Origin: Spirosoma oryzae
Lineage (GTDB): Bacteria > Bacteroidota > Bacteroidia > Cytophagales > Spirosomataceae
Direction: 5' to 3'
DNA length: 64,000 nucleotides
Assembly: GCF_003002825.1 (NCBI RefSeq)
Contig: NZ_PVTE01000012.1
Span: forward strand, 1 to 64,000
Shown: positions 1 to 64,000 of the stretch, piece after piece
How positions within the stretch are numbered: position 1 is the first letter of the stretch
Layout: each line of letters opens with the position of its first letter
Notes under the pieces: model-generated
The model's database searches: none
What the model saw: only the letters and a program-made list of their open reading frames with translations
Told to the model about the DNA's origin: nothing
Translations under genes and position numbers: made by a program

Positions 1-90
1 CGCTGGGAGAAGAAGGTCGCCAATTATAAAGCCTTGCTATTTCTGGCCTGTGCCCACATCGTTTGGAAACGCTCAATCATTTTCGGATAG
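1..90 (+). CDS. C-terminal tail of a probable IS5-group transposase (partial)
   Basis: Frame 1 is open from the window edge to a TAG at 88-90 and gives the last 29 residues of a protein that starts outside the window. The tail (RWEKK, then NYKALLFLACAHI) resembles the end of IS5-group DDE transposases, where a basic RW segment precedes a hydrophobic helix. If right, an insertion sequence ends within the next 40 bases. The catalytic residues and left end are not visible, so I cannot say whether the element is intact. The call rests on pattern recall of a short peptide. Confidence 0.5.
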   Translation, partial: RWEKKVANYKALLFLACAHIVWKRSIIFG

Positions 91-127
91 GCTCTAAGTT
101 CGTTCCCACTCATTCTCAGCGTTATCC

Positions 128-877
128 ATGAAAAATACCTGTCTTCATCTAGCTCTACTAGCCTCGCTCATCAGCGTACCGTTCCTAACGCAGGGTCAGG
201 ATTCGCTGGCTGTACCCACTCCGTTTCGGCCCGTTCATACGGTGTTCGCCGGCGTTCAGATTCCGCTCAACTACACCCTCGGCTATCGGTATCAGTTCAG
301 CCGACGGTTGTCGGTTCAGGCGCAGGGCGGATTGATTGCAGCGCCTTTCGAGCGATACACACTCAAGTTGCTCGAAGGATTTGGCCTGGACCCGAATCTA
401 AGTCGGGTCATCGATCGCTCCTTTGAGCAGGGTAGTTCGGTAAGCCTGGGTATCTCTGTACACGCCAACTCGCCCTGGTACGGGACGCTGTATGGCCAGT
501 ACATTCATTTCGCAGCGGGACCAATCACACCGGCAGATGGCCTGGGAATTTATTTCAACCGGGATTTCTCCGGTTTCAACCTGCTCAATTCGCCAGCTTT
601 TGTCTTCAACCTACAGTCGAACGTCTGGGTAGCCGGCCTGCGGGTAGGGCGCTCGTTCCAGTTTACGGATTCTCGTTTTGGCTTGAACACGGAATTGGGG
701 CTGGGTAAAATCCTGACCACGAAAAACACGTTTTCGTCTAACCAGCCAGCCGTCGATGCCCTCGGCGTCACCCAACGGCTGTACGGCAATCTGGACAACG
801 AGATCGACACCAAACTCCGGCAGTATGGCTATTTACCGACGCTTAACGTACTCCTCACCTATCGCTTGAACCAGTAA
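128..877 (+). CDS. Outer-membrane beta-barrel-like protein, unknown function
   Basis: A 249-aa protein with a signal peptide (hydrophobic core about residues 7-21, probable cleavage after TQGQ). The mature part alternates polar and hydrophobic residues, is rich in glycine and aromatics, and ends in a typical strand (LLTYRL), as in small Bacteroidota outer-membrane barrels. I recognise no enzymatic motif. The next gene starts 21 bases downstream and is a lipoprotein, so the two probably form one envelope operon. It could be a member of the generic outer-membrane beta-barrel family rather than a specific porin. The start ATG directly precedes the signal peptide. Confidence 0.7.
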   Translation: MKNTCLHLALLASLISVPFLTQGQDSLAVPTPFRPVHTVFAGVQIPLNYTLGYRYQFSRRLSVQAQGGLIAAPFERYTLKLLEGFGLDPNLSRVIDRSFEQGSSVSLGISVHANSPWYGTLYGQYIHFAAGPITPADGLGIYFNRDFSGFNLLNSPAFVFNLQSNVWVAGLRVGRSFQFTDSRFGLNTELGLGKILTTKNTFSSNQPAVDALGVTQRLYGNLDNEIDTKLRQYGYLPTLNVLLTYRLNQ

Positions 878-898
878 ACACAACACTCACGTACAACT

Positions 899-1540
899 AT
901 GCGACACGTTATCACCTCAATTCTGTTCGTTACGACATCGCTGCTCTTTTCCCAGTGCGGCATCAACCGGCAGGTTCAGCAGGCTAAAGGCTTGAGCAAA
1001 AGCAAATACGCTATCCGCTCGGCCGACAACATGACAATTGCCGGGTATGACATCCGGGAGTTCAAAGACATGCGGGGACTGGAAGACGTCAACCCACTCA
1101 ACTACCCCCGAATTGCCGCTGGCCTGGTCAGTCACGATGTTCCCTTCCGGACAAACCTCAACGTAGAGATTACGAACCCGGCCAACGACGTAGCCGCCAT
1201 CAATCAGTTCGATTACAAGCTGTTACTGGCGGGCAATGAGCTGGCTTCGGGTACGGTCGATCAGCGGGTCGAAGTACCGGCGGGTGGCAAAACGATCGTA
1301 CCTATACCCGTAAACGCGAACGCGTACAGCCTGATTAGCAGTTCATCGACGCGGAACGCATTTGTCGACCTCGTTCGTAGTCTGGCCGGCAGCGATCAGG
1401 TTTCTCCATCGCGCGTTACGCTCAAAATAAGGCCAACACTGATGCTTGGCAACAAGGAAGTCAAATACCCCGGCTACATCGATATCGACAAGGAGATTAC
1501 CCGCGATATACTGTCGCCGAACAACAAACCGGCACCGTAA
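899..1540 (+). CDS. LEA14-like (LEA type 2) lipoprotein
   Basis: A 213-aa protein with a lipoprotein signal peptide: hydrophobic core at residues 4-17, then FSQC with the lipidated cysteine at about residue 20. The body carries a pattern typical of LEA14/water-stress domains: a strand (NLNVEITNPANDVAAI) followed by a short loop and strands leading to a paired element ending TIVPIPV. LEA2 domains are beta-sandwiches found in desiccation-related plant proteins and many bacterial lipoproteins; no catalytic role is established. It follows the outer-membrane protein with a 21-base gap. I am fairly sure of the fold, not of the function. Confidence 0.7.
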   Translation: MRHVITSILFVTTSLLFSQCGINRQVQQAKGLSKSKYAIRSADNMTIAGYDIREFKDMRGLEDVNPLNYPRIAAGLVSHDVPFRTNLNVEITNPANDVAAINQFDYKLLLAGNELASGTVDQRVEVPAGGKTIVPIPVNANAYSLISSSSTRNAFVDLVRSLAGSDQVSPSRVTLKIRPTLMLGNKEVKYPGYIDIDKEITRDILSPNNKPAP

Positions 1541-1571
1541 GCGACACACAAATGACCGGAGGATTTCTAGC

Positions 1572-1615
1572 CATAACCCGACAAGCGACACCAAAACGGC
1601 GCGAGTCGGGTTATG
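1572..1615 (+). other. Hairpin immediately upstream of the J-domain gene start
   Basis: CATAACCCGA (1572-1581) and TCGGGTTATG (1606-1615) are perfect 10-bp inverted repeats separated by 24 bases. The second arm ends 7 bases before the ATG at 1623, so the stem would occupy the ribosome landing area. There is no U-run after it, so it does not look like a normal terminator of the preceding gene. A role in translational control is inference. Confidence 0.45.
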
Positions 1616-1622
1616 ATTGCAG

Positions 1623-2702
1623 ATGACGAATGACAACAAACTTGTCCGGATTGCGCTGTCGGGGCCGAACGCGAAGCCACTGTCGAAAGCGCAGAAGGAG
1701 TTCAACCGGTTGTCGGCCCGCGTGGCGGAACTGGAGAAACTGCTGACCGACTACCAGTCCAGCGTCGATGCAGTTCAGCAACGTATCCAGGCCGACTACA
1801 TTCCGCTACTGACCGCCTACAACCAGGCCCGCGCCGATCTGGTGCGGTTGTTCGACCGCTTCTACGACAACCCCGAGGCCACCCGCTCCGAACGCCGTAA
1901 AATCGCCCGGCTGATCGTTGACATGGGCGAAGACTTACTCTTCCGGCATGGGTTCGCCGACCTGCGCGCGATCGTCGGTAAATACAGTCAGCAGGACCTG
2001 GACGAAGCCGATGATGCCGCCCAGCAGTTGGAGCAAATGAAGCAAACCGCTGCGGCCACCTACGGCCTCGATCTGGATGATATTGATTTTCAATCGCCCG
2101 ATGAGTTGATGGCCTACATCGAGCAGCAGGTGCGCGAACGACAGGCGGAGCAGGAACGACGCAACGCACGAACCGAACAGTCAAAATCGAATCAGCAACA
2201 GGCCGATGAAGCCAAGCAGGCGGCCAAACTGCAACAGACCACGAAGACGATCCGAACGCTGTACCGCGAACTGGTAAAAGCCTACCACCCCGACCGCGAG
2301 CTTGACGAAGCGGAAAAGGGCCGCAAAACGGCGATCATGCAGCAGGTAACGGAAGCGTATGAGAAAGGCGATCTGATGGCACTGCTCCGGCTACAGCTTA
2401 CGCTCAACGAACTCGATCAGGCGCGTGTCAATACGCTGGCTGATGAGCCGTTGCGTCATTACAATAAGTTGCTGAAACAACAGATCGACCGGCTGACGGA
2501 CGAACTGACGGAGCGGCAGCAGTACATGGCATCGCTGCTGGGTCGTCCACTGACGAGTGTACAGTCGACATTCGGGCTGGAAGTCAGCATTGGCGAAGCA
2601 GTCAATTCACTGAAACGCGACGTAAAAGCCATCAAACAGCAACTCAAAAGCCTGACCCAGCCCGCCTTTCTGAAAGCGTGGCTACAGGCATACTATGGGT
2701 AG
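1623..2702 (+). CDS. J-domain protein with long coiled-coil region
   Basis: A 359-aa soluble protein. Residues about 205-255 form a J domain with the HPD motif at 222-224 in the context KAYHPDRE, the site by which DnaJ proteins stimulate Hsp70 ATPase. Unlike DnaJ, the J domain is internal: it follows long Q/A/E/R-rich helical segments (about residues 25-75 and 120-200) that look like coiled coil, and another helical region (about 280-345) follows. There is no Gly/Phe region or zinc-binding cysteines, so it is not the general chaperone. ATG 1623 is preferred over the upstream in-frame TTG at 1617. Its partner is presumably DnaK; the client is unknown. Confidence 0.75.
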   Translation: MTNDNKLVRIALSGPNAKPLSKAQKEFNRLSARVAELEKLLTDYQSSVDAVQQRIQADYIPLLTAYNQARADLVRLFDRFYDNPEATRSERRKIARLIVDMGEDLLFRHGFADLRAIVGKYSQQDLDEADDAAQQLEQMKQTAAATYGLDLDDIDFQSPDELMAYIEQQVRERQAEQERRNARTEQSKSNQQQADEAKQAAKLQQTTKTIRTLYRELVKAYHPDRELDEAEKGRKTAIMQQVTEAYEKGDLMALLRLQLTLNELDQARVNTLADEPLRHYNKLLKQQIDRLTDELTERQQYMASLLGRPLTSVQSTFGLEVSIGEAVNSLKRDVKAIKQQLKSLTQPAFLKAWLQAYYG

Positions 2703-2958
2703 AAGACGAAAGAGGATAGAGGAAAGAAGAAAGACCGTTTCCCCGAGGTCTGTGCCTTCATAGACCCGTTCGCGTCAGCAAATGGGTTTTGCAGCGTTCA
2801 ACCGTTGTAGGTCTTAGCTGACGCAAAAAGGGCTGTCACCGTAGCACGGTGATAGCCCTTGGAGTGACGTTATACGGCGAGACAAAGCGTAGACGCAAGA
2901 GAAAAGACCGTTCACTGACTAGTCTTTTCTCTTGCGTCTATCCTCTTTCTTCTACTTC
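2702..2958. repeat. Nested polypurine palindrome starting at a stop codon
   Basis: The stretch from the J-domain gene stop to the stop of the next (minus) gene has A/G-rich arms at 2702-2736 and 2922-2958 that are about 85% inverted copies sharing the core GAAAGAGGATAGA. Nested inside is a perfect 19-bp inverted repeat (2890-2908 with 2922-2940, core ACGCAAGAGAAAAGAC) and a smaller one (GCGTCAGC 2772-2779 with GCTGACGC 2817-2824). I see no gene in this 256-bp gap. Confidence 0.7.
2828..2860. terminator. Strong hairpin between convergent genes
   Basis: AAGGGCTGTCACCG (2828-2841) pairs with CGGTGATAGCCCTT (2847-2860) with a 5-base loop and one G-U pair. An A-run precedes it (2825-2829), so it would work best as a terminator on the minus strand; on the plus strand there is no U-run. 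It lies between convergent genes. Confidence 0.5.
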
Positions 2959-4374
2959 CTACCCCAGAATTTTCATCTTGACCGGGTCCCAGCCGACGAT
3001 TTTCTTCTGGAAGTAGCTGATATTGCCGCACTGCGTCGGACCGCAGGCGCGCAGGCCGAAGGTTGCGTCTTCCACGTTCGGCGTCTTATTACGGATCGAA
3101 CTGAAGAAGTTGGCGAAGTGCTCGTAGCGGTCGCCTTTGTAATCCTTCGGAAAGGTGTACTTAAATTCTTTCGGACCGTCCAGTTCGGGATGCGACGGAT
3201 ATTTAGCCGCGTACTCCTTCAGGTACAGCTCTTTCTGATCTTTCGGGAAATTGTCGATCGACAGACCGGGTGCTTTCGGAAATTTGTTCCGGCGCACGGT
3301 CAGCGAGTCGAAACCCAGCGACAGATCACCTTCCGTACCAACGATCCGAACCAGGTAACCCCCGCCCCCACCGTCAACAAAATTCGAGCGGGTTGTCAGG
3401 TTGAACTCCGGGTGTTCAGCCGTTTTGGGGTAATCGTAAATACTCAGCTGAATGTCCGGCACGTCGCGGCCGTCTTTCCAGTAACGGGTACCACCGCTCG
3501 AATACACACGGGTTGGCCCCTTCGAACCGGTAATCGAGTGCAGCGAGGTCAGCAGGTGAACATACAGATCACCGGCGATACCGGTACCGTAGTCCTGATA
3601 GTTACGCCAGCGGAAAAAGCGAAGCGGGTCCCACGCCCGCTTGGGGGCCGTTCCCAGATACGTGTCCCAGTCGACGGTTTGGGGCGATGCGTCGGGCGGA
3701 ATCGAGTATTGCCAGGCTCCCATCGCACTGTGCCGGTCGTACTGTGCCTCGGCAAACACCAGCTCACCAATGTCACCGGCTTTCAGCAGTTCGCGCGCTT
3801 TGGCGACGATAATCGAACTACCGAACTGACTACCTACCTGGAACACTTTGCCGGTTTCCTGCGACACCTTGATCAGCGTATGCCCGTCCTCGACCTTCTG
3901 CACCATCGGCTTTTCGCAGTATACGTGCTTGCCTTTGCGCATGGCATCCGACGAGATTTTCTCGTGCCAATGGTCGGTCGTCGCGTTGATAACGGCATCG
4001 ACGTCCTGCCGGTCGATGATCTCGCGGTAGTCGCGGGTAACGGTCAGGCCATCGCCCCACAGTTCTTTAGCCCGGCGCAGGCGACCATCGTATAAATCAC
4101 AGGCCGCGACCATTTCGATGCCGTCGAGCATCAGCGCAGTCTGCGTATCGCCGATTCCCATACCGCCGGTACCGATCAGGGCGATGCGAATTTTGTCGTT
4201 GGCGGCCGTACTGGCGTGGTTACGAATCAGATTGAGGTACTGGGGTGCGGCCACGGGCGGGCCAGCCAACGCGGCCGGAGCGGCAGCGGCAGCCGTTCCG
4301 GCGATACCCAGCGTCTTGAGGAATGATCGACGCGAGGAGTTGCCAGTCGGCTGTTCGGAATGTGTTTCGTTCAT
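2959..4374 (-). CDS. Exported Gfo/Idh/MocA-family oxidoreductase
   Basis: A 471-aa protein with a twin-arginine-type leader (SSRRSFLKTLG at about residues 13-23 followed by an alanine-rich stretch), predicting export to the periplasm. A Rossmann NAD(P) motif (ALIGTGGMGIGD, about 65-76) and the family EKP signature (VYCEKPM, about 153-159) identify the Gfo/Idh/MocA fold: an N-terminal nucleotide domain and a C-terminal substrate domain. Related exported enzymes in Bacteroidota oxidise glycosides, for example at C3, with tightly bound cofactor. TIM-barrel and DUF1080 genes of the same metabolic theme lie at 9.3-11.1 kb on this strand. The substrate cannot be told from sequence. Confidence 0.85.
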   Translation of the reverse strand: MNETHSEQPTGNSSRRSFLKTLGIAGTAAAAAPAALAGPPVAAPQYLNLIRNHASTAANDKIRIALIGTGGMGIGDTQTALMLDGIEMVAACDLYDGRLRRAKELWGDGLTVTRDYREIIDRQDVDAVINATTDHWHEKISSDAMRKGKHVYCEKPMVQKVEDGHTLIKVSQETGKVFQVGSQFGSSIIVAKARELLKAGDIGELVFAEAQYDRHSAMGAWQYSIPPDASPQTVDWDTYLGTAPKRAWDPLRFFRWRNYQDYGTGIAGDLYVHLLTSLHSITGSKGPTRVYSSGGTRYWKDGRDVPDIQLSIYDYPKTAEHPEFNLTTRSNFVDGGGGGYLVRIVGTEGDLSLGFDSLTVRRNKFPKAPGLSIDNFPKDQKELYLKEYAAKYPSHPELDGPKEFKYTFPKDYKGDRYEHFANFFSSIRNKTPNVEDATFGLRACGPTQCGNISYFQKKIVGWDPVKMKILG

Positions 4375-4415
4375 GCGGTTCGAGTAAGGAAACCTAAATA
4401 TACGAAACTGTGTGT

Positions 4416-4559
4416 GACAGGATTACAGGATAAACAGGATTTTGAGTAGCGCCTGTATGCAGCCAGCATCTTAGACAGGATTACAGGATGGGCAGGATTA
4501 CAACAAAAAGCAAATCCTGCCCATCCTGTAATCTTGTCTAAAAATACTGTCTAAAATCC
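4416..4559. repeat. ACAGGATT-family palindrome with an extra half copy
   Basis: A half copy at 4416-4442 (GACAGGATTACAGGAT then ACAGGATT) is followed by a full inverted pair at 4474-4500 and 4512-4539. Each arm is two to three imperfect copies of an 8-9-bp unit, ACAGGATT. It fills the gap between the nuoM stop (4560) and the oxidoreductase start. Related copies are at 25915-25976 and 46448-46508. Confidence 0.85.
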
Positions 4560-6239
4560 TTACTCGACCGTAAAGCGGAGAATCCACTGCCCAACGGTGC
4601 TGTTGGTGACGTTGAAAATAAGGTTGGGATACAGGCCCAGCACCAGCGACAACAGCGCCAGTGGAATGAGCAGCAACTGCTCACGCGTTGTTAGATCAGT
4701 CAGGATATGATGCGCATCGGTCGTCGTCGTTTCGTGGCGCGACCAGAACCGGCCGAAAAACATGCGCTGCATGGTCCAGAGGAAGTACGCAGCTGCCAGG
4801 CCGATACCCAGCACCGACACCGCCGTGATCCAGCCCGGTAGCCATACCGACTGGAAACTACCCATCAGCGTAAACAACTCGCCGACGAAGCCGGAGAAAC
4901 CCGGCAAGCCCAGCGACCCAAAAAACGCGATGGCCGTCAGCACCGCATACCGGGGCATAGGCTCGATCAGACCCCGGTACGAATCGATACGGCGGTCGTG
5001 CGTACGGTCGTAAACCACTCCGGTCAGGAGAAAGAGCATGGCCGACAAAACGCCGTGGCTCACCATCTGGTAAATAGCGCCGTTGACCCCTTCGGCGGTC
5101 AGCGACGCGACTCCCAGCAGGACGAAGCCCATGTGCGACACCGACGAGTAGGCAATCATCTTCTTGAGGTCGTACTGTGCCAGCGCGTTTAACCCACCGT
5201 ATACAATCGATACAGCGCCCAGTCCGGCCAGTAGGGGCGCGTACTGTGCCGCTCCATCTGGGAAAAACGACCAGGCAATCCGCAGAAATCCGTACCCACC
5301 GATTTTGAGCAACACCCCTGCCAGCACGACCGATACCGGCGTCGGTGCTTCGACGTGCGCGTCGGGCAACCACGTATGCAAGGGTACGATGGGTAACTTG
5401 ATGGCAAAGCCGATAAAAATGGCCCAGAACGCCAGCATCCGGGCGGGTAGTCCCAGCACAATCGGTTCAGCAGCCGGGTTTAAGAAGGCATCCGGCAGGT
5501 AATTGGCCCCGTCGGCAAGGTAGCGCATGTCGAACGTATGGACGATCTGCGCCGGATTGAGCTGCCCATTCTGCATATGGCCTTGCACGATTCGCACAAC
5601 CTCCGGCGTCACCTCCGACGCGTCAGTGACGAAGCCAGCCAGCACTGCCGTACTGACCGGGTCCATAGCCGATAGGTACAGACCGATCATAACCAGCAGG
5701 ATCAGCAGCGATCCCGCCAGCGTGTACAGAAAAAACTTGATCGATGCGTATTCCCGCCGTGGACCACCCCACAAGCCGATCAGGAAGTACATCGGCAGGA
5801 GCATAAACTCGAAAAACAGGAAGAACAGAAAGAAATCGAGCGCCACGAAGCAGCCCATAATCGTTCCGGTCAGTAACAGATAGAGCGCGTAATAGGCTTT
5901 GAGCCGCTGCGTCATGTGCCAGGACGACACGACGCCCACCAGCATGACCACCGCCGACAGGACGACCAGGGGCAGGTTCATACCGTCGACACCAACCAGG
6001 TAGTCGATGGAGGCAACACCCAGGTTCCCCAGCGGCAGCGTGATCCAGTCGGCCTGTTCAAGCCATTGGTAATCAGACCGGGTCGTGTCGAAGCCAGCCG
6101 CCAGCAGTCCGGCCAGTACCACCTCGACCAGTGTTACGCCCAGTGCAATCCAGCGAAACCGCTCCGCCTGCGACTCAGGCAACAGCGCGATCAGCAAGGC
6201 GCTCAACAACGGTATGAATATCAGTAACGAAAGCAGCAT
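4560..6239 (-). CDS. nuoM: NADH-quinone oxidoreductase subunit M
   Basis: A 559-aa integral membrane protein with about 14 transmembrane segments, one of the three antiporter-like subunits of respiratory complex I. The family signature region is clear: LPIVPLHTWLPDAHVEAPTPVSVVL (given here only as its halves LPIVPLHTWLPDAH and VEAPTPVSVVL, about residues 285-309), which contains the conserved membrane helix with charged residues, and KMIAYSSVSHMG (about 360-371). It is translated after nuoL with a 92-bp gap that holds a palindromic repeat. No nuoN follows; the next gene downstream is an unrelated oxidoreductase, so complex I genes are split in this genome. Confidence 0.95.
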   Translation of the reverse strand: MLLSLLIFIPLLSALLIALLPESQAERFRWIALGVTLVEVVLAGLLAAGFDTTRSDYQWLEQADWITLPLGNLGVASIDYLVGVDGMNLPLVVLSAVVMLVGVVSSWHMTQRLKAYYALYLLLTGTIMGCFVALDFFLFFLFFEFMLLPMYFLIGLWGGPRREYASIKFFLYTLAGSLLILLVMIGLYLSAMDPVSTAVLAGFVTDASEVTPEVVRIVQGHMQNGQLNPAQIVHTFDMRYLADGANYLPDAFLNPAAEPIVLGLPARMLAFWAIFIGFAIKLPIVPLHTWLPDAHVEAPTPVSVVLAGVLLKIGGYGFLRIAWSFFPDGAAQYAPLLAGLGAVSIVYGGLNALAQYDLKKMIAYSSVSHMGFVLLGVASLTAEGVNGAIYQMVSHGVLSAMLFLLTGVVYDRTHDRRIDSYRGLIEPMPRYAVLTAIAFFGSLGLPGFSGFVGELFTLMGSFQSVWLPGWITAVSVLGIGLAAAYFLWTMQRMFFGRFWSRHETTTTDAHHILTDLTTREQLLLIPLALLSLVLGLYPNLIFNVTNSTVGQWILRFTVE

Positions 6240-6240
6240 T

Positions 6241-6330
6241 TTCTTTTCGGTTTTCGGTAGTCGGTTTACAGTCTACGGTAAGTTCACTACGGCAGTGGTT
6301 CCTAAATCAACCCGCCGAAAACCGTATACC
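6241..6330. repeat. ACGGTTT-family palindrome between nuoL and nuoM
   Basis: Imperfect inverted repeat whose left arm (about 6246-6285) is made of CGGTTTTCGG, TCGGTTTACAG and CTACGG, and whose right arm (about 6314-6327) contains CCGAAAACCG. The right arm ends 5 bases from the nuoL stop. Members of the same family are at 9251-9340, 11060-11146, 45106-45190 and 52529-52600. Confidence 0.8.
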
Positions 6331-6331
6331 G

Positions 6332-8209
6332 CTACAACACCCACCACAGCACCAGCAGCAGGCCAACGACGGCGGCCGTGATGTACGACTGCACGCGACC
6401 GTTCTGCACGGAACGTAGCAGCTGACCAGTTCGTCCGGCCAGCCAGGCGACCCCATTGACGATTCCGTCGACACCGAAGCGATCGGTCAGACTCATCAGA
6501 TGGGCCAGCACAACCGTACCGACGCCCGCCCCGTTGACGACGCCATCGACCGCCCGCTGATCCGTCCGGTTCAGCAAAGCCGCCAGTTTAAGCAGTGGGT
6601 TGATAACTATGTATTTGTAAATCGTATCGAGAAAGCCGTATTCCACCGACAACGGCACGTAGCCTTTGTCGTGTCTCGGCTCCTTCAACCGGAATCCCAG
6701 CCAACCACCTGTCAGTACCAGCCCAATCGATACGGGTGCCAGCCAGACCAGCGTCGGTTCTTCCATCGGCGGCAGAATCGACCAGAACCAGCTGTGGTGC
6801 GCGCTGAGTGGGTTGACCGAAAACCAGACAAACACCGACAAACCGGCCAGCAACAGCATCGGTCCGCGCATGAGCCAGTCCGCATCGTGTACGGCCGACA
6901 GCGGTACGGTTGACTGACGATAGTCGCCGAAGAATACGAGTCGCAATTGCCGGGCCATGTACAGTGCCGTCAAGCCAGACGACAATAGCAGCAGCACCGG
7001 TATTAGCCCGGCTAGGCCACCCTGTTGGATTGCCCAACCAAACGCCCCACCGATGAGTGCTTCCTTCGACAGGAATCCGGAGAAGAACGGTAAGCCCGCC
7101 AGTGCCGCCGTGCAGATCGTGTAAACAGCAAACGTAACCGGCATGGCCCGACGCAGCCCACCCATCTGTCGCATATCCTGCGTGTGAACGGCGTGAATCA
7201 CGGCTCCGGCGCTCAGAAACAAACCAGCCTTGAAAAACGCGTGAGTCAGCAAATGAAACATCGCCCCACCGACATTGCCCGTACCCATACCAGCCACCAT
7301 CAGGCCCAGTTGCGAGACGGTCGAGAACGCCAGGACCTTTTTGATGTCGGTCTGAAACAGGGCCGCATAGCCGCCCCAGAGCGTCGTGATGGTGCCGACC
7401 AGCGTGATAACGACCAGTGCGTCGGGGTTGAGCAGCGGATGAATGCGAGCCAGCAGAAAAATGCCAGCCGCAACCATCGTGGCCGCGTGCAGCAACGCCG
7501 AAACAGGCGTCGGACCTTCCATCGCGTCGGGGAGCCAGGTCAGCAACGGGAACTGCGCCGACTTACCGACACAGCCCATGAACAGACAAAGCCCCGCCAC
7601 CGCCGGTAGCGGACCAGCCGCCGTCGCCAGGTCAAGGTCGAGCGAGCCCGTCCAGATATAAGTCAGGAAAATGCCAAGCAGAAAACCCATATCGCCAACG
7701 CGGTTCATCAGAAACGCTTTCATGGCTGCCTTACTAGCCGATGGTCGGTCGTTATAAAAACCGATGAGCAGGAACGACGCCAGCCCGACAAGTTCCCAGA
7801 AAATGTACAGTACCAGCAGGTTACCGGCCAGCACGATACCCAGCATAGCCCCGACGAACAGTTGTAGATAAGCGAAATAGCGGGCTTGGTGGGGTTCGTC
7901 GTGCAGGTACGACAGCGAGTAAATCTGTACGAGCAGCGCGACGAAATGCACCAGGCCCAGCATCAGCAGACCCAGTCTGTCCAGCCGAAACGATAGATTG
8001 AACGGTGTCTGACCAAACTTTGCCCAGTCGAACCGGATCATCAGCGGCTCGGCGAGGGCGTCCATAGCCAGCCAGCCGGTCGTAACCAGACCGATTGCCG
8101 TCAGACCGATTGCCAGTCCGCCCGCTACCCGCCGACTTGCCATACTCGTCGCCAGCGCGCCCGCGAAGGGCAACAACAGAAGGAGCAGCAAGGGCGTAGC
8201 AAACGGCAT
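6332..8209 (-). CDS. nuoL: NADH-quinone oxidoreductase subunit L
   Basis: A 625-aa membrane subunit of complex I, with about 16 transmembrane segments including the extra C-terminal helices of the NuoL type. Recognisable signatures are FWELVGLASFLLIGF (about residues 135-150), LPDAMEGPTPVSALLHAATM (about 225-245) and DIKKVLAFSTVSQLG (about 285-300), the proton-channel part of the antiporter-like fold. ATG 8209 is preferred; an in-frame TTG at 8233 would add 8 residues. The gene lies about 100 bp after a 2OG oxygenase gene that separates it from nuoK, which is not the usual K-L-M order. Confidence 0.95.
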   Translation of the reverse strand: MPFATPLLLLLLLPFAGALATSMASRRVAGGLAIGLTAIGLVTTGWLAMDALAEPLMIRFDWAKFGQTPFNLSFRLDRLGLLMLGLVHFVALLVQIYSLSYLHDEPHQARYFAYLQLFVGAMLGIVLAGNLLVLYIFWELVGLASFLLIGFYNDRPSASKAAMKAFLMNRVGDMGFLLGIFLTYIWTGSLDLDLATAAGPLPAVAGLCLFMGCVGKSAQFPLLTWLPDAMEGPTPVSALLHAATMVAAGIFLLARIHPLLNPDALVVITLVGTITTLWGGYAALFQTDIKKVLAFSTVSQLGLMVAGMGTGNVGGAMFHLLTHAFFKAGLFLSAGAVIHAVHTQDMRQMGGLRRAMPVTFAVYTICTAALAGLPFFSGFLSKEALIGGAFGWAIQQGGLAGLIPVLLLLSSGLTALYMARQLRLVFFGDYRQSTVPLSAVHDADWLMRGPMLLLAGLSVFVWFSVNPLSAHHSWFWSILPPMEEPTLVWLAPVSIGLVLTGGWLGFRLKEPRHDKGYVPLSVEYGFLDTIYKYIVINPLLKLAALLNRTDQRAVDGVVNGAGVGTVVLAHLMSLTDRFGVDGIVNGVAWLAGRTGQLLRSVQNGRVQSYITAAVVGLLLVLWWVL

Positions 8210-8312
8210 GAGTGGTGGCAACTGTGGCCGCAAATATCCCTATTCCGGCGTGGGGAAACAAACCAACGCTGGAACAAGTCTAGATAACACGCTTCCTACC
8301 CGTAGGAAATAA

Positions 8313-8939
8313 TCAGCGTGTCTTCAGCCAGCCCGTGAGGCTGAGTCGCTCGCGGGTGGCGGGACGGACTTCATGTTCAAGCCGGTCACTCTCAAAACAG
8401 ACCAGCCGACCGCCGATTGGGGCGACCAGCTCGGTACGTTCGGAACCATCGTCCTGGGGGAGAAACAGGGCCAACTGACCGCCGTCGCTGTCCTGCCAGT
8501 CGGTGTTCAGGTAACAGATCACCGACAGTTTCCGGCGGGAGTCGCTCCGGAACCGGTCGAGGTGGCGTTTGTAGCCCGTACCGGCGGGGTAGAGCGCGTA
8601 GTGAAACTCGCCCTCCTGTAAACCAAGGTAACAGGTGCGGTTTACGTAGGCGATAAACTGGTCGATCCGGTCGAGGAAAGCAGCTTCGTCGGACGTGGCG
8701 GTGGCCTCATCAATCCAACGAATTTCGTCGCCCCGGATACTTGTCTCGACCACGACCGACTGATTACCGATGGCAGCCTGCCGGAACTGACCGGCTTCGT
8801 GCCGGCTGCGTAACTGACGAGCCAGTGCAGCGGTTTCGTCGGCCGATAAAAACAAATCGACGATACCATAGCCGTTGGCCAGGATACCGTCGATGATAGG
8901 ATCAAAGTCAGGAGTCATACGCCTGACGAACGCGGCCAT
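8313..8939 (-). CDS. 2OG-Fe(II) oxygenase of the prolyl-4-hydroxylase type, inside the nuo cluster
   Basis: A 208-aa soluble protein whose C-terminal half (about residues 105-208) is a double-stranded beta-helix dioxygenase domain. The iron facial triad is readable as HLD (H126, D128) and H189 (LEHEV), with a 2-oxoglutarate-binding arginine in TRERLSLTGW. The context YKRHLDRF and ICYLNTDW is typical of prolyl-4-hydroxylase-like enzymes that hydroxylate proteins. Its start codon overlaps the nuoK stop (TAATG), so the two are translationally coupled, and nuoL follows about 100 bp later. The substrate is unknown; a complex I subunit or a ribosomal or elongation protein are speculative options. 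Confidence 0.85.
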   Translation of the reverse strand: MAAFVRRMTPDFDPIIDGILANGYGIVDLFLSADETAALARQLRSRHEAGQFRQAAIGNQSVVVETSIRGDEIRWIDEATATSDEAAFLDRIDQFIAYVNRTCYLGLQEGEFHYALYPAGTGYKRHLDRFRSDSRRKLSVICYLNTDWQDSDGGQLALFLPQDDGSERTELVAPIGGRLVCFESDRLEHEVRPATRERLSLTGWLKTR

Positions 8940-9250
8940 TACTGCTTGAGTTCGTTCAGATCGTCGAGTTGCGCAGTTCGGAAATGCCGGTATACCTGCA
9001 ACACGATCGCCAGCGCCACCGCCGACTCTGCGGCCGCGACAACCATGACGAATAAACTCAGCATCTGCCCCTGCAACCGGTTCGGGTCGTACTGACTAAA
9101 CGCTACCAGATTGATATTGACCGCGTTGAGCATCAGCTCGATACCCATCAGTACGACAATCGCGTGCCGCTTGACCAGCACGACGGCCAGCCCGATACTG
9201 AACAGGGCGGCCCCGACGATCAGAAACAAATGGCTATCTACAGGCTGCAT
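8939..9250 (-). CDS. nuoK: NADH-quinone oxidoreductase subunit K
   Basis: A 103-aa protein of three transmembrane segments, the normal size for NuoK. The conserved core GIELMLNAVNINLVAFS (about residues 36-52) holds the membrane glutamate that is invariant in the family, and a second glutamate lies in AAAESAVALAI (about 71-81). It is the first nuo gene on this strand here; upstream lie a repeat and an unrelated TIM-barrel gene, so nuoA-J must be elsewhere. Confidence 0.95.
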   Translation of the reverse strand: MQPVDSHLFLIVGAALFSIGLAVVLVKRHAIVVLMGIELMLNAVNINLVAFSQYDPNRLQGQMLSLFVMVVAAAESAVALAIVLQVYRHFRTAQLDDLNELKQ

Positions 9251-9345
9251 AACGGTTTACGGTTTACAGTGTTCGGTTTACGGTTTGCCGTACTAACGCG
9301 CGTCAGCTACTGAAAACTGAGTACCGTAAACCGAATACTTTGCTC
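9251..9345. repeat. ACGGTTT-family palindrome upstream of nuoK
   Basis: Left arm 9251-9289 contains AACGGTTTACGGTTTACAG and TTCGGTTTACGGTTTGC, five near copies of a 7-bp unit. The right arm (about 9311-9340) contains CTGAAAACTG and ACCGTAAACCGAATAC. The right arm ends about 14 bases from the stop of the TIM-barrel gene. Confidence 0.85.
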
Positions 9346-9353
9346 CCGTAAAG

Positions 9354-10226
9354 TTACACATCACAAAGCAGAACGGCTTCTTTCAGGCTTTTGAGTGGAT
9401 CGCGTTTGGGAATAAACTCCTGCGACACGTAGCCTTTGTAGCCCGTGTCGACAATGGCGCGCATGACGGCCGGGTAGTAGATCTCCTGCGTTTCGTCGAT
9501 TTCATTCCGGCCCGGATTACCGCCCGTATGGTAGTGGCCGATGTACTGATTGTACTTGCGGATCGTGCGGATGATGTCGCCCTCCATGATCTGCATGTGG
9601 TAGATGTCGTACAGCAATTTGAAGTTGTTCGACCCAACCCGCTGACATAGATCGGCTCCCCAGGCAGTATGGTCGCACATGTAATCTTTGTGGTCGACCT
9701 TGCTGTTGAGCAATTCCATAATCATCGTGATACCGTATTTCTCGGCACTTGGCATCAACCGTTTCAGTCCGACAGCACAGTTTTTCAGCCCCTCTTCGTC
9801 GCTCATACCCCGGCGGTTGCCCGAAAAGCAGATGATCGTGCTGTAACCAGCTTCTTTCAGCTTCGGAAAAATCGCTTCGTAGCTGGCAACCAGCTCGTCA
9901 TGGTATTTGGGGTCGTTGAATCCTTCCGTGATCCCTTTTCCGGCACCCTGCGGCAAAGCCGATGTCAGGCCGTGCTTTTTCAGAATCGGCCAATCCTGCG
10001 GATCGACCAGTTCAATCGACTTGATACCCATACCTTTAGCCGCTACGCACAATTCTTCGAAGGGAATTTTGCTGTAGCACCAGCGGCAGAACGAGTGATT
10101 GATGTTTCCTTTCAGTTTTGGCGCAGCGTCCATCGGATTTGCGGTAGCCAGTGTCGTTGTCAGGGCGGGCAGTGCGAGGGCGCTACCCGTAAGCGTTTTC
10201 AGGGCCGAACGGCGGGAGGGTTTCAT
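9354..10226 (-). CDS. Exported TIM-barrel sugar isomerase/epimerase-like protein
   Basis: A 290-aa protein of the xylose-isomerase-like TIM-barrel (AP endonuclease 2) superfamily, of the hydroxypyruvate-isomerase type. It starts at ATG 10226 with a twin-arginine-like leader (KPSRRSALKTLTG) and an Ala/Leu stretch, so it is exported. Features include FCRWCYSKIPFEELC (about 43-57), IMELLNSK, the metal-site region KLLYDIYHMQ (about 205-214) and HYHTGGNPGRNEID (about 230-243). Relatives in Bacteroidota act on oxidised sugars, including 3-keto-glycosides. It lies just after a DUF1080 gene on the same strand, consistent with joint function. The exact reaction is inference. Confidence 0.8.
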   Translation of the reverse strand: MKPSRRSALKTLTGSALALPALTTTLATANPMDAAPKLKGNINHSFCRWCYSKIPFEELCVAAKGMGIKSIELVDPQDWPILKKHGLTSALPQGAGKGITEGFNDPKYHDELVASYEAIFPKLKEAGYSTIICFSGNRRGMSDEEGLKNCAVGLKRLMPSAEKYGITMIMELLNSKVDHKDYMCDHTAWGADLCQRVGSNNFKLLYDIYHMQIMEGDIIRTIRKYNQYIGHYHTGGNPGRNEIDETQEIYYPAVMRAIVDTGYKGYVSQEFIPKRDPLKSLKEAVLLCDV

Positions 10227-10232
10227 ATACGT

Positions 10233-10329
10233 GTTGAAGGATGGAATGATTGAGTGATTGAATGACAGAACAATTGCGTAAAAGGCTGACGCCCGTGCAT
10301 TCAATCATTCTGTCACTCGATCATTCAAA
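10233..10329. repeat. TGAATGAT-family palindrome
   Basis: Left arm 10233-10266 is built from GGAATGATTGAGTGATTGAA and relatives; right arm about 10296-10329 contains TTCAATCATTC and CGATCATTCAAAC. Each arm is a run of about four imperfect 8-bp units. It ends 3 bases from the DUF1080 stop (10332). The related copy is at 12018-12112. Confidence 0.85.
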
Positions 10330-10331
10330 CT

Positions 10332-11051
10332 TTATAATTCGCGGATGCGGATGTTGCGGAACCACACTTTGTCGCCGTGGTCCTGGAGTGCAATATGACC
10401 GACCGGGTATTTGCCAAAGCCTTCCCAGGTTTTGAACTTACTGTCGGCTACCATTTTGTCCCACTCGGGGCCGCTGGTCGGATAATCGGCAATTTTCTTA
10501 CCGTTCAGGTAGTGCTCGGCGTGTCCCTTGCTGATAATCAGCCGGGCTTTGTTCCATTCACCGGCAGGCTTGGCTGCGTTGGGCGTAATGGGCTTTTGCA
10601 GATCATACAGTGCACCGGCGGTACGGTTTCCGTCTTTACCCTGCTTGGCATCAGGATGGCGCTCATTATCAAGTACCTGCATCTCCGGACCAGTCCGGTA
10701 GGTAGCGGGGTACTTCGGATCTTCGTTGACGTGGAAGATAACGCCACTGTTGGCTCCTTCGGCAACCTTCCATTCCAGTTCGAGTTCGAAATCACCGTAC
10801 TCCTTGTCGGTAACCAGATCACCGCCACCACGACCTCCGGTATAGTGAATCGCACCATCGTTGACAGCCCACTGGTCGGATACGGGCTGACCCGCTTTCA
10901 GGTAGGTGTGCCATCCTTTCAGGTCTTTGCCGTCAAACAGATTTTCCCATTTGCCTTTGGGTGGTTTTACGGTTGTAGTAGCCTGCGTCGTTTGGCTAAA
11001 CGTAAGTGCCAGCGCCAACAGGCCAGCGGCAGATAAACGGAAGTAGTTCAT
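10332..11051 (-). CDS. DUF1080 (3-keto-disaccharide hydrolase-type) secreted protein
   Basis: A 239-aa protein with a signal peptide (to about residue 24) followed by one DUF1080 domain, a concanavalin-like beta-sandwich. Diagnostic segments are NLFDGKDLKGWHTY (about 37-50), YGDFELELEWKV (about 87-98), ANSGVIFHVNED (about 102-113) and GALYDLQKP. Pfam names this family 3-keto-disaccharide hydrolase, acting after a C3 dehydrogenase; members also bind or cleave other oxidised glycosides. The downstream TIM-barrel gene and the Gfo/Idh/MocA gene at 2.96 kb fit one periplasmic pathway, although nuo genes separate them. Substrate not determinable. Confidence 0.85.
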   Translation of the reverse strand: MNYFRLSAAGLLALALTFSQTTQATTTVKPPKGKWENLFDGKDLKGWHTYLKAGQPVSDQWAVNDGAIHYTGGRGGGDLVTDKEYGDFELELEWKVAEGANSGVIFHVNEDPKYPATYRTGPEMQVLDNERHPDAKQGKDGNRTAGALYDLQKPITPNAAKPAGEWNKARLIISKGHAEHYLNGKKIADYPTSGPEWDKMVADSKFKTWEGFGKYPVGHIALQDHGDKVWFRNIRIREL

Positions 11052-11059
11052 GGTAGTTT

Positions 11060-11146
11060 AACGGTTGAGATTGACGGTTTATGGTTTTCGACAGTCGGTG
11101 TTTCAGCTAGCACACCGAAAACCGTGAACTGTAAACCGAAAACCCA
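11060..11146. repeat. ACGGTTT-family palindrome
   Basis: The left arm (11060-11097) carries ACGGTTGAGATTGACGGTTT, ATGGTTTTCG and GTCGG; the right arm (about 11112-11144) carries CACCGAAAACCGTGAACTG and TAAACCGAAAAC. It ends about 10 bases from the galU stop at 11154 and fills the gap to the DUF1080 gene. Confidence 0.85.
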
Positions 11147-11153
11147 ATAAGGT

Positions 11154-12017
11154 TTATTCGGCTAAAATCTCCTTTAGGAAGGTGCGAAACTTGTCGGCGA
11201 ACTCCGGTCGTTTGAGGGCAAATTCGACGGTTGTTTTCAGGAAGTCGAGTTTGTTTCCAATGTCATGGCGCTTGCCTTCGATACGGTGCGCGTACAGGTT
11301 TTCGCGCCGGAGCAACAACAGCATGGCGTCGGTAAGCTGAATTTCATTGTTCTTGCCAGCGGGCGTCTGATCGAGCATGTCGAAAATGTCCGGCGTCAGG
11401 ATATAACGGCCGGCAATAGCCAGATTCGAGGGCGCTTCACTGAGGGCCGGCTTTTCAACCAGCGTGTCGAGTTGAAGAATACGATCGCTCAGCGTCTTCC
11501 CCCCAACAATGCCGTAACGGTTGACTTTGTCGTGCGGCACCTCTTCCACGGCAATCACCGACCCGCCGTACTGCGCGTACGTATCGATCAGCTGTTGCGT
11601 AACGGGAATTACCGCATCCATGATCGTGTCGCCCAGCAGCACCGCAAACGGTTCGTTGCCGACGTGGTGGCGCGCGTACCGGATCGCATCGCCCAGGCCG
11701 TTGAGTTCACGCTGCCGAACGTAATGCAGGTTCGCCATGTCCGACAGGCGACGCATCTCGTCGAGTAGCAATTGATCTTCCTTTTCTTCGAGTCGGGTTT
11801 CGAGTTCGTGGTTCCGGTCGAAGTGGTCTTCGATGGCCCGCTTGCCTTTTCCCGTGATAATCAGGATGTCTTCGATACCCGAATCAACCGCTTCCTGCAC
11901 CACATACTGAATGGTCGGTCGGTCGATGATCGGTAGCATTTCTTTCGGCTGCGCCTTGGTAGCGGGCAGAAACCGGGTGCCAAACCCAGCGGCAGGTATA
12001 ACGGCTTTTTTTATCAT
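11154..12017 (-). CDS. galU: UTP--glucose-1-phosphate uridylyltransferase
   Basis: A 287-aa cytoplasmic nucleotidyltransferase making UDP-glucose from glucose-1-phosphate and UTP. The N-terminal signature AVIPAAGFGTRFLPATKA (residues 5-22) is the sugar-nucleotide pyrophosphorylase motif, with the catalytic lysine region PKEMLPI next. Other family marks are YVVQEAV, AVLLGDTIMD (about 127-136) and the sugar-binding VEKP (about 185-188). Length matches bacterial GalU. It is downstream of a glucuronokinase-like GHMP kinase with a repeat-filled gap, suggesting co-transcription in nucleotide-sugar supply. Confidence 0.95.
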   Translation of the reverse strand: MIKKAVIPAAGFGTRFLPATKAQPKEMLPIIDRPTIQYVVQEAVDSGIEDILIITGKGKRAIEDHFDRNHELETRLEEKEDQLLLDEMRRLSDMANLHYVRQRELNGLGDAIRYARHHVGNEPFAVLLGDTIMDAVIPVTQQLIDTYAQYGGSVIAVEEVPHDKVNRYGIVGGKTLSDRILQLDTLVEKPALSEAPSNLAIAGRYILTPDIFDMLDQTPAGKNNEIQLTDAMLLLLRRENLYAHRIEGKRHDIGNKLDFLKTTVEFALKRPEFADKFRTFLKEILAE

Positions 12018-12112
12018 TGTTGAATGATGGAATTATCGAATGATGGAGTGATAGAATGATTGAATAGGCTGGCGCAGCACTCATTCAGTCATTCCATCAC
12101 TCCGTCATTCAA
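12018..12112. repeat. TGAATGAT-family palindrome
   Basis: The left arm (12020-12065) contains TTGAATGATGGAATTATCG, GAATGATGGAGTGATAG and AATGATTGAAT; the right arm (12080-12112) contains CATTCAGTCATTCCATCAC and CCGTCATTCAAC. The right arm ends 2 bases from the stop of the GHMP kinase (12115). It is a second member of the family at 10233-10329. Confidence 0.85.
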
Positions 12113-12114
12113 CA

Positions 12115-13110
12115 TTAAACTACATATGGCTTTATAACGCGGGCGTTTATTTTTTTGAGGCTGACAAACAGGCGGTTCAGCATCGCATCGTCGCGGTAGA
12201 TACCGATAATCGTACCACCCGATCCGGCAAACGAAGCCGATGCACCACAGGCGCGCGCCGTATCAATCAGGCTACGGTTGCGTTCATTGATGGTATAGAT
12301 GCGCGTGCGCAGGTCGAAATTATGGTTGACGAGCTCGTTCAGCAGCGGGATATTTTGTTCGGCGATAGCTTCGCGTCCCTGGCGGGCCAGATCGGCGATT
12401 TCAGCCAGTGTATCCACGACGAGTTTTTCGCCTTTCAGCCACCGCGCCCGCACGTCGTTGTGAATCCGGCCCGACTGTTTGCTCAGGTCGGTGTTGTAGG
12501 CGATATACAGTTTGGGTAGCAGTCGTGAATCGAGCGACTCATAGGTACCGTACCCCTGCTGGTCCATAATCGATCGATCAAAATTCATGTACACGCAGCC
12601 TTCGTAGCACTGGATGACACGGTCCTGCAAGCCCGCCGTAATACCCAATTCCTCTGACTCCGTGGCTAACACCAGGTTTGGCAGGATAGGCAGTGGAATC
12701 TCGACCTGATAAAACTGCATCAGCGCCCGGAAAGTCGCGACGATAATCGCACTGGACCCCGACAGGCCAACCTGACGCGGAATCGAGGTATTGTATCGGA
12801 TGGAAAAGTTGTGATTAGGTAGCCGGATGTGCTCCGCTTCGCAATACTCCGCGAATTTTTTGATAGCGGCCTTAACCAGTGGTACACCACCATGATACCC
12901 CAGCGTACTGACAGCGTCGCGCAGGTGGTGCAAACTGCGGAATACGCTGCCGTCCTGCGGCTGCGGTTCGATGTGCAGTTCGGGCGATGGATAGAGCGTA
13001 ACCGACGCGCCGAAGTTGCGCACCGAGACAGCAATGGTTTTACCAAAAAAACCGTCGGACGGGTTGCCTAACAGCCCGGCACGGGCATAGGCACGAGTTT
13101 CAATCAGCAC
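12115..13110 (-). CDS. GHMP kinase, glucuronokinase-like
   Basis: A 331-aa GHMP-family small-molecule kinase. The N-terminus ARAGLLGNPSDGFFGKTI (about residues 9-26) is close to what I recall of plant glucuronokinases, which make glucuronate-1-phosphate from glucuronate. The ATP-binding glycine/serine loop is PRQVGLSGSSAIIVA (about 110-124), and the C-terminal GHMP motif is ASASFAGSGGTIIGIY (about 289-304). The start is GTG at 13110. Its neighbour is galU, a uridylyltransferase, which fits a sugar-1-phosphate producer. Other GHMP kinases (mevalonate, galactose, heptose) share the fold, so the substrate is inference. Confidence 0.8.
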   Translation of the reverse strand: MLIETRAYARAGLLGNPSDGFFGKTIAVSVRNFGASVTLYPSPELHIEPQPQDGSVFRSLHHLRDAVSTLGYHGGVPLVKAAIKKFAEYCEAEHIRLPNHNFSIRYNTSIPRQVGLSGSSAIIVATFRALMQFYQVEIPLPILPNLVLATESEELGITAGLQDRVIQCYEGCVYMNFDRSIMDQQGYGTYESLDSRLLPKLYIAYNTDLSKQSGRIHNDVRARWLKGEKLVVDTLAEIADLARQGREAIAEQNIPLLNELVNHNFDLRTRIYTINERNRSLIDTARACGASASFAGSGGTIIGIYRDDAMLNRLFVSLKKINARVIKPYVV

Positions 13111-13194
13111 TGGCGAAGCAGAAAAGCGGGGTTATCCGCGCGAAGAACGGGTCAAGTTTACGAACAAAGACGGACAGGATGGGTAGCTTACTCA

Positions 13195-13231
13195 AAAAAT
13201 AAGCGACCGGAACATAGGGCTCCGGTCGCTT
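13195..13231 (-). terminator. Rho-independent terminator of the 158-aa gene
   Basis: AAGCGACCGGA (13201-13211) and TCCGGTCGCTT (13221-13231) form a perfect 11-bp stem with a 9-base loop. On the minus strand the stem runs into a U-run from the A-run at 13195-13200. It is 23 bases past the stop of the gene ending at 13255. Confidence 0.85.
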
Positions 13232-13254
13232 TCTCTAGTAGCTGGATGGTAATG

Positions 13255-13731
13255 CTATTGTACTTCTTCTTTGTCTTTGCCGTCGTACCCTTTGTGGTGG
13301 GGGTCGTAGCCTTCGTTCGGATTATCGCCCTGCTCCAGGTACGTTGCGTCGGCCCGATGCAACAGCGCGTCATCCGATGGGTTTTCCGCTACAGAACCGA
13401 GCTTTTCGGCTGCTTCGTCGCTCATCATGTGCCCTTCCGAGCGGGGTTTCACGGTTTCGGGAACGTCCCACTCCTGCGATACAACTGACCCCGTCGAACT
13501 CACCGCGTTACCGGTGCTGCTTCCATAGTCCGGTGCGCCTGTAACATCACCGCTATTGGAATCGGGGGTAGCTGCGTTGGGCTGGGATATAGTCGCTTGA
13601 TCGGGATCGGCTATACTGGCACTCACACCGGCCGATTCATGCCCGTAGTCGGAACTACCGTGCTGATTCGGGTCGCGCGAGTAAAATTCGGAATCTATTT
13701 TATCGGGGTCGAATGGTGATGTCGTTGCCAT
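13255..13731 (-). CDS. Acidic, probably disordered hydrophilic protein
   Basis: A 158-aa protein without cysteines, membrane segments or a signal peptide. It is very rich in Asp, Ser, Gly, Asn and Pro (for example DPNQHGSSDYGHES and EGYDPHHKGYDGKDKEE), and looks intrinsically disordered, in the manner of hydrophilins. I recognise no family. It has its own terminator and is transcribed after an XRE-type regulator gene on the same strand, with a 65-bp gap. Codon usage resembles the neighbours and the ORF is intact from ATG 13731. A role in stress or desiccation is only a guess from composition. Confidence 0.65.
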   Translation of the reverse strand: MATTSPFDPDKIDSEFYSRDPNQHGSSDYGHESAGVSASIADPDQATISQPNAATPDSNSGDVTGAPDYGSSTGNAVSSTGSVVSQEWDVPETVKPRSEGHMMSDEAAEKLGSVAENPSDDALLHRADATYLEQGDNPNEGYDPHHKGYDGKDKEEVQ

Positions 13732-13796
13732 AGTTGTCAGGATTCGTTTCAGCTAGTAACCGGAAAAGCGGGCCGGTTGTTTTTCGCGACCCACTA

Positions 13797-14162
13797 CTAC
13801 CCTTGCTGCCGCAATTGCTCGATTTCGGCCCGCAGCAGGTCGTTGGTCTCCTGCAACAGCGCCATTCGTTCGTTAAGCTGAAACAGCAAAAACTCCATGT
13901 TTCGCAGGCGCTCCTCCACCGTGATCGCGGCCGAAGGCGAGTCGAGCACTTTGAACATCATACCCTCGCCACGCAGCAACCAGTCGCCGTTGATCTGTGG
14001 GTACGCCAGCAGAATTTTTTCCAGCGTATCGTAGCGGGGTTTTAGCCGTCCGTGCAGAATGTGGTACACTTTTTCGCCCCGATGTTCACCCAGTTTGCGG
14101 GCGAATTCGAGCACACTCACGTTGAGTGCATCGATCAATTGTTGAATGCGGCTTTCAATCAT
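13797..14162 (-). CDS. XRE-family helix-turn-helix regulator with C-terminal coiled coil
   Basis: A 121-aa protein starting at ATG 14162 (an upstream in-frame start would add 9 residues). Residues about 1-62 form a lambda-repressor-like helix-turn-helix: a first helix (SRIQQLIDALN), VSVLEFARKLGEH, the recognition helix region KVYHILHGRLKPRYDTLEKIL, written here as two parts KVYHILHGRL and KPRYDTLEKIL, and the typical tail INGDWLLRGEGMMF. The C-terminus (about 80-118) is a Leu/Glu/Gln-rich coiled coil, probably for oligomerisation. The 275-bp gap to the divergent gene contains two perfect inverted repeats that are candidate operators. Confidence 0.85.
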   Translation of the reverse strand: MIESRIQQLIDALNVSVLEFARKLGEHRGEKVYHILHGRLKPRYDTLEKILLAYPQINGDWLLRGEGMMFKVLDSPSAAITVEERLRNMEFLLFQLNERMALLQETNDLLRAEIEQLRQQG

Positions 14163-14249
14163 AACGGACAGACCCAAACGCAACATCATAGTAGCCGACC
14201 AGGCACGGATCGGGCTAAAATAGGATCATAAATTCCTGTTTGAGTGCTC

Positions 14250-14339
14250 AATAGCGACGCCATCGAAATAGTCGCTATTTTACATAATAATGCGTAAAAA
14301 GGGACTTATTTGAGCCGCTAAAACATTTTGTTTTTACGC
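14250..14339. promoter_or_regulatory. Two perfect inverted repeats in the divergent XRE intergenic region
   Basis: AATAGCGAC (14250-14258) pairs with GTCGCTATT (14271-14279), and GCGTAAAAA (14292-14300) pairs with TTTTTACGC (14331-14339). Both lie in an AT-richer gap between the XRE regulator (minus) and a 219-aa gene (plus), where operators for an autoregulated repressor are expected. Which regulator binds is inference. Confidence 0.55.
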
Positions 14340-14437
14340 GAAACTGTGTAATTTTAAGACAGTAAACAGCACCCCTTTAAAAGGCAAAAGGGACCGCAAA
14401 ACGGACCCCCTGCTTGAACAGTAAACAACAAATACTA

Positions 14438-15097
14438 ATGAACACACAAAACAAAAGCCAACTTTCGACAAATCAAAGCGGGAGCGCGTCGAATGCGGAG
14501 CAATTGCCCCAGGTGATCGAGGCAAATCAGCCCGTTATGACTCGGCGATACAAGTATCTCGAAGGTCACCCCCGGCAATATCGGTTCGATGCCAAGGAAG
14601 GCGTGTTCAATATCAATGGTTCAGAAAAGTTGGGGCGCACGCTTACCTTTCAACCCATTGCCTGGCGTATTTTCACCGACAATATCCTGAACATGGGTAC
14701 CAAAAACTGGGCGGAGCTTTTCTTTATTGACGAGAAAAACTGCGTGTCGGCGGTGCTCTTCCACGGTTATTCGGTCGACAATATTTTCCGGCTGATCGAA
14801 CCGCTCTACTACGACGATCAAACGCTGGCCGACGTCGTCATCACGGCGGTGGCCGAGAAGAAAGAAAACACCAAGATTCAGCCCAAGGGCGTCTACTACA
14901 TCGCCAACTTCTCGTACAAACCCAGCGACCCGGCAAAGACCGCCGAGCTGAAGCGATTCGCGCAGGAAGTAAAGATCTTCCGGCAGGAAACCCTGACCGA
15001 TATCGCGAATATCAAAACGGCGATGAACTATTACAATCCGTTTGCGCAGGTAGCCGACGAAGCGCAACTGCTGACGGCCAATACGGTGCTGGTCTGA
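14438..15097 (+). CDS. Conserved hypothetical protein, possible recombination-module partner
   Basis: A 219-aa soluble protein from ATG 14438 (the longer reading uses a TTG). The first 25 residues are polar (N, Q, S), then a mixed alpha/beta body with RYKYLEGHPRQYRF, ELFFIDEKNCVSAVLF and GVYYIANFSYKP, and a helical C-terminus ending in a hydrophobic tail. I recognise no family. It is followed 84 bp later by a RecE-like PD-(D/E)XK protein and preceded by a divergent repressor with operator-like repeats, an arrangement seen in phage-derived recombination modules. That role is inference. Confidence 0.6.
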   Translation: MNTQNKSQLSTNQSGSASNAEQLPQVIEANQPVMTRRYKYLEGHPRQYRFDAKEGVFNINGSEKLGRTLTFQPIAWRIFTDNILNMGTKNWAELFFIDEKNCVSAVLFHGYSVDNIFRLIEPLYYDDQTLADVVITAVAEKKENTKIQPKGVYYIANFSYKPSDPAKTAELKRFAQEVKIFRQETLTDIANIKTAMNYYNPFAQVADEAQLLTANTVLV

Positions 15098-15181
15098 TGC
15101 GGTAGCCGCTTCGCCCGGACAGATCGTCGTGCGGAGCAGTTGCATCGCTGCTTGTGTTTTTCTGACTTTATCCCCCTTTCC

Positions 15182-15928
15182 ATGCTGACTACTGCCGACG
15201 AACTGTACCGGTCGTTACCCCGCGTGTCAAATTCTGATCTGACCCGGTTGAAAGAAGAACAGTTAGGGTATGGCGACGCCAACACGACGGGCCGCGCTAC
15301 TACCGAACGGGCAAAGGTTTTTGGCCGGGCGTTTCACCAGCACCTGCTCGAACCGGAGTCGATCGGGATGGTGATGCATCAGTTACTGCCCGATCTGACG
15401 TCAACGTCACTGGAGCCAACCCAGGCCAGCGAACTGGCTATGCTGATGGCCACCATTCGTAAAGACCCGTTTTGTCGCCGGTATCTCCGTCAGTCGGAGC
15501 GTGAGCGTGTCGTGCTATTCACCGATCCGGCGACGGGTGTACCCTGCAAGACCCGGCTCGATATGGTTCACACCAGCCCGAAGCGACGCAACGCGCTGAT
15601 TATCGATGTCAAGATGACATCGGCCTGCACGCCAGCGCAGTTTCTGGAATCGTGCTATACCTACGATTACGACCGGCAGGCTGCGTTTTATCTCGACAGC
15701 CTGCGGTTTTCGGACTCAGGCGAGTGGACTGATACAAAGCAGTTCAACGTTGTTTTCATTGGTATGATGAAACAGCAACCACACCGCCTGTTTGCGATCG
15801 ATACCACGTCGATTCCGGGCTTCATCGACTATGGCCGGAAAAAGTACCGCTTCTGGCTGCGCAAGTGGCGGGAAGAGCAGGAAGGCCACCGGTTAGTGCC
15901 GACACCCGCCTGGCAACTCAGCGCCTGA
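15182..15928 (+). CDS. PD-(D/E)XK nuclease-like protein (RecE/exonuclease VIII type)
   Basis: A 248-aa protein from ATG 15182 (a TTG at 15140 is less likely). The N-terminal pattern of a serine-rich LPRVSNSDLTRLKE helix, ERAKVFGRAFHQHLLEP (about 41-57), a C-K-T-R-L-D-M core (about 121-128), IIDVKMTS (about 139-146) and YDYDRQAAFY (about 160-169) fits the RecE-like PD-(D/E)XK exonuclease fold. The active site would be the D of TRLDM and the D-x-K of DVKMTS; the trailing Q-A-A-x-Y helix is the family motif IV. Such enzymes resect double-stranded DNA for annealing recombinases; no annealase gene is visible here. Confidence 0.75.
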   Translation: MLTTADELYRSLPRVSNSDLTRLKEEQLGYGDANTTGRATTERAKVFGRAFHQHLLEPESIGMVMHQLLPDLTSTSLEPTQASELAMLMATIRKDPFCRRYLRQSERERVVLFTDPATGVPCKTRLDMVHTSPKRRNALIIDVKMTSACTPAQFLESCYTYDYDRQAAFYLDSLRFSDSGEWTDTKQFNVVFIGMMKQQPHRLFAIDTTSIPGFIDYGRKKYRFWLRKWREEQEGHRLVPTPAWQLSA

Positions 15929-15982
15929 GCGCTTTATTACCGGGGTTATCACCCTATGATTAAACCAACCTAGTATCCACGT

Positions 15983-16330
15983 ATGAACGCTTCTTTGATA
16001 ACGCTCACCCCCAGTGAGCTGCATTTTGACTGGGGCACCGACGGGCTGGTACTCTGGATTGAAGAACTCGATGGGGCAAACAGCCTGGCCAGTCAGCTAA
16101 ACGAAGTTATGGACCGCATCGCGTTTGCCATCGAACTTCAAACAGGCTGGGATCACCGTTCCGACGGGCATACCTTACATCCGCTGTATGGCTATCGCCT
16201 GCTACTGCGCGATGCGACGGGACTATGGCACGCCGTCCGGACGAATCAGACGGGTCATTTTGATAGTCTGGTGCCCCTCGAAGAGATGGATTATGAAGTT
16301 GCCTACGAAAAAGTAATGTGGCTCGACTGA
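15983..16330 (+). CDS. Hypothetical protein, 115 aa
   Basis: An intact ORF from ATG 15983 that follows the RecE-like gene by 54 bp and is followed by a terminator hairpin, so it is probably the last gene of that unit. The protein is acidic and tryptophan-rich (SELHFDWGTDG, LVLWIEELDG, WHAVRTNQTGHFDSL) with no signal peptide or membrane segment. I recognise no family. Codon use matches the neighbours. Confidence 0.6.
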   Translation: MNASLITLTPSELHFDWGTDGLVLWIEELDGANSLASQLNEVMDRIAFAIELQTGWDHRSDGHTLHPLYGYRLLLRDATGLWHAVRTNQTGHFDSLVPLEEMDYEVAYEKVMWLD

Positions 16331-16355
16331 GCTACGATTCGCGATAACTCACCAC

Positions 16356-16400
16356 AGGAGTCTGGTGTGCGTATACAGCGCGCGCGCCGGACTCCTTTTG
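16356..16400 (+). terminator. Terminator after the RecE-like gene unit
   Basis: AGGAGTC (16356-16362) pairs with GACTCCT (16390-16396) and is followed by TTTT. The intervening GC-rich sequence (GGTGTGCG and GCGCGCGCC) extends the stem imperfectly. It is 26 bases past the stop at 16330. Confidence 0.75.
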
Positions 16401-16499
16401 TATATACAACTGATAATCAGTTCATCACTTTTTAAGACGGACAATTTGCAACATTCCAGAATAAAGTTGCATCTTTATACACGTTAGCCTGTCTGCTCT

Positions 16500-17264
16500 A
16501 TGAAAGCCTACTTTTTTAGCCTGCTCCTTGCCTTCGTCAGCACTGCTCCAGCCTGGGCCCAGTCGACCACCATCAATGCCAATGATCTGGTAGCCCGGAT
16601 CAATAAGGGCGAATCGATTTCCTACAAGAACGCTACCATCGTTGGCGACCTGGACTTAACCGAACTGGCCAACAAGCAAAAGATCAAGAATTGTAACTGG
16701 GGCAGCACCGAGCAATTCGAATCAAAGGTGACGATGCCCCTTCTCTTCGACAACTGCCGGTTTACGGGTAAGTTTATTGCCTGCAAATACGACGAGAAGA
16801 TAGGCCGTAATGGCACGACGTTTACCGCCAACTTTCAGGAGCCAGTAACGTTCACCAATTGCACGTTCGACGGCGACGCCGGGTTTAAATACACCAAGTT
16901 CCAGCAGTTGGCAGTTTTCAACGGCAGTCGTTTCAACGGTGAAGTCGTATTCAAATACACCAAGTTCCTGGCGGCTGTTGATTTCAGCAACACGCAGTTC
17001 AAGAAATACGCTGATTTCAAGTACGCGCGTATTAGCGAATCATCCTCGTTTCAACAGGTGATGTTTGCCCAGTACGCCGATTTCAAGTATACTCAATTCG
17101 ACGAGCCAACCGATTTTCAGGGAACGCGCTTTGTGAACACGGCTGACTTTAAATACACACATTTTCCGCGCGGCTCGCGCTTCGACAACGCCCGCTTCGA
17201 CGGTGGTACGGAATTTAAATACACCACCCTCGACGGTCAGCAGTTTGCACCGGCTAAACGCTAA
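16500..17264 (+). CDS. Secreted pentapeptide-type repeat protein with regular FKYT motif
   Basis: A 254-aa protein with a signal peptide (cleavage likely after AWAQ, residue 21). From about residue 118 to 248 phenylalanines recur with alternating spacings of 5 and 6, the 11-residue pattern of Pentapeptide_3 repeats. Every second coil carries FKYT or FKYA, giving a 22-residue super-period (six copies, for example ADFKYTQF and ADFKYTHF). This predicts a right-handed quadrilateral beta-helix with a ladder of K-Y on one face. No partner is evident. It is exported, unlike the cytoplasmic gyrase-protecting pentapeptide proteins, so the role differs; function unknown. Confidence 0.8.
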   Translation: MKAYFFSLLLAFVSTAPAWAQSTTINANDLVARINKGESISYKNATIVGDLDLTELANKQKIKNCNWGSTEQFESKVTMPLLFDNCRFTGKFIACKYDEKIGRNGTTFTANFQEPVTFTNCTFDGDAGFKYTKFQQLAVFNGSRFNGEVVFKYTKFLAAVDFSNTQFKKYADFKYARISESSSFQQVMFAQYADFKYTQFDEPTDFQGTRFVNTADFKYTHFPRGSRFDNARFDGGTEFKYTTLDGQQFAPAKR

Positions 17265-17515
17265 ACCCGTACGGTATCGACCCGGGTAGCCCCACCCCGG
17301 CGTAATGAATCTACTGAGGCAGGCCGGTTTGGTCTGCCTTTTTTCGTGTCGGTCGTATCAGGGGCGGTTTTTTCCTGCGTAGACCGGTTTGGCCGACGAG
17401 GTTTTGGCTGCTGCATCAGCGGAACGGTATAGATTGATGTATTGGTAGTTGGCGCGTTCCAATCTAACTCGACGGAGAGCAGCGACAGCACGGTTGTTAA
17501 CAGGATAGTAAGCAT
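17261..17515 (-). CDS. Possible small secreted proline/arginine-rich protein
   Basis: In the 453-bp gap between the repeat protein and the next lipoprotein, the minus strand carries an 84-aa ORF from ATG 17515. It begins with a signal-like hydrophobic stretch (MLTILLTTVLSLLSVEL) and then turns polar, rich in Thr, Pro, Arg and Lys (QQPKPRRPNRSTQEK). Its stop overlaps the stop of the plus-strand gene by 4 bp. No family is recognisable and a terminator for the plus gene runs through it. The rest of the gap is AT-rich and I see nothing else in it apart from the likely promoter area of the gene at 17718. Confidence 0.3.
   Translation of the reverse strand: MLTILLTTVLSLLSVELDWNAPTTNTSIYTVPLMQQPKPRRPNRSTQEKTAPDTTDTKKGRPNRPASVDSLRRGGATRVDTVRV
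17317..17345 (+). terminator. Terminator after the repeat protein
   Basis: AGGCAG (17317-17322) pairs with CTGCCT (17334-17339), with an 11-base loop partly closed by CCGG/TTGG, followed by six T residues. It is about 50 bases past the stop at 17264. It lies inside the weak minus-strand ORF 17261-17515, which argues somewhat against that ORF. Confidence 0.7.
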
Positions 17516-17717
17516 ATGACAGAGTGCTAGGTAAGCGTTGTTCCATTGGTCCAATACGCTATCAACCAACAGGTCTGTTCGTTGTTTGGATACATAGACG
17601 GGTGGATTAAGTTTTAATTAAAGCCAGTGAATAGATAAGCTTGCTCTACGGCTGGGATCACTCTTGTAATACGGGTAGGCCTGCTTTACTTTTGATTATT
17701 CTGTCTTATCCATTATA

Positions 17718-19154
17718 ATGAAACGTCGTCTTCTGCTTTACGCCTGGTGTACCGTCGTCAGCCTGCTGGCTTTCACCTGCTCGCGCGAGTATCCGGCAAC
17801 AGCGCCTTATGTGCCGCCCGTTCAGCCGACCAACCCGGGTTCCCTGCCGCCCCAGACACAGCCTACGCCCCCGCAGAAACGACTTTTCTTGGCAAACGAT
17901 AAAATACGGGTTGGCATCGACCTGAACATGGGCGGGGCTATCAACTACCTGGCTGAAGCCGGCACGAGCGAGAATATGATCAATAACAACGACCTGGGGC
18001 GTCAACTGCAAACATCGCTCTATGCCGGACCTTATCCGTATTCTGTCAATGGTAAAAACCCGGTTGAACAGTGGAAATATCTGGGCTGGAACCCAGTGCA
18101 GACGGGCGACTTTTACAACAATCCAGCCCAGGTCGTTAGTTACCAGCAAAGTGACAATCAGCTGTATGTCAAGACTGTACCACTCATCTGGCCGCTTCTA
18201 AACGAACCCGCCGACTGCGTGATGGAGCATTGGCTCAGTACGCAGGACAACACGGTCCACGTACGCTGTCGCATTACCGTTAACAGACGGGATACGACAC
18301 ATTACGAAGCTCGTACCCAGGAAACGCCCTGCGTCTATGTCAACAGCCCCTGGTATCGCATGGTACTTTACACGGGCATGCAACCGTTTACAAATGGCAC
18401 TGTCTCAGAATATACCGATCAGAATATCGTAACACGGTATGCAACCGAAAACTGGGTAGCCCTGCTTAATAAGGAAGGCCGGGGGGTTGGCTTATATCGC
18501 TCTGGTGAGTTCCGGTACCGCACGGCTGGTTTCGGACAACCGGGCGTTGGGGGTGAGTTCGACGTTACCAGCACGTATACGAATAGTGACAGCTTTATTC
18601 AGATTGACCACAACGGCGTTTACGAGTACGAATACACGCTGATTCTGGGTACGGTATCCGACATTCGCCAGTTTGTCTACGCCCAGCCACGTCCGGCGAC
18701 AGGACCGAACTTCCGTTTCACACAAGACCGACAGGGTTGGTATTACTCTAATGTCCGGGACCGGGGCTGGCCCATCAGCAATGAATTGGCAATAAACTGG
18801 CAACGGACAGATACAACACGATCTGATTTTCGGGTTGTCAGCCCAATGGTGTACTGGCGGGCAGCTGACGTATCGACTATCTACATTCAGGGGGCTTTTA
18901 CAACGAAGGCGACCTCTATCCGGCTGACGTGGCGCAAACCAGAAGATCCGGACTTTTACGGCATTGATACCCGCTACGTCGACGTACCGATAACCGGCGA
19001 CGGCCAGTTTCGTACGTATAGCGTCAATCTGACTGGCCGACCGGGTTGGGATGGGGTTATTACGCAAATTAGTTTAAACACCGCTCCGGATCAGCGACAA
19101 TTTGAAAAGGGGTCATTAGCCCGCATTCGAAGTATTACCGCTACCCGCCCATAA
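17718..19154 (+). CDS. Large secreted lipoprotein with beta-sandwich character, unknown function
   Basis: A 478-aa protein with a lipoprotein signal (residues 1-21, LLAFTC with lipidated cysteine) and a proline-rich tether (VPPVQPTNPGSLPPQTQP). The region up to about residue 320 starts with FLANDKIRVGIDLNMGGAI, a pattern like the beta-supersandwich of aldose-epimerase/polysaccharide-processing folds. The C-terminal 150 residues (FRFTQDRQGWYYSN to the end) look like a carbohydrate-binding beta-sandwich. I cannot name catalytic residues. The gene stands alone and ends in a strong bidirectional terminator. A surface glycan-binding role is plausible but unproven. Confidence 0.65.
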   Translation: MKRRLLLYAWCTVVSLLAFTCSREYPATAPYVPPVQPTNPGSLPPQTQPTPPQKRLFLANDKIRVGIDLNMGGAINYLAEAGTSENMINNNDLGRQLQTSLYAGPYPYSVNGKNPVEQWKYLGWNPVQTGDFYNNPAQVVSYQQSDNQLYVKTVPLIWPLLNEPADCVMEHWLSTQDNTVHVRCRITVNRRDTTHYEARTQETPCVYVNSPWYRMVLYTGMQPFTNGTVSEYTDQNIVTRYATENWVALLNKEGRGVGLYRSGEFRYRTAGFGQPGVGGEFDVTSTYTNSDSFIQIDHNGVYEYEYTLILGTVSDIRQFVYAQPRPATGPNFRFTQDRQGWYYSNVRDRGWPISNELAINWQRTDTTRSDFRVVSPMVYWRAADVSTIYIQGAFTTKATSIRLTWRKPEDPDFYGIDTRYVDVPITGDGQFRTYSVNLTGRPGWDGVITQISLNTAPDQRQFEKGSLARIRSITATRP

Positions 19155-19155
19155 C

Positions 19156-19187
19156 AGAAAAGGCAACCCACACGGGTTGCCTTTTCT
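19156..19187. terminator. Bidirectional terminator between convergent genes
   Basis: AGAAAAGGCAACCC (19156-19169) and GGGTTGCCTTTTCT (19174-19187) form a perfect 14-bp stem with a 4-base loop. A-rich and T-rich ends serve both strands. It lies between convergent stops at 19154 and 19204. Confidence 0.9.
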
Positions 19188-19203
19188 AATTGCAAGCTAT
19201 AAA

Positions 19204-19995
19204 CTACCGATTCAGTGACTTGATGAACGGACCAGCAATGGCAAGTACCTGCGACATGGTCAGTGGCTCGTCGAACGCTTCAGTGATGCGGTTTCCGCCA
19301 GGGTACTGTGGGAACGCTACTGACAGGTTTACACCACCCTGGATAACGTTGTCTTCGCCAGCATAAATCGCTGCTGGCAGACCCGACGCTTCGGATTTGG
19401 ATATCCAGCCGTTCTGTCCACGCAGGAAACGAATCCGTGCTGCGTGGCGCGCTTCTACCGAGTGGATTTGCAGGGCTACCGTCAGAATGGCCGGTGCCGA
19501 CATCAAAGCCGTTGCCTGACCTTTGTAGGCCCGTACCCCGGTGTCTTCAAACGCCTGAGCCAGCGCATAGTTGGTCTCTGTGCTTGAAAACACCGTTCCG
19601 AACATACCACCAGCGGTGAAGTCGAACGTTGGCTTAGGTACGGCAGCACTACCAAGTGCTGACTTCAGCAGGGCAACGTGTGCATTTTCGTGGTTAGCAA
19701 TCTGCTGATAGTAAGCCCGTGCAGCACTTGGGATCAAACCCGGTGTAGCCAGACTCATGTTGTAGAACTCTGCTTCCAGATATTCGAGCGTCAGTGCGTA
19801 GTTGAGAACGTCAGCAACTGAACTGTTTTGCGCATATGTTTGATTAAGAACGCCTGCAAATGCTGCAGCGCCTGCGCCAGCGACGGTCTTTTTCAGAAGG
19901 CTCTGAAAGATGCTGCGACGCGACATGTGTTCGATACGCGCGAGGGCATCACCGTCCACTTTTTCAATTTCACTAAGGATATTTTGGAGATTCAT
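19204..19995 (-). CDS. Exported ferritin-like domain protein (Ferritin_2 type)
   Basis: A 263-aa protein with a twin-arginine leader placed unusually late (MSRRSIFQSLLKK at about residues 24-36, then an alanine-rich stretch ending in TYAQ). The mature part is a four-helix ferritin-like domain: LNYALTLEYLEAEFYNM (about 65-81) and the IANHENAHVALLKSALG helix (about 99-115), with a later VEARHAARIRFLR helix (about 181-193). The E and H residues are candidate di-metal ligands. The family includes desiccation-related PCC13-62-like proteins; catalytic activity is not established. It is encoded 23 bp after a paralogue. Confidence 0.85.
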   Translation of the reverse strand: MNLQNILSEIEKVDGDALARIEHMSRRSIFQSLLKKTVAGAGAAAFAGVLNQTYAQNSSVADVLNYALTLEYLEAEFYNMSLATPGLIPSAARAYYQQIANHENAHVALLKSALGSAAVPKPTFDFTAGGMFGTVFSSTETNYALAQAFEDTGVRAYKGQATALMSAPAILTVALQIHSVEARHAARIRFLRGQNGWISKSEASGLPAAIYAGEDNVIQGGVNLSVAFPQYPGGNRITEAFDEPLTMSQVLAIAGPFIKSLNR

Positions 19996-20018
19996 TGCCG
20001 TTGTGGTTTAAGGGGTGA

Positions 20019-20768
20019 TTACCGACGTCCGCTACCGTTTCTACCGTTCAGGAACTCGGCAACATACGGCCGAACGAGCGACAGCACTTCTTCTGGGTTC
20101 CGGATTTCCTCCAGTCCAGAGTTGGCATACACCACTGTGTCGGGAGCGAACAGCGTAGTCATCGGCTCAAGCAGTGTGGCGATGATAGATGCGTGGCGCG
20201 CTTCTACCGACACGATTTTACCCGCCAGCAGCAGATAGTCGGCGCTACGGATGTACTGACCGGCTCCATTGTAGGCCGATACACCAATGTTTTCAAAAAC
20301 GCGGGCTGTACCCAGTACACTAGCCCGGCTGCTGAAGTTGATGCTGCTGAAATTAGGTGTCAGCCCAGGAATGGCAGCACTACCCAGCGCGGTTTTGAAC
20401 AGATCACGGTGAATGATTTCGTGGTCCCGGATTTCGGTCAGAATACGACGCTCTTCTTCCGTAATGCCCGAGTAAGGGGTCATAACAGCCTGCATGTAGA
20501 AAGCAGCTTCCAGTTGCTCCAGCGCATAAGCGAAGTTCAGAATGTTGACATCTTTTTCGCTGATGTCACCAAAATCGATTGCATCGCCGGCGCGGCCCGA
20601 GCCAGTAGTACCTGGATCGACAAGTTCGCTATGGCAGGCACTTAGTGCAACACCGGCTGCTGCTGTTGCTCCAATATACCGCATGAACACCCGGCGCCCT
20701 AAAGCGGCCGACGCTTTGCCTGACAGCCCCTCTACAGTAGCCATCGGGTCGGTTTGTGGTTTTTCCAT
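20019..20768 (-). CDS. Ferritin-like domain lipoprotein (paralogue of the next gene)
   Basis: A 249-aa protein from ATG 20768. The leader has twin arginines (LGRRVFMRYIGAT) and ends in a lipobox (ALSAC), suggesting a Tat-exported lipoprotein. The ferritin-like helices parallel the downstream paralogue: LNFAYALEQLEAAFYMQ (about 75-91), IRDHEIIHRDLFKTALG (about 109-125) and IVSVEARHASIIATLLE (about 190-206). Both keep the E-x6-Y and E-x2-H patterns. The two genes form an operon whose upstream region has a 16-bp direct repeat. Iron or oxidative-stress function is inferred from fold only. Confidence 0.85.
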   Translation of the reverse strand: MEKPQTDPMATVEGLSGKASAALGRRVFMRYIGATAAAGVALSACHSELVDPGTTGSGRAGDAIDFGDISEKDVNILNFAYALEQLEAAFYMQAVMTPYSGITEEERRILTEIRDHEIIHRDLFKTALGSAAIPGLTPNFSSINFSSRASVLGTARVFENIGVSAYNGAGQYIRSADYLLLAGKIVSVEARHASIIATLLEPMTTLFAPDTVVYANSGLEEIRNPEEVLSLVRPYVAEFLNGRNGSGRR

Positions 20769-20940
20769 TGAGAAAAAAAGTTTGGTTTGATGCTGATCCT
20801 TGTACCAGAGCAAGCAGACTAACTACGCGCTGAGGGGTGAAAAGGATTTTCGTTTTGGCATTTTTTTTTCCTCATGTCACTAGAATTGAGCCAGCGGCCA
20901 GAAAACGCCCGTTTACTCAATAATTCAGCATCATTTCTTC

Positions 20941-20977
20941 TCAATCTGACATCTTCTCTTATCAATCTGACATCTTC
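20941..20977. promoter_or_regulatory. 16-bp direct repeat with 21-bp period upstream of the ferritin-like operon
   Basis: TCAATCTGACATCTTC occurs identically at 20941-20956 and 20962-20977, two helical turns apart. It lies in the 419-bp gap 20769-21187, about 175 bp upstream of the ferritin-like operon start. The spacing fits binding of a dimer or two monomers on one face of DNA. Otherwise the gap is AT-rich, with a terminator at its right end and no ORF I would call. Confidence 0.5.
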
Positions 20978-21106
20978 GATATGCCCTATATCGCATCAAA
21001 ATAATTCTATTTAAATACCCATGCATACGTAAATTCGGCTAGAAGATGCCCATTCCGACAAATTCGGTCGCAGGTAAACAGTCGTGTTCGAATCATATAA
21101 ATCACT

Positions 21107-21143
21107 AAAAAAAGCCGCACAGCTGGTAAGAGGCTGTGCGGCT
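21107..21143 (-). terminator. Terminator of the ABC transporter gene
   Basis: AGCCGCACAGC (21113-21123) and GCTGTGCGGCT (21133-21143) form a perfect 11-bp stem with a 9-base loop. On the minus strand it is followed by a U-run from the A-run 21107-21113. It lies 45 bases past the stop at 21188. Confidence 0.9.
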
Positions 21144-21187
21144 CGGTAGTTGGTAGACCGGTTTCCAAAACCTGTCAGGTCTATCGC

Positions 21188-23020
21188 TCAAACGGCTTGC
21201 ATGGTCGTCAGCCGGCGGTAAAAGCCTTCATCAAGCGTTACCAGTTCGTCGTGACGGCCCCGCTCCACGACCTGCCCCTGATGCACGACCAGAATTTCGT
21301 CGGCATGCTGAATTGTACTGAGTCGGTGTGCAATCACTAACGTTGTTCGGTTGGCCATCAGTCGGGTCAGGGCTTCCTGTACCAGCTTTTCCGATTCCGT
21401 GTCGAGTGCCGACGTAGCTTCGTCCAGAATCAGGATGGGCGGATTGCGTAGGATCGCGCGGGCAATGCTAATCCGCTGCCGCTGCCCACCAGAGAGTTTC
21501 CCCCCCCGATCGCCAATCATCGTCTGATACCCATCGGGCTGCGCCATGATAAACGCATGCGCGTTGGCAATGCGGGCAGCTTCCATCACGTCAGCCTCCG
21601 TAGCATTATTGCCGAAGGCGATATTGTTGAAAATCGTGTCGTTGAACAGGATACTTTCCTGCGTAACGATGCCCATCTGTTCGCGTAGCGAGCGTAACGA
21701 ACAGTCGCGCAGGTCGACGCCATCGATTCGAATGGTACCAGCCGTAGGGTCGTAGAAGCGCGGGACCAGATCGGCGATCGTCGATTTACCGCCCCCTGAC
21801 GAGCCAACCAGCGCAACGGTCTTGCCTTTCTCAATGTCGAAGCTGATACTGCGCAAGACGGGTGTATCGGACGTGTAGGCAAACGATACCCGATCGAATA
21901 CGATGCGGTCGTTGAAGTCGGCTAGTTGAACAGCACCGGGCTTATCCTGCACCAGCGGTACAGCATCGATCAGTTCCAGCACGCGCTCGCCCGAAGCCAG
22001 ACCACGCTGGGTACTGCTAAACGCATTGGAGATATCTTTTGCCGGGCGCGTCACCTGCGAGAAAATGGCAATGTAAGCGATAAACTCAGCCGCTGTCAGA
22101 TCCGATTGGCCATTCAATACTAGTGTACCACCGTACAGCAGAATCCCGGCCACAACCGTCACGCCCATGACTTCCGAGAAAGGCGACGCCAGTTCGCGCC
22201 GATACGCCAGCGACCGCACAGCATCCCGGTAGCCATCGTTTTCACGCCGAAACTTATCCAGCATAAACCCTTCGGCAACGAAGCCTTTGACAACGCGCAT
22301 TCCGCCGAACGTTTCGTCGAGCAGACTAACCAAACCACTCAGCCGCTGCTGCCCGGTCTGTGCATCGCGCTTCATCCGCCGAACCAGCGTGGCAATGAAG
22401 CCGCCCGAAATGGGGATAACGATCAGGGCAAACAGGGTGAGCTTTACCGAGATGCTCAGCAGCGCGATGATGTAGCCGATCAGCAAAAACACTTCCTTGG
22501 AAGCCGCCGACAGTGAATTGGCAATCGAGTTTTCGACTTCCTGCACGTCGGTCGTGATGCGGGAAATCAGGTTTCCCTTCCGCTCGTTCGAGAAAAAGCC
22601 CAGGTGCAGGTTCAGCGTTCTGTCGAATACGGTTTCGCGCAACTTCGACACCATCCGCGCTTTGAACCCTTCCAGTTGCCGTACCGACAGGTATTTGAAC
22701 ACATTGCTCAGCAGCACCGACACCACGATTACCCCACACACGAACTGTAGCGCACCGATCTTACCGTATTGCTGAAAGACCTGCGCGAAATAATACTGAA
22801 ACGTATCCGTCGGTGAGGTCGTCAGTGAGGGAGCGGGGCGACTCAGGAATGCCTGCATCTGTACAGCGTTCACCTTGTCGAACAGGATACTCAACAGCGG
22901 AATCAGCAGCGTGAAATTCAGTACACCAAACACACTGGCCAGCAGCGACGTCAGTACGAATGGCGTCAGGAAGCGGCCCAGCGGTTTGGCGAACGATAGT
23001 AGGCGGAGGTAGTTTTTCAT
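21188..23020 (-). CDS. ABC transporter, fused permease and ATPase (MsbA-like exporter)
   Basis: A 610-aa half-transporter from ATG 23020. The N-terminal 330 residues carry six transmembrane segments of the exporter type I fold. The C-terminal ATPase has Walker A GSSGGGKST (about 395-403), the signature LSGGQRQR (about 498-505), Walker B ILILDEATSALD (about 518-529) and the H-loop IAHRLST (about 550-556). It probably works as a homodimer exporting lipid or drug-like substrates. It is divergent from a padR-type gene with a palindromic operator-like site in between, so control by that regulator is likely. The substrate is unknown; MsbA proper is one option. Confidence 0.9.
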   Translation of the reverse strand: MKNYLRLLSFAKPLGRFLTPFVLTSLLASVFGVLNFTLLIPLLSILFDKVNAVQMQAFLSRPAPSLTTSPTDTFQYYFAQVFQQYGKIGALQFVCGVIVVSVLLSNVFKYLSVRQLEGFKARMVSKLRETVFDRTLNLHLGFFSNERKGNLISRITTDVQEVENSIANSLSAASKEVFLLIGYIIALLSISVKLTLFALIVIPISGGFIATLVRRMKRDAQTGQQRLSGLVSLLDETFGGMRVVKGFVAEGFMLDKFRRENDGYRDAVRSLAYRRELASPFSEVMGVTVVAGILLYGGTLVLNGQSDLTAAEFIAYIAIFSQVTRPAKDISNAFSSTQRGLASGERVLELIDAVPLVQDKPGAVQLADFNDRIVFDRVSFAYTSDTPVLRSISFDIEKGKTVALVGSSGGGKSTIADLVPRFYDPTAGTIRIDGVDLRDCSLRSLREQMGIVTQESILFNDTIFNNIAFGNNATEADVMEAARIANAHAFIMAQPDGYQTMIGDRGGKLSGGQRQRISIARAILRNPPILILDEATSALDTESEKLVQEALTRLMANRTTLVIAHRLSTIQHADEILVVHQGQVVERGRHDELVTLDEGFYRRLTTMQAV

Positions 23021-23055
23021 CGGTCCAGTAAAGGTACAACCGTACAAAAATTTTA

Positions 23056-23091
23056 ATACCTAAGACTTCTAGGTATATCCGTTTTTAGGTA
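23056..23091. promoter_or_regulatory. Candidate PadR operator in the divergent intergenic region
   Basis: ATACCTA (23056-23062) and TAGGTAT (23070-23076) form a perfect palindrome with a 7-base spacer. A third half site, TAGGTA, follows at 23086-23091. They lie in the 81-bp gap between the ABC transporter (start 23020) and padR-type (start 23102) genes, close enough to overlap both promoters. Binding by the adjacent PadR protein is inference. Confidence 0.6.
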
Positions 23092-23101
23092 CGTTTACGG
23101 C

Positions 23102-23446
23102 ATGAGCACATCCCCAAATTCGCAACTACTAAAAGGCAGCCTATCGGTCATGATTCTCCGGCTTCTCGAAGGTCGGGAACGCATGTACGGGTATGAAATT
23201 ACGCAGAAAGTGAAGGAGTTGACGGCGGGTGAAATGACAATCACCGAAGGCGCGCTGTACCCGGCGTTGCACAAGCTTGAAGCCGAAGGGCTGCTGACAA
23301 CCGAAACGCAGGTGGTCGACGGACGGGCACGCAAGTATTATTCGCTGACAAAGATCGGGCAGACCGAAGCCGCCGGACGCATAGCCGAACTAACCGCCTT
23401 TCTTGACAACCTGAATCTGGTACTTAACCTCAAACCAAGTCTGTAA
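23102..23446 (+). CDS. PadR-family transcriptional regulator
   Basis: A 114-aa winged-helix protein. The family pattern is complete: SLSVMILRLLEG (about 13-24), YGYEITQKVKELT (about 29-41), the recognition helix ITEGALYPALHKLEAEGLL (about 47-65) and a wing with GRARKYYSLTKIG (about 75-87), plus a short C-terminal dimer helix. PadR proteins usually repress transport or detoxification genes and their own operon. It is the first gene of an operon with two membrane-protein genes (2-bp and 4-bp gaps) and is divergent from an ABC exporter. Confidence 0.95.
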   Translation: MSTSPNSQLLKGSLSVMILRLLEGRERMYGYEITQKVKELTAGEMTITEGALYPALHKLEAEGLLTTETQVVDGRARKYYSLTKIGQTEAAGRIAELTAFLDNLNLVLNLKPSL

Positions 23447-23448
23447 TC

Positions 23449-24117
23449 ATGCTCCTCACCACCGATCAGCTTACCTCCCTCCGGTCCGATCTGCAACGCC
23501 TGGCTGACATCAAATACGACCCCGTTCTGAACGAGTTACTCGATCACTACGCTACTCTGACGGAGCAACGCATGGATACGGGTATGCCCTTCGAAGAGGC
23601 CAGCAAGTGGGCATGGAACGATCTGGGGCAGGGCGAGGGTATTCAGCAAATTCAGGACGATTACATCGCCAACGTACAGCAGCAGATCCGCAGTCGGCAC
23701 CTGGTCATTATTAAAAGCTATTTTCGCTGGCCCACTTTTCTGATTACCGCGTTGGTGGGCCTACTGGTTTACTTGACCGTACCGCTCATTCCGTTCAACT
23801 ACGTCGTTACCCTGCTTTACGCGGTTATACTAGTTCCATCAGCTGTTATGTTTTGGCTGGAACGGAAACTAAAAAACGAGCCAACCAGTCAGCAGGCGCT
23901 CGTATTCGAGAATGCGGCTAAGTACCGCAATCTGCATCTCAACGCGGTAATCTTTGTTTCAAACTTTCTGATTTCGTCGGTTGGCGATGAGAGCCGCCGT
24001 TTCTTACAGATTCACAGCACGATTACCGTCGTCATGTGTATGCTGCTACTGCTGTATGCCATTAGCTTCATGCAGTTACTGAACGAACGATTCGATTTCC
24101 GCACCAAACTCGCCTGA
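23449..24117 (+). CDS. Membrane protein with N-terminal helical domain, PadR-linked
   Basis: A 222-aa protein. Residues 1-75 form a soluble helical domain (LTTDQLTSLRSDLQRLA, then LLDHYATLTEQRM), recalling the small prefix domain found in PadR-linked membrane proteins. Four hydrophobic segments follow (about 95-115, 118-135, 165-180, 188-208). It starts 2 bp after the padR-type stop and resembles the next gene in order and in the pattern LxxHYAxxxxxRM. The role is unknown; membrane-bound partners of PadR regulators are often involved in sensing or transport. Confidence 0.75.
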   Translation: MLLTTDQLTSLRSDLQRLADIKYDPVLNELLDHYATLTEQRMDTGMPFEEASKWAWNDLGQGEGIQQIQDDYIANVQQQIRSRHLVIIKSYFRWPTFLITALVGLLVYLTVPLIPFNYVVTLLYAVILVPSAVMFWLERKLKNEPTSQQALVFENAAKYRNLHLNAVIFVSNFLISSVGDESRRFLQIHSTITVVMCMLLLLYAISFMQLLNERFDFRTKLA

Positions 24118-24121
24118 TACT

Positions 24122-24817
24122 ATGCTCACTCCCGATCAGCTCAATCAGATTGACCAGCATCTGCGTAAAGAAAACTGGCTGATCAACGAAGACTTGATTG
24201 CCGAACTAACCGACCATTATGCTGCGGGTATAGACGAACGAATGGCGCACGGACTGTCGTTTACCGACGCCCTCTGCGCCGTCCACACTGATTTTGGCGG
24301 TCGTAAGGGACTACTAAAGATGGAAGAAGAAGCTCAGAAGCAGCAGGCGAAGAAATACTACCGGCAGGAATGGCAGTTGATTCGCTCGTTTGTACAGGGA
24401 CCACGCTGGTTCATGGCTGCTGGCCTACTAGCAGGTATGTTCCTATTAAACGTCGTTTTCGGCCAGTACGATCAATTAAAACTAATTTACAATTTTGGTT
24501 TTGGCTTTGTCGGTAGCGCCATAGTTGGCCATATTCTGGCACAACCAATTCTGGCATTTCAACATCTACGAGCAGGTTCTTCGCTTCAATCAACCAGTTC
24601 GCCCGTATTCATCAGTCTCTACGTACTAACAGCCGGACTTCTGTTGATAAATAAGTATGTACTACCGGCCTATAACCTGACGTTGCCAACTGACCTTATT
24701 GTCGTGCTGGTCACGATCATCGAAACACTCAGCCTTGTTTATCTGCTGGCCAGCCTTGTGCTCATTCGGCGGCTAATCCGCAACGAGCGTAATCGGCGGA
24801 CGTTAAAATCGGCCTGA
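24122..24817 (+). CDS. Membrane protein, paralogue of the preceding gene
   Basis: A 231-aa protein sharing the architecture of its neighbour: an N-terminal helical domain (LTPDQLNQIDQHLRKEN, then LTDHYAAGIDERM and DALCAVHTDFGGRKGL) followed by four hydrophobic segments (about 97-115, 120-140, 160-178, 190-215). It ends 3 bp before the stop of the convergent glycosyltransferase gene. Tandem duplication of such genes behind padR is common; the function is not known to me. Confidence 0.75.
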   Translation: MLTPDQLNQIDQHLRKENWLINEDLIAELTDHYAAGIDERMAHGLSFTDALCAVHTDFGGRKGLLKMEEEAQKQQAKKYYRQEWQLIRSFVQGPRWFMAAGLLAGMFLLNVVFGQYDQLKLIYNFGFGFVGSAIVGHILAQPILAFQHLRAGSSLQSTSSPVFISLYVLTAGLLLINKYVLPAYNLTLPTDLIVVLVTIIETLSLVYLLASLVLIRRLIRNERNRRTLKSA

Positions 24818-24820
24818 CCA

Positions 24821-25897
24821 CTACTGCGCCAGTCGCTGATAGCGTTTCCAGTAGTCGGCGGCCACGGCGGGCCAGGTAAATAAAGCCGCCTGTTTCTTCA
24901 CCGCTGACTCGCGCAGCAAATCCTGCCCGAAATGATGCAGGCCATCGTGCACCGTTTTGGCCATACTCTCCGGTTCGAAATTCTCGAAATAGTAAGCTAC
25001 CTTCCCCCCTACTTCGGGCAGGCTGGTCAGCGTCGAACTGAACACGGGCTTGCCGAACGTCATGGCTTCAGCGACGGGCAGGCCAAATCCTTCCGACAGC
25101 GAGGGAAACAGAAATGCGTCGCAATGCGCGTATAGCCACAACTTTGTCGACTCATCGACTGCACCGGGCATAAACAGCCGGTCGGCAACGCCCAGTTTGT
25201 CGGCCTGTTCGCGGATGTGCTGCGCGTAGGGATGCTTATCGGGTCCGGCCAGTACGAGCTTGTAGTCGGGGAAGGCTTCGAGCAGCGGCAGCAGCGTGTG
25301 CACGTTTTTCTTCGGGTGAATAACGCCCACAAACAGCAGGTACGGCGTATCAGCCAGACTGGCCACGGCAGGTGGTGTCTCAACAGGCGCTTTCGCCGGG
25401 TCGACAGCCAGGCCCGTATAAATCACGTCCAACGGCACATTCGCCGGTACGTTCAGGTGCGACCGGACTACGGAAGCGGTGTACGCCGAGCCGGCGGTGA
25501 TCAACGTCGCCCGGTCGATCTTGCGTTGCAGCCGCGCCAGTTTACGCGCTTTCTTGGCGACGGAATAATCGGTCCGCTCCAGAAAATTCAGGTCGTAGAT
25601 GGTCAGCATCAGCTTGCTGTTCCGCTGCCGGATCGGACTGGGTAAGTATGTCGAATCCTGATGCAGACAATGCCAGACGTCGTACGAACCGGGCACCCAC
25701 AGCTTGCGCATCGCTGATGCTTCGATGTACTGCACATCCGACCCGAACACGCCCGTTTGTCCTTGGGGCACCAAAAACGTGAGCGTCCAGTCGGCGGGGC
25801 GTTGCCGAACCAGTTCCTGACTCAGATGCAGACAAACCTGCCCCAACCCGCTGTTGAGGTCCCGCATCCGCTCTGCATCAATAAAAAGAGAAGGCAT
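24821..25897 (-). CDS. Glycosyltransferase family 4-type protein
   Basis: A 358-aa GT-B-fold glycosyltransferase. The nucleotide-sugar-binding half has HPKKNVHTLLPLLEAF (about 193-208), the E-x7-E motif in SEGFGLPVAEAMTFGKPV (about 283-300) and TSLPEVGG (about 305-312). No membrane segment is present. The acceptor is unknown. It stands alone between a convergent membrane gene and an upstream amidohydrolase separated by an ACAGGATT palindrome, so the genetic context gives no pathway. Confidence 0.88.
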   Translation of the reverse strand: MPSLFIDAERMRDLNSGLGQVCLHLSQELVRQRPADWTLTFLVPQGQTGVFGSDVQYIEASAMRKLWVPGSYDVWHCLHQDSTYLPSPIRQRNSKLMLTIYDLNFLERTDYSVAKKARKLARLQRKIDRATLITAGSAYTASVVRSHLNVPANVPLDVIYTGLAVDPAKAPVETPPAVASLADTPYLLFVGVIHPKKNVHTLLPLLEAFPDYKLVLAGPDKHPYAQHIREQADKLGVADRLFMPGAVDESTKLWLYAHCDAFLFPSLSEGFGLPVAEAMTFGKPVFSSTLTSLPEVGGKVAYYFENFEPESMAKTVHDGLHHFGQDLLRESAVKKQAALFTWPAVAADYWKRYQRLAQ

Positions 25898-25914
25898 TGA
25901 TAAGAAAAGGTATA

Positions 25915-25976
25915 GACAGGATTACAGGATGAACAGGATTTGAAAAGCATCATCCTGTCAATCCTGTAATCCTGTC
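25915..25976. repeat. ACAGGATT-family palindrome
   Basis: The left arm 25915-25940 begins GACAGGATTACAGGATG and continues ACAGGATT; the right arm 25950-25976 contains CATCCTGTCAATCCTG and TAATCCTGTC. The arms pair almost fully. The right arm ends 7 bases from the amidohydrolase stop (25984). Confidence 0.9.
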
Positions 25977-25983
25977 GAAAAAA

Positions 25984-27609
25984 CTAGTTACCGCCGGAAA
26001 GCTTACCTGCTTTTGGTGCTACGCCCGGCTGCGTAATTTCAAATTTTTCGGTTGCCTTGGCGTCGGCCACGATTTTGCGGACGTCAGCCAGCAGTTTTTT
26101 AGCGTCGTACACCACACCGTCTTTTACCGTGTACGTAACCCCGCCCACACGCTCGACTTCGTTTTTCTCGTTGAGGTGGATAGCGCCCGTTCCGTACAGC
26201 GTTTTCAGATTGGCCAGTGGGTTTTCCTTGACGATCACAAAATCAGCCAGTTTGCCCACTTCCACCGACCCGATCTGATCGGCCATACCCAGTGCTTCGG
26301 CCCCTTTGATCGTAGCCGCCCGCACCACTTCGAGCGGATGAAAGCCCGCTTCGCGCAGGAGTTCGAGTTCGCGAATGTAGGCAAAACCGTAGAGTTGGTA
26401 AATAAACCCGGAATCCGAGCCCGTCGTGACGCGGCCACCCCGGTTTTTGTAGTCGTTGATAAAGGCCATCCAAAGCTGGTAGTTCTTTTTCCAGGCCACT
26501 TCCTGCTCCGTTCCCCAGTTTTGCCAGTACGATCCGTGCGAAATCCGACTGGGTCCGTAGAAGCGCCACAGACTAGGCAGCGTATAGTCGTCGTGCCACT
26601 CCGCCCGCCGGGCCAGCATCAGTTCACGGTTCGCTTCGTAGATGTTGAACGTCGGATCGAGCGTGAAGTCGAGTGCGATCAGCTCGTCCATCACTTTGTT
26701 CCAGCGGTCGGTACCGGGTTTGGCGGCCTGTTGCCAGAGATTCCCCGCTTCCGTAAACCGGTCCTGCTCATTGTTATAGTTATAGGTAGCCGGATAGTTC
26801 TGCACGGTTTTGTCTTCGAACAGGGCTTCGGGCAGACCGTACCAGTGCTCCATCGACGTCAGTCCCGCCTTGGCCGTTGCCAGCGCATTCATCCGGGCCA
26901 CTTCCAGCTGCGCATGGTGGCAGGCCGACCGCAGGCCCAGCTTCTTATTTTCTTCCAGCGCGGCCCGGAACACCGTGGGTTCGGCCCCGAAAAACTTGAT
27001 TCCGTCGGCACCGCGTTTGGCGTTCTGCTGCACCCACGCCCGTGCCTGTTCGGCTGTCGTGATCGACTCTTTGGCCCCCTGCCCGAATACGGTATACGCT
27101 TTGATACGCGGGGCTATGATTTCGTTGCGATCGCTTTTCGCCCGCTGATCGAGCACCCAGTCGAGACCATTCCCGCAGCTTGGGTCGCGAATTGTCGTGA
27201 TACCGTGTCCCAGCCAGAGTTTGAACACATAGTCGGCACTGGCACCCTGCGCCTGCCCGCCGATGTGCCCGTGCATGTCGACAAAGCCCGGCATCAGGTA
27301 CATCCCGTCGCAGTTCAGTTCTTTGTCGGCTGGTCCGGATGTCGGTCGGCTTTTCGGGTCGACGGGGACACCTGGATAGCCAACCTGTTTGATCTGGGCA
27401 ATCCGATTTTTCTCGACCACAATATCGACGGGCCCCATCGGGGGTGCCCCGGTGCTGTTGATGAGCGTAACGCCCCGGATAATCAGCCGGCCGAATGGCC
27501 CGTCGCCCTGATTACGCGCCGACGCTTTGTCGACCTGCGCCCGCACCAGCTGACTATTGACAGCCAGCAACAAACAACCAACGATCAGTTTTCGTATAAC
27601 TTTTGGCAT
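25984..27609 (-). CDS. Exported amidohydrolase-family protein
   Basis: A 541-aa metal-dependent hydrolase with a signal peptide (residues 1-24, LVRAQ). The fold is the amidohydrolase TIM barrel with a small beta domain at both ends: the metal motif DMHGHIGG (about 107-114), a later histidine in SACHHAQLE (about 225-233), and the D of TTGSDSGF (about 395-402). The ending, with GSVEVGKLADFVIVKENPL (about 447-465), is the imidazolonepropionase/dihydroorotase-like tail. Substrates in this group include cyclic amides and dipeptides; none can be assigned here. A start at ATG 27609 gives a good signal peptide. Confidence 0.85.
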   Translation of the reverse strand: MPKVIRKLIVGCLLLAVNSQLVRAQVDKASARNQGDGPFGRLIIRGVTLINSTGAPPMGPVDIVVEKNRIAQIKQVGYPGVPVDPKSRPTSGPADKELNCDGMYLMPGFVDMHGHIGGQAQGASADYVFKLWLGHGITTIRDPSCGNGLDWVLDQRAKSDRNEIIAPRIKAYTVFGQGAKESITTAEQARAWVQQNAKRGADGIKFFGAEPTVFRAALEENKKLGLRSACHHAQLEVARMNALATAKAGLTSMEHWYGLPEALFEDKTVQNYPATYNYNNEQDRFTEAGNLWQQAAKPGTDRWNKVMDELIALDFTLDPTFNIYEANRELMLARRAEWHDDYTLPSLWRFYGPSRISHGSYWQNWGTEQEVAWKKNYQLWMAFINDYKNRGGRVTTGSDSGFIYQLYGFAYIRELELLREAGFHPLEVVRAATIKGAEALGMADQIGSVEVGKLADFVIVKENPLANLKTLYGTGAIHLNEKNEVERVGGVTYTVKDGVVYDAKKLLADVRKIVADAKATEKFEITQPGVAPKAGKLSGGN

Positions 27610-27687
27610 CGCAAACAACGTTAGAAGACTAAGCTAGTCAGCAAGATACACAGCCGTCCACTAGATTTGACAAAAATTAGCCCTGTT

Positions 27688-27918
27688 ATGTCCACAGTCA
27701 TCATTCATGTTCCAGATGAGAAGAAGGATGTGCTTATTAATTTCCTTCGCTCAGTACCATACGTAACGGTCGAAAACGACCAACCAGTGCCGACCCAAAC
27801 AACGGATTGGCAACAGCTACGAGGTGCGTATGCGCACGTGGGAATTACGTCGGCTATGTTGGCGCAGGAAAATCAAATTGAAAAAGAGCGCGAGCGTAAC
27901 CAGCCATTCCCTCAATGA
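27688..27918 (+). CDS. Putative antitoxin of a PIN toxin-antitoxin pair
   Basis: A 76-aa acidic protein from ATG 27688 (an upstream TTG would add 7 residues). It begins with a beta-strand (MSTVIIHVPDE), then helices, and ends in a charged tail (IEKERERNQ). I recognise no named antitoxin family. Its stop overlaps the start of the PIN gene by 4 bp (ATGA), the classic coupling of type II antitoxin and toxin. The pairing is inferred from this layout. Confidence 0.65.
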   Translation: MSTVIIHVPDEKKDVLINFLRSVPYVTVENDQPVPTQTTDWQQLRGAYAHVGITSAMLAQENQIEKERERNQPFPQ

Positions 27919-28328
27919 CTACTTACGTTTTAGACACTAATGCAGTACTGGCTTATCTGGTGGGCGAACCGGGCACCGACGTAATCGAAGCCCTGTTTAT
28001 CCGCGCGGAAGCTACTTTGTGCCAACTATACATGCACGCTATCAATGCATACGAGCTGTATTATCAGTTTTATCGACATAAAAATGAAGACGAAGCAAAT
28101 CAGCTTTGGCGCAATATTCTTCAATTGCCGCTCACTGTTTTGTATACGTTTAATGAGGAAATTGTAAAAACGGCAGGTCGGATGAAAGGAACATTTAACT
28201 TGTCTGTTGCCGACTCGTTTTTACTGGCGCAGGCCATCCTACTCGATGCCACCGTCGTCACATCCGATCACCACGAGTTAGATACTGTCGATCAAACGGG
28301 TACTGTATCTTTTCACTGGTTCCGATGA
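27915..28328 (+). CDS. PIN-domain toxin (VapC-like ribonuclease)
   Basis: A 137-aa PIN protein, probably an RNase. Acidic active-site residues are in place: D7 (YVLDTNAVLAYL), E47 (INAYELYYQF), D100 (LSVADSFLLAQA) and D118 (VTSDHHELD). Length is normal for VapC. The start overlaps the antitoxin gene by 4 bp, and its own stop overlaps the next gene start by 4 bp, so three unrelated genes are translationally linked. Confidence 0.9.
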   Translation: MTTYVLDTNAVLAYLVGEPGTDVIEALFIRAEATLCQLYMHAINAYELYYQFYRHKNEDEANQLWRNILQLPLTVLYTFNEEIVKTAGRMKGTFNLSVADSFLLAQAILLDATVVTSDHHELDTVDQTGTVSFHWFR

Positions 28329-29272
28329 AAGCCTTCGTCACGAAACACTTCCTGCTCCTCGTCATCGTCGCGGCTATCGTATTTGCCCTGGCGATGAAAG
28401 CAACCATCTTTCAGCAGGCGACGGTTCACGACGTACCGATGACCGAGCCATCTGCCTCCTTTCGACAGTACTGGCTCAGCGGTAAAGCCGAGTTGAACCG
28501 CTATAGTCTGGAACAGGCGCAGTACGGCGCGCTGAACGCCGGCGATGCGATGCTGATTTTCGCTACCGAAGATTTTCGGACCGATCTGCACGTCAAAGCA
28601 GAAACGCCCGAAAGCCGCGACAAGGCCGTGCCGGTGCTGAAAACGAACCTGGTCAAACGCTTTACGACCGGCATTTACGATTATTCGCTGTTTACGTCGG
28701 TATTCACCCCTATCAACAACCCTACGTTTCCGAATACACTGAAAGTCAGCACCTCGGAACAGGACTGGCTCGGGCACAGTTACCTGCAAATCGACTATGG
28801 CAACAACGGCTATCAGATCGACGGCCGATCGTATCTTGAAAAGGAAGTCCACGACGCGTACTCCGTGCCGAAGGTCATGCTGGAAGACGAACTCTGGAAT
28901 CGCATCCGGCTCGATCCGGGCAAGTTGCCGACAGGCTCGATCAAGCTGATTCCGGGAACGATGACGGCTCGACTGCGGCACAAGCGGCTGGACCCGCTCG
29001 ACGCAACGGCCAAACTCGACGATTACGAGGGCGTACTGTTTCCGGGTCGCAACCTGAAAGCGTACCGACTCGAATACCCGACCGACGAGCGTAATCTGAT
29101 GATTGTGTTCGAATACGTGTTTCCCTACAAAATCGTCGGCTGGACGGAAACCTATACAAGCAACGACAACCTTCTGACCTCCCGTGCCGTTCTGAGAACA
29201 ACCATTCAGTCGGATTACTGGAATCATAATGCCCCGGCCGACAGTGTGCTGCGCGACACACTGATGCACTAG
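28325..29272 (+). CDS. Conserved Bacteroidota envelope protein, unknown function
   Basis: A 315-aa protein with an N-terminal membrane anchor or signal (hydrophobic residues 9-24). The rest is soluble, periplasmic by prediction: SFRQYWLSGKAELNRYSLEQ, then LVKRFTTGIYDYSLFT and GRSYLEKEVHDAYSVPKVMLEDEL (key part GRSYLEKEVHD, about 163-173). Similar proteins are sometimes labelled septum formation inhibitor Maf, but I see no Maf motif. It overlaps the PIN toxin gene by 4 bp and is followed 21 bp later by a lipoprotein; the three may be one transcript. Confidence 0.65.
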   Translation: MKAFVTKHFLLLVIVAAIVFALAMKATIFQQATVHDVPMTEPSASFRQYWLSGKAELNRYSLEQAQYGALNAGDAMLIFATEDFRTDLHVKAETPESRDKAVPVLKTNLVKRFTTGIYDYSLFTSVFTPINNPTFPNTLKVSTSEQDWLGHSYLQIDYGNNGYQIDGRSYLEKEVHDAYSVPKVMLEDELWNRIRLDPGKLPTGSIKLIPGTMTARLRHKRLDPLDATAKLDDYEGVLFPGRNLKAYRLEYPTDERNLMIVFEYVFPYKIVGWTETYTSNDNLLTSRAVLRTTIQSDYWNHNAPADSVLRDTLMH

Positions 29273-29293
29273 TCGCCCCCAACCCAATCCTGT

Positions 29294-30052
29294 ATGCGAT
29301 TTATTCCCCTCCTGCTCCTACTTTTTCTGGCTGCCTGTTCGTCGAACAAAGACAAGCCTACTAAAACTGACGAGCCTACGTTCACCGTCATTTTTCTGGA
29401 CAAAACCCGCTCCGTGAACATCAACAAGGCGTTCGTCGCCCGGAAATATCAACAGGCTATCAACGAGATCATCGAGCAGAATATCCACCAGAAAGGCGAC
29501 CGGCTGGAGGTGTATTTTATCCACGAAAACACGGCGAAAGCCCGCGCCCTGAACCTGACCGTACGCAGCGAGATGGAGGACGTATCAGCCGCCAGTCCGA
29601 CGGATCGTGAAGCGGCCGAAACAGAATTTACCCTGCTGCTGAACCGGGAGAAAGCGCAGATGCGCCAGCGCGTGTTGCAGGAACTGGCCGAGCAGAACAC
29701 CGGCTCCTCGAATCAGGCAACCGACATCTGGGCGAGTTTACCCGTACTGGCCAAAGCCAACGAATCGGGGGCTACGGTCAAGGCGTACTACCTCAGCGAC
29801 ATGGTGGAAAGTGTTAAGGGAAGCAACCGGCGCGACTTTCAGGTGAAGCCTCCGAAAGACAACGCACAAGCCGAAGACTGGGCCAAAACCGATGCCAAAT
29901 CGCTGAAACGGTACGAGATCGGTAGCCCCGACATCACGATGATTTTACCCTTCGAACCCAACGCGTCGGTAAAGCAAAACAACCCTACCGTGACCCAGTA
30001 CTGGCAAACACTATTCAACGAGCTGGGCGTCGCCAGCGTTGAAGAACAGTAG
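29294..30052 (+). CDS. Lipoprotein with VWA-like fold
   Basis: A 252-aa lipoprotein (LFLAAC at about residues 10-15). The body has a beta-strand ending in FLDKTRSVN (about 34-42), a variant of the D-x-S-x-S metal-ion-dependent adhesion site of von Willebrand A domains, and a later strand AYYLSDMVES (about 165-174) with the second conserved D. Residues between are helical and charged. VWA proteins usually act in protein complexes. It is followed by a perfect palindrome and then convergent genes. Function unknown. Confidence 0.6.
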   Translation: MRFIPLLLLLFLAACSSNKDKPTKTDEPTFTVIFLDKTRSVNINKAFVARKYQQAINEIIEQNIHQKGDRLEVYFIHENTAKARALNLTVRSEMEDVSAASPTDREAAETEFTLLLNREKAQMRQRVLQELAEQNTGSSNQATDIWASLPVLAKANESGATVKAYYLSDMVESVKGSNRRDFQVKPPKDNAQAEDWAKTDAKSLKRYEIGSPDITMILPFEPNASVKQNNPTVTQYWQTLFNELGVASVEEQ

Positions 30053-30062
30053 GTGGTTTACC

Positions 30063-30119
30063 CCCGGTCCCTGAAGGGGGAGGAACTCCCTTTTGGCTCC
30101 TCCCCCTTCAGGGACCGGG
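30063..30119. repeat. Perfect 22-bp palindrome in a convergent gap
   Basis: Arms 30063-30084 (CCCGGTCCCTGAAGGGGG, then AGGA) and 30098-30119 (TCCTCC, then CCCTTCAGGGACCGGG) are perfect inverted copies with a 13-base loop. It begins 10 bases after the lipoprotein stop (30052) and ends 10 bases before the metallophosphoesterase stop (30130). There is no U-run. It looks like a dispersed palindromic element, not a simple terminator. Confidence 0.9.
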
Positions 30120-30129
30120 AATAATCAAG

Positions 30130-31014
30130 TTATTCCGTCGTTGCGGAAGCTACTTCCGTACCGATCGAGAATTCATAGCCAACGCTGAAACCAGAAAAGT
30201 CGCGTTTCAGGCAGTACGATGTCAGTACCAGTCCGTCGCCGTCGCGCCGGACGGAGAGGTAATGAAACATAGGTTTGTACTCCGTAGCCAGATCGGGCAG
30301 GCGGCTGGGCGACGTGTTCAACGGTTGCCGTAGTCCCCCCCCGCCACCAATCACCAGGAACGTTTTGCCCTCAAATTCGTAGCGCTCGAAGGCGTGCGAA
30401 TGGCCCGTGATAAACAGTTTTGCTTTTGGCGACGCAATGTAGGCGGGTACAAAACGCTGTTGCACCAGTTTCGATGAACCTACCAGCTTGCTGTTCGAAT
30501 ACGGCGCGTGGTGACAGGTAACGATAATGACATGGATAGCCGGGTCGGCATCGAGCACAGTCAGTATATCTTCGTACCACGACTGCTGCTTTACAATCTC
30601 GTCGCTCGACATGGTACTGAAGTTAGAGTTCAGCATGACAACGGCAATACCGTCGGTCACCTGCACGTAGCCGGTATTGACGTGATCCGGGAAGCGCAGC
30701 TGAAAATTACGGGCACCTTTGCGGGGTCGACCCATGACGTCGTGATTGCCCATAATGGCATACACCGACGTACCGACCGAGCGGCACTTCTCCAGAAACT
30801 GATCGATGGTGCGCCATTTCCGGGTCCGGAAACCCAGCGACACAATGTCGCCCAGCCAGTACAGGACCGTAGGGTGTAGTTTGACGATATGGTCCAGAAT
30901 CGTCTGGGTTGCTTTGGTATTCTGGTGCGTCCGCAGTACCAGCCGTTCGACAAACATTGGGGCCTGCGTATCACTCAGGAACAGAATATCGGGATGTTGT
31001 TCGGTGTCGTTCAT
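30130..31014 (-). CDS. Calcineurin-like metallophosphoesterase
   Basis: A 294-aa enzyme without a signal peptide. The metal-ligand blocks appear in order: LSDTQ (about 13-17), YWLGDIVSLG (about 51-60), IMGNHDVMG (about 88-96), TCHHAPYS (about 163-170) and ITGHSHAFERY (about 203-213), the D-GD-GNH-H-GHxH set of calcineurin-like phosphoesterases. It lies 20 bp after the preceding gene in a four-gene operon with a glycerophosphodiester phosphodiesterase and two outer-membrane proteins. Phosphoester or phosphodiester substrates are likely; specifics unknown. Confidence 0.9.
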   Translation of the reverse strand: MNDTEQHPDILFLSDTQAPMFVERLVLRTHQNTKATQTILDHIVKLHPTVLYWLGDIVSLGFRTRKWRTIDQFLEKCRSVGTSVYAIMGNHDVMGRPRKGARNFQLRFPDHVNTGYVQVTDGIAVVMLNSNFSTMSSDEIVKQQSWYEDILTVLDADPAIHVIIVTCHHAPYSNSKLVGSSKLVQQRFVPAYIASPKAKLFITGHSHAFERYEFEGKTFLVIGGGGGLRQPLNTSPSRLPDLATEYKPMFHYLSVRRDGDGLVLTSYCLKRDFSGFSVGYEFSIGTEVASATTE

Positions 31015-31034
31015 GCGTAGTTATCATTCACTTG

Positions 31035-31682
31035 TTACCAACGTATCAGCCGGTAATTCAGTTGTAGCTGGGCGGCAAAAGCTGCGTTTTGCGACGCGAC
31101 GGCATCGTACCATTTCAACTCGCCCGACACCCGGAAGCGGGGACCAAGAGGTTGCGTGTAGGAAGCAGCGGCCATCCAGCCCAGACTGATCGTGCTGGTC
31201 TGTACGATACTTTCGTAATCGAGCCGGGAATGAACGATGTAGACGCCCGTCCCACCCGTTACGGATAAGCGCCGGGCAATACTGCGTTCGTTGCCACTGA
31301 GCCAGGCTAATGGCATCTGGAAAATAGCCAGCGTGGGAATAGCCGACACGTAGACGCGCCCTTCCGTATTATTGACGCGACCCCGGTACGAATACATCGT
31401 CGTCCAGCCACTTTCCAGGCCCAGCCGCAGCCGGTGATCGGGTACCCACAGTGCCCGGACCGTCAGGGGAACGCCAAAGCGGCTAAGCTGTGTGTTGGAT
31501 AGCGTAGCGGGAACGCCTAAGTGTGTCGAGTAATAGGATAAGCCCCCACCCACCGACAGGACAACGGAGTAAGGCCCCCGCGTCCGGCCCGTATCGGCCA
31601 CCGCCCGTTTTTGGGCCAATGCTGGTGTTGCCAGTGTACCGAGTACCAGCAAACCCAGCGTAAATTTGACTACGTAGTTCAT
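31035..31682 (-). CDS. Outer-membrane beta-barrel-like protein in a phosphoesterase operon
   Basis: A 215-aa protein with a signal peptide (cleavage after ALAQ, about residue 23). It has paired beta-strands with aromatic ends (YSVVLSVGGGLSYYSTHLG and so on) and ends in LQLNYRLIRW, a typical barrel terminus. No enzymatic motif. It sits 3 bp after the glycerophosphodiester phosphodiesterase and 20 bp before the metallophosphoesterase, suggesting a role in handling the same substrates. Confidence 0.65.
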   Translation of the reverse strand: MNYVVKFTLGLLVLGTLATPALAQKRAVADTGRTRGPYSVVLSVGGGLSYYSTHLGVPATLSNTQLSRFGVPLTVRALWVPDHRLRLGLESGWTTMYSYRGRVNNTEGRVYVSAIPTLAIFQMPLAWLSGNERSIARRLSVTGGTGVYIVHSRLDYESIVQTSTISLGWMAAASYTQPLGPRFRVSGELKWYDAVASQNAAFAAQLQLNYRLIRW

Positions 31683-31685
31683 GGC

Positions 31686-32948
31686 TTACTGTTGTATGTA
31701 GTGGTAGTAGGCAACAACGCAGGGGTAATTCGACAGAATACCATCGAAACGGGTGCGGTCGATAAACTCCTGAATGAACTGCGGCTCGTCCAGGGTCCAC
31801 ACAAACACGGACCGCCCTTCGGCTTTCATCACGTCCACTTCCGCTGACTGATCGCCCAGTGTCCAGCGGGGAGCCCAGATGTTGGCGTTGATACTACGAG
31901 CGATACTGGTATCAAGCTCGCACAGCACGGGTGTATCGGCTTTTTCGGGTAAATCCCGGTAAAGCGAGACAGCTTCATCGCTTGGCAGACCAATCACAAT
32001 CTGCAAGGACCGGCCGGCGGCTTTCGCCCTTTGCATGTACGTACGCTGAATGGATTGTACCTGCGTCATCGACCGCACGTATTTGGTATCGAGCCAGACA
32101 AAACTCAGGTCGGTATTGTTGACCACCGTTTCCAGTGCTTCCTCCAGTGTTGGAATCTTCTCGCCGTTCACCAGTCGTACGAACGTAGCAAGCTGTTGAT
32201 AGGTATACGATTCGATAGCCCCGGCCAGCCCGTTTTTCTGGATCAACCGCAGGTTCAGCGTATTGTCGTGGTACAGAATCGGTATGCCGTCTTTCGTATA
32301 ACGCACGTCGACTTCGATACCTGTCGCCCCCAGCCGCGACGCCATTTTGATGATTTCCAGTGAGTTTTCCGACGCGGGCAGTAAATCGGACGTTCGGCCG
32401 CCTGCCCGGTGCGCAAGAATCGAGAACGATCGCGAATTCAGTGGTCGGGTGTAGGTCATCGTCAGCTTCTTGCTGGGCAAAACTCCGTCGTTACCATACG
32501 CCCCACTGATTACGAGCGTGTCGCCGGTGGCCAGCGACCCTGAAAATGGGCTGACAACACCATTCCGCCGAACATTTACCGTCAGTTGCACCAGGCCGAT
32601 CTCCGTATTTTGCAGCCGACGCCAGTATCCAGACACGCCCAGACCGTTGAGCTGTTGCTGCGGCTCCATGTCAAAATACCCAACGTTCGACGTATACACG
32701 GACAGGTGGTGCGACGTGTCGGCTCCGTTGCGGATGTACGTCCACTTCAAAACGACCTGCGGACCAAATACGTCGGAACCATCGGTAACCGTATAGACGC
32801 CGTTAATGGCCTGTCGAACCGACGTCGAGAAGCGACCCGCTCCCGTAGCGGCCGAAAACGTGTACGGCACGGGGGCGTCGTATTCCTTACGGCACCCCGT
32901 CAAGGCGGCTATCAATAGCCCGAACAGAAGTAGATAACGTGTCATCAC
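31686..32948 (-). CDS. Glycerophosphodiester phosphodiesterase-family lipoprotein
   Basis: A 420-aa lipoprotein (LIAALTGC, cysteine at about residue 19). An N-terminal beta-rich region of about 160 residues precedes the GDPD TIM-barrel. The GDPD signatures are AHRAGG (about 176-181), ENSLE (about 190-194), GIEVDVRYTKDGIPILYHD (about 205-223) and IPTLEEAL. These hold the His, Glu and Asp residues that bind metal and catalyse hydrolysis of glycerophosphodiesters. It overlaps the upstream outer-membrane gene by 4 bp, so translation is coupled. The N-terminal domain is not recognised. Confidence 0.85.
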   Translation of the reverse strand: MMTRYLLLFGLLIAALTGCRKEYDAPVPYTFSAATGAGRFSTSVRQAINGVYTVTDGSDVFGPQVVLKWTYIRNGADTSHHLSVYTSNVGYFDMEPQQQLNGLGVSGYWRRLQNTEIGLVQLTVNVRRNGVVSPFSGSLATGDTLVISGAYGNDGVLPSKKLTMTYTRPLNSRSFSILAHRAGGRTSDLLPASENSLEIIKMASRLGATGIEVDVRYTKDGIPILYHDNTLNLRLIQKNGLAGAIESYTYQQLATFVRLVNGEKIPTLEEALETVVNNTDLSFVWLDTKYVRSMTQVQSIQRTYMQRAKAAGRSLQIVIGLPSDEAVSLYRDLPEKADTPVLCELDTSIARSINANIWAPRWTLGDQSAEVDVMKAEGRSVFVWTLDEPQFIQEFIDRTRFDGILSNYPCVVAYYHYIQQ

Positions 32949-33772
32949 AGGATGAAGCCGAAGATTAACTGGGGGTAGAACAGATTACGGTCGAACGTGT
33001 CGTAGAGCGACCAGAGCTGCCAATTGAAACTGGAGTAAGCCGCCCGAAAGCCTAACGTCACATGTTTTTTGTCGTACAATGGTTGCTCGACGGCGAAGGT
33101 CACAGCCAGGCCGTTATAGCGGATCGCATTACGTTCAATCGAGAGGTTGCCTACCTGCGACTTGTAGTACGCGTCGATGATGGCTTCTCCCTTTATCGTT
33201 GCCTGGATATCGCGCGTAAAGCGATACCCAACCGACACGTTCGGAAAATTCTGCATCCCGTGCGCCTGACTGTCGAACACATCTTTTATCTGTAGAGCCC
33301 CAAACCAGACATGCATGTCATCGCCCGCCGAAACGAACAGTCGATCCGTAATGGGCGCTGCATAGCGTACGCCGATTCCGACGTTACTCTGTACAATCTG
33401 TGTCTGAATACGACTGTTGATAAACCAGTGTTTACTGATACCACGCTGGAGATTGAAATCGATGGCAGGTACGCTGACACGGATCTCTTCAGTTAGTTCG
33501 GGCGGGGTGGTTGTGAAGACGGCACCTATCGAGTAGCGCCACCGTCCCGGTATGGGTGCCTGCGGAAAGTAAATCCCCGGCCGACGTACCCCCGGCTGGA
33601 TGGCCCGTGGATGATTTTCCGGGAGCGGTTGCCGCATACGCCGGGCCGACGAACGGGGCGCGGTCGAGTCCGCAGATACCTGCCGCCGTTGTGCATGTAC
33701 CGACAACCCGGCAAGCAGTAGCCCGACCGTTAGCAGCCCCGTCAAACGTATCGGTAAACCAGAAGAGATCAT
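32945..33772 (-). CDS. Outer-membrane protein, first gene of the phosphoesterase operon
   Basis: A 275-aa protein with a signal peptide (cleavage after VHAQ, about residue 27). A basic stretch follows (SSARRMRQPL), then beta-strands consistent with a 10-12-strand barrel (VSVPAIDFNLQRGIS, IVQSNVGIGVRYAAP) ending in PQLIFGFIL. It heads the operon with the GDPD lipoprotein, a second barrel-like protein and the metallophosphoesterase. No family name. Confidence 0.65.
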   Translation of the reverse strand: MISSGLPIRLTGLLTVGLLLAGLSVHAQRRQVSADSTAPRSSARRMRQPLPENHPRAIQPGVRRPGIYFPQAPIPGRWRYSIGAVFTTTPPELTEEIRVSVPAIDFNLQRGISKHWFINSRIQTQIVQSNVGIGVRYAAPITDRLFVSAGDDMHVWFGALQIKDVFDSQAHGMQNFPNVSVGYRFTRDIQATIKGEAIIDAYYKSQVGNLSIERNAIRYNGLAVTFAVEQPLYDKKHVTLGFRAAYSSFNWQLWSLYDTFDRNLFYPQLIFGFIL

Positions 33773-33882
33773 TGTAGCCAGCGTGTGAGATCAGAAGACA
33801 TAAACCACGACGACCGGATTTATGTTGCGACGCGCACGTTCAAGCGGCACTACCGATACCAAGTAGGGCTACACTAACTCAG

Positions 33883-34368
33883 CTACGACGCCAAACCAGC
33901 GATTTCAGCATCTGTCGACTCATTCCGTACCAGCACAGATTCGGTTGTCTGACTCAGTATATGCCATGCCTCTCTATAAACAGCTGATCGGGGCTTACGC
34001 TGCCGTTTGTCCGATTCTACCAAATGGATTTCCGAGCCATACGCGATAAAGTCCTGCACAGGTATGACGTAGAAAACATGCAGGGAATCAACATAAACAA
34101 CGGCAAAGTCGAAGTCGGTCAGTTGATACACTGCGCGTACCATCACGCGTCGATTCGTCTTTGTACGCCGGGTATCGACGACAAAATTTCCCCGCTTCTC
34201 ATCGAACCAGGCACTCTTGACCTGAATACGTACCAACTGTCCGGCAATATCGAAAACAAGGTCATAAGGTAATCGGTCACCTATTGGTTTGCATACCCCC
34301 CAGCCGAGTTTGAGCGCCTTAAGAATCACGGCCTGCTCGGCAATATCCCCTTTCTGTTTTGTCAACAT
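33883..34368 (-). CDS. PD-(D/E)XK homing endonuclease-like protein (I-Ssp6803I family), outside the intron
   Basis: A 161-aa protein of the family Pfam calls group I intron-associated PD-(D/E)XK endonuclease. The core is readable: a helix KGDIAEQAVILKALKLG (E11), then PIGDRLPYDLVFD with D36, and VRIQVKSAW with Q49 and K51, giving D-x12-Q-x-K. The known member is I-Ssp6803I, encoded inside the group I intron of cyanobacterial tRNA-fMet. Here the gene lies 70 bp downstream of an intron-split tRNA-fMet, on the same strand, after a terminator, and not in the intron. It looks intact from ATG 34368. Not all family members are proven endonucleases. Confidence 0.85.
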   Translation of the reverse strand: MLTKQKGDIAEQAVILKALKLGWGVCKPIGDRLPYDLVFDIAGQLVRIQVKSAWFDEKRGNFVVDTRRTKTNRRVMVRAVYQLTDFDFAVVYVDSLHVFYVIPVQDFIAYGSEIHLVESDKRQRKPRSAVYREAWHILSQTTESVLVRNESTDAEIAGLAS

Positions 34369-34404
34369 GTGATGTGGATTGTCGCTAGATAAGCTGTAAA
34401 ACGA

Positions 34405-34433
34405 AAAACCCCACTGAATTTCAGTGGGGTTTT
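34405..34433. terminator. Terminator between tRNA-fMet and the endonuclease gene
   Basis: AAAACCCCACTGA (34405-34417) and TCAGTGGGGTTTT (34421-34433) form a perfect 13-bp stem with a 3-base loop. On the minus strand the stem runs into TTTTT, so it should end tRNA transcripts 6 bases past the tRNA and separate them from the endonuclease gene. The symmetry would also serve the plus strand. Confidence 0.85.
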
Positions 34434-34438
34434 CTTAG

Positions 34439-34816
34439 TAGCGGGAGCTGGACTCGAACCAGCGACCTTTGGGTTATGCTTACTACTACAGTTTTCACTG
34501 CCTCTGCCTTCGCAGCGTTTGTAGTCTGGACTGTCTCTTCACCCTCGTCTAACTTCGTTAGGGTGCCCACCATTCAGTCTCTACACCTTCCAAAAGTTTC
34601 CTTTTGGCTTGGCTCGGGATTACCGCACTACCGGCTTCCCCGAATTTGGCAGGTTAACATACTGGTGTTTCCCCCAGTACCGCCCATGAATTACAAAACT
34701 TGGATTTTCATCCATCACACGACAACGTGCTTATCGTGCGATCAGGTCTTGCAATTACCGTTATCATTTTACTGATAACCTTAAGCCCAACGAGCTACCA
34801 ACTGCTCCATCCCGCG
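34439..34816 (-). tRNA. Initiator tRNA-fMet (CAU), interrupted by a group I intron
   Basis: Exons 34784-34816 (33 nt) and 34439-34478 (40 nt) join to a 73-nt cloverleaf. Acceptor: CGCGGGA against UCCCGCU, with a mismatched C1-U72; D stem GAGC/GCUC with A11-U24; anticodon stem UUGGG/CCCAA with three G-C pairs at 29-31/39-41; loop CUCAUAA, anticodon CAU; T stem GCUGG/CCAGC. The unpaired 1-72 and three G-C pairs are initiator hallmarks, so this is fMet, not elongator Met or Ile2. A73 is at 34439 and CCA is not encoded. The intron falls between U33 and C34. Confidence 0.95.
34479..34783 (-). ncRNA. Group I intron (IC3-like) in tRNA-fMet
   Basis: A 305-nt insert between U33 and C34; the 5' exon ends in U and the intron ends in G, as group I splicing needs. 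The core is close to the Anabaena tRNA-Leu intron as I recall it: AAUCCCGAGCCAAGCC (34607-34622), GGAAGGUGUAGAGACU (34576-34591, the guanosine-binding R segment), the P8 hairpin with CACCCUAAC and GACGAGGGUG (34540-34565) and AAGAGACAGUCC (34528-34539, the S segment, closing P7). Further hairpins occur near the 5' end (GUUAUC/GAUAAC) and around 34700-34745. P1 is not clearly resolved by eye. No ORF lies inside. It should self-splice. Confidence 0.93.
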
Positions 34817-34828
34817 GTGTTGTGAGTG

Positions 34829-34859
34829 CAAAAGTACGACAGCTTTTGAGAATTACAAC
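34829..34859 (-). promoter_or_regulatory. Bacteroidota-type promoter of the tRNA-fMet gene
   Basis: On the minus strand, GTTG at 34859-34856 is followed by 19 bases and then TACTTTTG at 34836-34829, matching the -33 TTG and -7 TAnnTTTG elements of the Bacteroidota primary sigma factor. The tRNA starts 12 bases after the -7 element, leaving a leader of a few bases. It is the clearest promoter in the window. Confidence 0.8.
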
Positions 34860-34962
34860 TACCTTTGTCAAAAAAAAAGTTTGCGGCTCGCGGAAACGTT
34901 TTTAAAAAAGCCGCCGTTGTTTGCAAAAGCCGCTGACAATCAGTCAGCGGGATCACCTACGA

Positions 34963-35883
34963 ATGAATACACAAGTCATAGAAAATTCGCCGGCCGACCA
35001 TAAGGCCGGCTTCGTCAGTATTGTCGGCAAGCCTAACGTCGGCAAATCCACCCTGATGAATCAGCTCGTTGGCGAGCGCCTTTCCATTATCACGTCGAAA
35101 GCCCAGACCACCCGTCACCGCATCATGGGTATCCTCAACGGTACGCATGAAGGTCAGGAGTTTCAGCTCGTTTACTCCGATACGCCGGGCATCATCAAGC
35201 CGCTGTACAAGCTGCATGAGTCGATGATGAGTTTTGTGCGGGGTTCGATCGAAGATGCCGATGTGGTTCTGTTCGTAACCGATATTTTCGAACAGCACGA
35301 CGAAAACGACGTCATCGAGCGCCTGCAAAAGTCGGAAGTACCGATCCTGCTGCTAATCAACAAGGTCGATCAGGCAACGCAGGAACAGGTGCAGGAAAAG
35401 ATCGAGTACTGGAGCAATCACTTCCGGGCCGACGCGATCATCCCCATTTCGGCGCTGAACAATTTCAACATCGACCAGGTGTTCGATGCCATCATCACGC
35501 GGCTTCCACAGCACCCACCTTATTTCCCGAAAGATGAGCTGACCGATAAGCCGGAGCGCTTCTTCGCGTCGGAAATCATTCGGGAAAAGATCTTCCTGAA
35601 CTACAAGAAGGAAGTGCCTTACAGTAGCGAAGTCGTTGTGATTGGTTTCAAGGAGAAAGACGACATCATCGTCATTCAGGCTGAAATTCTCGTCGAACGG
35701 CCTACGCAGCGGGCGATCCTGCTGGGTGAAGGCGGTAAGATGATTAAGAAAACGGGCATTATGGCTCGTGAAGAACTCGAACGGTTTTTCGGCAAAAAAG
35801 TATTTTTAGAACAGTTCGTCAAAGTAGAGCCCGACTGGCGTCAGAAAGATCGCATGCTGCGCCGACTCGGTTACGACGAATAA
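34963..35883 (+). CDS. era: GTPase Era
   Basis: A 306-aa GTPase needed for 16S rRNA maturation and 30S assembly. The G domain has G1 GKPNVGKST (about residues 23-31), G3 DTPGI (about 73-77) and G4 NKVD (about 136-139), and the C-terminal KH domain includes GEGGKMIKKTG (about 257-267), the RNA-binding loop. ATG 34963 gives a start consistent with the family; a TTG at 34921 would extend it by 14 residues. It is divergent from the tRNA-fMet gene and followed 90 bp later by der. Confidence 0.95.
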   Translation: MNTQVIENSPADHKAGFVSIVGKPNVGKSTLMNQLVGERLSIITSKAQTTRHRIMGILNGTHEGQEFQLVYSDTPGIIKPLYKLHESMMSFVRGSIEDADVVLFVTDIFEQHDENDVIERLQKSEVPILLLINKVDQATQEQVQEKIEYWSNHFRADAIIPISALNNFNIDQVFDAIITRLPQHPPYFPKDELTDKPERFFASEIIREKIFLNYKKEVPYSSEVVVIGFKEKDDIIVIQAEILVERPTQRAILLGEGGKMIKKTGIMAREELERFFGKKVFLEQFVKVEPDWRQKDRMLRRLGYDE

Positions 35884-35973
35884 ACGGAAGGAATGCCGTA
35901 GCAAACCGGCAGGCCACCCGTCATACCCGCGCTGAAGCCTGCTCGTGCCGTTTCGTTCTTTCCCCTTCAACTC

Positions 35974-37281
35974 ATGGCAAATATTGTAGCAATCGTTGGC
36001 CGCCCAAACGTGGGTAAGTCCACGCTGTTTAACCGTCTGACGGAACAGCGCCAGGCCATTATGGACAACCAGAGCGGGGTTACCCGCGACCGCCATTACG
36101 GTACGGCCGAGTGGAACGGTGTTTATTTTACCGTTATCGATACGGGCGGCTATGTCGTCGGCTCGGAAGACGTCTTCGAAGAATCGATTCGGGAGCAGGT
36201 CGAAATTGCCATTCAGGAGTCGACCGTACTGCTGTTTATGGTTGATACCCAAACGGGCATCACCGGGCTTGATGAGGATTTTGCCAACGTGTTGCGCCGG
36301 TCGAAGAAGCCGGTATACATCGTGGCAAACAAAGCGGAATCAGCCGAGCGTTCACAGGGCGCGGCTGAGTTCTACAGCCTGGGCCTGGGTGACCCCTACG
36401 CGATTTCGTCGATGACGGGTTCGGGTACGGGCGATCTGCTCGATGAGGTCGTGAAGCACTTTCAGGGACCGGGCGTGGAAGACCCTGATGCCGGTATTCC
36501 TAAAATCGCTATCCTCGGCCGACCGAACGTGGGTAAATCGTCGTTCCTGAACGTTCTGACCGGACAGGAACGTAGCATTGTCACCGACATTGCCGGAACA
36601 ACCCGCGACGCCATCAACACCCGGTACAAAGCGTACGGTAAAGATTTCATTCTTACTGATACGGCTGGTATTCGGCGCAAAGCCCGGGTGCAGGACAACA
36701 TTGAGTTTTACTCGACACTGCGTTCGATAAAGGCGATGGAAGAGTCGGACGTTTGTATCGTCATGCTCGACGCTACACGCGGACTGGAAGCGCAGGACCT
36801 GAACATCATCGGGCAGGCGGTGAAAGCCAAGAAAGGCGTTGTCATCATGGTCAACAAATGGGACGCCGTGGAGAAGGATCACCGCACCGCCGACGTACTG
36901 CGGAAGGAAATGATTCAGCGGATGATGCCGATTGACTACGTCCCGATCATCTTCGCGTCGGTTCACGAGAAGCAGCGCATTTTTCAGGTGATGGAAAAAG
37001 CAATGGAAGTGTATGAGAACCGGGGCAAGAAAGTGACGACGTCGAAACTCAACGACGCGCTGCAACCCGACATCGAGAAATTCCCGCCCCCATCGCTGAA
37101 GGGTAAAATGATTCGGATCAAATACATGCTACAGGTACCGACGCCCTCACCGACGTTCGTCTTTTTCTGTAACCTGCCGCAGTATGTACAGGAATCGTAT
37201 CAACGGTTTCTGGAAAACCGAATTCGCGAACATTTCGACTTTACCGGTGTACCGCTAACGCTGTTCTTCCGACAGAAGTAA
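35974..37281 (+). CDS. der: Ribosome-assembly GTPase Der (EngA)
   Basis: A 435-aa protein with two tandem GTPase domains and a C-terminal KH-like domain, acting in 50S subunit assembly. Domain 1 has GRPNVGKST (about 9-17) and DTGGY; domain 2 has GRPNVGKSS (about 183-191), DTAGI (about 228-232) and NKWD (about 294-297). The length is normal. It follows era by 90 bp; two ribosome-assembly GTPases in one operon is a common arrangement. A terminator lies 20 bp after its stop. Confidence 0.95.
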   Translation: MANIVAIVGRPNVGKSTLFNRLTEQRQAIMDNQSGVTRDRHYGTAEWNGVYFTVIDTGGYVVGSEDVFEESIREQVEIAIQESTVLLFMVDTQTGITGLDEDFANVLRRSKKPVYIVANKAESAERSQGAAEFYSLGLGDPYAISSMTGSGTGDLLDEVVKHFQGPGVEDPDAGIPKIAILGRPNVGKSSFLNVLTGQERSIVTDIAGTTRDAINTRYKAYGKDFILTDTAGIRRKARVQDNIEFYSTLRSIKAMEESDVCIVMLDATRGLEAQDLNIIGQAVKAKKGVVIMVNKWDAVEKDHRTADVLRKEMIQRMMPIDYVPIIFASVHEKQRIFQVMEKAMEVYENRGKKVTTSKLNDALQPDIEKFPPPSLKGKMIRIKYMLQVPTPSPTFVFFCNLPQYVQESYQRFLENRIREHFDFTGVPLTLFFRQK

Positions 37282-37301
37282 CGGCTTCGACTACTCGTTC
37301 A

Positions 37302-37341
37302 GCACTGATGCGACCGGAGTCTGTCGCGTCAGTGCTTTTTT
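37302..37341 (+). terminator. Terminator of the era-der operon
   Basis: GCACTGATGCGAC (37302-37314) pairs with GTCGCGTCAGTGC (37323-37335) with one G-U, then TTTTTT (37336-37341). It lies just past the der stop at 37281. Confidence 0.9.
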
Positions 37342-37362
37342 GTGTTCATCAACAGCGCAGAC

Positions 37363-38286
37363 ATGGAAAATCGTGGTCATTATTGGGTAGGGGTTGGTTT
37401 TGTGCTGCTGTCGGCGTTCTGCTTTGCCTGTAAAGGCATTCTGATCAAGCTGGCCTTTCGTTACCCGATCGATCCCATTGCGTTGTTGACGTTGCGCATG
37501 GCGTTCTCGCTGCCTTTTTATCTGGCTATTGGTCAGTACCTAAACCGCGCAGAGGGCCCGGTTACGCTCTCGCGCCGGGAGTGGCTGACTCTGGCGGCTG
37601 TCGGTATTACCGGCTATTATTTCGCCAGCCTGTTCAACTTCATTGGCTTACTATACATATCGGCCAGCCTGGAGCGGATACTGCTGTTCGTTTACCCAAC
37701 GTTTGTGCTACTGCTAAATGCGATCGGTTTTGGTCGCCGGGTAACCCGCCAACAGCTACTAGCGCTGTTGCTGACGTATGCCGGTATACTACTGGCGTTT
37801 GTCGGCAACATTCGCCTGTCGACACAACAGGACGTAGCTCTTGGTGCCTTCTGGGTAATATTGAGTGGGCTGGTTTACGCGCTGTATCTGGTCGGTAGCG
37901 AATCGGTTATGCGTCAGCTTGGCTCACAGCGATTTACCTGTTACGCCATGATAGCCGCTACCGTTCCGACCCTTATTCACGGTACGATAGCGTCGGGTAC
38001 TGCCCTGTTTCATTATCCGACGACTGTCTATTGGCTGGGCGTACTGATGGCGCTCTTCGTTACGGTTTTACCGACGTTCATGATGGCCGAAGGCATCAAG
38101 CGGGTGGGTGCGAGCAACACGTCGATCATTGCCAGTATCGGCCCAATTTTCACCATCGGGTTATCCACCACAATCCTGCACGAAGCCATCAGCTGGCAGC
38201 AGCTCGTGGGTACAGGTCTGGTTCTGTCGGGCGTCTTTTTAACCAGCTGGCGCCGAACGAAAAGATCGACGTATGTACCCGACTAG
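37363..38286 (+). CDS. EamA/DMT-family membrane transporter
   Basis: A 307-aa protein with ten hydrophobic segments in two repeats of five, the drug/metabolite transporter fold. The first repeat includes FVLLSAFCFACKGILIKLAF (about 10-29, the EamA signature region), and the second repeat ends with IVGSESVM-type and TIIASIGPIFTIGLSTTI-like segments (about 245-262). ATG 37363 is preferred over GTG 37342. The substrate is unknown; members export amino acids or metabolites. It stands alone after the era-der terminator. Confidence 0.88.
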   Translation: MENRGHYWVGVGFVLLSAFCFACKGILIKLAFRYPIDPIALLTLRMAFSLPFYLAIGQYLNRAEGPVTLSRREWLTLAAVGITGYYFASLFNFIGLLYISASLERILLFVYPTFVLLLNAIGFGRRVTRQQLLALLLTYAGILLAFVGNIRLSTQQDVALGAFWVILSGLVYALYLVGSESVMRQLGSQRFTCYAMIAATVPTLIHGTIASGTALFHYPTTVYWLGVLMALFVTVLPTFMMAEGIKRVGASNTSIIASIGPIFTIGLSTTILHEAISWQQLVGTGLVLSGVFLTSWRRTKRSTYVPD

Positions 38287-38487
38287 GTATGTTTTTTCAA
38301 CCGCTTGATTGTGAGTCGCTAATTTACGAAGCAGTTAATTTGCTGACTTATAAACCTGTTTTCATTCCTAAATAGAAAGTAATCGGACCTTTGGATAAAT
38401 TCATATATACCTTTAGTCTGTTAATCATGTCTATTTTATGGGTTTGCCACTAATTTCACCGAGTAAGCTTCCTCGTATTTTCTCTCA

Positions 38488-38796
38488 ATGGTACCCAACA
38501 CAGTTATGGAAAACGATAAACAGATCGACAAAGCGGCCTACGTCCTGAAAGCCGTTGCTCATCCGCTCCGTATTCGGATCATTCAAATGCTCAATGAAAA
38601 CACGGAGCTGAATGTATCGACGATCTACAAAAACCTGAACGCTGAGCAATCACTGATTTCCCATCACCTGATCAACATGCGCGACAAGGGTATTCTGGAT
38701 ATCCGGCGCAGCGGCAAGAATATTTTCTATTTTCTTGTCGATACGGCCGTTGCTGAAATTATCGAATGCATTTACAAGAGTAAGATCGTTCAGTAG
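38488..38796 (+). CDS. ArsR-family helix-turn-helix regulator
   Basis: A 102-aa winged-helix protein; a shorter start at ATG 38506 is possible. The fold is typical of ArsR/SmtB: KAAYVLKAVAHPLRIRIIQML (split as KAAYVLKAVAHP and LRIRIIQML, about 12-32), VSTIYKNLN, the recognition helix QSLISHHLINMRDKGIL (about 51-67), and a wing RRSGKNIFYFL (about 71-81). No cysteine metal site is apparent, so it may not sense metals. It is separated from the transporter gene upstream by about 200 bp and ends in a strong terminator. Confidence 0.9.
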   Translation: MVPNTVMENDKQIDKAAYVLKAVAHPLRIRIIQMLNENTELNVSTIYKNLNAEQSLISHHLINMRDKGILDIRRSGKNIFYFLVDTAVAEIIECIYKSKIVQ

Positions 38797-38808
38797 CTGA
38801 TTCGTTCA

Positions 38809-38872
38809 AAAACGGGCTGTCCCGACCACCGCTAGCGTTCGACGCAGATCGGTGATCGGGACAGCCCGTTTT
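38809..38872. terminator. Strong bidirectional hairpin between ArsR-type gene and ruvB
   Basis: AAAACGGGCTGTCCCGA (38809-38825) and TCGGGACAGCCCGTTTT (38856-38872) form a perfect 17-bp stem with A- and T-rich ends. It serves the convergent ArsR-type (stop 38796) and ruvB (stop 38880) genes. Confidence 0.9.
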
Positions 38873-38879
38873 CAGCTAA

Positions 38880-39908
38880 TTAATTGAAGAGTTCGCCGGG
38901 CCGCATGGGCGGCATGACACCCAGGTGGTGGTAGGCTTTCTCGGTCGCTTCCCGACCACGCGACGTACGCTTTAGAAAACCTTCCTGAATCAGAAACGGC
39001 TCGTACACTTCCTCGATCGTTTCCGACTCCTCTCCGCAGGCGGTGGCAATCGTCGTGATGCCTACCGGTCCACCTTTGAACTTCTCGATGATCGTCGACA
39101 GGATGCGGTTGTCCATGTCATCCAGCCCGTTCTGATCGACGTCGAGCGCACTCAGCGCGATTTCGGCAATGTCGACGTTGATAATGCCATTTCCTTTCAC
39201 CTGTGCAAAATCGCGGGTCCGGCGCAGCAGGTTGTTGGCAATACGCGGTGTACCCCGGCTCCGACGGGCAATCTCGAAGGCTCCGGTTTCGTCGATGGGC
39301 GTACCCAGGATAGCCGACGAGCGCTGAACGATACTGGTCAGTAGTTTTGCGTCGTAATATTCAAGCCGGCAGCTGATACCGAATCGTGCCCGCAGGGGCG
39401 ACGTCAGCATACCTGCGCGGGTTGTCGCACCGATCAGCGTAAACGGATTGAGCTTAATTTGTACCGTGCGCGCATTCGGCCCCGAATCGAGCATGATGTC
39501 GATCTTGTAATCTTCCATCGCCGAATACAGGTACTCCTCTACAATGGGATTGAGCCGGTGAATCTCATCGATAAACAGCACGTCGTTTGGCTGTAAATTC
39601 GTCAGCAGGCCGGCAAGGTCGCTGGGTTTGTCGAGTACCGGGCCGGACGTCATTTTGATGTTGGCGTTCAGCTCATTGGCGATGATATGCGAGAGTGTGG
39701 TTTTGCCTAATCCCGGCGGGCCGTGGAGCAACACGTGGTCGAGCGCATCGCCCCGCTGCATGGCTGCCCGCACAAACACTTCCAGGTTTTCAAGCACTTT
39801 TGCCTGCCCCGTAAAGTCTTCGAACGACAGCGGTCGTAGTGCCCGTTCGATCTCTTTATCGGTGGCCGTCATGCCCTCACCCGATCCTTTCAATACGTCG
39901 TTTCGCAT
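38880..39908 (-). CDS. ruvB: Holliday junction branch-migration ATPase RuvB
   Basis: A 342-aa AAA+ helicase. Walker [10 protein letters not shown] (about 64-72), Walker [10 protein letters not shown] (about 115-123), sensor 1 IGATTRAG (about 160-167) and the arginine-finger region SPLRARFG (about 170-177) are all clear, and the C-terminal winged helix runs to the end ([13 protein letters not shown] region). It drives branch migration with RuvA. The start ATG at 39908 suits the family. No other ruv gene is adjacent. Confidence 0.95.
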
Positions 39909-40058
39909 GGCTTTTTTATTGGTACGGAATCTACCCTAAAACGGCCTTAGAAAGCTATTTTCGGCAGATTCGCTTCCTTCAAATTTACGAAAAAATACCC
40001 GGAAAATCAGCGATTTCGCCGGCTTTTCCCCGGTCGTACGTAGCAACTTCCTGCGCAT

Positions 40059-40093
40059 AAAAAAAGCCCGAACAGTGACTCCTGTCCGGGCTT
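40059..40093 (-). terminator. Terminator of the gliding-type surface protein gene
   Basis: AAGCCCGAACAG (40064-40075) pairs with CTGTCCGGGCTT (40082-40093) with one G-U, and an A-run (40059-40065) gives the U-run on the minus strand. It is 18 bases past the stop at 40111. Confidence 0.88.
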
Positions 40094-40110
40094 CCTGACA
40101 ATCGTTCCTA

Positions 40111-43100
40111 CTAGCGAACCAGCAGTACCGACCCACGCTTGACAAGCTTTCCACGATCGGGAAATGACTCGCTTTTATAGGTGAGTACGTACGGATACAA
40201 CATCGACGGATAGTCGGACCCACGGTAGGTGCCGTCCCACTTCTGCTCCGGATTAGTCGACACGAAAATCACCTCACCCCAGCGATTATAAACCCGCATC
40301 TCGTAGTCGGTGATGTAGTTACTGAACACCTGGAACTGATCGTTGATACCGTCATTGTTGGGCGAGAACGCGTCGGGTACGTTCACACGGGGTTCGCACT
40401 GGTTGATTACGCTGGCCGTAGCTGAAGCAGTGCAGCCAAGCGGATCAGTAACCCGCAGGATGTAGTTTCCGACCTGGCTAACGGGTAGTATGCGAGCCGT
40501 ATCGGCCAGGGGTCGTCCGTCGCTACCTAACCATCGAAATTGCAGGCCAGTAGCTCCATTGGCTACCAGTTGCGTTCGGCCCTGATCGCCGACACACAGA
40601 GCCGCCTGCTGCGTAAAGGAGAAGTTAGGTGCGGGTCGATCGGCAACCTGTACGCTACTGCTCCCCTTACACCCTGTCTGCGTATTGGTTACCGTGACGC
40701 TGTACGAACCCGGCTGACTGACGTTGATGGTCGGTGATGTGGCCCCATTGCTCCACTGATACACGTTTCCCGTCAGGTCGCCCGTTACCAGCGACAACGA
40801 TACTGCCTGACCGATACACTTCGGTGGCGCAGCCGCCAACCGGGCAAATCCGGCGCTGTCTAGCCCAACTACGATACTGTCCCGATTAGCTTTACAGCCG
40901 TTGGCATCCTGCACCTGTACGTTATACCGCCCCGGTGCGGCTTTGTCGAAGATGGGTGTCGAGGCAATCAGGTTATTGTTCTGGTCGAGCCAGACGTAGG
41001 CCACCGCTGTTCCGCCCGTTATGTTCAGACTGATCGTGCCACTATTCGGTATGCTACAAAGCGCATCGCGCACAGTCGGCGTCAATGCCAGCTGGTTCGC
41101 TGTCGATTTGAGCTGAAACGCCGAGTCGACCCGGCAGGTGTGCACGCTATCGGTTACGCGCACGCTATACCGCCCTTCGACTAAGTTTGTCAGCTGGGCG
41201 GTTCCCGGTAGTACAGCACCGTCAGTTCGTGTCCAGGCGTACGTATACGTGTAGCTGCCGGCTGGCGTAACCGTTAGCGCGATGGCTCCATCGGCCGACG
41301 TACAGGAGCGTGGACCAGTCAGCGCAGCCCGCAATTGAATTTTAGGCAGTTCGCTGACCCGAATCGTATCGCTGTTTTCACAGACAGCATTATCCGTTGG
41401 GAATGTTGCCGTCACACTATATACGCCAGCAGCTGTCGTGGTAATCGTCTTCGTTGTGGCTCCCGTATTCCAGCGGAAGTTTCGCCAGACCTGCTGTGGT
41501 ACGGTCAACTCAATAGTCAATTTATAACAGGTTAGTGTATCGGGACCCAGATTGAGCGAAGGCACTGGCCTGATCTGCACCCGAATCGTATCGCTCTTAT
41601 AACACTCACCGTTCGAGGCAAAACCGATAGCGTAATAGAAACCCGGTTGGGTAAACGTAATCGTCTTCTGTCGCCCCGCCACAGCGCCGTTGACCAGCCA
41701 GACGTAGTTGGTTGCCGGTACTTTCAGATCGAGCGTAATACCTCGTCGGTTACAAATCACTGTGTCAGGCCCCAAATTCATCTGCTCGGGCGTTGCCAGA
41801 ATCGTGATTGTCCGGTCAATAATTGTATCCTTACAAATCCCGCCCGTGCTGTTTTGTGTCACGATATGAAAGCTAACCTTATACTGCCCCGGCTGCTGAT
41901 AGGTGTGCCGTTGTGGCTGCAATGCCGTCGTCGACACGGGCACGCTGCCATCACCGAAGCTCCAGGTGTAGGTTTCTTTCAGCTTGGGACAGTTTGGACT
42001 TCCCTGAAACACGGTTGGCTGACGGGCGCAGGTATCCGAGTAGGTAAAGCCCGGCCCACTCGACTGATCGTTAAAGTTCGACACCAGGTTGGGCAAACCC
42101 AGTTGGCTCGTCTTACCACCCAATGACTGACCCGCCGGATTGAAGCGTAGACTGTCGAGCAAACCGCCATTCGGATTTTCGATGGTCCCCAGGGTATTGC
42201 TACCTTTCACCGCTACATAGATTCGTCCGTCCGGGCCAATCTGTATCGACCCATACTGACGGGTTGAACTACTATCAATTACCGTTCGCGATCGGGCCAG
42301 GAGTGAGTCGGGCTGGTTCAGATCATAGCTAACGATGTAGGATAATCCTTTCTGACTACCGTCGCTGTTTGTGTCAGCCAGCATCGTTATGTACAGACTC
42401 TTACCGTCGGGCGAGAATTCGACACCGTACGCTTTCGGCGGGGCCGGCCCCAGGTCGATCGTTTTATTGTACGTAAGTGCGCCCGTTGAGTCATTGAAGG
42501 TAAACAGTTCGACGGAGTTGCGGGGTGGCCCCGGTACAACCACGGCCATCGGCCTGCTGGCACCGTTAACGCTGGCCGTATCCGCCGGGCCGATCTTCAT
42601 ATAGCCTTCACCGTTCACAGTCGCCGTAGCCGATGTGCCGCCGGTAATCGTCGTCGCCGATGATGGATTATCAGCCTTCGTCAGGTGGCGCACCTGATAC
42701 TGGTTCGTACCGAAAACACGGTTGATTACCCAGAATGTCGAATCCCGTTCGTTCTTGACCGAAGCCGACTGCTCGGTGCCCTGGCCGGGCGCGTTGATGG
42801 GAATATTTTTTTGAATAACAGCACCTTTACCCTTCTCCTGGCGCATATCGACAATGCTGTAAGCCAGTTGCTTGGTGCCGTTAATTTCGGTAGTCGTGTA
42901 TACGTAATAGAGATACTCACACCCACGACAGGTCGGTTTCGGCACGATCAGCGCCGATTGTGTGGAGCGCCTGTTTCCGCCCAGCCTGATTGGCGTAGCC
43001 GTAGCCGCAGAGTCTCTGGGGTCCAGCGATCTCAGAGGTTTGCCATCTTTCCCGTAGATGGTTATTCCGTCCGTGTAAAACAGCAATTGACCCTTCGTAT

Positions 43101-43839
43101 TCGCAATTGAAGACGATCCTTCGATCGTGCTAAGGTTCCCATCTGTAATCGGTTTCGGGGTACCACCACCACCAAAATCCAGACCGGCGTTCTGGCCAAA
43201 ATACCACTTTACCCCCTGCGACTCTTTCTTCTCACCGCAGACGTCTACGTTTATACGATCCTGGTACGTACAGCCGCTTTGGTTCGTCACTTCAACGGAA
43301 TAGCAACCCGAACTGTCAACATCGATCGACTGTGTCGTCTGCCCTTTCGGGTACCAGAGAAAGGTCAGTCCTGACTGGGGGGGGCCGCTCGCATACGGGT
43401 CAAGCGTAATACGTTCGCCTTGACAGATAGTGGTATCCGTTCGCCAGCCAGCAAACGACTGCGGCCGGTCGAATATGGTAACAAACTGGCTGGTTGTTAC
43501 CGTAGTCGCGCTAGTTGTTCTGGTTAACGTTACGGTATACGTACCCGCCTGCTGGAATACGTGATTAACCGCCGAATCAGCTACTGCTGTTTTCGTTACC
43601 GCGCTACTGCCATCGCCGAAATTCCAGACGCGCGTTGTTACGCCGGTGCGCTCCAGATCAACGAATCGAATCGAATCCGCGCCACAATCCCGATCGGGCA
43701 CGCAAAACTTCTGCGTCGTCACGGTAAAGCTCTTTGGTTCCGTCTGTGCCCACGCGCTGCCAGCCCCCAAAAGCAGGCACAGCAGCCACAGCAGCCACAG
43801 CAACCCCGTTAAATGCGTACACTTTGTAAAGACTTTCAT
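40111..43839 (-). CDS. Large PKD-repeat surface protein with gliding-motility C-terminal domain (T9SS type B)
   Basis: A 1242-aa secreted protein with a signal peptide (very hydrophobic residues 8-30, WAQ end). A first PKD-like domain (VWNFGDGSS, about 75-83) and an Ig-like segment are followed by a region of about 350 residues of beta-propeller character (WYFGQNAGLDFGGGG start), a second PKD domain (YTWSFGDGS, about 630) and several more SprB-like Ig repeats with GTYSVTVT-type strands. It ends in the CHU_C gliding-motility C-terminal domain: PDAFSPNNDGINDQF, YNRWGEVIF, WDGTYRG. That domain directs export and anchoring by the type IX system. It is divergent from a PorP/SprF gene. Confidence 0.92.
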   Translation of the reverse strand: MKVFTKCTHLTGLLWLLWLLCLLLGAGSAWAQTEPKSFTVTTQKFCVPDRDCGADSIRFVDLERTGVTTRVWNFGDGSSAVTKTAVADSAVNHVFQQAGTYTVTLTRTTSATTVTTSQFVTIFDRPQSFAGWRTDTTICQGERITLDPYASGPPQSGLTFLWYPKGQTTQSIDVDSSGCYSVEVTNQSGCTYQDRINVDVCGEKKESQGVKWYFGQNAGLDFGGGGTPKPITDGNLSTIEGSSSIANTKGQLLFYTDGITIYGKDGKPLRSLDPRDSAATATPIRLGGNRRSTQSALIVPKPTCRGCEYLYYVYTTTEINGTKQLAYSIVDMRQEKGKGAVIQKNIPINAPGQGTEQSASVKNERDSTFWVINRVFGTNQYQVRHLTKADNPSSATTITGGTSATATVNGEGYMKIGPADTASVNGASRPMAVVVPGPPRNSVELFTFNDSTGALTYNKTIDLGPAPPKAYGVEFSPDGKSLYITMLADTNSDGSQKGLSYIVSYDLNQPDSLLARSRTVIDSSSTRQYGSIQIGPDGRIYVAVKGSNTLGTIENPNGGLLDSLRFNPAGQSLGGKTSQLGLPNLVSNFNDQSSGPGFTYSDTCARQPTVFQGSPNCPKLKETYTWSFGDGSVPVSTTALQPQRHTYQQPGQYKVSFHIVTQNSTGGICKDTIIDRTITILATPEQMNLGPDTVICNRRGITLDLKVPATNYVWLVNGAVAGRQKTITFTQPGFYYAIGFASNGECYKSDTIRVQIRPVPSLNLGPDTLTCYKLTIELTVPQQVWRNFRWNTGATTKTITTTAAGVYSVTATFPTDNAVCENSDTIRVSELPKIQLRAALTGPRSCTSADGAIALTVTPAGSYTYTYAWTRTDGAVLPGTAQLTNLVEGRYSVRVTDSVHTCRVDSAFQLKSTANQLALTPTVRDALCSIPNSGTISLNITGGTAVAYVWLDQNNNLIASTPIFDKAAPGRYNVQVQDANGCKANRDSIVVGLDSAGFARLAAAPPKCIGQAVSLSLVTGDLTGNVYQWSNGATSPTINVSQPGSYSVTVTNTQTGCKGSSSVQVADRPAPNFSFTQQAALCVGDQGRTQLVANGATGLQFRWLGSDGRPLADTARILPVSQVGNYILRVTDPLGCTASATASVINQCEPRVNVPDAFSPNNDGINDQFQVFSNYITDYEMRVYNRWGEVIFVSTNPEQKWDGTYRGSDYPSMLYPYVLTYKSESFPDRGKLVKRGSVLLVR

Positions 43840-44075
43840 GGAACTGGCTGCTACCTGTATTCTCCCGCACAATTTCGCTCCTGCACATATCATACTATGG
43901 GAGCACTACGTTAGTATAAACGATGTTGAGGTACTAAAATTTTATCCGCCCGGCGGAGGAAACAGCACGGCAAAATCCGTTAGCTTTAAGGCTGGTCTGT
44001 TGGTTATCTATACCAACTTATGTTGACTAGTGTTGCAACCGCGAAGTTGGTCCAACTGTTGCTTTACGACTTCTT

Positions 44076-45104
44076 ATGTTTAAGAAATACCTGTCTGTAG
44101 TACTGTTTTTTGTGTCGGTTCGGCTCGCCATAGCGCAGGACCCACAGTTTACACAGTTCTATGCAGCACCCCTTTATCTCAACCCTGCCTTCGCCGGATC
44201 GGCTTACGCACCACGCCTGACGGCAAACTACCGGAATCAGTGGCCGGCCATCACCAGCTACGTCACGACCATGGTTGGCTTCGACCATTATTTCGATCGT
44301 ATCAACAGTGGCGTGGGCCTGATTATCAATAACGACAATCAGGGACAGGGCCGCATTCAGGCTACCGAGATAGGTCTGCAATATGCTTACCAGTTTCAAA
44401 TCAGCGAAACATCGACCGTACGGCTTGGCCTACAGGGATCGTATGTTAACCGGAACATCAACTATTTTGGTCTGACCTTCGGCGATCAGTTTAACGACAG
44501 AGGGTTCATATCGGGTAGTGTCACAGGCGATCCGATAGCGCAGGGCGGCTTTCCCAAGAACAAATACCTCGATTTCTCGACGGGTGGGCTGGTTTTTTCC
44601 GATTGGTATTGGGTTGGCGTATCGGCGCACCACATCAACCGGCCCGATCAGGGCTTCTTTGTCAGTGGCCGGAGCCGCCTGCCGATGAAAGGGAGTATTC
44701 ATGCCGGGCTACGTATTCCACTCAACGGTGTTACAGGCCTCTCCGACGAACTGGACCGGGAGATTAGTATTTCGCCGGTAATTCTCTACAAGTTTCAGGG
44801 CAAGTACGATCAGCTTGATCTGGGGGCTTATCTGACGTATTCGCCCATCACCATTGGTGCCTATTACCGTGGTATTCCCTTCAAGAAATACGAGCCAACG
44901 ATCAACAACAATGATGCAGTAGCCCTGCTGGCAGGTTATCGGGTCGACAAGTTTTCGATCGGCTACAGTTATGATGCCACAATTTCGTCGCTGAGCGGTA
45001 GCGGTGGCTCGCACGAACTGTCGCTGTCGTACATTTTCGACAAGCCCGAGCGTCGTACCGGTGTCCGCCGGCGCGACAAAAAGCTGCCCTGTCCAAAGTT
45101 CTAG
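44076..45104 (+). CDS. PorP/SprF-family type IX secretion membrane protein
   Basis: A 342-aa outer-membrane protein with a signal peptide (to about residue 21, IAQ). The family start PQFTQFYAAPLYLNPAFAG (about 23-41) is clear, followed by repeated barrel strands, and the last strands end in SLSYIFD (about 317-323). SprF-like proteins help export and anchor type B T9SS substrates such as SprB. The neighbour on the other strand is exactly such a substrate, so the pair is a probable secretion-partner unit. Confidence 0.93.
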   Translation: MFKKYLSVVLFFVSVRLAIAQDPQFTQFYAAPLYLNPAFAGSAYAPRLTANYRNQWPAITSYVTTMVGFDHYFDRINSGVGLIINNDNQGQGRIQATEIGLQYAYQFQISETSTVRLGLQGSYVNRNINYFGLTFGDQFNDRGFISGSVTGDPIAQGGFPKNKYLDFSTGGLVFSDWYWVGVSAHHINRPDQGFFVSGRSRLPMKGSIHAGLRIPLNGVTGLSDELDREISISPVILYKFQGKYDQLDLGAYLTYSPITIGAYYRGIPFKKYEPTINNNDAVALLAGYRVDKFSIGYSYDATISSLSGSGGSHELSLSYIFDKPERRTGVRRRDKKLPCPKF

Positions 45105-45105
45105 A

Positions 45106-45190
45106 AACGGTTTTCGGTTTTCAGTATACGGTTCACGGTAACGTGTACACGACCAGCTACTGTAACCCGTATACTGGAAACCGAACACTG
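45106..45190. repeat. ACGGTTT-family palindrome between convergent genes
   Basis: The left arm 45106-45141 contains AAACGGTTTTCGGTTTTCAG and TATACGGTTCACGGTAAC; the right arm 45157-45190 contains CTACTGTAACCCGTATACTG and GAAACCGAACACTG. It occupies the whole gap between the stops of the PorP/SprF gene (45104) and aspartate kinase (45193). Confidence 0.88.
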
Positions 45191-45192
45191 AC

Positions 45193-46431
45193 CTAAGCTT
45201 CTTTCACCACCAGTTGCACCGTATACCGGCTTTTCTGCTCCAGCAACAGGCGCTTGTTGACCAGTACCCGGTCGATCGTGCTTTGGTCATAGTAGCGAAT
45301 CGTGATCAGCTCCAGGCCGTCGTTGTAGCTAACCTGGAAATCCTGTCGGAGCATGTCGAGCAGGGATTTGATGCGAGTTTGATCGTTATCAACGACGACC
45401 GAGAAGCTGATCGCTGTATTCTGCATCAGATTGATCTTCACCCCCGCCTGCGCAAACCGACCGAAGATTCGGCTTAGATTATCTTCGGCAATGAACGAGA
45501 AATCGGTCGGGTGCAGCGAAATCAGTAGCTGATTGACCTTGAAGATAAACGACGGGGTTGTCAGGTGCTGCCCGATATCACCGATCATCGTCCCCGGTGC
45601 CTCGGTGTCGATGAATGAACGGACGTAGAGCGGAATATGCTTGTTTTGAAGCGGCTTGATCGTCTTGGGGTGAATGACCGTTGCCCCGTAATACGCCAGC
45701 TCAATGGCATCCTGATAGGTGATTCGCTGCAACAGTACGGTATCGTCGAACCACTTCGGATCGGCATTCAGTACCCCCGGTACATCCTTCCAGATCGTCA
45801 CGCTTTCCGCGTTTAGACAGAAAGCGACAATAGCCGCAGAATAGTCGGACCCTTCCCGCCCCAGCGTCGTAGTTCGACCGTCAGCTGCCTGCCCGATAAA
45901 CCCCTGAATAATGGAGACCTGCTGTTTATCGACCGCGTCGATGATCCGCTTCTTCGTCTCTGTCCAGTCGACTTTACCTTCCCGAAACGTAACGTCGGTA
46001 CGGACGAGCTGACGAGCATCCAGCCACCGGGTCGGTATGCCCGCACGTTGCAGATGAGCCGCGATGATCTGGGTCGACAACACTTCGCCGAGCGACACGA
46101 TTTGGTCGTATACCTCATCGGTACCGCCAGCAGGGGCCGACGTCGTCAGCGACTCAAGACCAGCCAATGTTTGGTAGACGGCCGAAAAATCGCCGGTTAG
46201 TCCGGCCATGATTCCTTCGTGATAGGCCCGGACCTGCGTCAATTTGGCGTCGACCGTTGGACGCTCGTTCGCAATCCACGCCCAGACCAGTTCTTCCAGT
46301 GCGTTCGTCGTCTTCCCCATCGCCGACACGATCACCGCCGATTTCATACCCTGTTGCCGAACGATTCGAGCCAGATTCTGAACGCCCGCAGCATCCTTCA
46401 CCGATGCCCCACCAAACTTGAATACTTTCAT
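45193..46431 (-). CDS. Aspartate kinase (monofunctional)
   Basis: A 412-aa aspartokinase, first step of the lysine/threonine/methionine/DAP pathway. The N-terminal KFGGASVKDA (5-14) is the family signature; catalytic residues in TLGREGSDYSA (about 190-200) and the C-terminal ACT domains (SLHPTDFSFIAEDNL, NTAISFSVVVDN) follow. No homoserine dehydrogenase domain is fused, so it is the monofunctional type. It lies downstream of nothing obvious in the pathway. The palindromic C-family repeat separates it from dxs. Confidence 0.92.
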   Translation of the reverse strand: MKVFKFGGASVKDAAGVQNLARIVRQQGMKSAVIVSAMGKTTNALEELVWAWIANERPTVDAKLTQVRAYHEGIMAGLTGDFSAVYQTLAGLESLTTSAPAGGTDEVYDQIVSLGEVLSTQIIAAHLQRAGIPTRWLDARQLVRTDVTFREGKVDWTETKKRIIDAVDKQQVSIIQGFIGQAADGRTTTLGREGSDYSAAIVAFCLNAESVTIWKDVPGVLNADPKWFDDTVLLQRITYQDAIELAYYGATVIHPKTIKPLQNKHIPLYVRSFIDTEAPGTMIGDIGQHLTTPSFIFKVNQLLISLHPTDFSFIAEDNLSRIFGRFAQAGVKINLMQNTAISFSVVVDNDQTRIKSLLDMLRQDFQVSYNDGLELITIRYYDQSTIDRVLVNKRLLLEQKSRYTVQLVVKEA

Positions 46432-46447
46432 ATATCAACAAAACAAA

Positions 46448-46508
46448 GACAGGATTACAGGATTGGCAGGATGATATTTTCAAATCCCGTCAATCCCGTA
46501 ATCCTGTC
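46448..46508. repeat. ACAGGATT-family palindrome
   Basis: The left arm 46448-46473 contains GACAGGATTACAGGATT and GGCAGGAT; the right arm 46480-46508 contains CAAATCCCGTCAATCCCG and TAATCCTGTC. The right arm ends 13 bases from the dxs stop (46521). It is the third member of its family in the window. Confidence 0.88.
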
Positions 46509-46520
46509 AGAAATCGTTTA

Positions 46521-48455
46521 TCAGATTACTACCGTGCGGCCGGTAAATATCAGTTCGCGAACGGCATTCGCTATACCTTGTGGATCGAAGCCGCACTCGT
46601 TGTGAAGCTGAATCTGCTCGCCGTGTTCAACGACGGCATCCGGAATACCGAGCCGCTTTACCCGAGCCATATAGCCGTGATTTGCCATAAACTCCAGTAC
46701 AGCGCTACCAAAACCACCCATCAGACAGCCGTCTTCTACGGTCAATACCTTGTCGAAACGGCTGAAGATCTGATGCAATAGTGCTTCGTCCAGCGGTTTC
46801 ACGTACCGCATATCATAATGAGCTGGCTGAATACCTTCTTTTGCCAGCATCGTAACAGCGTCCACCGCGTAATTACCGATGTGGCCAATGGTCAGTATCG
46901 CAACCTCTTCGCCCTCACTGACTAGTCGGCCTTTACCGATTTCCTGCGCTTCGAACGGTGTTTTCCAGTTGGGCATAACCCCTTCGCCACGGGGATAACG
47001 AATTGTGAACGCATGTTTACCCTGCTGTACTTTCTCCGACTGGGCCGTGTACATCATGTTCCGCAACTCCTGCTCATTCATCGGCGCAGCGACGATCATG
47101 TTTGGAATGCAGCGCATGAAGGCGATGTCGTAGGCTCCGTGATGCGTCGGCCCATCGGCACCGGCAAAGCCAGCCCGATCAAGACAGAAGATCACGGGTA
47201 ACTCCTGAATGCAGACGTCGTGAATGACCTGGTCGTACGCTCGCTGCATAAACGTCGAATAGATATTGCAGAACACAATTTCGCCCTGCGCAGCCATACC
47301 GGCCGAGAACGTAACGGCATGCTGTTCGGCAATACCTACGTCGAACGCCCGCTTCGGCATGACTTTCATCATGATGTTCATTGACGAACCCGACGGCATA
47401 GCTGGTGTCACGCCCACGATAAGTGGGTTTTGCTCTGCCAGCTCGACCAGCGTATTCCCAAACACATCCTGGTATTTGGGCGGCTGGGGTGTGTCGTACA
47501 CTTTCTTCTGAATGACCCCCGTCACCTTGTCGAACAGACCCGGCGCGTGCCATTTGGTCTGATCTTTTTCGGCTGGCGCGTACCCTTTCCCTTTTACGGT
47601 CAGTACGTGTAGCAGTTTCGGGCCGGGAATTTTTTTCAGATCGTCCAGCACACTCGTCAGATGATCGATGTCGTGACCATCGATCGGGCCGAAGTACCGC
47701 AGGTTCAGCGACTCGAACAGGTTACTCTGATCCAGCAGCGACGATTTGATGCTCGATTCGACCTTCGATACGATCTCTTGTGCGCTCTTACCGAACTTAC
47801 TCATTTTACCGAGCAGGTTCCACACTTCCTCCTTGACCTTGTTATAGGTTTGCGAGGTCGTAATGTCCGTCAGGTACTCACGGAGAGCGCCTACGTTTGG
47901 GTCGATGCTGATGCAGTTGTCGTTGAGAACGATCAGCAGGTTACTGTCGGTAGCACCAGCATGGTTCATTCCTTCAAACGCTTCGCCAGCCGTCATGGCA
48001 CCATCGCCAATTACGGCGATGTGGTGCCGCTCGTGATTACCCTGAAGCTGGGAAGCTACAGCCATGCCCAAAGCCGCTGAAATCGACGTCGACGAGTGCC
48101 CTACGCCGAACGCGTCGTACTCGCTTTCCTTGCGTTTGGGAAAGCCGGACAGGCCTTTATAGAAGCGGTTCGTATGAAATTTCTCCCGCCGACCGGTCAG
48201 GATTTTATGCCCGTATGCCTGATGACCAACGTCCCAGATGAGTTTGTCGTCGGGCGTGTTGAACACATAATGCAGGGCGACGGTCAGCTCAACTACCCCT
48301 AGACTGGCCCCAAAGTGCCCGCCGAAGACAGACACATCATCGATAATAAATTGGCGAAGCTCGTCGGCGAGCTGGAACAAACGGGATTTATCGAGTTTGC
48401 GAAGGTCGTCGGGCGTGTTGATGGTGGCCAGTAGTGGGCCGGGGGTGATCAGCAT
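46521..48455 (-). CDS. dxs: 1-deoxy-D-xylulose-5-phosphate synthase
   Basis: A 644-aa thiamine-diphosphate enzyme, first step of the MEP isoprenoid pathway. The ThDP-binding block GDGAMTAGEAFEGMNHAG (about 150-167) includes the metal ligands, GHQAYGHKI (about 77-85) is the conserved substrate region, and the transketolase-type central domain has DVGIAEQHAVTFSAGMA (about 370-386) with the catalytic glutamate. The C-terminal domain includes VLTVEDGCLMGGFGSAV. Full length and intact. The next gene upstream, beyond a gap of about 190 bp, is a rhomboid. Confidence 0.96.
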   Translation of the reverse strand: MLITPGPLLATINTPDDLRKLDKSRLFQLADELRQFIIDDVSVFGGHFGASLGVVELTVALHYVFNTPDDKLIWDVGHQAYGHKILTGRREKFHTNRFYKGLSGFPKRKESEYDAFGVGHSSTSISAALGMAVASQLQGNHERHHIAVIGDGAMTAGEAFEGMNHAGATDSNLLIVLNDNCISIDPNVGALREYLTDITTSQTYNKVKEEVWNLLGKMSKFGKSAQEIVSKVESSIKSSLLDQSNLFESLNLRYFGPIDGHDIDHLTSVLDDLKKIPGPKLLHVLTVKGKGYAPAEKDQTKWHAPGLFDKVTGVIQKKVYDTPQPPKYQDVFGNTLVELAEQNPLIVGVTPAMPSGSSMNIMMKVMPKRAFDVGIAEQHAVTFSAGMAAQGEIVFCNIYSTFMQRAYDQVIHDVCIQELPVIFCLDRAGFAGADGPTHHGAYDIAFMRCIPNMIVAAPMNEQELRNMMYTAQSEKVQQGKHAFTIRYPRGEGVMPNWKTPFEAQEIGKGRLVSEGEEVAILTIGHIGNYAVDAVTMLAKEGIQPAHYDMRYVKPLDEALLHQIFSRFDKVLTVEDGCLMGGFGSAVLEFMANHGYMARVKRLGIPDAVVEHGEQIQLHNECGFDPQGIANAVRELIFTGRTVVI

Positions 48456-48581
48456 GATACGTGACTAATAAGTATCTGTGTGACAACAACAACCGTTTGG
48501 TTTGCAATGTTCACCACGACGGATTTGCCGTGTTGTTGGCGTAACGAAAGTAGTGCAATTTCCGGAATATATAAATAAACG

Positions 48582-48624
48582 AAGCCCTCACCCGCCTGGA
48601 TTCGCGCAAACGGTGTGAGGGCTT
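48582..48624 (-). terminator. Possible terminator of the mutL-rhomboid operon
   Basis: AAGCCCTCAC (48582-48591) and GTGAGGGCTT (48615-48624) form a perfect 10-bp stem with a 23-base loop. It is 19 bases past the rhomboid stop at 48643. The following minus-strand sequence is T-rich but not a clean U-run, so efficiency is uncertain. Confidence 0.65.
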
Positions 48625-48642
48625 ATCTTATTTTAGTACCGA

Positions 48643-49563
48643 TCAGTTGCGTTGACTGGCCCGGAATAACTTCTGCTTTTCTTCCCGGGTCAGACTTTCG
48701 TAGCCCGATCTGGAAATTTTGTCCAAAATCATATCGACTTCGTCCTGATCGGGCGTGTTAACCGAGGTGCTGGTGCTTCCGGCGGCATAGCTACTCGTAG
48801 CAGCACCGGCGCTACTCCGCTGCCGGTACGATACACGCACGGGTGGCTTGGGCCGTACCAGATTGTTCCAGGATTCCATCACCCAATAAATTGGCCGGCC
48901 AATGTCGGTTCCGTTCTGAAGCATTTTTACGTAAGCGAAGCCGAGAACGGCCCCACCCAGATGGGCCAGGTGCCCGCCCGCGTTAACCCCAGCTGTTTGC
49001 GCAAACGACAGAATAATAAAGAAGAAAACGATGTATTTAATCCGAACGGCTCCGAGAAACAGCAGGTGAAATGTGTAATTCGGCAACAGGGTTGCAGCCC
49101 CAACAGCGACCGCATACGCAGCCCCCGATGCACCCAGCATCAGTGCGGTATCGGCCTGGTGCTGAAAATACGGAACCGTGTTATAAATAGCCAGGTAAAG
49201 AACCCCGCCGGCCACACCGCCCATAAAGTACAGCCCGACCAGCCGCCGGTTACCCAGATATTCGTCAATCAGCCGCCCAAACCAGTACAGAAACAGCATG
49301 TTGTACAGGATATGGAAAATATCGTCGTGGGCGAAGAAGTACGTAAACAGCGTCCAGGGTTTGTGCAGAAAGGCCTGGATGCTGCCGGGAATCATGATTT
49401 GCTGCCGGATCAGGTAATACATCCCCTGATTGTCGGCCATCATGAATCCGATCTTAGCCAGCAGCAGCAGTAAAAAAACAACTGTATTGACTAGTATGAT
49501 CTGCACCAACGTGTTGTTGGGCTTGTTGAATTCGCTCCGAAAATCATCAAACAACCCGCTCAT
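48643..49563 (-). CDS. Rhomboid-family intramembrane protease (306 aa)
   Basis: A 306-aa protein with about six transmembrane segments and a long polar C-terminal tail. The catalytic serine is in GASGAAYAV (about 144-152), and the histidine in GGHLAHLGGAVLG (about 197-209). Before the serine, a membrane region carries HDDIFHILYNMLFLYWFGR (about 74-92). The tail (residues about 245-306, S/T/A-rich and then helical) may be regulatory. It is encoded 2 bp after a second rhomboid and downstream of mutL. Substrates unknown. Confidence 0.92.
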   Translation of the reverse strand: MSGLFDDFRSEFNKPNNTLVQIILVNTVVFLLLLLAKIGFMMADNQGMYYLIRQQIMIPGSIQAFLHKPWTLFTYFFAHDDIFHILYNMLFLYWFGRLIDEYLGNRRLVGLYFMGGVAGGVLYLAIYNTVPYFQHQADTALMLGASGAAYAVAVGAATLLPNYTFHLLFLGAVRIKYIVFFFIILSFAQTAGVNAGGHLAHLGGAVLGFAYVKMLQNGTDIGRPIYWVMESWNNLVRPKPPVRVSYRQRSSAGAATSSYAAGSTSTSVNTPDQDEVDMILDKISRSGYESLTREEKQKLFRASQRN

Positions 49564-49565
49564 TC

Positions 49566-50354
49566 TTAGTAAAACGTTTTCCGTTGTGAATTCCAGTATT
49601 TAACCAGTATATACGCAAATAGCATTCCACCGATATGGGCGAAGTGTGCTACGTTATCGCCTGACTGCTGATAGACGCCCGAGTACAGTTCGAATGCCCC
49701 GTAAAGGATAACGAAGTACTTCGCTTTGATTGGTATAGGCGGAAACAATAAAAGTAGCTCAGTGTTTGGAAACAGCAGCCCAAACGCCATCAACACACCA
49801 AATATCGCACCCGACGCGCCAACCATCGGCTGATCGACCTGCTGCCCGAACAATTTATTGACGATTTTCAGGCTACCCTGCACGTAGTCAGGGTTTGTCG
49901 GCTGTGCCTGATAGCTATCAATGAACTGAGACAGGTTGTCGTAGTAAACACCCGCATGTTCCGTAATAAACGCCGAAAAACCGTCGGGAGTCGGGTTGGC
50001 CCGGTAGTCACGCACAGCTTCATATACGGCAGATACCTCGTAATAGTTAACCCCGGAGAACAGCAGGGCCGCCCCCAGTCCACAGAAAAAGTAAAAAAAC
50101 GTAAAGCGTCTCGGCCCCCAGTAGCGCTCCAGCATCGGCCCGAAAACGATCAATCCGATCATGTTGCTGAAAATGTGCCCCAGTCCGCCGTGCAGAAACA
50201 TATGGGTCAGCAACTGTATGGGATTGAACAGGTCGGACAGAAACGAGTGAAGCCCGTACAACTCTACAAGATTCGGGTTAAAAGACGTAATCATATACGC
50301 GATTACGTTCAGAATCAGGAGTGCACGAACGACTGGGGTAATATTATTGAACAT
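49566..50354 (-). CDS. Rhomboid-family intramembrane protease (262 aa)
   Basis: A 262-aa protein with six membrane segments. The rhomboid motifs are present: HMFLHGGLGHIFSNM (about 51-65), the catalytic serine in GASGAIFGVLMAFG (about 179-192), and the catalytic histidine in NVAHFAHIGGMLFAY (about 233-247). Residues about 100-165 form an inserted loop before the serine. It starts 33 bp after mutL ends and precedes the second rhomboid by 2 bp. Two tandem rhomboids with a repair gene is a layout I know only as an observation in this lineage. Confidence 0.92.
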   Translation of the reverse strand: MFNNITPVVRALLILNVIAYMITSFNPNLVELYGLHSFLSDLFNPIQLLTHMFLHGGLGHIFSNMIGLIVFGPMLERYWGPRRFTFFYFFCGLGAALLFSGVNYYEVSAVYEAVRDYRANPTPDGFSAFITEHAGVYYDNLSQFIDSYQAQPTNPDYVQGSLKIVNKLFGQQVDQPMVGASGAIFGVLMAFGLLFPNTELLLLFPPIPIKAKYFVILYGAFELYSGVYQQSGDNVAHFAHIGGMLFAYILVKYWNSQRKTFY

Positions 50355-50387
50355 TCCGTTTTAGTAAGACAATGTACTTCTTTTAAC

Positions 50388-52418
50388 TTATTTCAACGCG
50401 AACAGTCCCGCAATTTTATCTAACGACAAGACCGTCATGATGGATTCCCCGCCGGGCGTATAACTTGGATTGGCAGACGCAAACAACTGATCGACCAGCG
50501 CGCGTCGTTCGGGTACACTCAGTCGAATGACGTGCCGTTGAGCCGACCGCCGGGCCAACGACCGGGCCATCGACTCCTGCCGGTTGAGTTTGAGCCGGCC
50601 GGTATCTTCGCGCAGTTGCGCCAGCAAATTAGCAAACAGTTCTTCCTCTTTCTCACCCGTCGTCTGCGTCGGCACCCCCCGAATGATAAACGTGTTATGC
50701 CCAAGTTCATCGAACTGAAAGCCAAGACTGGTCAGTTCGTCGCGCAGATCGAGCGCCAGTTGAAAATCGACCGGCGATAACGAAATCGTTTTGGGAAACA
50801 GGAGTTGCTGCGACGAGCCATTACGCTTGGTCAGCGACGCGTGGAACTGATCGTACAGTATCCGTTCATAAGCCCGGCGCTGATCGATCAGCATCATCCC
50901 TGATTTGACCGGTGCCAGCAGGTAGCGATTTTGCACCTGTACAATCGCTTCGTCGTCGACCATGTCGGGCGCAACCTCCTCCCGCTGATTGGCCCGACTA
51001 CCAATGCGGATCGGCTCACTAACGGGTTCGGGAGTCGACGCTGTCGGCATTGGCGCAGCGGGCTTTGTGGATACAGGCCCCAGCCAGTCACCAGTCGCTG
51101 TAGTTTCCTTCTTCGGATTTTTGTCGGATACGCCTTCGAACAACGCCTGCCAGTTATTGACCGACGGTTTGGGCGGCACATCGGCCTTGCGTGATGGCAT
51201 ATCGAAGCTTCGCCCGGCGGCCGTATCGAGCGATTCGTTGCGCAGCGGCTGGGGTTTGTCGGTTTTCTCCGCCGGTTGGCTGGCGGGTGCAGCCGTTCCC
51301 GACATCCACGACGGCGTGATGGGTTTCGGAGCTGCGTCAGGCGTATCTGCCGATCCGTCCTTCGGTCTGGCCCCCCGACCACCCGACAGGAAGTTGACGT
51401 CGGAATCGAAGTCGAGCGATGGTGCCAGGTTGTAAACGCCAACCGCTTTTCGAACCGCTGCCATCATAATAGCGTATACCGACCGCTCGTCGTCAAACTT
51501 GATCTCCGTTTTCGTCGGGTGAATATTGATGTCGATGTGTGACGGGTCGATGTCGATGAACAGCACGTAGAACGGATGACTGCCTTCGGGCAATGTGCCC
51601 TCATACGCGCCGATGACGGCGTGGTGCAGGTAGTTGTGTTTGATGTACCGGTTGTTGACGAAGAAGAACTGTTCGTTGCGGGCCTTCTTCGCCGATTCGG
51701 GCTTACCGATAAACCCACGCACGGTCACGTACGGTGTCTGTTCCTCGCACTGATTGAGCTGCTCCCGGTAGCTCTTCCCGAACATGTCGATGATGCGACG
51801 GCTCAGCTTGCCAGCGGGCAGGTTGTAGATTTCCTGGTCGTTGTGAAACAGCGAAAACGCGACTTCCGAGTTAGCCAGCGCAACCCGCTGAAATTCGTCG
51901 ATAACGTGCCGCATCTCCACCGAATTCGACTTTAGGAAGTTGCGCCGGGCCGGTACGTTGAAGAACAGATTTTTGATCAGCAGATTGGTACCGGGCAGAC
52001 AGGAAATCGACTCCTGCGCTTTGATGTCGGAGCCTTCGATTCGGATGAGCGTACCCAGTTCTTCCTCCGCCCGCCGGGTACGCATCTCCACCTGCGCAAC
52101 GGCTGCAATCGACGCCAGTGCTTCCCCCCGAAATCCCATCGTCTTGATCCGGAACAGATCGTCCGACGAGCGTATTTTCGAGGTAGCGTGCCGTTCGAAG
52201 CTCATGCGGGCGTCGGTTTCGGTCATCCCCAGACCATCGTCAATAATTTGGATCAGATTACGTCCGGCCTCCCGAATGATGACCTGAATGGATTTCGCCT
52301 TGGCGTCGACCGAATTTTCGAGCAGTTCTTTTACCACCGATGCCGGGCGTTGCACCACCTCCCCGGCCGCAATCTGGTTGGCAATTGAATCGGGCAGGAG
52401 TTGAATAACGTTCAGCAT
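50388..52418 (-). CDS. mutL: DNA mismatch repair protein MutL
   Basis: A 676-aa protein. The N-terminal GHKL ATPase has IAAGEVVQRPASVVKELLEN (residues 16-35), DDGLGM and GFRGEAL, all intact, with the MLH1-type second domain to about residue 330. A polar linker follows (about 340-470). In the C-terminal dimerisation domain the endonuclease motifs are altered: the usual DQHA-x2-E region reads DQRRAYERI, and the CPHGRP-like site reads TPGGES, so a metal nuclease site is unlikely to be complete. Two rhomboid genes follow. Length is within the family range. Confidence 0.95.
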   Translation of the reverse strand: MLNVIQLLPDSIANQIAAGEVVQRPASVVKELLENSVDAKAKSIQVIIREAGRNLIQIIDDGLGMTETDARMSFERHATSKIRSSDDLFRIKTMGFRGEALASIAAVAQVEMRTRRAEEELGTLIRIEGSDIKAQESISCLPGTNLLIKNLFFNVPARRNFLKSNSVEMRHVIDEFQRVALANSEVAFSLFHNDQEIYNLPAGKLSRRIIDMFGKSYREQLNQCEEQTPYVTVRGFIGKPESAKKARNEQFFFVNNRYIKHNYLHHAVIGAYEGTLPEGSHPFYVLFIDIDPSHIDINIHPTKTEIKFDDERSVYAIMMAAVRKAVGVYNLAPSLDFDSDVNFLSGGRGARPKDGSADTPDAAPKPITPSWMSGTAAPASQPAEKTDKPQPLRNESLDTAAGRSFDMPSRKADVPPKPSVNNWQALFEGVSDKNPKKETTATGDWLGPVSTKPAAPMPTASTPEPVSEPIRIGSRANQREEVAPDMVDDEAIVQVQNRYLLAPVKSGMMLIDQRRAYERILYDQFHASLTKRNGSSQQLLFPKTISLSPVDFQLALDLRDELTSLGFQFDELGHNTFIIRGVPTQTTGEKEEELFANLLAQLREDTGRLKLNRQESMARSLARRSAQRHVIRLSVPERRALVDQLFASANPSYTPGGESIMTVLSLDKIAGLFALK

Positions 52419-52481
52419 AGCGGTCGGTCGGCAGCGCAGGGTGGTTCTGCGTTATTATCGTACAACAAAATTACGCGAAAA

Positions 52482-52522
52482 AAAAGCCCTTGCCCAACGT
52501 AAAATCGAGGGCAAGGGCTTTT
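52482..52522 (-). terminator. Terminator of lpd
   Basis: AAAAGCCCTTGCCC (52482-52495) and GGGCAAGGGCTTTT (52509-52522) form a perfect 14-bp stem. On the minus strand it is followed by a run of Us. It lies about 75 bp past the lpd stop and precedes the mutL start at 52418. Confidence 0.92.
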
Positions 52523-52528
52523 CGGTGG

Positions 52529-52600
52529 ACAGTAATCAGTATTCAGTTTACGGTATCGCTCAGACGGCACCCACCGTAAACCGAAAACTGTAAACCGTTA
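52529..52600. repeat. ACGGTTT-family palindrome overlapping the lpd stop
   Basis: The left arm 52529-52554 contains ACAGTAATCAGTATTCAG and TTTACGGTA; the right arm 52572-52600 contains ACCGTAAACCGAAAACTG and TAAACCGTTA, whose last three bases are the lpd stop codon (52598-52600). It is the fifth member of its family here. Confidence 0.85.
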
Positions 52601-53998
52601 CAAGTGTATCGCTTCGCCGTAAGCGGCTTCGGTAGCGTCTTTGATGGCTTCCGACATGGTCGGGTGTGGGTGGACGGCTTTCAGGATTTCTTCGCCCGTC
52701 GTTTCGAGCTTACGGGCCGCTACCACTTCGGCAATCATCTCCGTAACGTTGTTACCGATGAAGTGAGCGCCCAGGAACTCGCCGTATTTAGCGTCGAAGA
52801 TGACTTTCACGAACCCTTCCGGTGTACCGGCCGCTTTCGCTTTGCCCGATGCCGTAAACGGAAACTTACCGACTTTCAGCTCATAGCCCGCTTCACGAGC
52901 CGCTTTTTCGGTATAACCCACCGACGCGATTTCGGGCGTGCAGTACGTACAACCGGGAATATTATTGTAGTTCAGCGGTTCGACGTGCGGCAGTCCGGCA
53001 ATTTTTTCGATGCAGATAATCGCTTCGGCCGAGGCTACGTGCGCTAATGCCTGCCCTTTCGTGCAGTCACCAATGGCATAGTACCCCTGCACGCTGGTCC
53101 GGTAGAAATCGTCGGTTACGATTTTACCTTTATCGACGTTGATACCGACCTCTTCCAGACCAATGTTTTCAATATTGGCGACGACACCAGCAGCCGACAG
53201 TACGATGTCGACGTCGAAGGTTTTCTCGCCATCGGGCGTTTTGACAAACACCTTACAGCCCTTACCCGCCGTATCGACTTTCGTCACTTCCGACTTGGTG
53301 AAGATGTCGATGCCCAGCTTCTTGTATTGTTTGGCCAGTTCTTTCGAGATGTCCTCGTCTTCGACCGGTACTACGTTGGGCAGGAATTCGACAATCGTCA
53401 CTTTCGTCCCCATGCTGGCGTAGACGTAGGCAAACTCAACGCCGATAGCACCCGATCCGATGACAAGCATCGACTCCGGCCGCTTTTCGAGCGTCATGGC
53501 CTTCCGGTATTCAATCACTTTTTCGCCGTCGATGGGGACAGCTGGCAACTGACGGGCTCGCCCACCGGTAGCAACAATGATGTGCTTGCCTTCGTAGGTG
53601 GTGGTTTTACCGTCCTTGTCTTTTACGTCGACTTTTTTGCCGGGCTTTACCGTACCGACACCACTGATGATGTCGATCTTGTTTTTCTTCATCAGAAACT
53701 GCACGCCCTTGCTCATGCTGTCGGCAACGCCCCGGCTCCGTTTGATGACGGCACCGAAATCGGCCTGTGCTTCGCCCTGTACGGTGATGCCATAGTCGGC
53801 CGAATGTTTGATGTATTCAAAAACCTGCGCTGATTTCAGCAGGGCTTTGGTTGGGATACAGCCCCAGTTAAGGCAGATACCGCCGAGGCTTTCGCGCTCA
53901 ACTACGGCTGTTTTCAACCCCAACTGCGAAGCCCGGATAGCAGCTACGTAGCCTCCCGGTCCGCTACCCAAAACGATTACGTCGTACTGTGAAGCCAT
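52598..53998 (-). CDS. lpdA: Dihydrolipoyl dehydrogenase
   Basis: A 466-aa FAD-dependent disulfide oxidoreductase that reoxidises lipoyl groups in 2-oxoacid dehydrogenase complexes. FAD motif GSGPGGYVAAI (about 12-22), the redox-active disulfide GGICLNWGCIPTK (about 39-51, C42 and C47), the NAD motif VIGSGAIGVEF (about 181-191) and the C-terminal catalytic HPHPTMSE (about 446-453) are all present. Full length. No dehydrogenase E1 or E2 gene is adjacent, so which complex it serves is not shown. Confidence 0.95.
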   Translation of the reverse strand: MASQYDVIVLGSGPGGYVAAIRASQLGLKTAVVERESLGGICLNWGCIPTKALLKSAQVFEYIKHSADYGITVQGEAQADFGAVIKRSRGVADSMSKGVQFLMKKNKIDIISGVGTVKPGKKVDVKDKDGKTTTYEGKHIIVATGGRARQLPAVPIDGEKVIEYRKAMTLEKRPESMLVIGSGAIGVEFAYVYASMGTKVTIVEFLPNVVPVEDEDISKELAKQYKKLGIDIFTKSEVTKVDTAGKGCKVFVKTPDGEKTFDVDIVLSAAGVVANIENIGLEEVGINVDKGKIVTDDFYRTSVQGYYAIGDCTKGQALAHVASAEAIICIEKIAGLPHVEPLNYNNIPGCTYCTPEIASVGYTEKAAREAGYELKVGKFPFTASGKAKAAGTPEGFVKVIFDAKYGEFLGAHFIGNNVTEMIAEVVAARKLETTGEEILKAVHPHPTMSEAIKDATEAAYGEAIHL

Positions 53999-54100
53999 TG
54001 ATTGGTTTTAGTTAGTCTCGGGGTGATTGTCAGCCGACAAGCCAGCCAACGCCCCTGTTTGATGAACGCAAAGGTAGGTCTAAAAGTTGATTTGCCCGGC

Positions 54101-54553
54101 TTAGGCCAGATCGGCTACCTCACGTACGAGCCGGATGCCTTCACCAGCGCAGGCGTCCACAAAATCAGCGTCGAAACTGGCTACGGCCGGAATCTGATGC
54201 AGCTTGGCGGTGGCGATGATGAGCGCATCGTTGGGTAATAGGTTATACTGCTGCATCAGGTCGAGGTAGAGCGGCACGATGCGGTCGTCGGACGGCAGGA
54301 CTGTAAATTGGCTTAGAAACTCTGCTGGCGGACGATTTATCAGCACAGCAGGTATACGCCCAGCCTGTTGTATGGTCCGGGGTGCCTTCCCCCCGTAAAG
54401 CGCAATCCAGTGGAACGTGCATTCACTCAAGACAGTCGAATTGACACATAACTCATACGCATCGTTTTTAGCTAGCCAGTCGAGGAGTTCTGTCTTATTT
54501 TGTTTAATGTACTCGACTAGTATCGAACTATCCAGCATGATCCTACTGGTCAT
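54101..54553 (-). CDS. PIN-domain toxin (VapC-like), second locus
   Basis: A 150-aa PIN protein with the acidic site D8 (MLDSSILVEY), E44 (LSECTF), D109 (LPNDALIIATA) and D128 or D130 (ASFDADF). It probably cleaves RNA. ATG 54553 overlaps the antitoxin gene by 11 bp; a start at ATG 54538 would leave a 4-bp gap and begin MLDSS, so the start is uncertain. Partner: the upstream 77-aa protein. Confidence 0.88.
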   Translation of the reverse strand: MTSRIMLDSSILVEYIKQNKTELLDWLAKNDAYELCVNSTVLSECTFHWIALYGGKAPRTIQQAGRIPAVLINRPPAEFLSQFTVLPSDDRIVPLYLDLMQQYNLLPNDALIIATAKLHQIPAVASFDADFVDACAGEGIRLVREVADLA

Positions 54554-54776
54554 ATACGTCGTACTTATCTACTTGGTACGTAGAGTTCTTGAAAATACCT
54601 TTGTACCGTTGAATAATCTCTAACCGCGACGGTTTGGGCTCGTCTGCCGGTTTGTCGTGCAATGGCCGGATAGTAACCTCTACCTCGGCTTTGTCGACCC
54701 CCTCGGGCAGGTCGATGATGAGCTGCGGATTTTCGGTGCGCTCGATGGTTTTAAAATAGTGTTGTACCGCTTCCAT
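54543..54776 (-). CDS. Putative antitoxin, second PIN locus
   Basis: A 77-aa protein from ATG 54776. It has a helical N-terminus (MEAVQHYFKTIERTE), a strand PQLIIDLPEG, a V-rich strand AEVEVTIRPL, and a C-terminal helix SRLEIIQRYKGIF, a layout seen in antitoxins whose tail binds the toxin. No family name. The overlap with the PIN gene supports the pairing. Confidence 0.7.
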   Translation of the reverse strand: MEAVQHYFKTIERTENPQLIIDLPEGVDKAEVEVTIRPLHDKPADEPKPSRLEIIQRYKGIFKNSTYQVDKYDVYDQ

Positions 54777-54857
54777 AGTCCTGTTGTTTTCAAACAAATA
54801 TACCGATTCCCCGGAAACGCACTCGCCCGGTGGCTTTGTTCTATCTTTGCGTATTCG

Positions 54858-54944
54858 TAAACACAGAGAACACGAAGCATAAGCACAGAGATACAAAGCG
54901 TTATTCTTTATTTTCTCCGTGAATCCTCCGTTGCTCCGTGTTTA
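54858..54944. repeat. CACGGAG-type palindrome between divergent genes
   Basis: The left arm 54858-54898 contains TAAACACAGAGAACACGAAG and AAGCACAGAG; the right arm 54912-54944 contains CTCCGTGAATCCTCCG and TTGCTCCGTGTTTA. The arms are imperfect inverted copies, each with repeated 7-9-bp units. Unlike the other repeats, it lies upstream of two divergent genes (antitoxin and prfB), not next to a stop. Confidence 0.6.
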
Positions 54945-54974
54945 AACCCATTTTCAATCAATCAAGACAAGTTC

Positions 54975-56055
54975 ATGACAACTGATCAGTTGACCGACTT
55001 GAGAGCCAGAGTAGAGGCTTTGAGGGGGTATCTTTGACTACGATAACAAAAAGGCACAACTAGCCGAACTCGAACAGCAAACGTTTCAGCCCGAATTCTG
55101 GACCGATGCCGCCCGCGCCGAGGGCGTGATGAAGCAGGTTCGGTCGCTGAAAGGCTGGACGAGCGGGTACGAAAAGCTGAATAGTCAGTTTGGCGATCTT
55201 GAAACACTGTTCGAATTCTACGAGGCCGGCGACGTTACCGAAGAAGAAGTCAACGCCGAAGGTCGGAACGTGAGTGAAACGCTCGACGAACTCGAACTCA
55301 AGAAAATGCTCGGCAACGAGGAGGATCAGCTCAGTGCCGTTCTCGAAATCAACGCCGGTGCCGGCGGTACAGAAAGTCAGGACTGGGCCGACATGCTCTA
55401 CCGGATGTACATGCGCTGGGCCGAAAAACATGGTTACAGTCTCAAACAGGTCGATTATCAGGAAGGCGATACGGCGGGCATCAAATCGGCAACGATCGAG
55501 GTCGACGGCCCACTGGCCTATGGCTTTCTGAAATCAGAAAATGGCGTTCACCGGCTGGTACGCATCTCGCCTTTCGATTCCAACGCCCGACGGCACACGT
55601 CTTTTGCGTCGGTATTTGCCTACCCGCTGGTCGATGATACGATTCAGATCGACGTCAACCCGGCCGATATTCGCTGGGATACGTTTCGGTCGGGCGGAGC
55701 CGGTGGTCAGAACGTCAACAAAGTCGAGACAGCCGTCCGGCTTCATCACCAGCCGTCGGGCTTGGTCATCGAGTGTCAGCAGGAGCGCAGTCAGCTACAG
55801 AACAAGGAAGTAGCGATGCGGCTGTTGAAATCAAAGCTGTACGAGATTGAGGTGCAGAAGCGTAATGCCGCTCGTGCCGAAGTGGAAGCGGGTAAGCAAA
55901 AAAACGAGTGGGGGTCGCAGATTCGCTCATACGTGCTAGACGATCGACGCGTAAAAGACCACCGTACCGGCCATCAAACCTCTAACACCGACGCAGTCCT
56001 TGATGGCGACATTGACCCATTTATCAAGGCGTTTTTGCTGGAACAGGATGTATAA
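54975..56055 (+). CDS. prfB: Peptide chain release factor 2, with programmed +1 frameshift
   Basis: RF2, 359 aa, read as 54975-55034 joined to 55036-56055. The first 20 codons end at CTT TGA, after which the ribosome shifts +1 and reads GAC. The protein reads TGA and TAA stop codons. The codon-recognition tripeptide SPF is in VRISPFDSN, and the peptidyl-hydrolysis GGQ in [14 protein letters not shown]. Without the shift only a 20-residue peptide would be made. The sequence downstream of the shift is open with no other break. The gene is followed by a palindrome 1 bp after its stop. Confidence 0.97.
55023..55038 (+). promoter_or_regulatory. Programmed +1 frameshift site of prfB
   Basis: AGGGGG (55023-55028) acts as an internal Shine-Dalgarno, placed 3 bases before CTT (55032-55034) and the in-frame TGA (55035-55037), followed by C. 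This is the standard RF2 arrangement: when RF2 is scarce, the slow TGA allows slippage to the +1 frame. Notable here because the phylum otherwise makes little use of Shine-Dalgarno sequences. Confidence 0.95.
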
Positions 56056-56056
56056 T

Positions 56057-56148
56057 GTAGAGACGCAATCCGTTGCGTCTCAGCGTGCGACAGCCAGATT
56101 CGTCAGACAGACCATCCGGCGGTGAGACGCAACGGATTGCGTCTCTAC
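56057..56148. repeat. Perfect 26-bp palindrome with self-complementary arms
   Basis: Arms 56057-56082 and 56123-56148 are perfect inverted copies (outer part GTAGAGACGCAATCC). Each arm is itself a small palindrome, GAGACGCAA with TTGCGTCTC. It starts 2 bases after the prfB stop. The middle 40 bases are unrelated. Confidence 0.92.
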
Positions 56149-56153
56149 AAAAG

Positions 56154-56186
56154 AAAACAGCACCTCGATAGGGTGCTGTTTTTTTA
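56154..56186. terminator. Terminator between prfB and lhgO
   Basis: AAAACAGCACC (56154-56164) pairs with GGTGCTGTTTT (56172-56182), followed by more T residues. It closes the plus-strand prfB unit and may also serve lhgO (stop 56206) on the other strand. Confidence 0.85.
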
Positions 56187-56205
56187 TGCTGTCACTGAAT
56201 TTTGA

Positions 56206-57405
56206 CTAATCGAAGCGGGCGAGGACTTTTTCGGAAACGGTTTGTCCGATGGAAAGTGAGGACGTTGCCGCTGGCGACGGCGCGTTGATGACGTTGATCG
56301 CTTTGTCGTTTTCCAGAATGGCGAAGTCATCGAGCAGGCCACCGGTGCGGTCGCAAGCCTGGGCCCGTACCCCCGCGCCACCATCTTCCAGGTCACCTTC
56401 CTGAATAGCCGGAATCAATCCCTGCAACGCTTTCGTGAAGGCGCTTTTCGAGAACGATCGGTACATTTCACCAAGGCCCGTCTGCCAGTATTTAGCAGCT
56501 ACTTTCTGGAAACCGGGCCACGCCAACGTTTCAAAAAACTCTTTCAGATTCACATCCGACTTCGTGTACCCTTCCCGTTGAAAGGCCAGCACAGCGTTTG
56601 GCCCCGCTTCGACACCCCCGTGCACCATGCGGGTAAAGTGAACGCCCAGGAACGGGAAGTTCGGGTCAGGAACGGGGTAAATCAGGTTTTTGACGAGATA
56701 TTCCTTTTCCGGTTTTAGCTTGAAATATTCACCCCGGAACGGCACAATCCGCACGTCGACGGGATCGCGCTGGGTTAGCTGCGCGATCTTATCGGAATAC
56801 AAGCCCGCACAGTTGACGACGAGCCTGGCTTCGTAGCGATTTTTGTTGGTCACGACTACGGTCAGGGTATTGCCGGGGGTTACCTGCTCGACACGTTCGG
56901 CCAGCCGGATTTCGCCACCCAGCTCCCGAAACTTGTCAGCGTAGCGTTCCGACACCTGCTTGTAATCGATGATTCCTGTTTGCGGTACGAACATACCGGC
57001 GACACCGGTGACGTGTGGTTCGATTTCGCGCATCTCCCCGACCGACAGTTTTTTCAGACCCGTCAGCCCATTCTGCTGCCCGCGCTGGTGGAGTACGTCG
57101 AGTTGCGGCAGCTCCTCCTGCTTCGTCGCGACCACAATCTTGCCGCACAGGTCGTACGGAATACCTTCGGCGTCGCAGAAATCGATCAACATACGGTACC
57201 CGCGAATGCAGTTGGTCGCTTTCAGGGAGCCGGGTTTGTAATAAAGGCCGGAGTGGATAACGCCGGAGTTGTGCCCCGTCTGATGCCGGGCAACGGCGGG
57301 TTCTTTGTCGATCAGTAAGACCTTGAGCGCGGGCCGCTGTTGTTTGATGCGCAGCGCCGTAGCCAGCCCAACGATGCCACCGCCGATAATCAGTACGTCT
57401 GTCAT
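56206..57405 (-). CDS. lhgO: L-2-hydroxyglutarate oxidase
   Basis: A 399-aa FAD-dependent oxidase of the DAO fold, which oxidises L-2-hydroxyglutarate to 2-oxoglutarate. FAD-binding GGGIVGLATALRI (about 7-19), the block ARHQTGHNSGVIHSGLYY (about 38-55, where the family keeps H and S residues near flavin), VNCAGLYSDKIA (about 196-207) and the tail (SIGQTVSEKVL) match the LhgO family. It lies between a terminator and a separate minus-strand gene, with no partner enzyme nearby. Confidence 0.9.
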   Translation of the reverse strand: MTDVLIIGGGIVGLATALRIKQQRPALKVLLIDKEPAVARHQTGHNSGVIHSGLYYKPGSLKATNCIRGYRMLIDFCDAEGIPYDLCGKIVVATKQEELPQLDVLHQRGQQNGLTGLKKLSVGEMREIEPHVTGVAGMFVPQTGIIDYKQVSERYADKFRELGGEIRLAERVEQVTPGNTLTVVVTNKNRYEARLVVNCAGLYSDKIAQLTQRDPVDVRIVPFRGEYFKLKPEKEYLVKNLIYPVPDPNFPFLGVHFTRMVHGGVEAGPNAVLAFQREGYTKSDVNLKEFFETLAWPGFQKVAAKYWQTGLGEMYRSFSKSAFTKALQGLIPAIQEGDLEDGGAGVRAQACDRTGGLLDDFAILENDKAINVINAPSPAATSSLSIGQTVSEKVLARFD

Positions 57406-57468
57406 GGATGCGAAACCGGCCGTTGACTGTCGGTCCGGTTTCTAAGCCGTAAAGATACGGGATTCCGG

Positions 57469-58740
57469 TCAGGCAAGCTGACTTTCAATCCAGTCGAGGC
57501 CACGCCCGTAGAGTGCCTGCGCGTAGCGAACCCGGTTGTCGAAGTCTGGATCGTCGGATTGCTCCTGCTTCATAAACTGGCGAATCAACAGGGCGTTGTC
57601 GGCGGCCTGTGGCTGCTCGTAGGCGGTTTCGCTGTCGGTGCGGTACGCGGCAAAACCCGGCGCGTCGCCTTCGAAATGCTGAAAGAACAAAGGCCCTTGT
57701 CGCGTTCGTACGGCGCACAGCAGCCCACACGCCCGACTCGTCGACGGAGCGAGACTACCCTCCAGCCCACGTTTCAGCACCATTACCGCGTCGAAACCGG
57801 CCAGCATAGCCAGTTCGGCCATTTTCATCTGGTACGTGATATGAAAGACCGACGTAACCAGGATGCGGGCATGACAGGGATTCAGTACTTTTTCGAGCGT
57901 CGCCAGAAAGGGCCGCTTGATAATCGTCCGTCGCCGATCGACCCATCGGTTCAGCGCGGGCGACAGGGCTTTCTGATCGAGCACCCAGCCGTAGCCGTCG
58001 AGGGGCGTGTCGAGTTCGTGATTACTCTGGAGAAATTGTACGCCCAGGTGCATGTACAGGTCCAGCGCGTTGAGCGTGAACTTGGGCCCACCCGACCGTC
58101 CTACAACCGAAACAGCTCCGTAACCGCGCTTCTGCATCAGTTGCGCTAGCAGTGGCGTGATCAGGTAACTGTTTTCGACCCCGTCGAACGGTTCGGCCAG
58201 TTGCACCAGTGGGCGATCGGCGCAACTGATGGGTCCGAAACCAGGCGTGTAGGTCCGTTCGGCAGCGCGCATCAGGCCGTAATATTCTTCGTTGCTTTCG
58301 TGCCGTACCCGCATGATGCTGGCCGCCATTCCCCGAAATGTTTCGCAGTCGCCCTCGCTAAACAGATAATCACCAAGCTGTTCGGCTTCGCTCACCTGGA
58401 GGTTGTGCCCCCGAACGAGCTTCGTCGCGATGGGCAGCATCCCATCCGGCAAGTCGGGACAAACTTTATTGATAAAAAAAGTCTGATGATCGAACGCGCC
58501 TTTACCGATCGTGTCTTCCAGCGTCTTTTCGTCGTCCGTTGGTCCTTTGGCCAGCAACGCCCCCAGAAAAGCGCCCCGCTGCAAGGCGTTCGAGTCAGGA
58601 TCGGCCAGCGCCCGCCGGCATTCCGCCAATAGCTCAGGGGGCAGTGGCTTGCTACCATACTTACCGATACCGATGTGTTTGATGCCCCGCCCCAGAGCTG
58701 TCTGAGCAGGTGAGTCAAGCGTAAGATCAAGGGTCGACAT
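57469..58740 (-). CDS. TrpD2-like protein (anthranilate phosphoribosyltransferase fold) in a nitrite cluster
   Basis: A 423-aa protein from ATG 58740 (a start at 58776 would add 12 residues). It has the glycosyltransferase family 3 fold: an N-terminal helical part and a phosphoribosyl-binding core with VVGRSGGPKFTLNALDLYMH (about 219-238). Similar YbiB/TrpD2 proteins bind nucleic acid and do not make tryptophan. Genes of this type often neighbour nitrate/nitrite assimilation genes, as here: cobA lies 46 bp upstream and nirBD just beyond. The function in that pathway is unknown. Confidence 0.8.
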   Translation of the reverse strand: MSTLDLTLDSPAQTALGRGIKHIGIGKYGSKPLPPELLAECRRALADPDSNALQRGAFLGALLAKGPTDDEKTLEDTIGKGAFDHQTFFINKVCPDLPDGMLPIATKLVRGHNLQVSEAEQLGDYLFSEGDCETFRGMAASIMRVRHESNEEYYGLMRAAERTYTPGFGPISCADRPLVQLAEPFDGVENSYLITPLLAQLMQKRGYGAVSVVGRSGGPKFTLNALDLYMHLGVQFLQSNHELDTPLDGYGWVLDQKALSPALNRWVDRRRTIIKRPFLATLEKVLNPCHARILVTSVFHITYQMKMAELAMLAGFDAVMVLKRGLEGSLAPSTSRACGLLCAVRTRQGPLFFQHFEGDAPGFAAYRTDSETAYEQPQAADNALLIRQFMKQEQSDDPDFDNRVRYAQALYGRGLDWIESQLA

Positions 58741-58786
58741 GGCAGTATGGGAGAACGAATAGCGTGATAAAAGCAATAACGGCTGA

Positions 58787-59590
58787 CTACCTACTAGTCG
58801 CGGTCAGCACGGGCGCGGTTGCCAATTGAACCCGTTTATCGACCACCGTCCAGTCAGGATGCAGGGCCACAACGGCCCCAATCACGATAATGGCCGGATT
58901 ACTTAGTTTTCGGTCCGTCACGGTGCGGACGATCTGATCGGCCGTTGCCAGCGCCACCTGTTCGTCGGGCCGGCTACCGTTCTGAATCACGGCAACTGGC
59001 TCGTCGCCCCGCCCCGCTTCGGCCAGCAGTTGGACAATGTTGGGCAGGTGTTTCATACCCATCAGTACCACCAGTGTCGCCGACGACCGGACAGCTACGG
59101 CGACGTCATCCGATAACTGATGGGCTTTGGTGGTACCGGTCAGTACCCAGAAAGATTCGCTGACACCCCGACAGGTCAACGGAATACCGGCCAGGGCAGG
59201 TACGGCATAGCTGCTCGACAAACCCGGCACAACAGCCGTTTCGACGCCACAATCCTGCGCAAACACCAGTTCTTCGAAGCCCCGCCCGAATACGAACGGG
59301 TCCCCCCCTTTGAGCCGTACGACGTGACCGTGACTATGCGCATACTGAACGATCAGATGGTTGATATCCTGCTGCGCAAATTCACAACCGCCCTTGCCCT
59401 GCTGCCAGGGTCGTTTGCCGACGTAGACCAGCTCGGCCGATGCGGGGGCATACAGCAAAATGTCGGGGTGCACCAGCGCATCGTATAAGACAGCGTCCGC
59501 CGTTTGTAGTGCTTTGACGGCCTTATAGGTAATCAGTTCGGGATCGCCGGGACCCGCGCCAATCAGCGTCAGTTTGGGTAGCTTTTTCAT
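58787..59590 (-). CDS. cobA: Uroporphyrinogen-III C-methyltransferase (SUMT)
   Basis: A 267-aa SAM-dependent methyltransferase, first step from uroporphyrinogen III to siroheme and cobalamin. Signatures are LIGAGPGDPELIT (about 9-21), the start of the fold, VYVGKR (about 55-60), RLKGGDPFVFGRGFEEL (about 93-109) and GLSSSYAVPALAGIPLTCRG (about 122-141). It has no CysG dehydrogenase/ferrochelatase domain. The siroheme it feeds is the cofactor of the divergent nirB product, so the pairing is functional. Confidence 0.94.
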   Translation of the reverse strand: MKKLPKLTLIGAGPGDPELITYKAVKALQTADAVLYDALVHPDILLYAPASAELVYVGKRPWQQGKGGCEFAQQDINHLIVQYAHSHGHVVRLKGGDPFVFGRGFEELVFAQDCGVETAVVPGLSSSYAVPALAGIPLTCRGVSESFWVLTGTTKAHQLSDDVAVAVRSSATLVVLMGMKHLPNIVQLLAEAGRGDEPVAVIQNGSRPDEQVALATADQIVRTVTDRKLSNPAIIVIGAVVALHPDWTVVDKRVQLATAPVLTATSR

Positions 59591-59819
59591 CGTTCACAAG
59601 TGAGTAACGCAACCAGTACACAGTACTATTACTAAGCATAAATACTCAGTAAATTTATGAAAAATTTTCTCGTTACTCAGAATTTAGTATAAGTTTACAG
59701 AACAAAAGGCAAATATTAATCTATATAGGCTTTGTTTTGCCATATTTTCATAAATAGAAATTGAATAATACAATTTAGAAGTACTTATAAAAACGTGTTC
59801 CACTTTAACCCGTTGTTTT
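59591..59819. promoter_or_regulatory. AT-rich divergent control region of cobA and nirB
   Basis: The 229-bp gap is strikingly AT-rich against its GC-rich flanks. It has related half-site words: TTACTAAG with CTCAGTAA near 59630-59652, TTACTCAG and TTTAGTATAA near 59682-59694, and TTTATGAAAAAT near 59656 with a matching inverted ATTTTCATAAA near 59745. These could be operators for a nitrogen- or nitrite-responsive regulator. No promoter box of the standard type is certain. Confidence 0.45.
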
Positions 59820-62336
59820 ATGAAAAACATTGTGGTCGCCGGCAACGGCATGGTTGGCTATAAGTTCTGCGAAAAGCTACTGGCCAGACAGAAGGAGGGG
59901 CTAACTGATGGCGGTCAGTTTTCCCTCACCGTATTCGGAGAAGAACCCCGGCCAGCCTACGACCGGGTCCATTTAAGTGCCTATTTCTCCGGCACATCGG
60001 CCGATGCACTGGCAATGGCACCAGCCAGTTGGTACGCCGACAATAGCATCGACTTGCGCACCAGTCAGTGTATCACGCACATCGACCGGGAAGCTAGGAC
60101 CGTAACGACGCATACTGGTCAGGTCGTCGCCTACGACACGCTGGTTATGGCTACGGGCTCGGCTCCGTTCGTACCGCCGGTACCGGGCGTGCAGAAAGAC
60201 GGTATTTTCGTGTACCGCACCATCGAGGATCTCGAAGCCATGCTAGCCTGGGGGAAACGGGCAACGCGTGCCGTCGTCATCGGGGGTGGCCTGCTGGGGC
60301 TGGAAGCGGCCAAAGCGGCCCTCGACATGGGCCTGGAAACGCACGTGGTCGAGTTTGCGCCCCGGCTGATGCCCCGGCAACTCGACGAAGCGGGCGGGGC
60401 CATGCTTCGCCAGAAAATGGAAGAGTTGGGTATTCGTATCCACCTGAGCAAGAACACGGCGGAGTTTGAAGGCTATGATCGCGTAACGGGGCTGCGCTTT
60501 GCCGATGGGTCAGTGCTGGAAGCCGATATGGTCGTTATCTCGGCGGGTATCAAACCACGCGACGAACTGGCCCGGCAAAGTGGACTAGCCGTCGGACCAC
60601 GGGGCGGGATTCTGGTCAACGATCTGCTGCAAACATCCGACCCCGACATCTACGCCATCGGTGAGTGCGCGCTGCACAACAGCATGATCTACGGCCTGGT
60701 AGCGCCCGGCTACGACATGGCCGACATCGTGGCTACCCAGCTTCTTACCGGTATGTCGGCCAAAACGTTTGCGGGCTTCGACATGTCGACCAAGCTCAAA
60801 CTGATCGGTGTCGACGTAGCGAGCTTCGGTGATCCGTTCTGCGAGCAGATTCCGCACCGGACCATTGTCTGGGAAGATCGGCTGGCGGGCGTCTACAAGC
60901 GGCTAAACATCACTGAAGACGGCAAACATTTGCTTGGTGGGATTCTGGTAGGCGACGCGGAAGCGTATAACATGCTGCTGCAAACAAGCAAGAACCGCAT
61001 GGTACTGCCACCCACGCCGGAAGATATGCTGCTGCCCGCCCGCAAAGGCGACACGTCATCGGCGGGTGCGGGCGTTATGGCGCTGCCCGACGAGGCTACG
61101 GTCTGCTCCTGCGAAGCCATTACGAAAGGTACGATCTGCACGGCCGTCACGGAGAAAGACGCGACCAACATCCTGGCCATTAAGAAATGTACGAAAGCCG
61201 GTACAGGCTGTGGCGGTTGCGTACCGATGCTGAACGACCTGATTACCGAAACGCTAAAGGCGCAGGGCAAGATTGTCCGGAAAGTACTGTGCGAACATTT
61301 CGACTTGACCCGGCAGGAACTCTATGACCTGGTGCGCATCAACGGACAGACGACCTACGCCGAGGTACTGGCCCAGTACGGCAAAGGCTGCGGCTGTGAA
61401 GTGTGTAAACCCGCCGTTGCGTCGGTACTGGCCAGCGTACACAATCAACTGGTTGCCAGACAGGCAGTTATTCAGGATACCAACGACCGGTATCTGGCCA
61501 ACATTCAGCGGGGCGGCACTTACTCGGTAGTTCCCCGCATCGCGGGTGGCGAAATCACGGCCGATAAGCTGATCGTGTTGGGCGAAGTCGCTAAAAAGTA
61601 CAACCTCTATTGTAAGATTACGGGTGGCCAACGGATCGACCTGTTTGGGGCTCGTGTCGACCAGTTGCCTTACATCTGGGAAGAACTGATCGACGCTGGT
61701 TTTGAGAGTGGTCATGCTTACGGCAAATCGCTGCGCACCGTAAAAAGCTGCGTCGGATCGACCTGGTGCCGGTTCGGTGTGCAGGATTCAGTCGCCTTCG
61801 CCGTCGAACTGGAAAACCGTTACAAGGGGCTGCGCTCACCGCACAAGCTGAAAAGTGGCGTGTCGGGTTGCGCCCGCGAGTGCGCCGAAGCGCAGAGTAA
61901 AGACTTCGGCATCATTGCCACCGAGAAAGGCTGGAACCTGTATGTCTGCGGTAACGGGGGCGTAACCCCCAGACACGCGCAGCTGCTGGCTACCGACATC
62001 GACCGTGAAACCTGTATTCGCTACCTCGACCGTTTCCTGATGTTCTACATCAAGACGGCAGAGCCGCTCCAGCGAACGGCTCCCTGGCTCGACAAGCTGG
62101 AGGGCGGCATGGCGTATCTGAAAAGCGTGGTCATCGACGACGTACTCGGCCTGAACGAGCAGTTCGAGCGCGAAATGGACTATGCCGTCGCCACGTATCA
62201 GTGCGAATGGAAATCGGTAGTCGACGACGAAGACCTGCGCGGGCAATACCGGCACTTCGTCAATGCCAGCGACACCGACGATACCCTGGCGTTTGTCCCG
62301 AACGGACGGGGGCAGCAGCAACCCGCAAACTGGTAA
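59820..62336 (+). CDS. nirB: Assimilatory nitrite reductase large subunit
   Basis: An 838-aa NAD(P)H-dependent nitrite reductase. The N-terminal half is a FAD/NAD-binding reductase (GNGMVGYKFCEKL at 8-20; VVIGGGLLGLEAAK about 151-164). Two BFD-like [2Fe-2S] domains follow (CSCEAI with CTKAGTGCGGC about 423-467, and a second ending GKGCGCEVC). The C-terminal siroheme domain holds C-x5-C (SCVGSTWC) and C-x3-C (GCARECAEA, about 679-687) ligands for siroheme-[4Fe-4S]. It reduces nitrite to ammonium. Full length, and followed 21 bp later by nirD. Confidence 0.97.
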   Translation: MKNIVVAGNGMVGYKFCEKLLARQKEGLTDGGQFSLTVFGEEPRPAYDRVHLSAYFSGTSADALAMAPASWYADNSIDLRTSQCITHIDREARTVTTHTGQVVAYDTLVMATGSAPFVPPVPGVQKDGIFVYRTIEDLEAMLAWGKRATRAVVIGGGLLGLEAAKAALDMGLETHVVEFAPRLMPRQLDEAGGAMLRQKMEELGIRIHLSKNTAEFEGYDRVTGLRFADGSVLEADMVVISAGIKPRDELARQSGLAVGPRGGILVNDLLQTSDPDIYAIGECALHNSMIYGLVAPGYDMADIVATQLLTGMSAKTFAGFDMSTKLKLIGVDVASFGDPFCEQIPHRTIVWEDRLAGVYKRLNITEDGKHLLGGILVGDAEAYNMLLQTSKNRMVLPPTPEDMLLPARKGDTSSAGAGVMALPDEATVCSCEAITKGTICTAVTEKDATNILAIKKCTKAGTGCGGCVPMLNDLITETLKAQGKIVRKVLCEHFDLTRQELYDLVRINGQTTYAEVLAQYGKGCGCEVCKPAVASVLASVHNQLVARQAVIQDTNDRYLANIQRGGTYSVVPRIAGGEITADKLIVLGEVAKKYNLYCKITGGQRIDLFGARVDQLPYIWEELIDAGFESGHAYGKSLRTVKSCVGSTWCRFGVQDSVAFAVELENRYKGLRSPHKLKSGVSGCARECAEAQSKDFGIIATEKGWNLYVCGNGGVTPRHAQLLATDIDRETCIRYLDRFLMFYIKTAEPLQRTAPWLDKLEGGMAYLKSVVIDDVLGLNEQFEREMDYAVATYQCEWKSVVDDEDLRGQYRHFVNASDTDDTLAFVPNGRGQQQPANW

Positions 62337-62357
62337 CTCCCTTTCTTCCCCAACACG

Positions 62358-62711
62358 ATGGTAACTGAATTCGAAACACCCGAAACCCTGAGCTGGCACG
62401 TTGCCGCTCCGATCAGCGCCTTTCCTACCGATGGGGGAGCCTGCGTAAAAATTGGTGAACGCCAGATTGCTGTGTTCAACTTCAGCCACACGGGCGAGTG
62501 GTACGCCTGTCAGAACATGTGTCCGCACAAGATGCAGATGATTCTGTCGCGCGGCCTGACGGGCGATCAGAACGGGGAGCCTAAGGTGGCCTGCCCGTAT
62601 CACAAGAAGACGTTTTCGCTCTGCACGGGTGAAAATCTCAACGGCGATGACTACCGGATCGAGACGTATCCCGTTCGGGTCGAGGCCGGTATGGTGTATG
62701 TTGGTTTGTAA
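62358..62711 (+). CDS. nirD: Nitrite reductase small subunit with Rieske ligands
   Basis: A 117-aa Rieske-like subunit. The pattern QNMCPHKMQMILSRGL (about 51-66) and ACPYHKKTF (about 85-93) supplies a complete C-x-H and C-x2-H ligand set, so a [2Fe-2S] cluster is likely. In E. coli NirD, as I recall it, the ligands are missing. It works with NirB in ammonium-forming nitrite reduction. It is the last gene before a hairpin and the sensor kinase. Confidence 0.94.
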   Translation: MVTEFETPETLSWHVAAPISAFPTDGGACVKIGERQIAVFNFSHTGEWYACQNMCPHKMQMILSRGLTGDQNGEPKVACPYHKKTFSLCTGENLNGDDYRIETYPVRVEAGMVYVGL

Positions 62712-62715
62712 GTTG

Positions 62716-62744
62716 GTCAGGCGGTGTGACTAGCACCGCCTGAC
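62716..62744. terminator. Hairpin after nirD
   Basis: GTCAGGCGGTG (62716-62726) and CACCGCCTGAC (62734-62744) form a perfect 11-bp stem with a 7-base loop. No U-run follows. It begins 4 bases past the nirD stop and may be a weak terminator or a 3'-end stabilising stem. Confidence 0.7.
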
Positions 62745-62808
62745 GATCAATTGCCTGATTTCGACAGCAGTAGGCAGGTTTACTGGTACACTTTTTTGTC
62801 ATATCCCT

Positions 62809-64000
62809 ATGGTCACGACGCGGTTTACACGACGGTATATAGTAGCCCTCTCACTGGTGGCGGGTCTGACGATCTGCGGGCAGTTCCTGATTCACCGACA
62901 GCTCGACGGGCAAACCAGCGACGCTTACGTGCTGAATTACGCCGGTCGGCAGCGTTTCCAGAGTCAGCAGATCGTTAAAGATGCCTTGCTGATGACGAGT
63001 CAGGCAATCCCTGCTGCGTCAGTAAACGCATTGGCCCAGACGCAGCGGCAGCTATTGGCCCGGTGGGAGCGCTTTCACCAGGAACTGATGAGTGGCCACC
63101 TCACCGATCTTGGCCTGACTGTACCCAACAGCCCCACCGTTCAGACACTATTCCGACAGCTAGACCCCCACTTCCGGACTATCCGGGATCAGGCGCATCG
63201 TCTACTTACGCTTGCTGGCCAACCGATCCGTGACAGCCGTGCCGAACAGGCGGCTATCCAGACGCTACTGACCCACGACACGCTGTTTCTCAACCGGATG
63301 GACGCCATTGTCCGGCAATACAGCCGCGAAGCCGAACAGAAAGTCGAGCGGCTACGGACCATCGAAAACTGGCTGCTACTGATTACGCTGGTCGTGCTGG
63401 TGCTGGAAGCACTACTCATTTTTAGTCCGGCGGTTCGGATGATTCGCGAAGCCGTCGACCGATTGACAGCCGCTCACCAACAGGCCGCGCAGGCTAACGA
63501 AGCCTTGCAACGCACAAATCAGTCGCTGAAACTGGCGCAGCAACAATTGATGCATGAGACGGCCCTGCGCCACAAACAGCAGCTCACCGAACAGCGCGTA
63601 CGCCTGTCGGCAGTAGTACAGGGGCAGGAGGAAGAACGACGCCGGCTATCGCGCGAACTGCACGACGGTATCGGGCAGATGCTCACCGGCGCTAAACTAT
63701 TGTCCGAAAACGTCCGGTCGATCGATCAGTTGCCCCCTACCGATCAGACCACGTTTGGCAAACTGAAAACACTGTTGGTACGCATCATTCAGGAAACGCG
63801 GCACGTATCCAACAACCTGATGCCACCCGTCCTGAGCGACTTCGGGCTGCTGGCCGCCCTGCGCCTGCTTACCGAACAGCAGCACGAACAGACGGGTATC
63901 GAAGTAAGCTTGCAGACGAAGCTGGTCGACGCCCGCTTCAACCCAGCCGTTGAAATCGGCCTGTACCGTATTGCCCAGGAAGCCATCAACAACGCCACCA
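62809..64000 (+). CDS. NarX-like sensor histidine kinase (truncated by the window edge)
   Basis: An open frame from ATG 62809 runs off the window after 397 residues. A first membrane segment (about 10-26) is followed by a periplasmic helical domain of about 160 residues similar in layout to NarX/PilJ sensors (NYAGRQRFQSQQIVKD, about 44-59), a second membrane segment (about 188-205), a long coiled coil, and the HisKA_3 phosphoacceptor region EEERRRLSRELHDGIGQML with H285. The N-box of the ATPase domain begins at the edge (YRIAQEAINNA). It follows nirBD, so nitrate or nitrite sensing is plausible. A response regulator should follow. Confidence 0.88.
   Translation, partial: MVTTRFTRRYIVALSLVAGLTICGQFLIHRQLDGQTSDAYVLNYAGRQRFQSQQIVKDALLMTSQAIPAASVNALAQTQRQLLARWERFHQELMSGHLTDLGLTVPNSPTVQTLFRQLDPHFRTIRDQAHRLLTLAGQPIRDSRAEQAAIQTLLTHDTLFLNRMDAIVRQYSREAEQKVERLRTIENWLLLITLVVLVLEALLIFSPAVRMIREAVDRLTAAHQQAAQANEALQRTNQSLKLAQQQLMHETALRHKQQLTEQRVRLSAVVQGQEEERRRLSRELHDGIGQMLTGAKLLSENVRSIDQLPPTDQTTFGKLKTLLVRIIQETRHVSNNLMPPVLSDFGLLAALRLLTEQQHEQTGIEVSLQTKLVDARFNPAVEIGLYRIAQEAINNAT

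Follow-up and report, generated by a model that had tools for sequence, protein, structure and literature searches.

A group I intron in the initiator tRNA gene of Spirosoma oryzae and an adjoining nuclease gene: a probable collaborative-homing pair on a bacterial chromosome

Introduction

How does a bacterium start protein synthesis if the only initiator tRNA gene found in its genome is interrupted, and what keeps the interruption there? The question is raised by a locus in Spirosoma oryzae that lies within the 64,000-nt stretch of contig NZ_PVTE01000012.1 analysed here (the window). An initial annotation had read the locus as a tRNA-fMet(CAU) gene split by a group I intron in a Bacteroidota-like genome. 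It had overlooked a free-standing nuclease gene beside the tRNA gene, and once this gene is considered, the intron no longer reads as passive but probably as half of a mobile element made up of two genes.

Group I introns in tRNA-fMet genes are reported for Synechocystis and Gloeobacter in PMC8450103, which also reports 36 bacterial genomes that appear to lack tRNA-fMet or tRNA-Ile2 through group I introns; ORF-bearing fMet introns are cited for Dermocarpa and Scytonema in PMC5733544. The intron of Synechocystis PCC 6803 is described as 655 nt long with a 150-codon ORF (PMC1995217, PMC3073962, PMC8450103), with a table placing this nuclease ORF in P1 (PMC3073962), and another listing I-Ssp6803I as the PD-(D/E)XK enzyme of the intron (PMC1995217). 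In collaborative homing, as excerpts of PMC6083498 and PMC3984707 present it, a free-standing nuclease gene adjoins an intron-containing gene: F-CphI lies beside intron-containing psbA in cyanophage S-PM2, and the intron stops self-cleavage. The examples given there are from phages, and the review PMC3984707 contains no word beginning Bacteroid- or Cytophag-.

Results

Anatomy of the interrupted gene

The gene lies on the minus strand at positions 34439 to 34816, as initially annotated, and comprises a 73-nt tRNA-fMet(CAU) with an intron between U33 and C34. The features of the locus, in window coordinates, are the following:

34784..34816, minus strand: tRNA-fMet 5' exon, tRNA positions 1 to 33 (33 nt, ending in G31 C32 U33); from the sequence and ARAGORN on the joined exons
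34479..34783, minus strand: group I intron, 305 nt; matches RF00028 and is precisely absent in the sister genome G025
34439..34478, minus strand: tRNA-fMet 3' exon, from the anticodon C34 A U to position 73 (40 nt); from ARAGORN on the joined exons and comparison with G025 and intronless genes
34783..34786, minus strand: P1 5' strand, exon G31 C32 U33 and the first intron base; at the 5' splice site, U33 pairs as U.G in all 14 family introns
34682..34685, minus strand: internal guide sequence GGGC; pairs with G31 C32 U33 Y1, invariant in 14 of 14
34648..34653, minus strand: P3 5' strand; covaries with 34566-34571
34566..34571, minus strand: P3 3' strand; covaries with 34648-34653
34575..34579, minus strand: P7 5' strand, guanosine-binding helix; pairs with 34529-34533 in 14 of 14, invariant
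34529..34533, minus strand: P7 3' strand; pairs with 34575-34579, RF00028 alignment
34404..34429, minus strand: terminator-like palindrome CCCCACTGAAATTCAGTGGGG, followed by T5, between tRNA and nuclease genes; read in the sequence
33883..34368, minus strand: predicted free-standing homing endonuclease, 161 aa, PDDEXK_5; 2OST homologue with E11, D36, Q49 and K51 present

The proposed check on the cloverleaf gave a clear answer: ARAGORN calls the joined exons a tRNA-Met(cat) of 73 bases. The marks of an initiator that the initial annotation had recognized can be read in the joined sequence, i.e., a C1 opposite U72 mismatch, a GGG/CCC anticodon stem, A11-U24, the cloverleaf and CAU. From GGAGCAG onward, no base distinguishes the spliced gene from any of the 29 intronless Spirosoma fMet genes compared. 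Unspliced, the gene is missed by ARAGORN without introns and miscalled as Leu(taa) when an intron is allowed; plain ARAGORN reports no tRNA at all in the 64-kb window.

The group I assignment and the 305-nt length at the U33/C34 site were likewise upheld by the exon/intron boundaries and by a covariance search, in which RF00028 matches at 34698-34509 on the minus strand over the full model (1-253 of 253) with 59 bits, above the curated gathering cut-off of 50 (E 2.1e-12). This is the only Rfam match at gathering in the 64-kb window. The ORF list holds no sense-strand ORF of ≥90 aa in the intron. An antisense open frame of 99 aa runs through the intron (34476-34775, plus strand) and shows no sign of being a gene.

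Intron structure and guide sequence

The unspliced RNA folds far better than dinucleotide shuffles (z −5.4, 0/100 as good), the predicted fold itself not being the group I fold. The structure was modelled on the 14 aligned fMet introns of the family, with P1, P2, a P3/P7 pseudoknot, P4-P6, P8 and a 3' hairpin. Across these 14 introns, 97.9% of 663 cells in the proposed P1-P9 structure pair, and both sides have changed in 18 of 48 pairs. The covariation score was reached by 0/500 shuffles, one of five measures, further pair types, showing no excess over shuffles (332/500); sliding the 3' partners by 1-3 columns lowered pairing to 32-46%. P3 is paired in 100% of cells, with double changes, P7 in 100% without variation, and P8 in 90%. 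P4, P5, P6 and P7 never vary and so contribute no covariation evidence; P4-P6, P8 and the P3/P7 pseudoknot pair across the 14 introns, in agreement with the P4-P8 core initially recognized. The covariance match, the fold z-score and the covariation relative to shuffles place the intron well beyond chance, and we regard the locus as confirmed to be a group I intron in an initiator tRNA gene.

Group I introns use a U.G pair at the 5' splice site. In all 14 family introns, U33 is so paired and the terminal intron base is G, as the initial annotation had expected at both sites. The GGGC guide begins at intron base 99, the first intron base is C or U, and the stretch between the two P1 strands is a P1 extension, the region that holds the nuclease ORF in the fMet intron of Synechocystis (PMC3073962). 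The first G of GGGC and the preceding U could form P10 with C34 A35. A candidate guide within the first ten intron bases (GGU) was rejected because it is not conserved, whereas GGGC is.

The initiator tRNA gene in genome and genus

The genome (6.57 Mb in 75 contigs, 100% complete) yielded 41 RF00005 matches, 150 of 186 first-look candidates having been scored. No intact fMet gene is present among the 30 RF00005 loci examined, two of which carry CAU, neither with initiator marks. The remaining 11 matches have the lowest scores: ten measure 82-87 nt, and the last, of 71 nt, falls within a stretch where ARAGORN calls Cys. A pattern for uninterrupted fMet genes, allowing ≤3 mismatches, is absent in this genome and present in 199 of 222 family genomes. 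Within the genus, 29 of 36 genomes have an intact fMet gene, and the other seven are exactly the seven in which it is interrupted. Thus, the count of fMet genes that had been proposed revealed no intact second copy, and the suggestion that this is the only one holds for the assembly as searched.

Ten family genomes had neither an intact (by pattern) nor an interrupted fMet gene (G056, G059, G070, G092, G142, G162, G184, G190, G203 and G204); seven of them are <90% complete, the exceptions being G092, G203 and G204. In G074, which we counted as interrupted, the intact pattern also finds a match, with three mismatches, that we took to be another tRNA.

The neighbouring nuclease gene

The nuclease ORF begins 70 nt downstream of the tRNA gene, outside the intron. 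Its product matches PDB entry 2OST ("putative endonuclease") over residues 3-140 (E 1.4e-62) and PF11645 (E 1.7e-49), and 1931 protein clusters match it at 1e-20. We take 2OST to be I-Ssp6803I, and E11, D36, Q49 and K51 to be the catalytic positions. These four residues are kept in 38/38 intact copies compared, the window copy included. The dN/dS ratio is 0.03-0.15 in 10 of 13 pairs, some with dS >1, and the other three are saturated; the nuclease is under purifying selection. Compared with I-Ssp6803I-type (PDDEXK_5) enzymes, the protein shares the homology and the catalytic positions and is not encoded within the intron; because 70 nt separate its ORF from the tRNA gene, we describe it as a free-standing relative.

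Hairpins similar to the terminator-like palindrome occur at the same place in other family loci; the palindrome with its T5 was not flagged by a terminator scan. A scan for promoters of the sigma-70 type found none near the nuclease gene. The NCBI protein name of several Spirosoma relatives of the nuclease, "group I intron-associated PD-(D/E)XK endonuclease", shows that the association of nuclease and intron was already known to annotators.

Empty sites and linkage of intron and nuclease

The close relative G025 (Era 99.7% identical, same neighbours, 82% complete assembly) lacks exactly the 305-nt intron and, separately, ∼540 nt with the nuclease gene beyond the terminator, the far edge of this second gap being ill-defined. 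The locus thus has two hallmarks of collaborative homing, i.e., a free-standing nuclease gene beside an intron-bearing target gene and a related genome, albeit 82% complete, with neither insertion. No co-conversion tract is visible around the site between G000 and G025. All 29 intronless genomes of the genus carry the same 66-nt fMet stretch over the site, and therefore none shows a resistant target. A comparison of G010 with its sister G027 yielded no further clean empty site for the nuclease: the intact fMet gene of G027 is followed by DNA wholly unlike that in G010, as would result from the entry of an island at the tRNA.

The fMet intron is present in 14 of 222 family genomes, Spirosoma relatives among them; 14 is a lower bound because the family RF00028 search used strict filters. 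Of 54 loci given to the exon finder, 14 produced no result. By these searches, 12 of the 222 genomes have intron and nuclease, two (G012 and G147) the intron only, one a nuclease pseudogene only and 207 neither. The nuclease therefore occurs in 13 genomes, 12 of which have the fMet intron, and no intact nuclease occurs without the intron in the 222. In 11 of the 12 genomes with both, the nuclease (to the alignment start) is 66-83 nt downstream of the tRNA, the copy in G156 being broken in two. In G076, the nuclease is intact and no longer adjoins the tRNA gene; a short copy of the fMet 3' end and its terminator region precede it, as though a portion of the locus had been duplicated to another place. 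The fMet gene of G083 is uninterrupted, and the nuclease gene that follows it contains an in-frame stop. In a sample of 395 genomes from the phylum, the nuclease was found in two, namely this genome and G502, each of which has the fMet intron.

Intron and nuclease are strongly associated over the 222 genomes by a Fisher test that ignores kinship (5e-17), and their linkage is confounded by kinship: there are three independent pairs on well-supported branches and five on the best tree, and the nuclease follows the intron in 2.9 of 3 pairs on average and is never opposed (median p 0.25). On an era tree of the genus (35 of 36 genomes; G024, with no era on its contig, was left out), the intron state changes five times most parsimoniously, at least three changes being forced by well-supported branches. 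Because era adjoins the site, this tree could share the history of the site; intron and era trees agree in their resolved parts within Spirosoma.

fMet introns beyond the family

A pattern search of genome contigs (fMet 3' half, with G for U33) gave at least 114 stretches, and 80 loci were examined. Among the matches listed, a corresponding fMet 5' half accompanies 71 of the 80, and their insertions, 193-695 nt long, share the site of the window intron; the nine without a 5' half comprise three with <300 bases upstream, one G33 variant and five others. Again among the matches listed, 15 of the 71 introns, 624-695 nt long, contain an intact homologous nuclease ORF, an arrangement seen in other phyla; introns of 514 and 406 nt contain a broken copy and a remnant, respectively, and two short introns small remnants. 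The nuclease lies outside the intron in 14 of the 71 listed, in 13 about 64-101 nt downstream on the same strand (broken in L108), and for 38 of these 71 interrupted genes there is none in the stored stretch. At L131, on a contig labelled Omnitrophota, the nuclease is upstream on the opposite strand, in an open frame far longer than the domain. In 50 genomes chosen from the 71, many of them MAGs and two (L140 and L141) family members already counted, an exact pattern compatible with every one of the 50 spliced genes found no intact fMet gene (0/50). GGGC occurs ≤75 nt upstream of the core anchor in 63 of 70 introns at other loci, as compared to 0.32 by shuffling; six of the seven misses have no core anchor.

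The intron tree holds 77 fMet introns with at least 16 phylum labels, which for single MAG contigs may reflect mis-binning; duplicates (L140, L141 and L157), an intron of a different kind (L102) and introns with no core anchor (L085, L091, L107, L126 and L147) were left out. Among the matches listed, introns cluster by phylum, with 18 changes where 15 is the least possible for 16 labels, and most transmission therefore looks to be within phyla. In this quick tree, the Spirosoma group lies closer to Nostocales and Moorena introns than to introns from three genera of its family (g3, g12 and g13); we lean on the tree little because it is quick and has 211 columns. In an unrooted tree of 39 nucleases (38 intact copies and 2OST; the broken G083, G156, L108 and L085 and the duplicates L140 and L157 were left out), the state inside or outside the intron changes seven times (6-8 over bootstraps), at least five changes being forced by well-supported branches.

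Candidate vehicles were sought and rejected. Viral contigs gave no fMet-intron pattern match and no encoded relative, searches at 1e-8 found the nuclease in no plasmid record, and four phage records match only part of it (43-61% of its length, 36-41% identity); blastn matches to plasmids and phages cover 9-31% of the query.

Some other loci deviate from the common form. Four Acidobacteria-titled loci (L099, L123, L125 and L137) have fMet 3' halves after group I-like sequence with no 5' half found upstream. The two of them searched with RF00028 gave 51 bits (L099) and no match at gathering (L123). All four are possibly split, truncated or integration-remnant tRNA genes. In L102, the gene is complete; its intron is 238 nt long (57 bits) and has a 3' end similar to that at the four loci. 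L159, from a Lachnospiraceae MAG, is an uninterrupted fMet-like gene with G for U at position 33.

Discussion

We propose that the locus is a chromosomal collaborative-homing pair, i.e., a two-part mobile element in an essential gene, a reading to which we assign a probability of about 0.78 from comparative sequence evidence. In this model, the group I ribozyme would splice itself out of the sole initiator tRNA gene found, so that protein synthesis can start. A guanosine would attack after U33, held in P1 by the GGGC guide, and U33 would then attack after the last intron G. By analogy with its intron-encoded homologue, the nuclease would cleave fMet genes that have no intron, at the place where the intron inserts. 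When the break is repaired from the intron allele, the intron would be copied, and with it the nuclease gene if the conversion tract extends that far. The intron would split the target and in that way protect the host from its own nuclease.

Three other explanations deserve weighing. The interrupted gene might be a degraded copy, with an intact fMet gene in an unassembled part of the genome. The assembly of 75 contigs leaves room for this; however, G012 (one contig), G031 (two contigs) and G010 (nine contigs) also have only the interrupted gene, and a spliced gene that equals 29 intact ones from GGAGCAG onward is hardly that of a decaying copy, so that we consider this idea scarcely credible. 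A better case exists for an ordinary, vertically kept intron whose neighbouring nuclease is left over from a time when the intron encoded it and no longer drives anything: intron and era trees agree where resolved within Spirosoma, introns cluster by phylum (18 changes against a minimum of 15), and the nucleases of G083 and G156 are broken. By contrast, purifying selection on the nuclease and its conserved catalytic positions, together with at least three and most parsimoniously five changes in intron presence within one genus, speak against a mere relic, which is improbable in our judgement.

The third explanation concerns what holds the pair together. Because the fMet gene is chromosomal, essential and single-copy, addiction becomes possible: the two parts would persist together mainly since intron loss in the presence of active nuclease is lethal, and not by present-day spread. 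Under this reading, the intron would be impossible to lose because an active nuclease would cut the only initiator tRNA gene. The distribution fits, as neither the 222 family genomes nor the 395 of the phylum sample (with two nuclease carriers) include one with an intact nuclease and no intron, and in G083, the one carrier that has no intron, the nuclease is broken by an in-frame stop. Plain collaborative homing predicts the same pattern, however, and in G012 and G147 the intron persists with no nuclease. We therefore hold addiction as the main force to be rather unlikely, and prefer collaborative homing as the account of the pair.

The system most similar to this locus is that of I-Ssp6803I in Synechocystis PCC 6803, with the same host tRNA, a group I intron and a homologous nuclease. 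In Synechocystis, the nuclease is inside the intron, whereas in Spirosoma an ORF-less intron is accompanied by a nuclease standing alone 70 nt downstream. In this arrangement, the locus resembles F-CphI and psbA, where a free-standing nuclease also adjoins an intron-bearing gene; the S-PM2 case, however, involves a phage protein gene and another nuclease family, as opposed to a chromosomal single-copy initiator tRNA gene and a PD-(D/E)XK enzyme. Bacterial Leu(UAA), CAU (Ile2-like) and Arg tRNA introns are similar in being group I introns of the anticodon loop, but they interrupt other tRNAs at other loop positions and mostly lie apart on the quick intron tree (15 of 26 used). Such introns also occur in the same family, at loop positions other than that in fMet:

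Arg (anticodon read UCU): L041, L045, L067, L081, L082
Leu(UAA): L061, L066, L069-L072, L075, L078, L079, L083
CAU: L048-L051, L054, L055, L057, L058, L060, L063, L064

A literature search over titles and abstract openings found neither an fMet intron described in Bacteroidota nor a free-standing nuclease of the I-Ssp6803I family beside an fMet intron. The Bacteroidota host is borne out, and the initial remark, which knew of no described fMet case in this phylum, stands within that search; the insertion itself is not unique, as 14 of 222 family genomes have it. We rate the intron as belonging to a known kind of fMet introns and the split chromosomal arrangement of intron and nuclease as a novel variation on it.

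A broader and more tentative view, to which we give somewhat less than even odds, is that of an ancient selfish system at the initiator tRNA anticodon that crosses phyla. Intron and nuclease would repeatedly join and separate, with the nuclease in P1 or beside the gene, and together they would form an addiction element of bacterial chromosomes in which the intron serves as antidote.

Because gene finders can miss an interrupted fMet gene, annotated genomes can wrongly seem to be without an initiator tRNA. The family also offers natural intermediates, i.e., an intron alone, an intron with a free-standing nuclease, an intron with the nuclease inside and a dead nuclease without an intron, which bear on the open question of how mobile introns are assembled and disassembled. 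Cultured Spirosoma carry the element, making it accessible to experimental tests. Since nothing replaces the initiator tRNA, these cells would depend on a ribozyme for translation.
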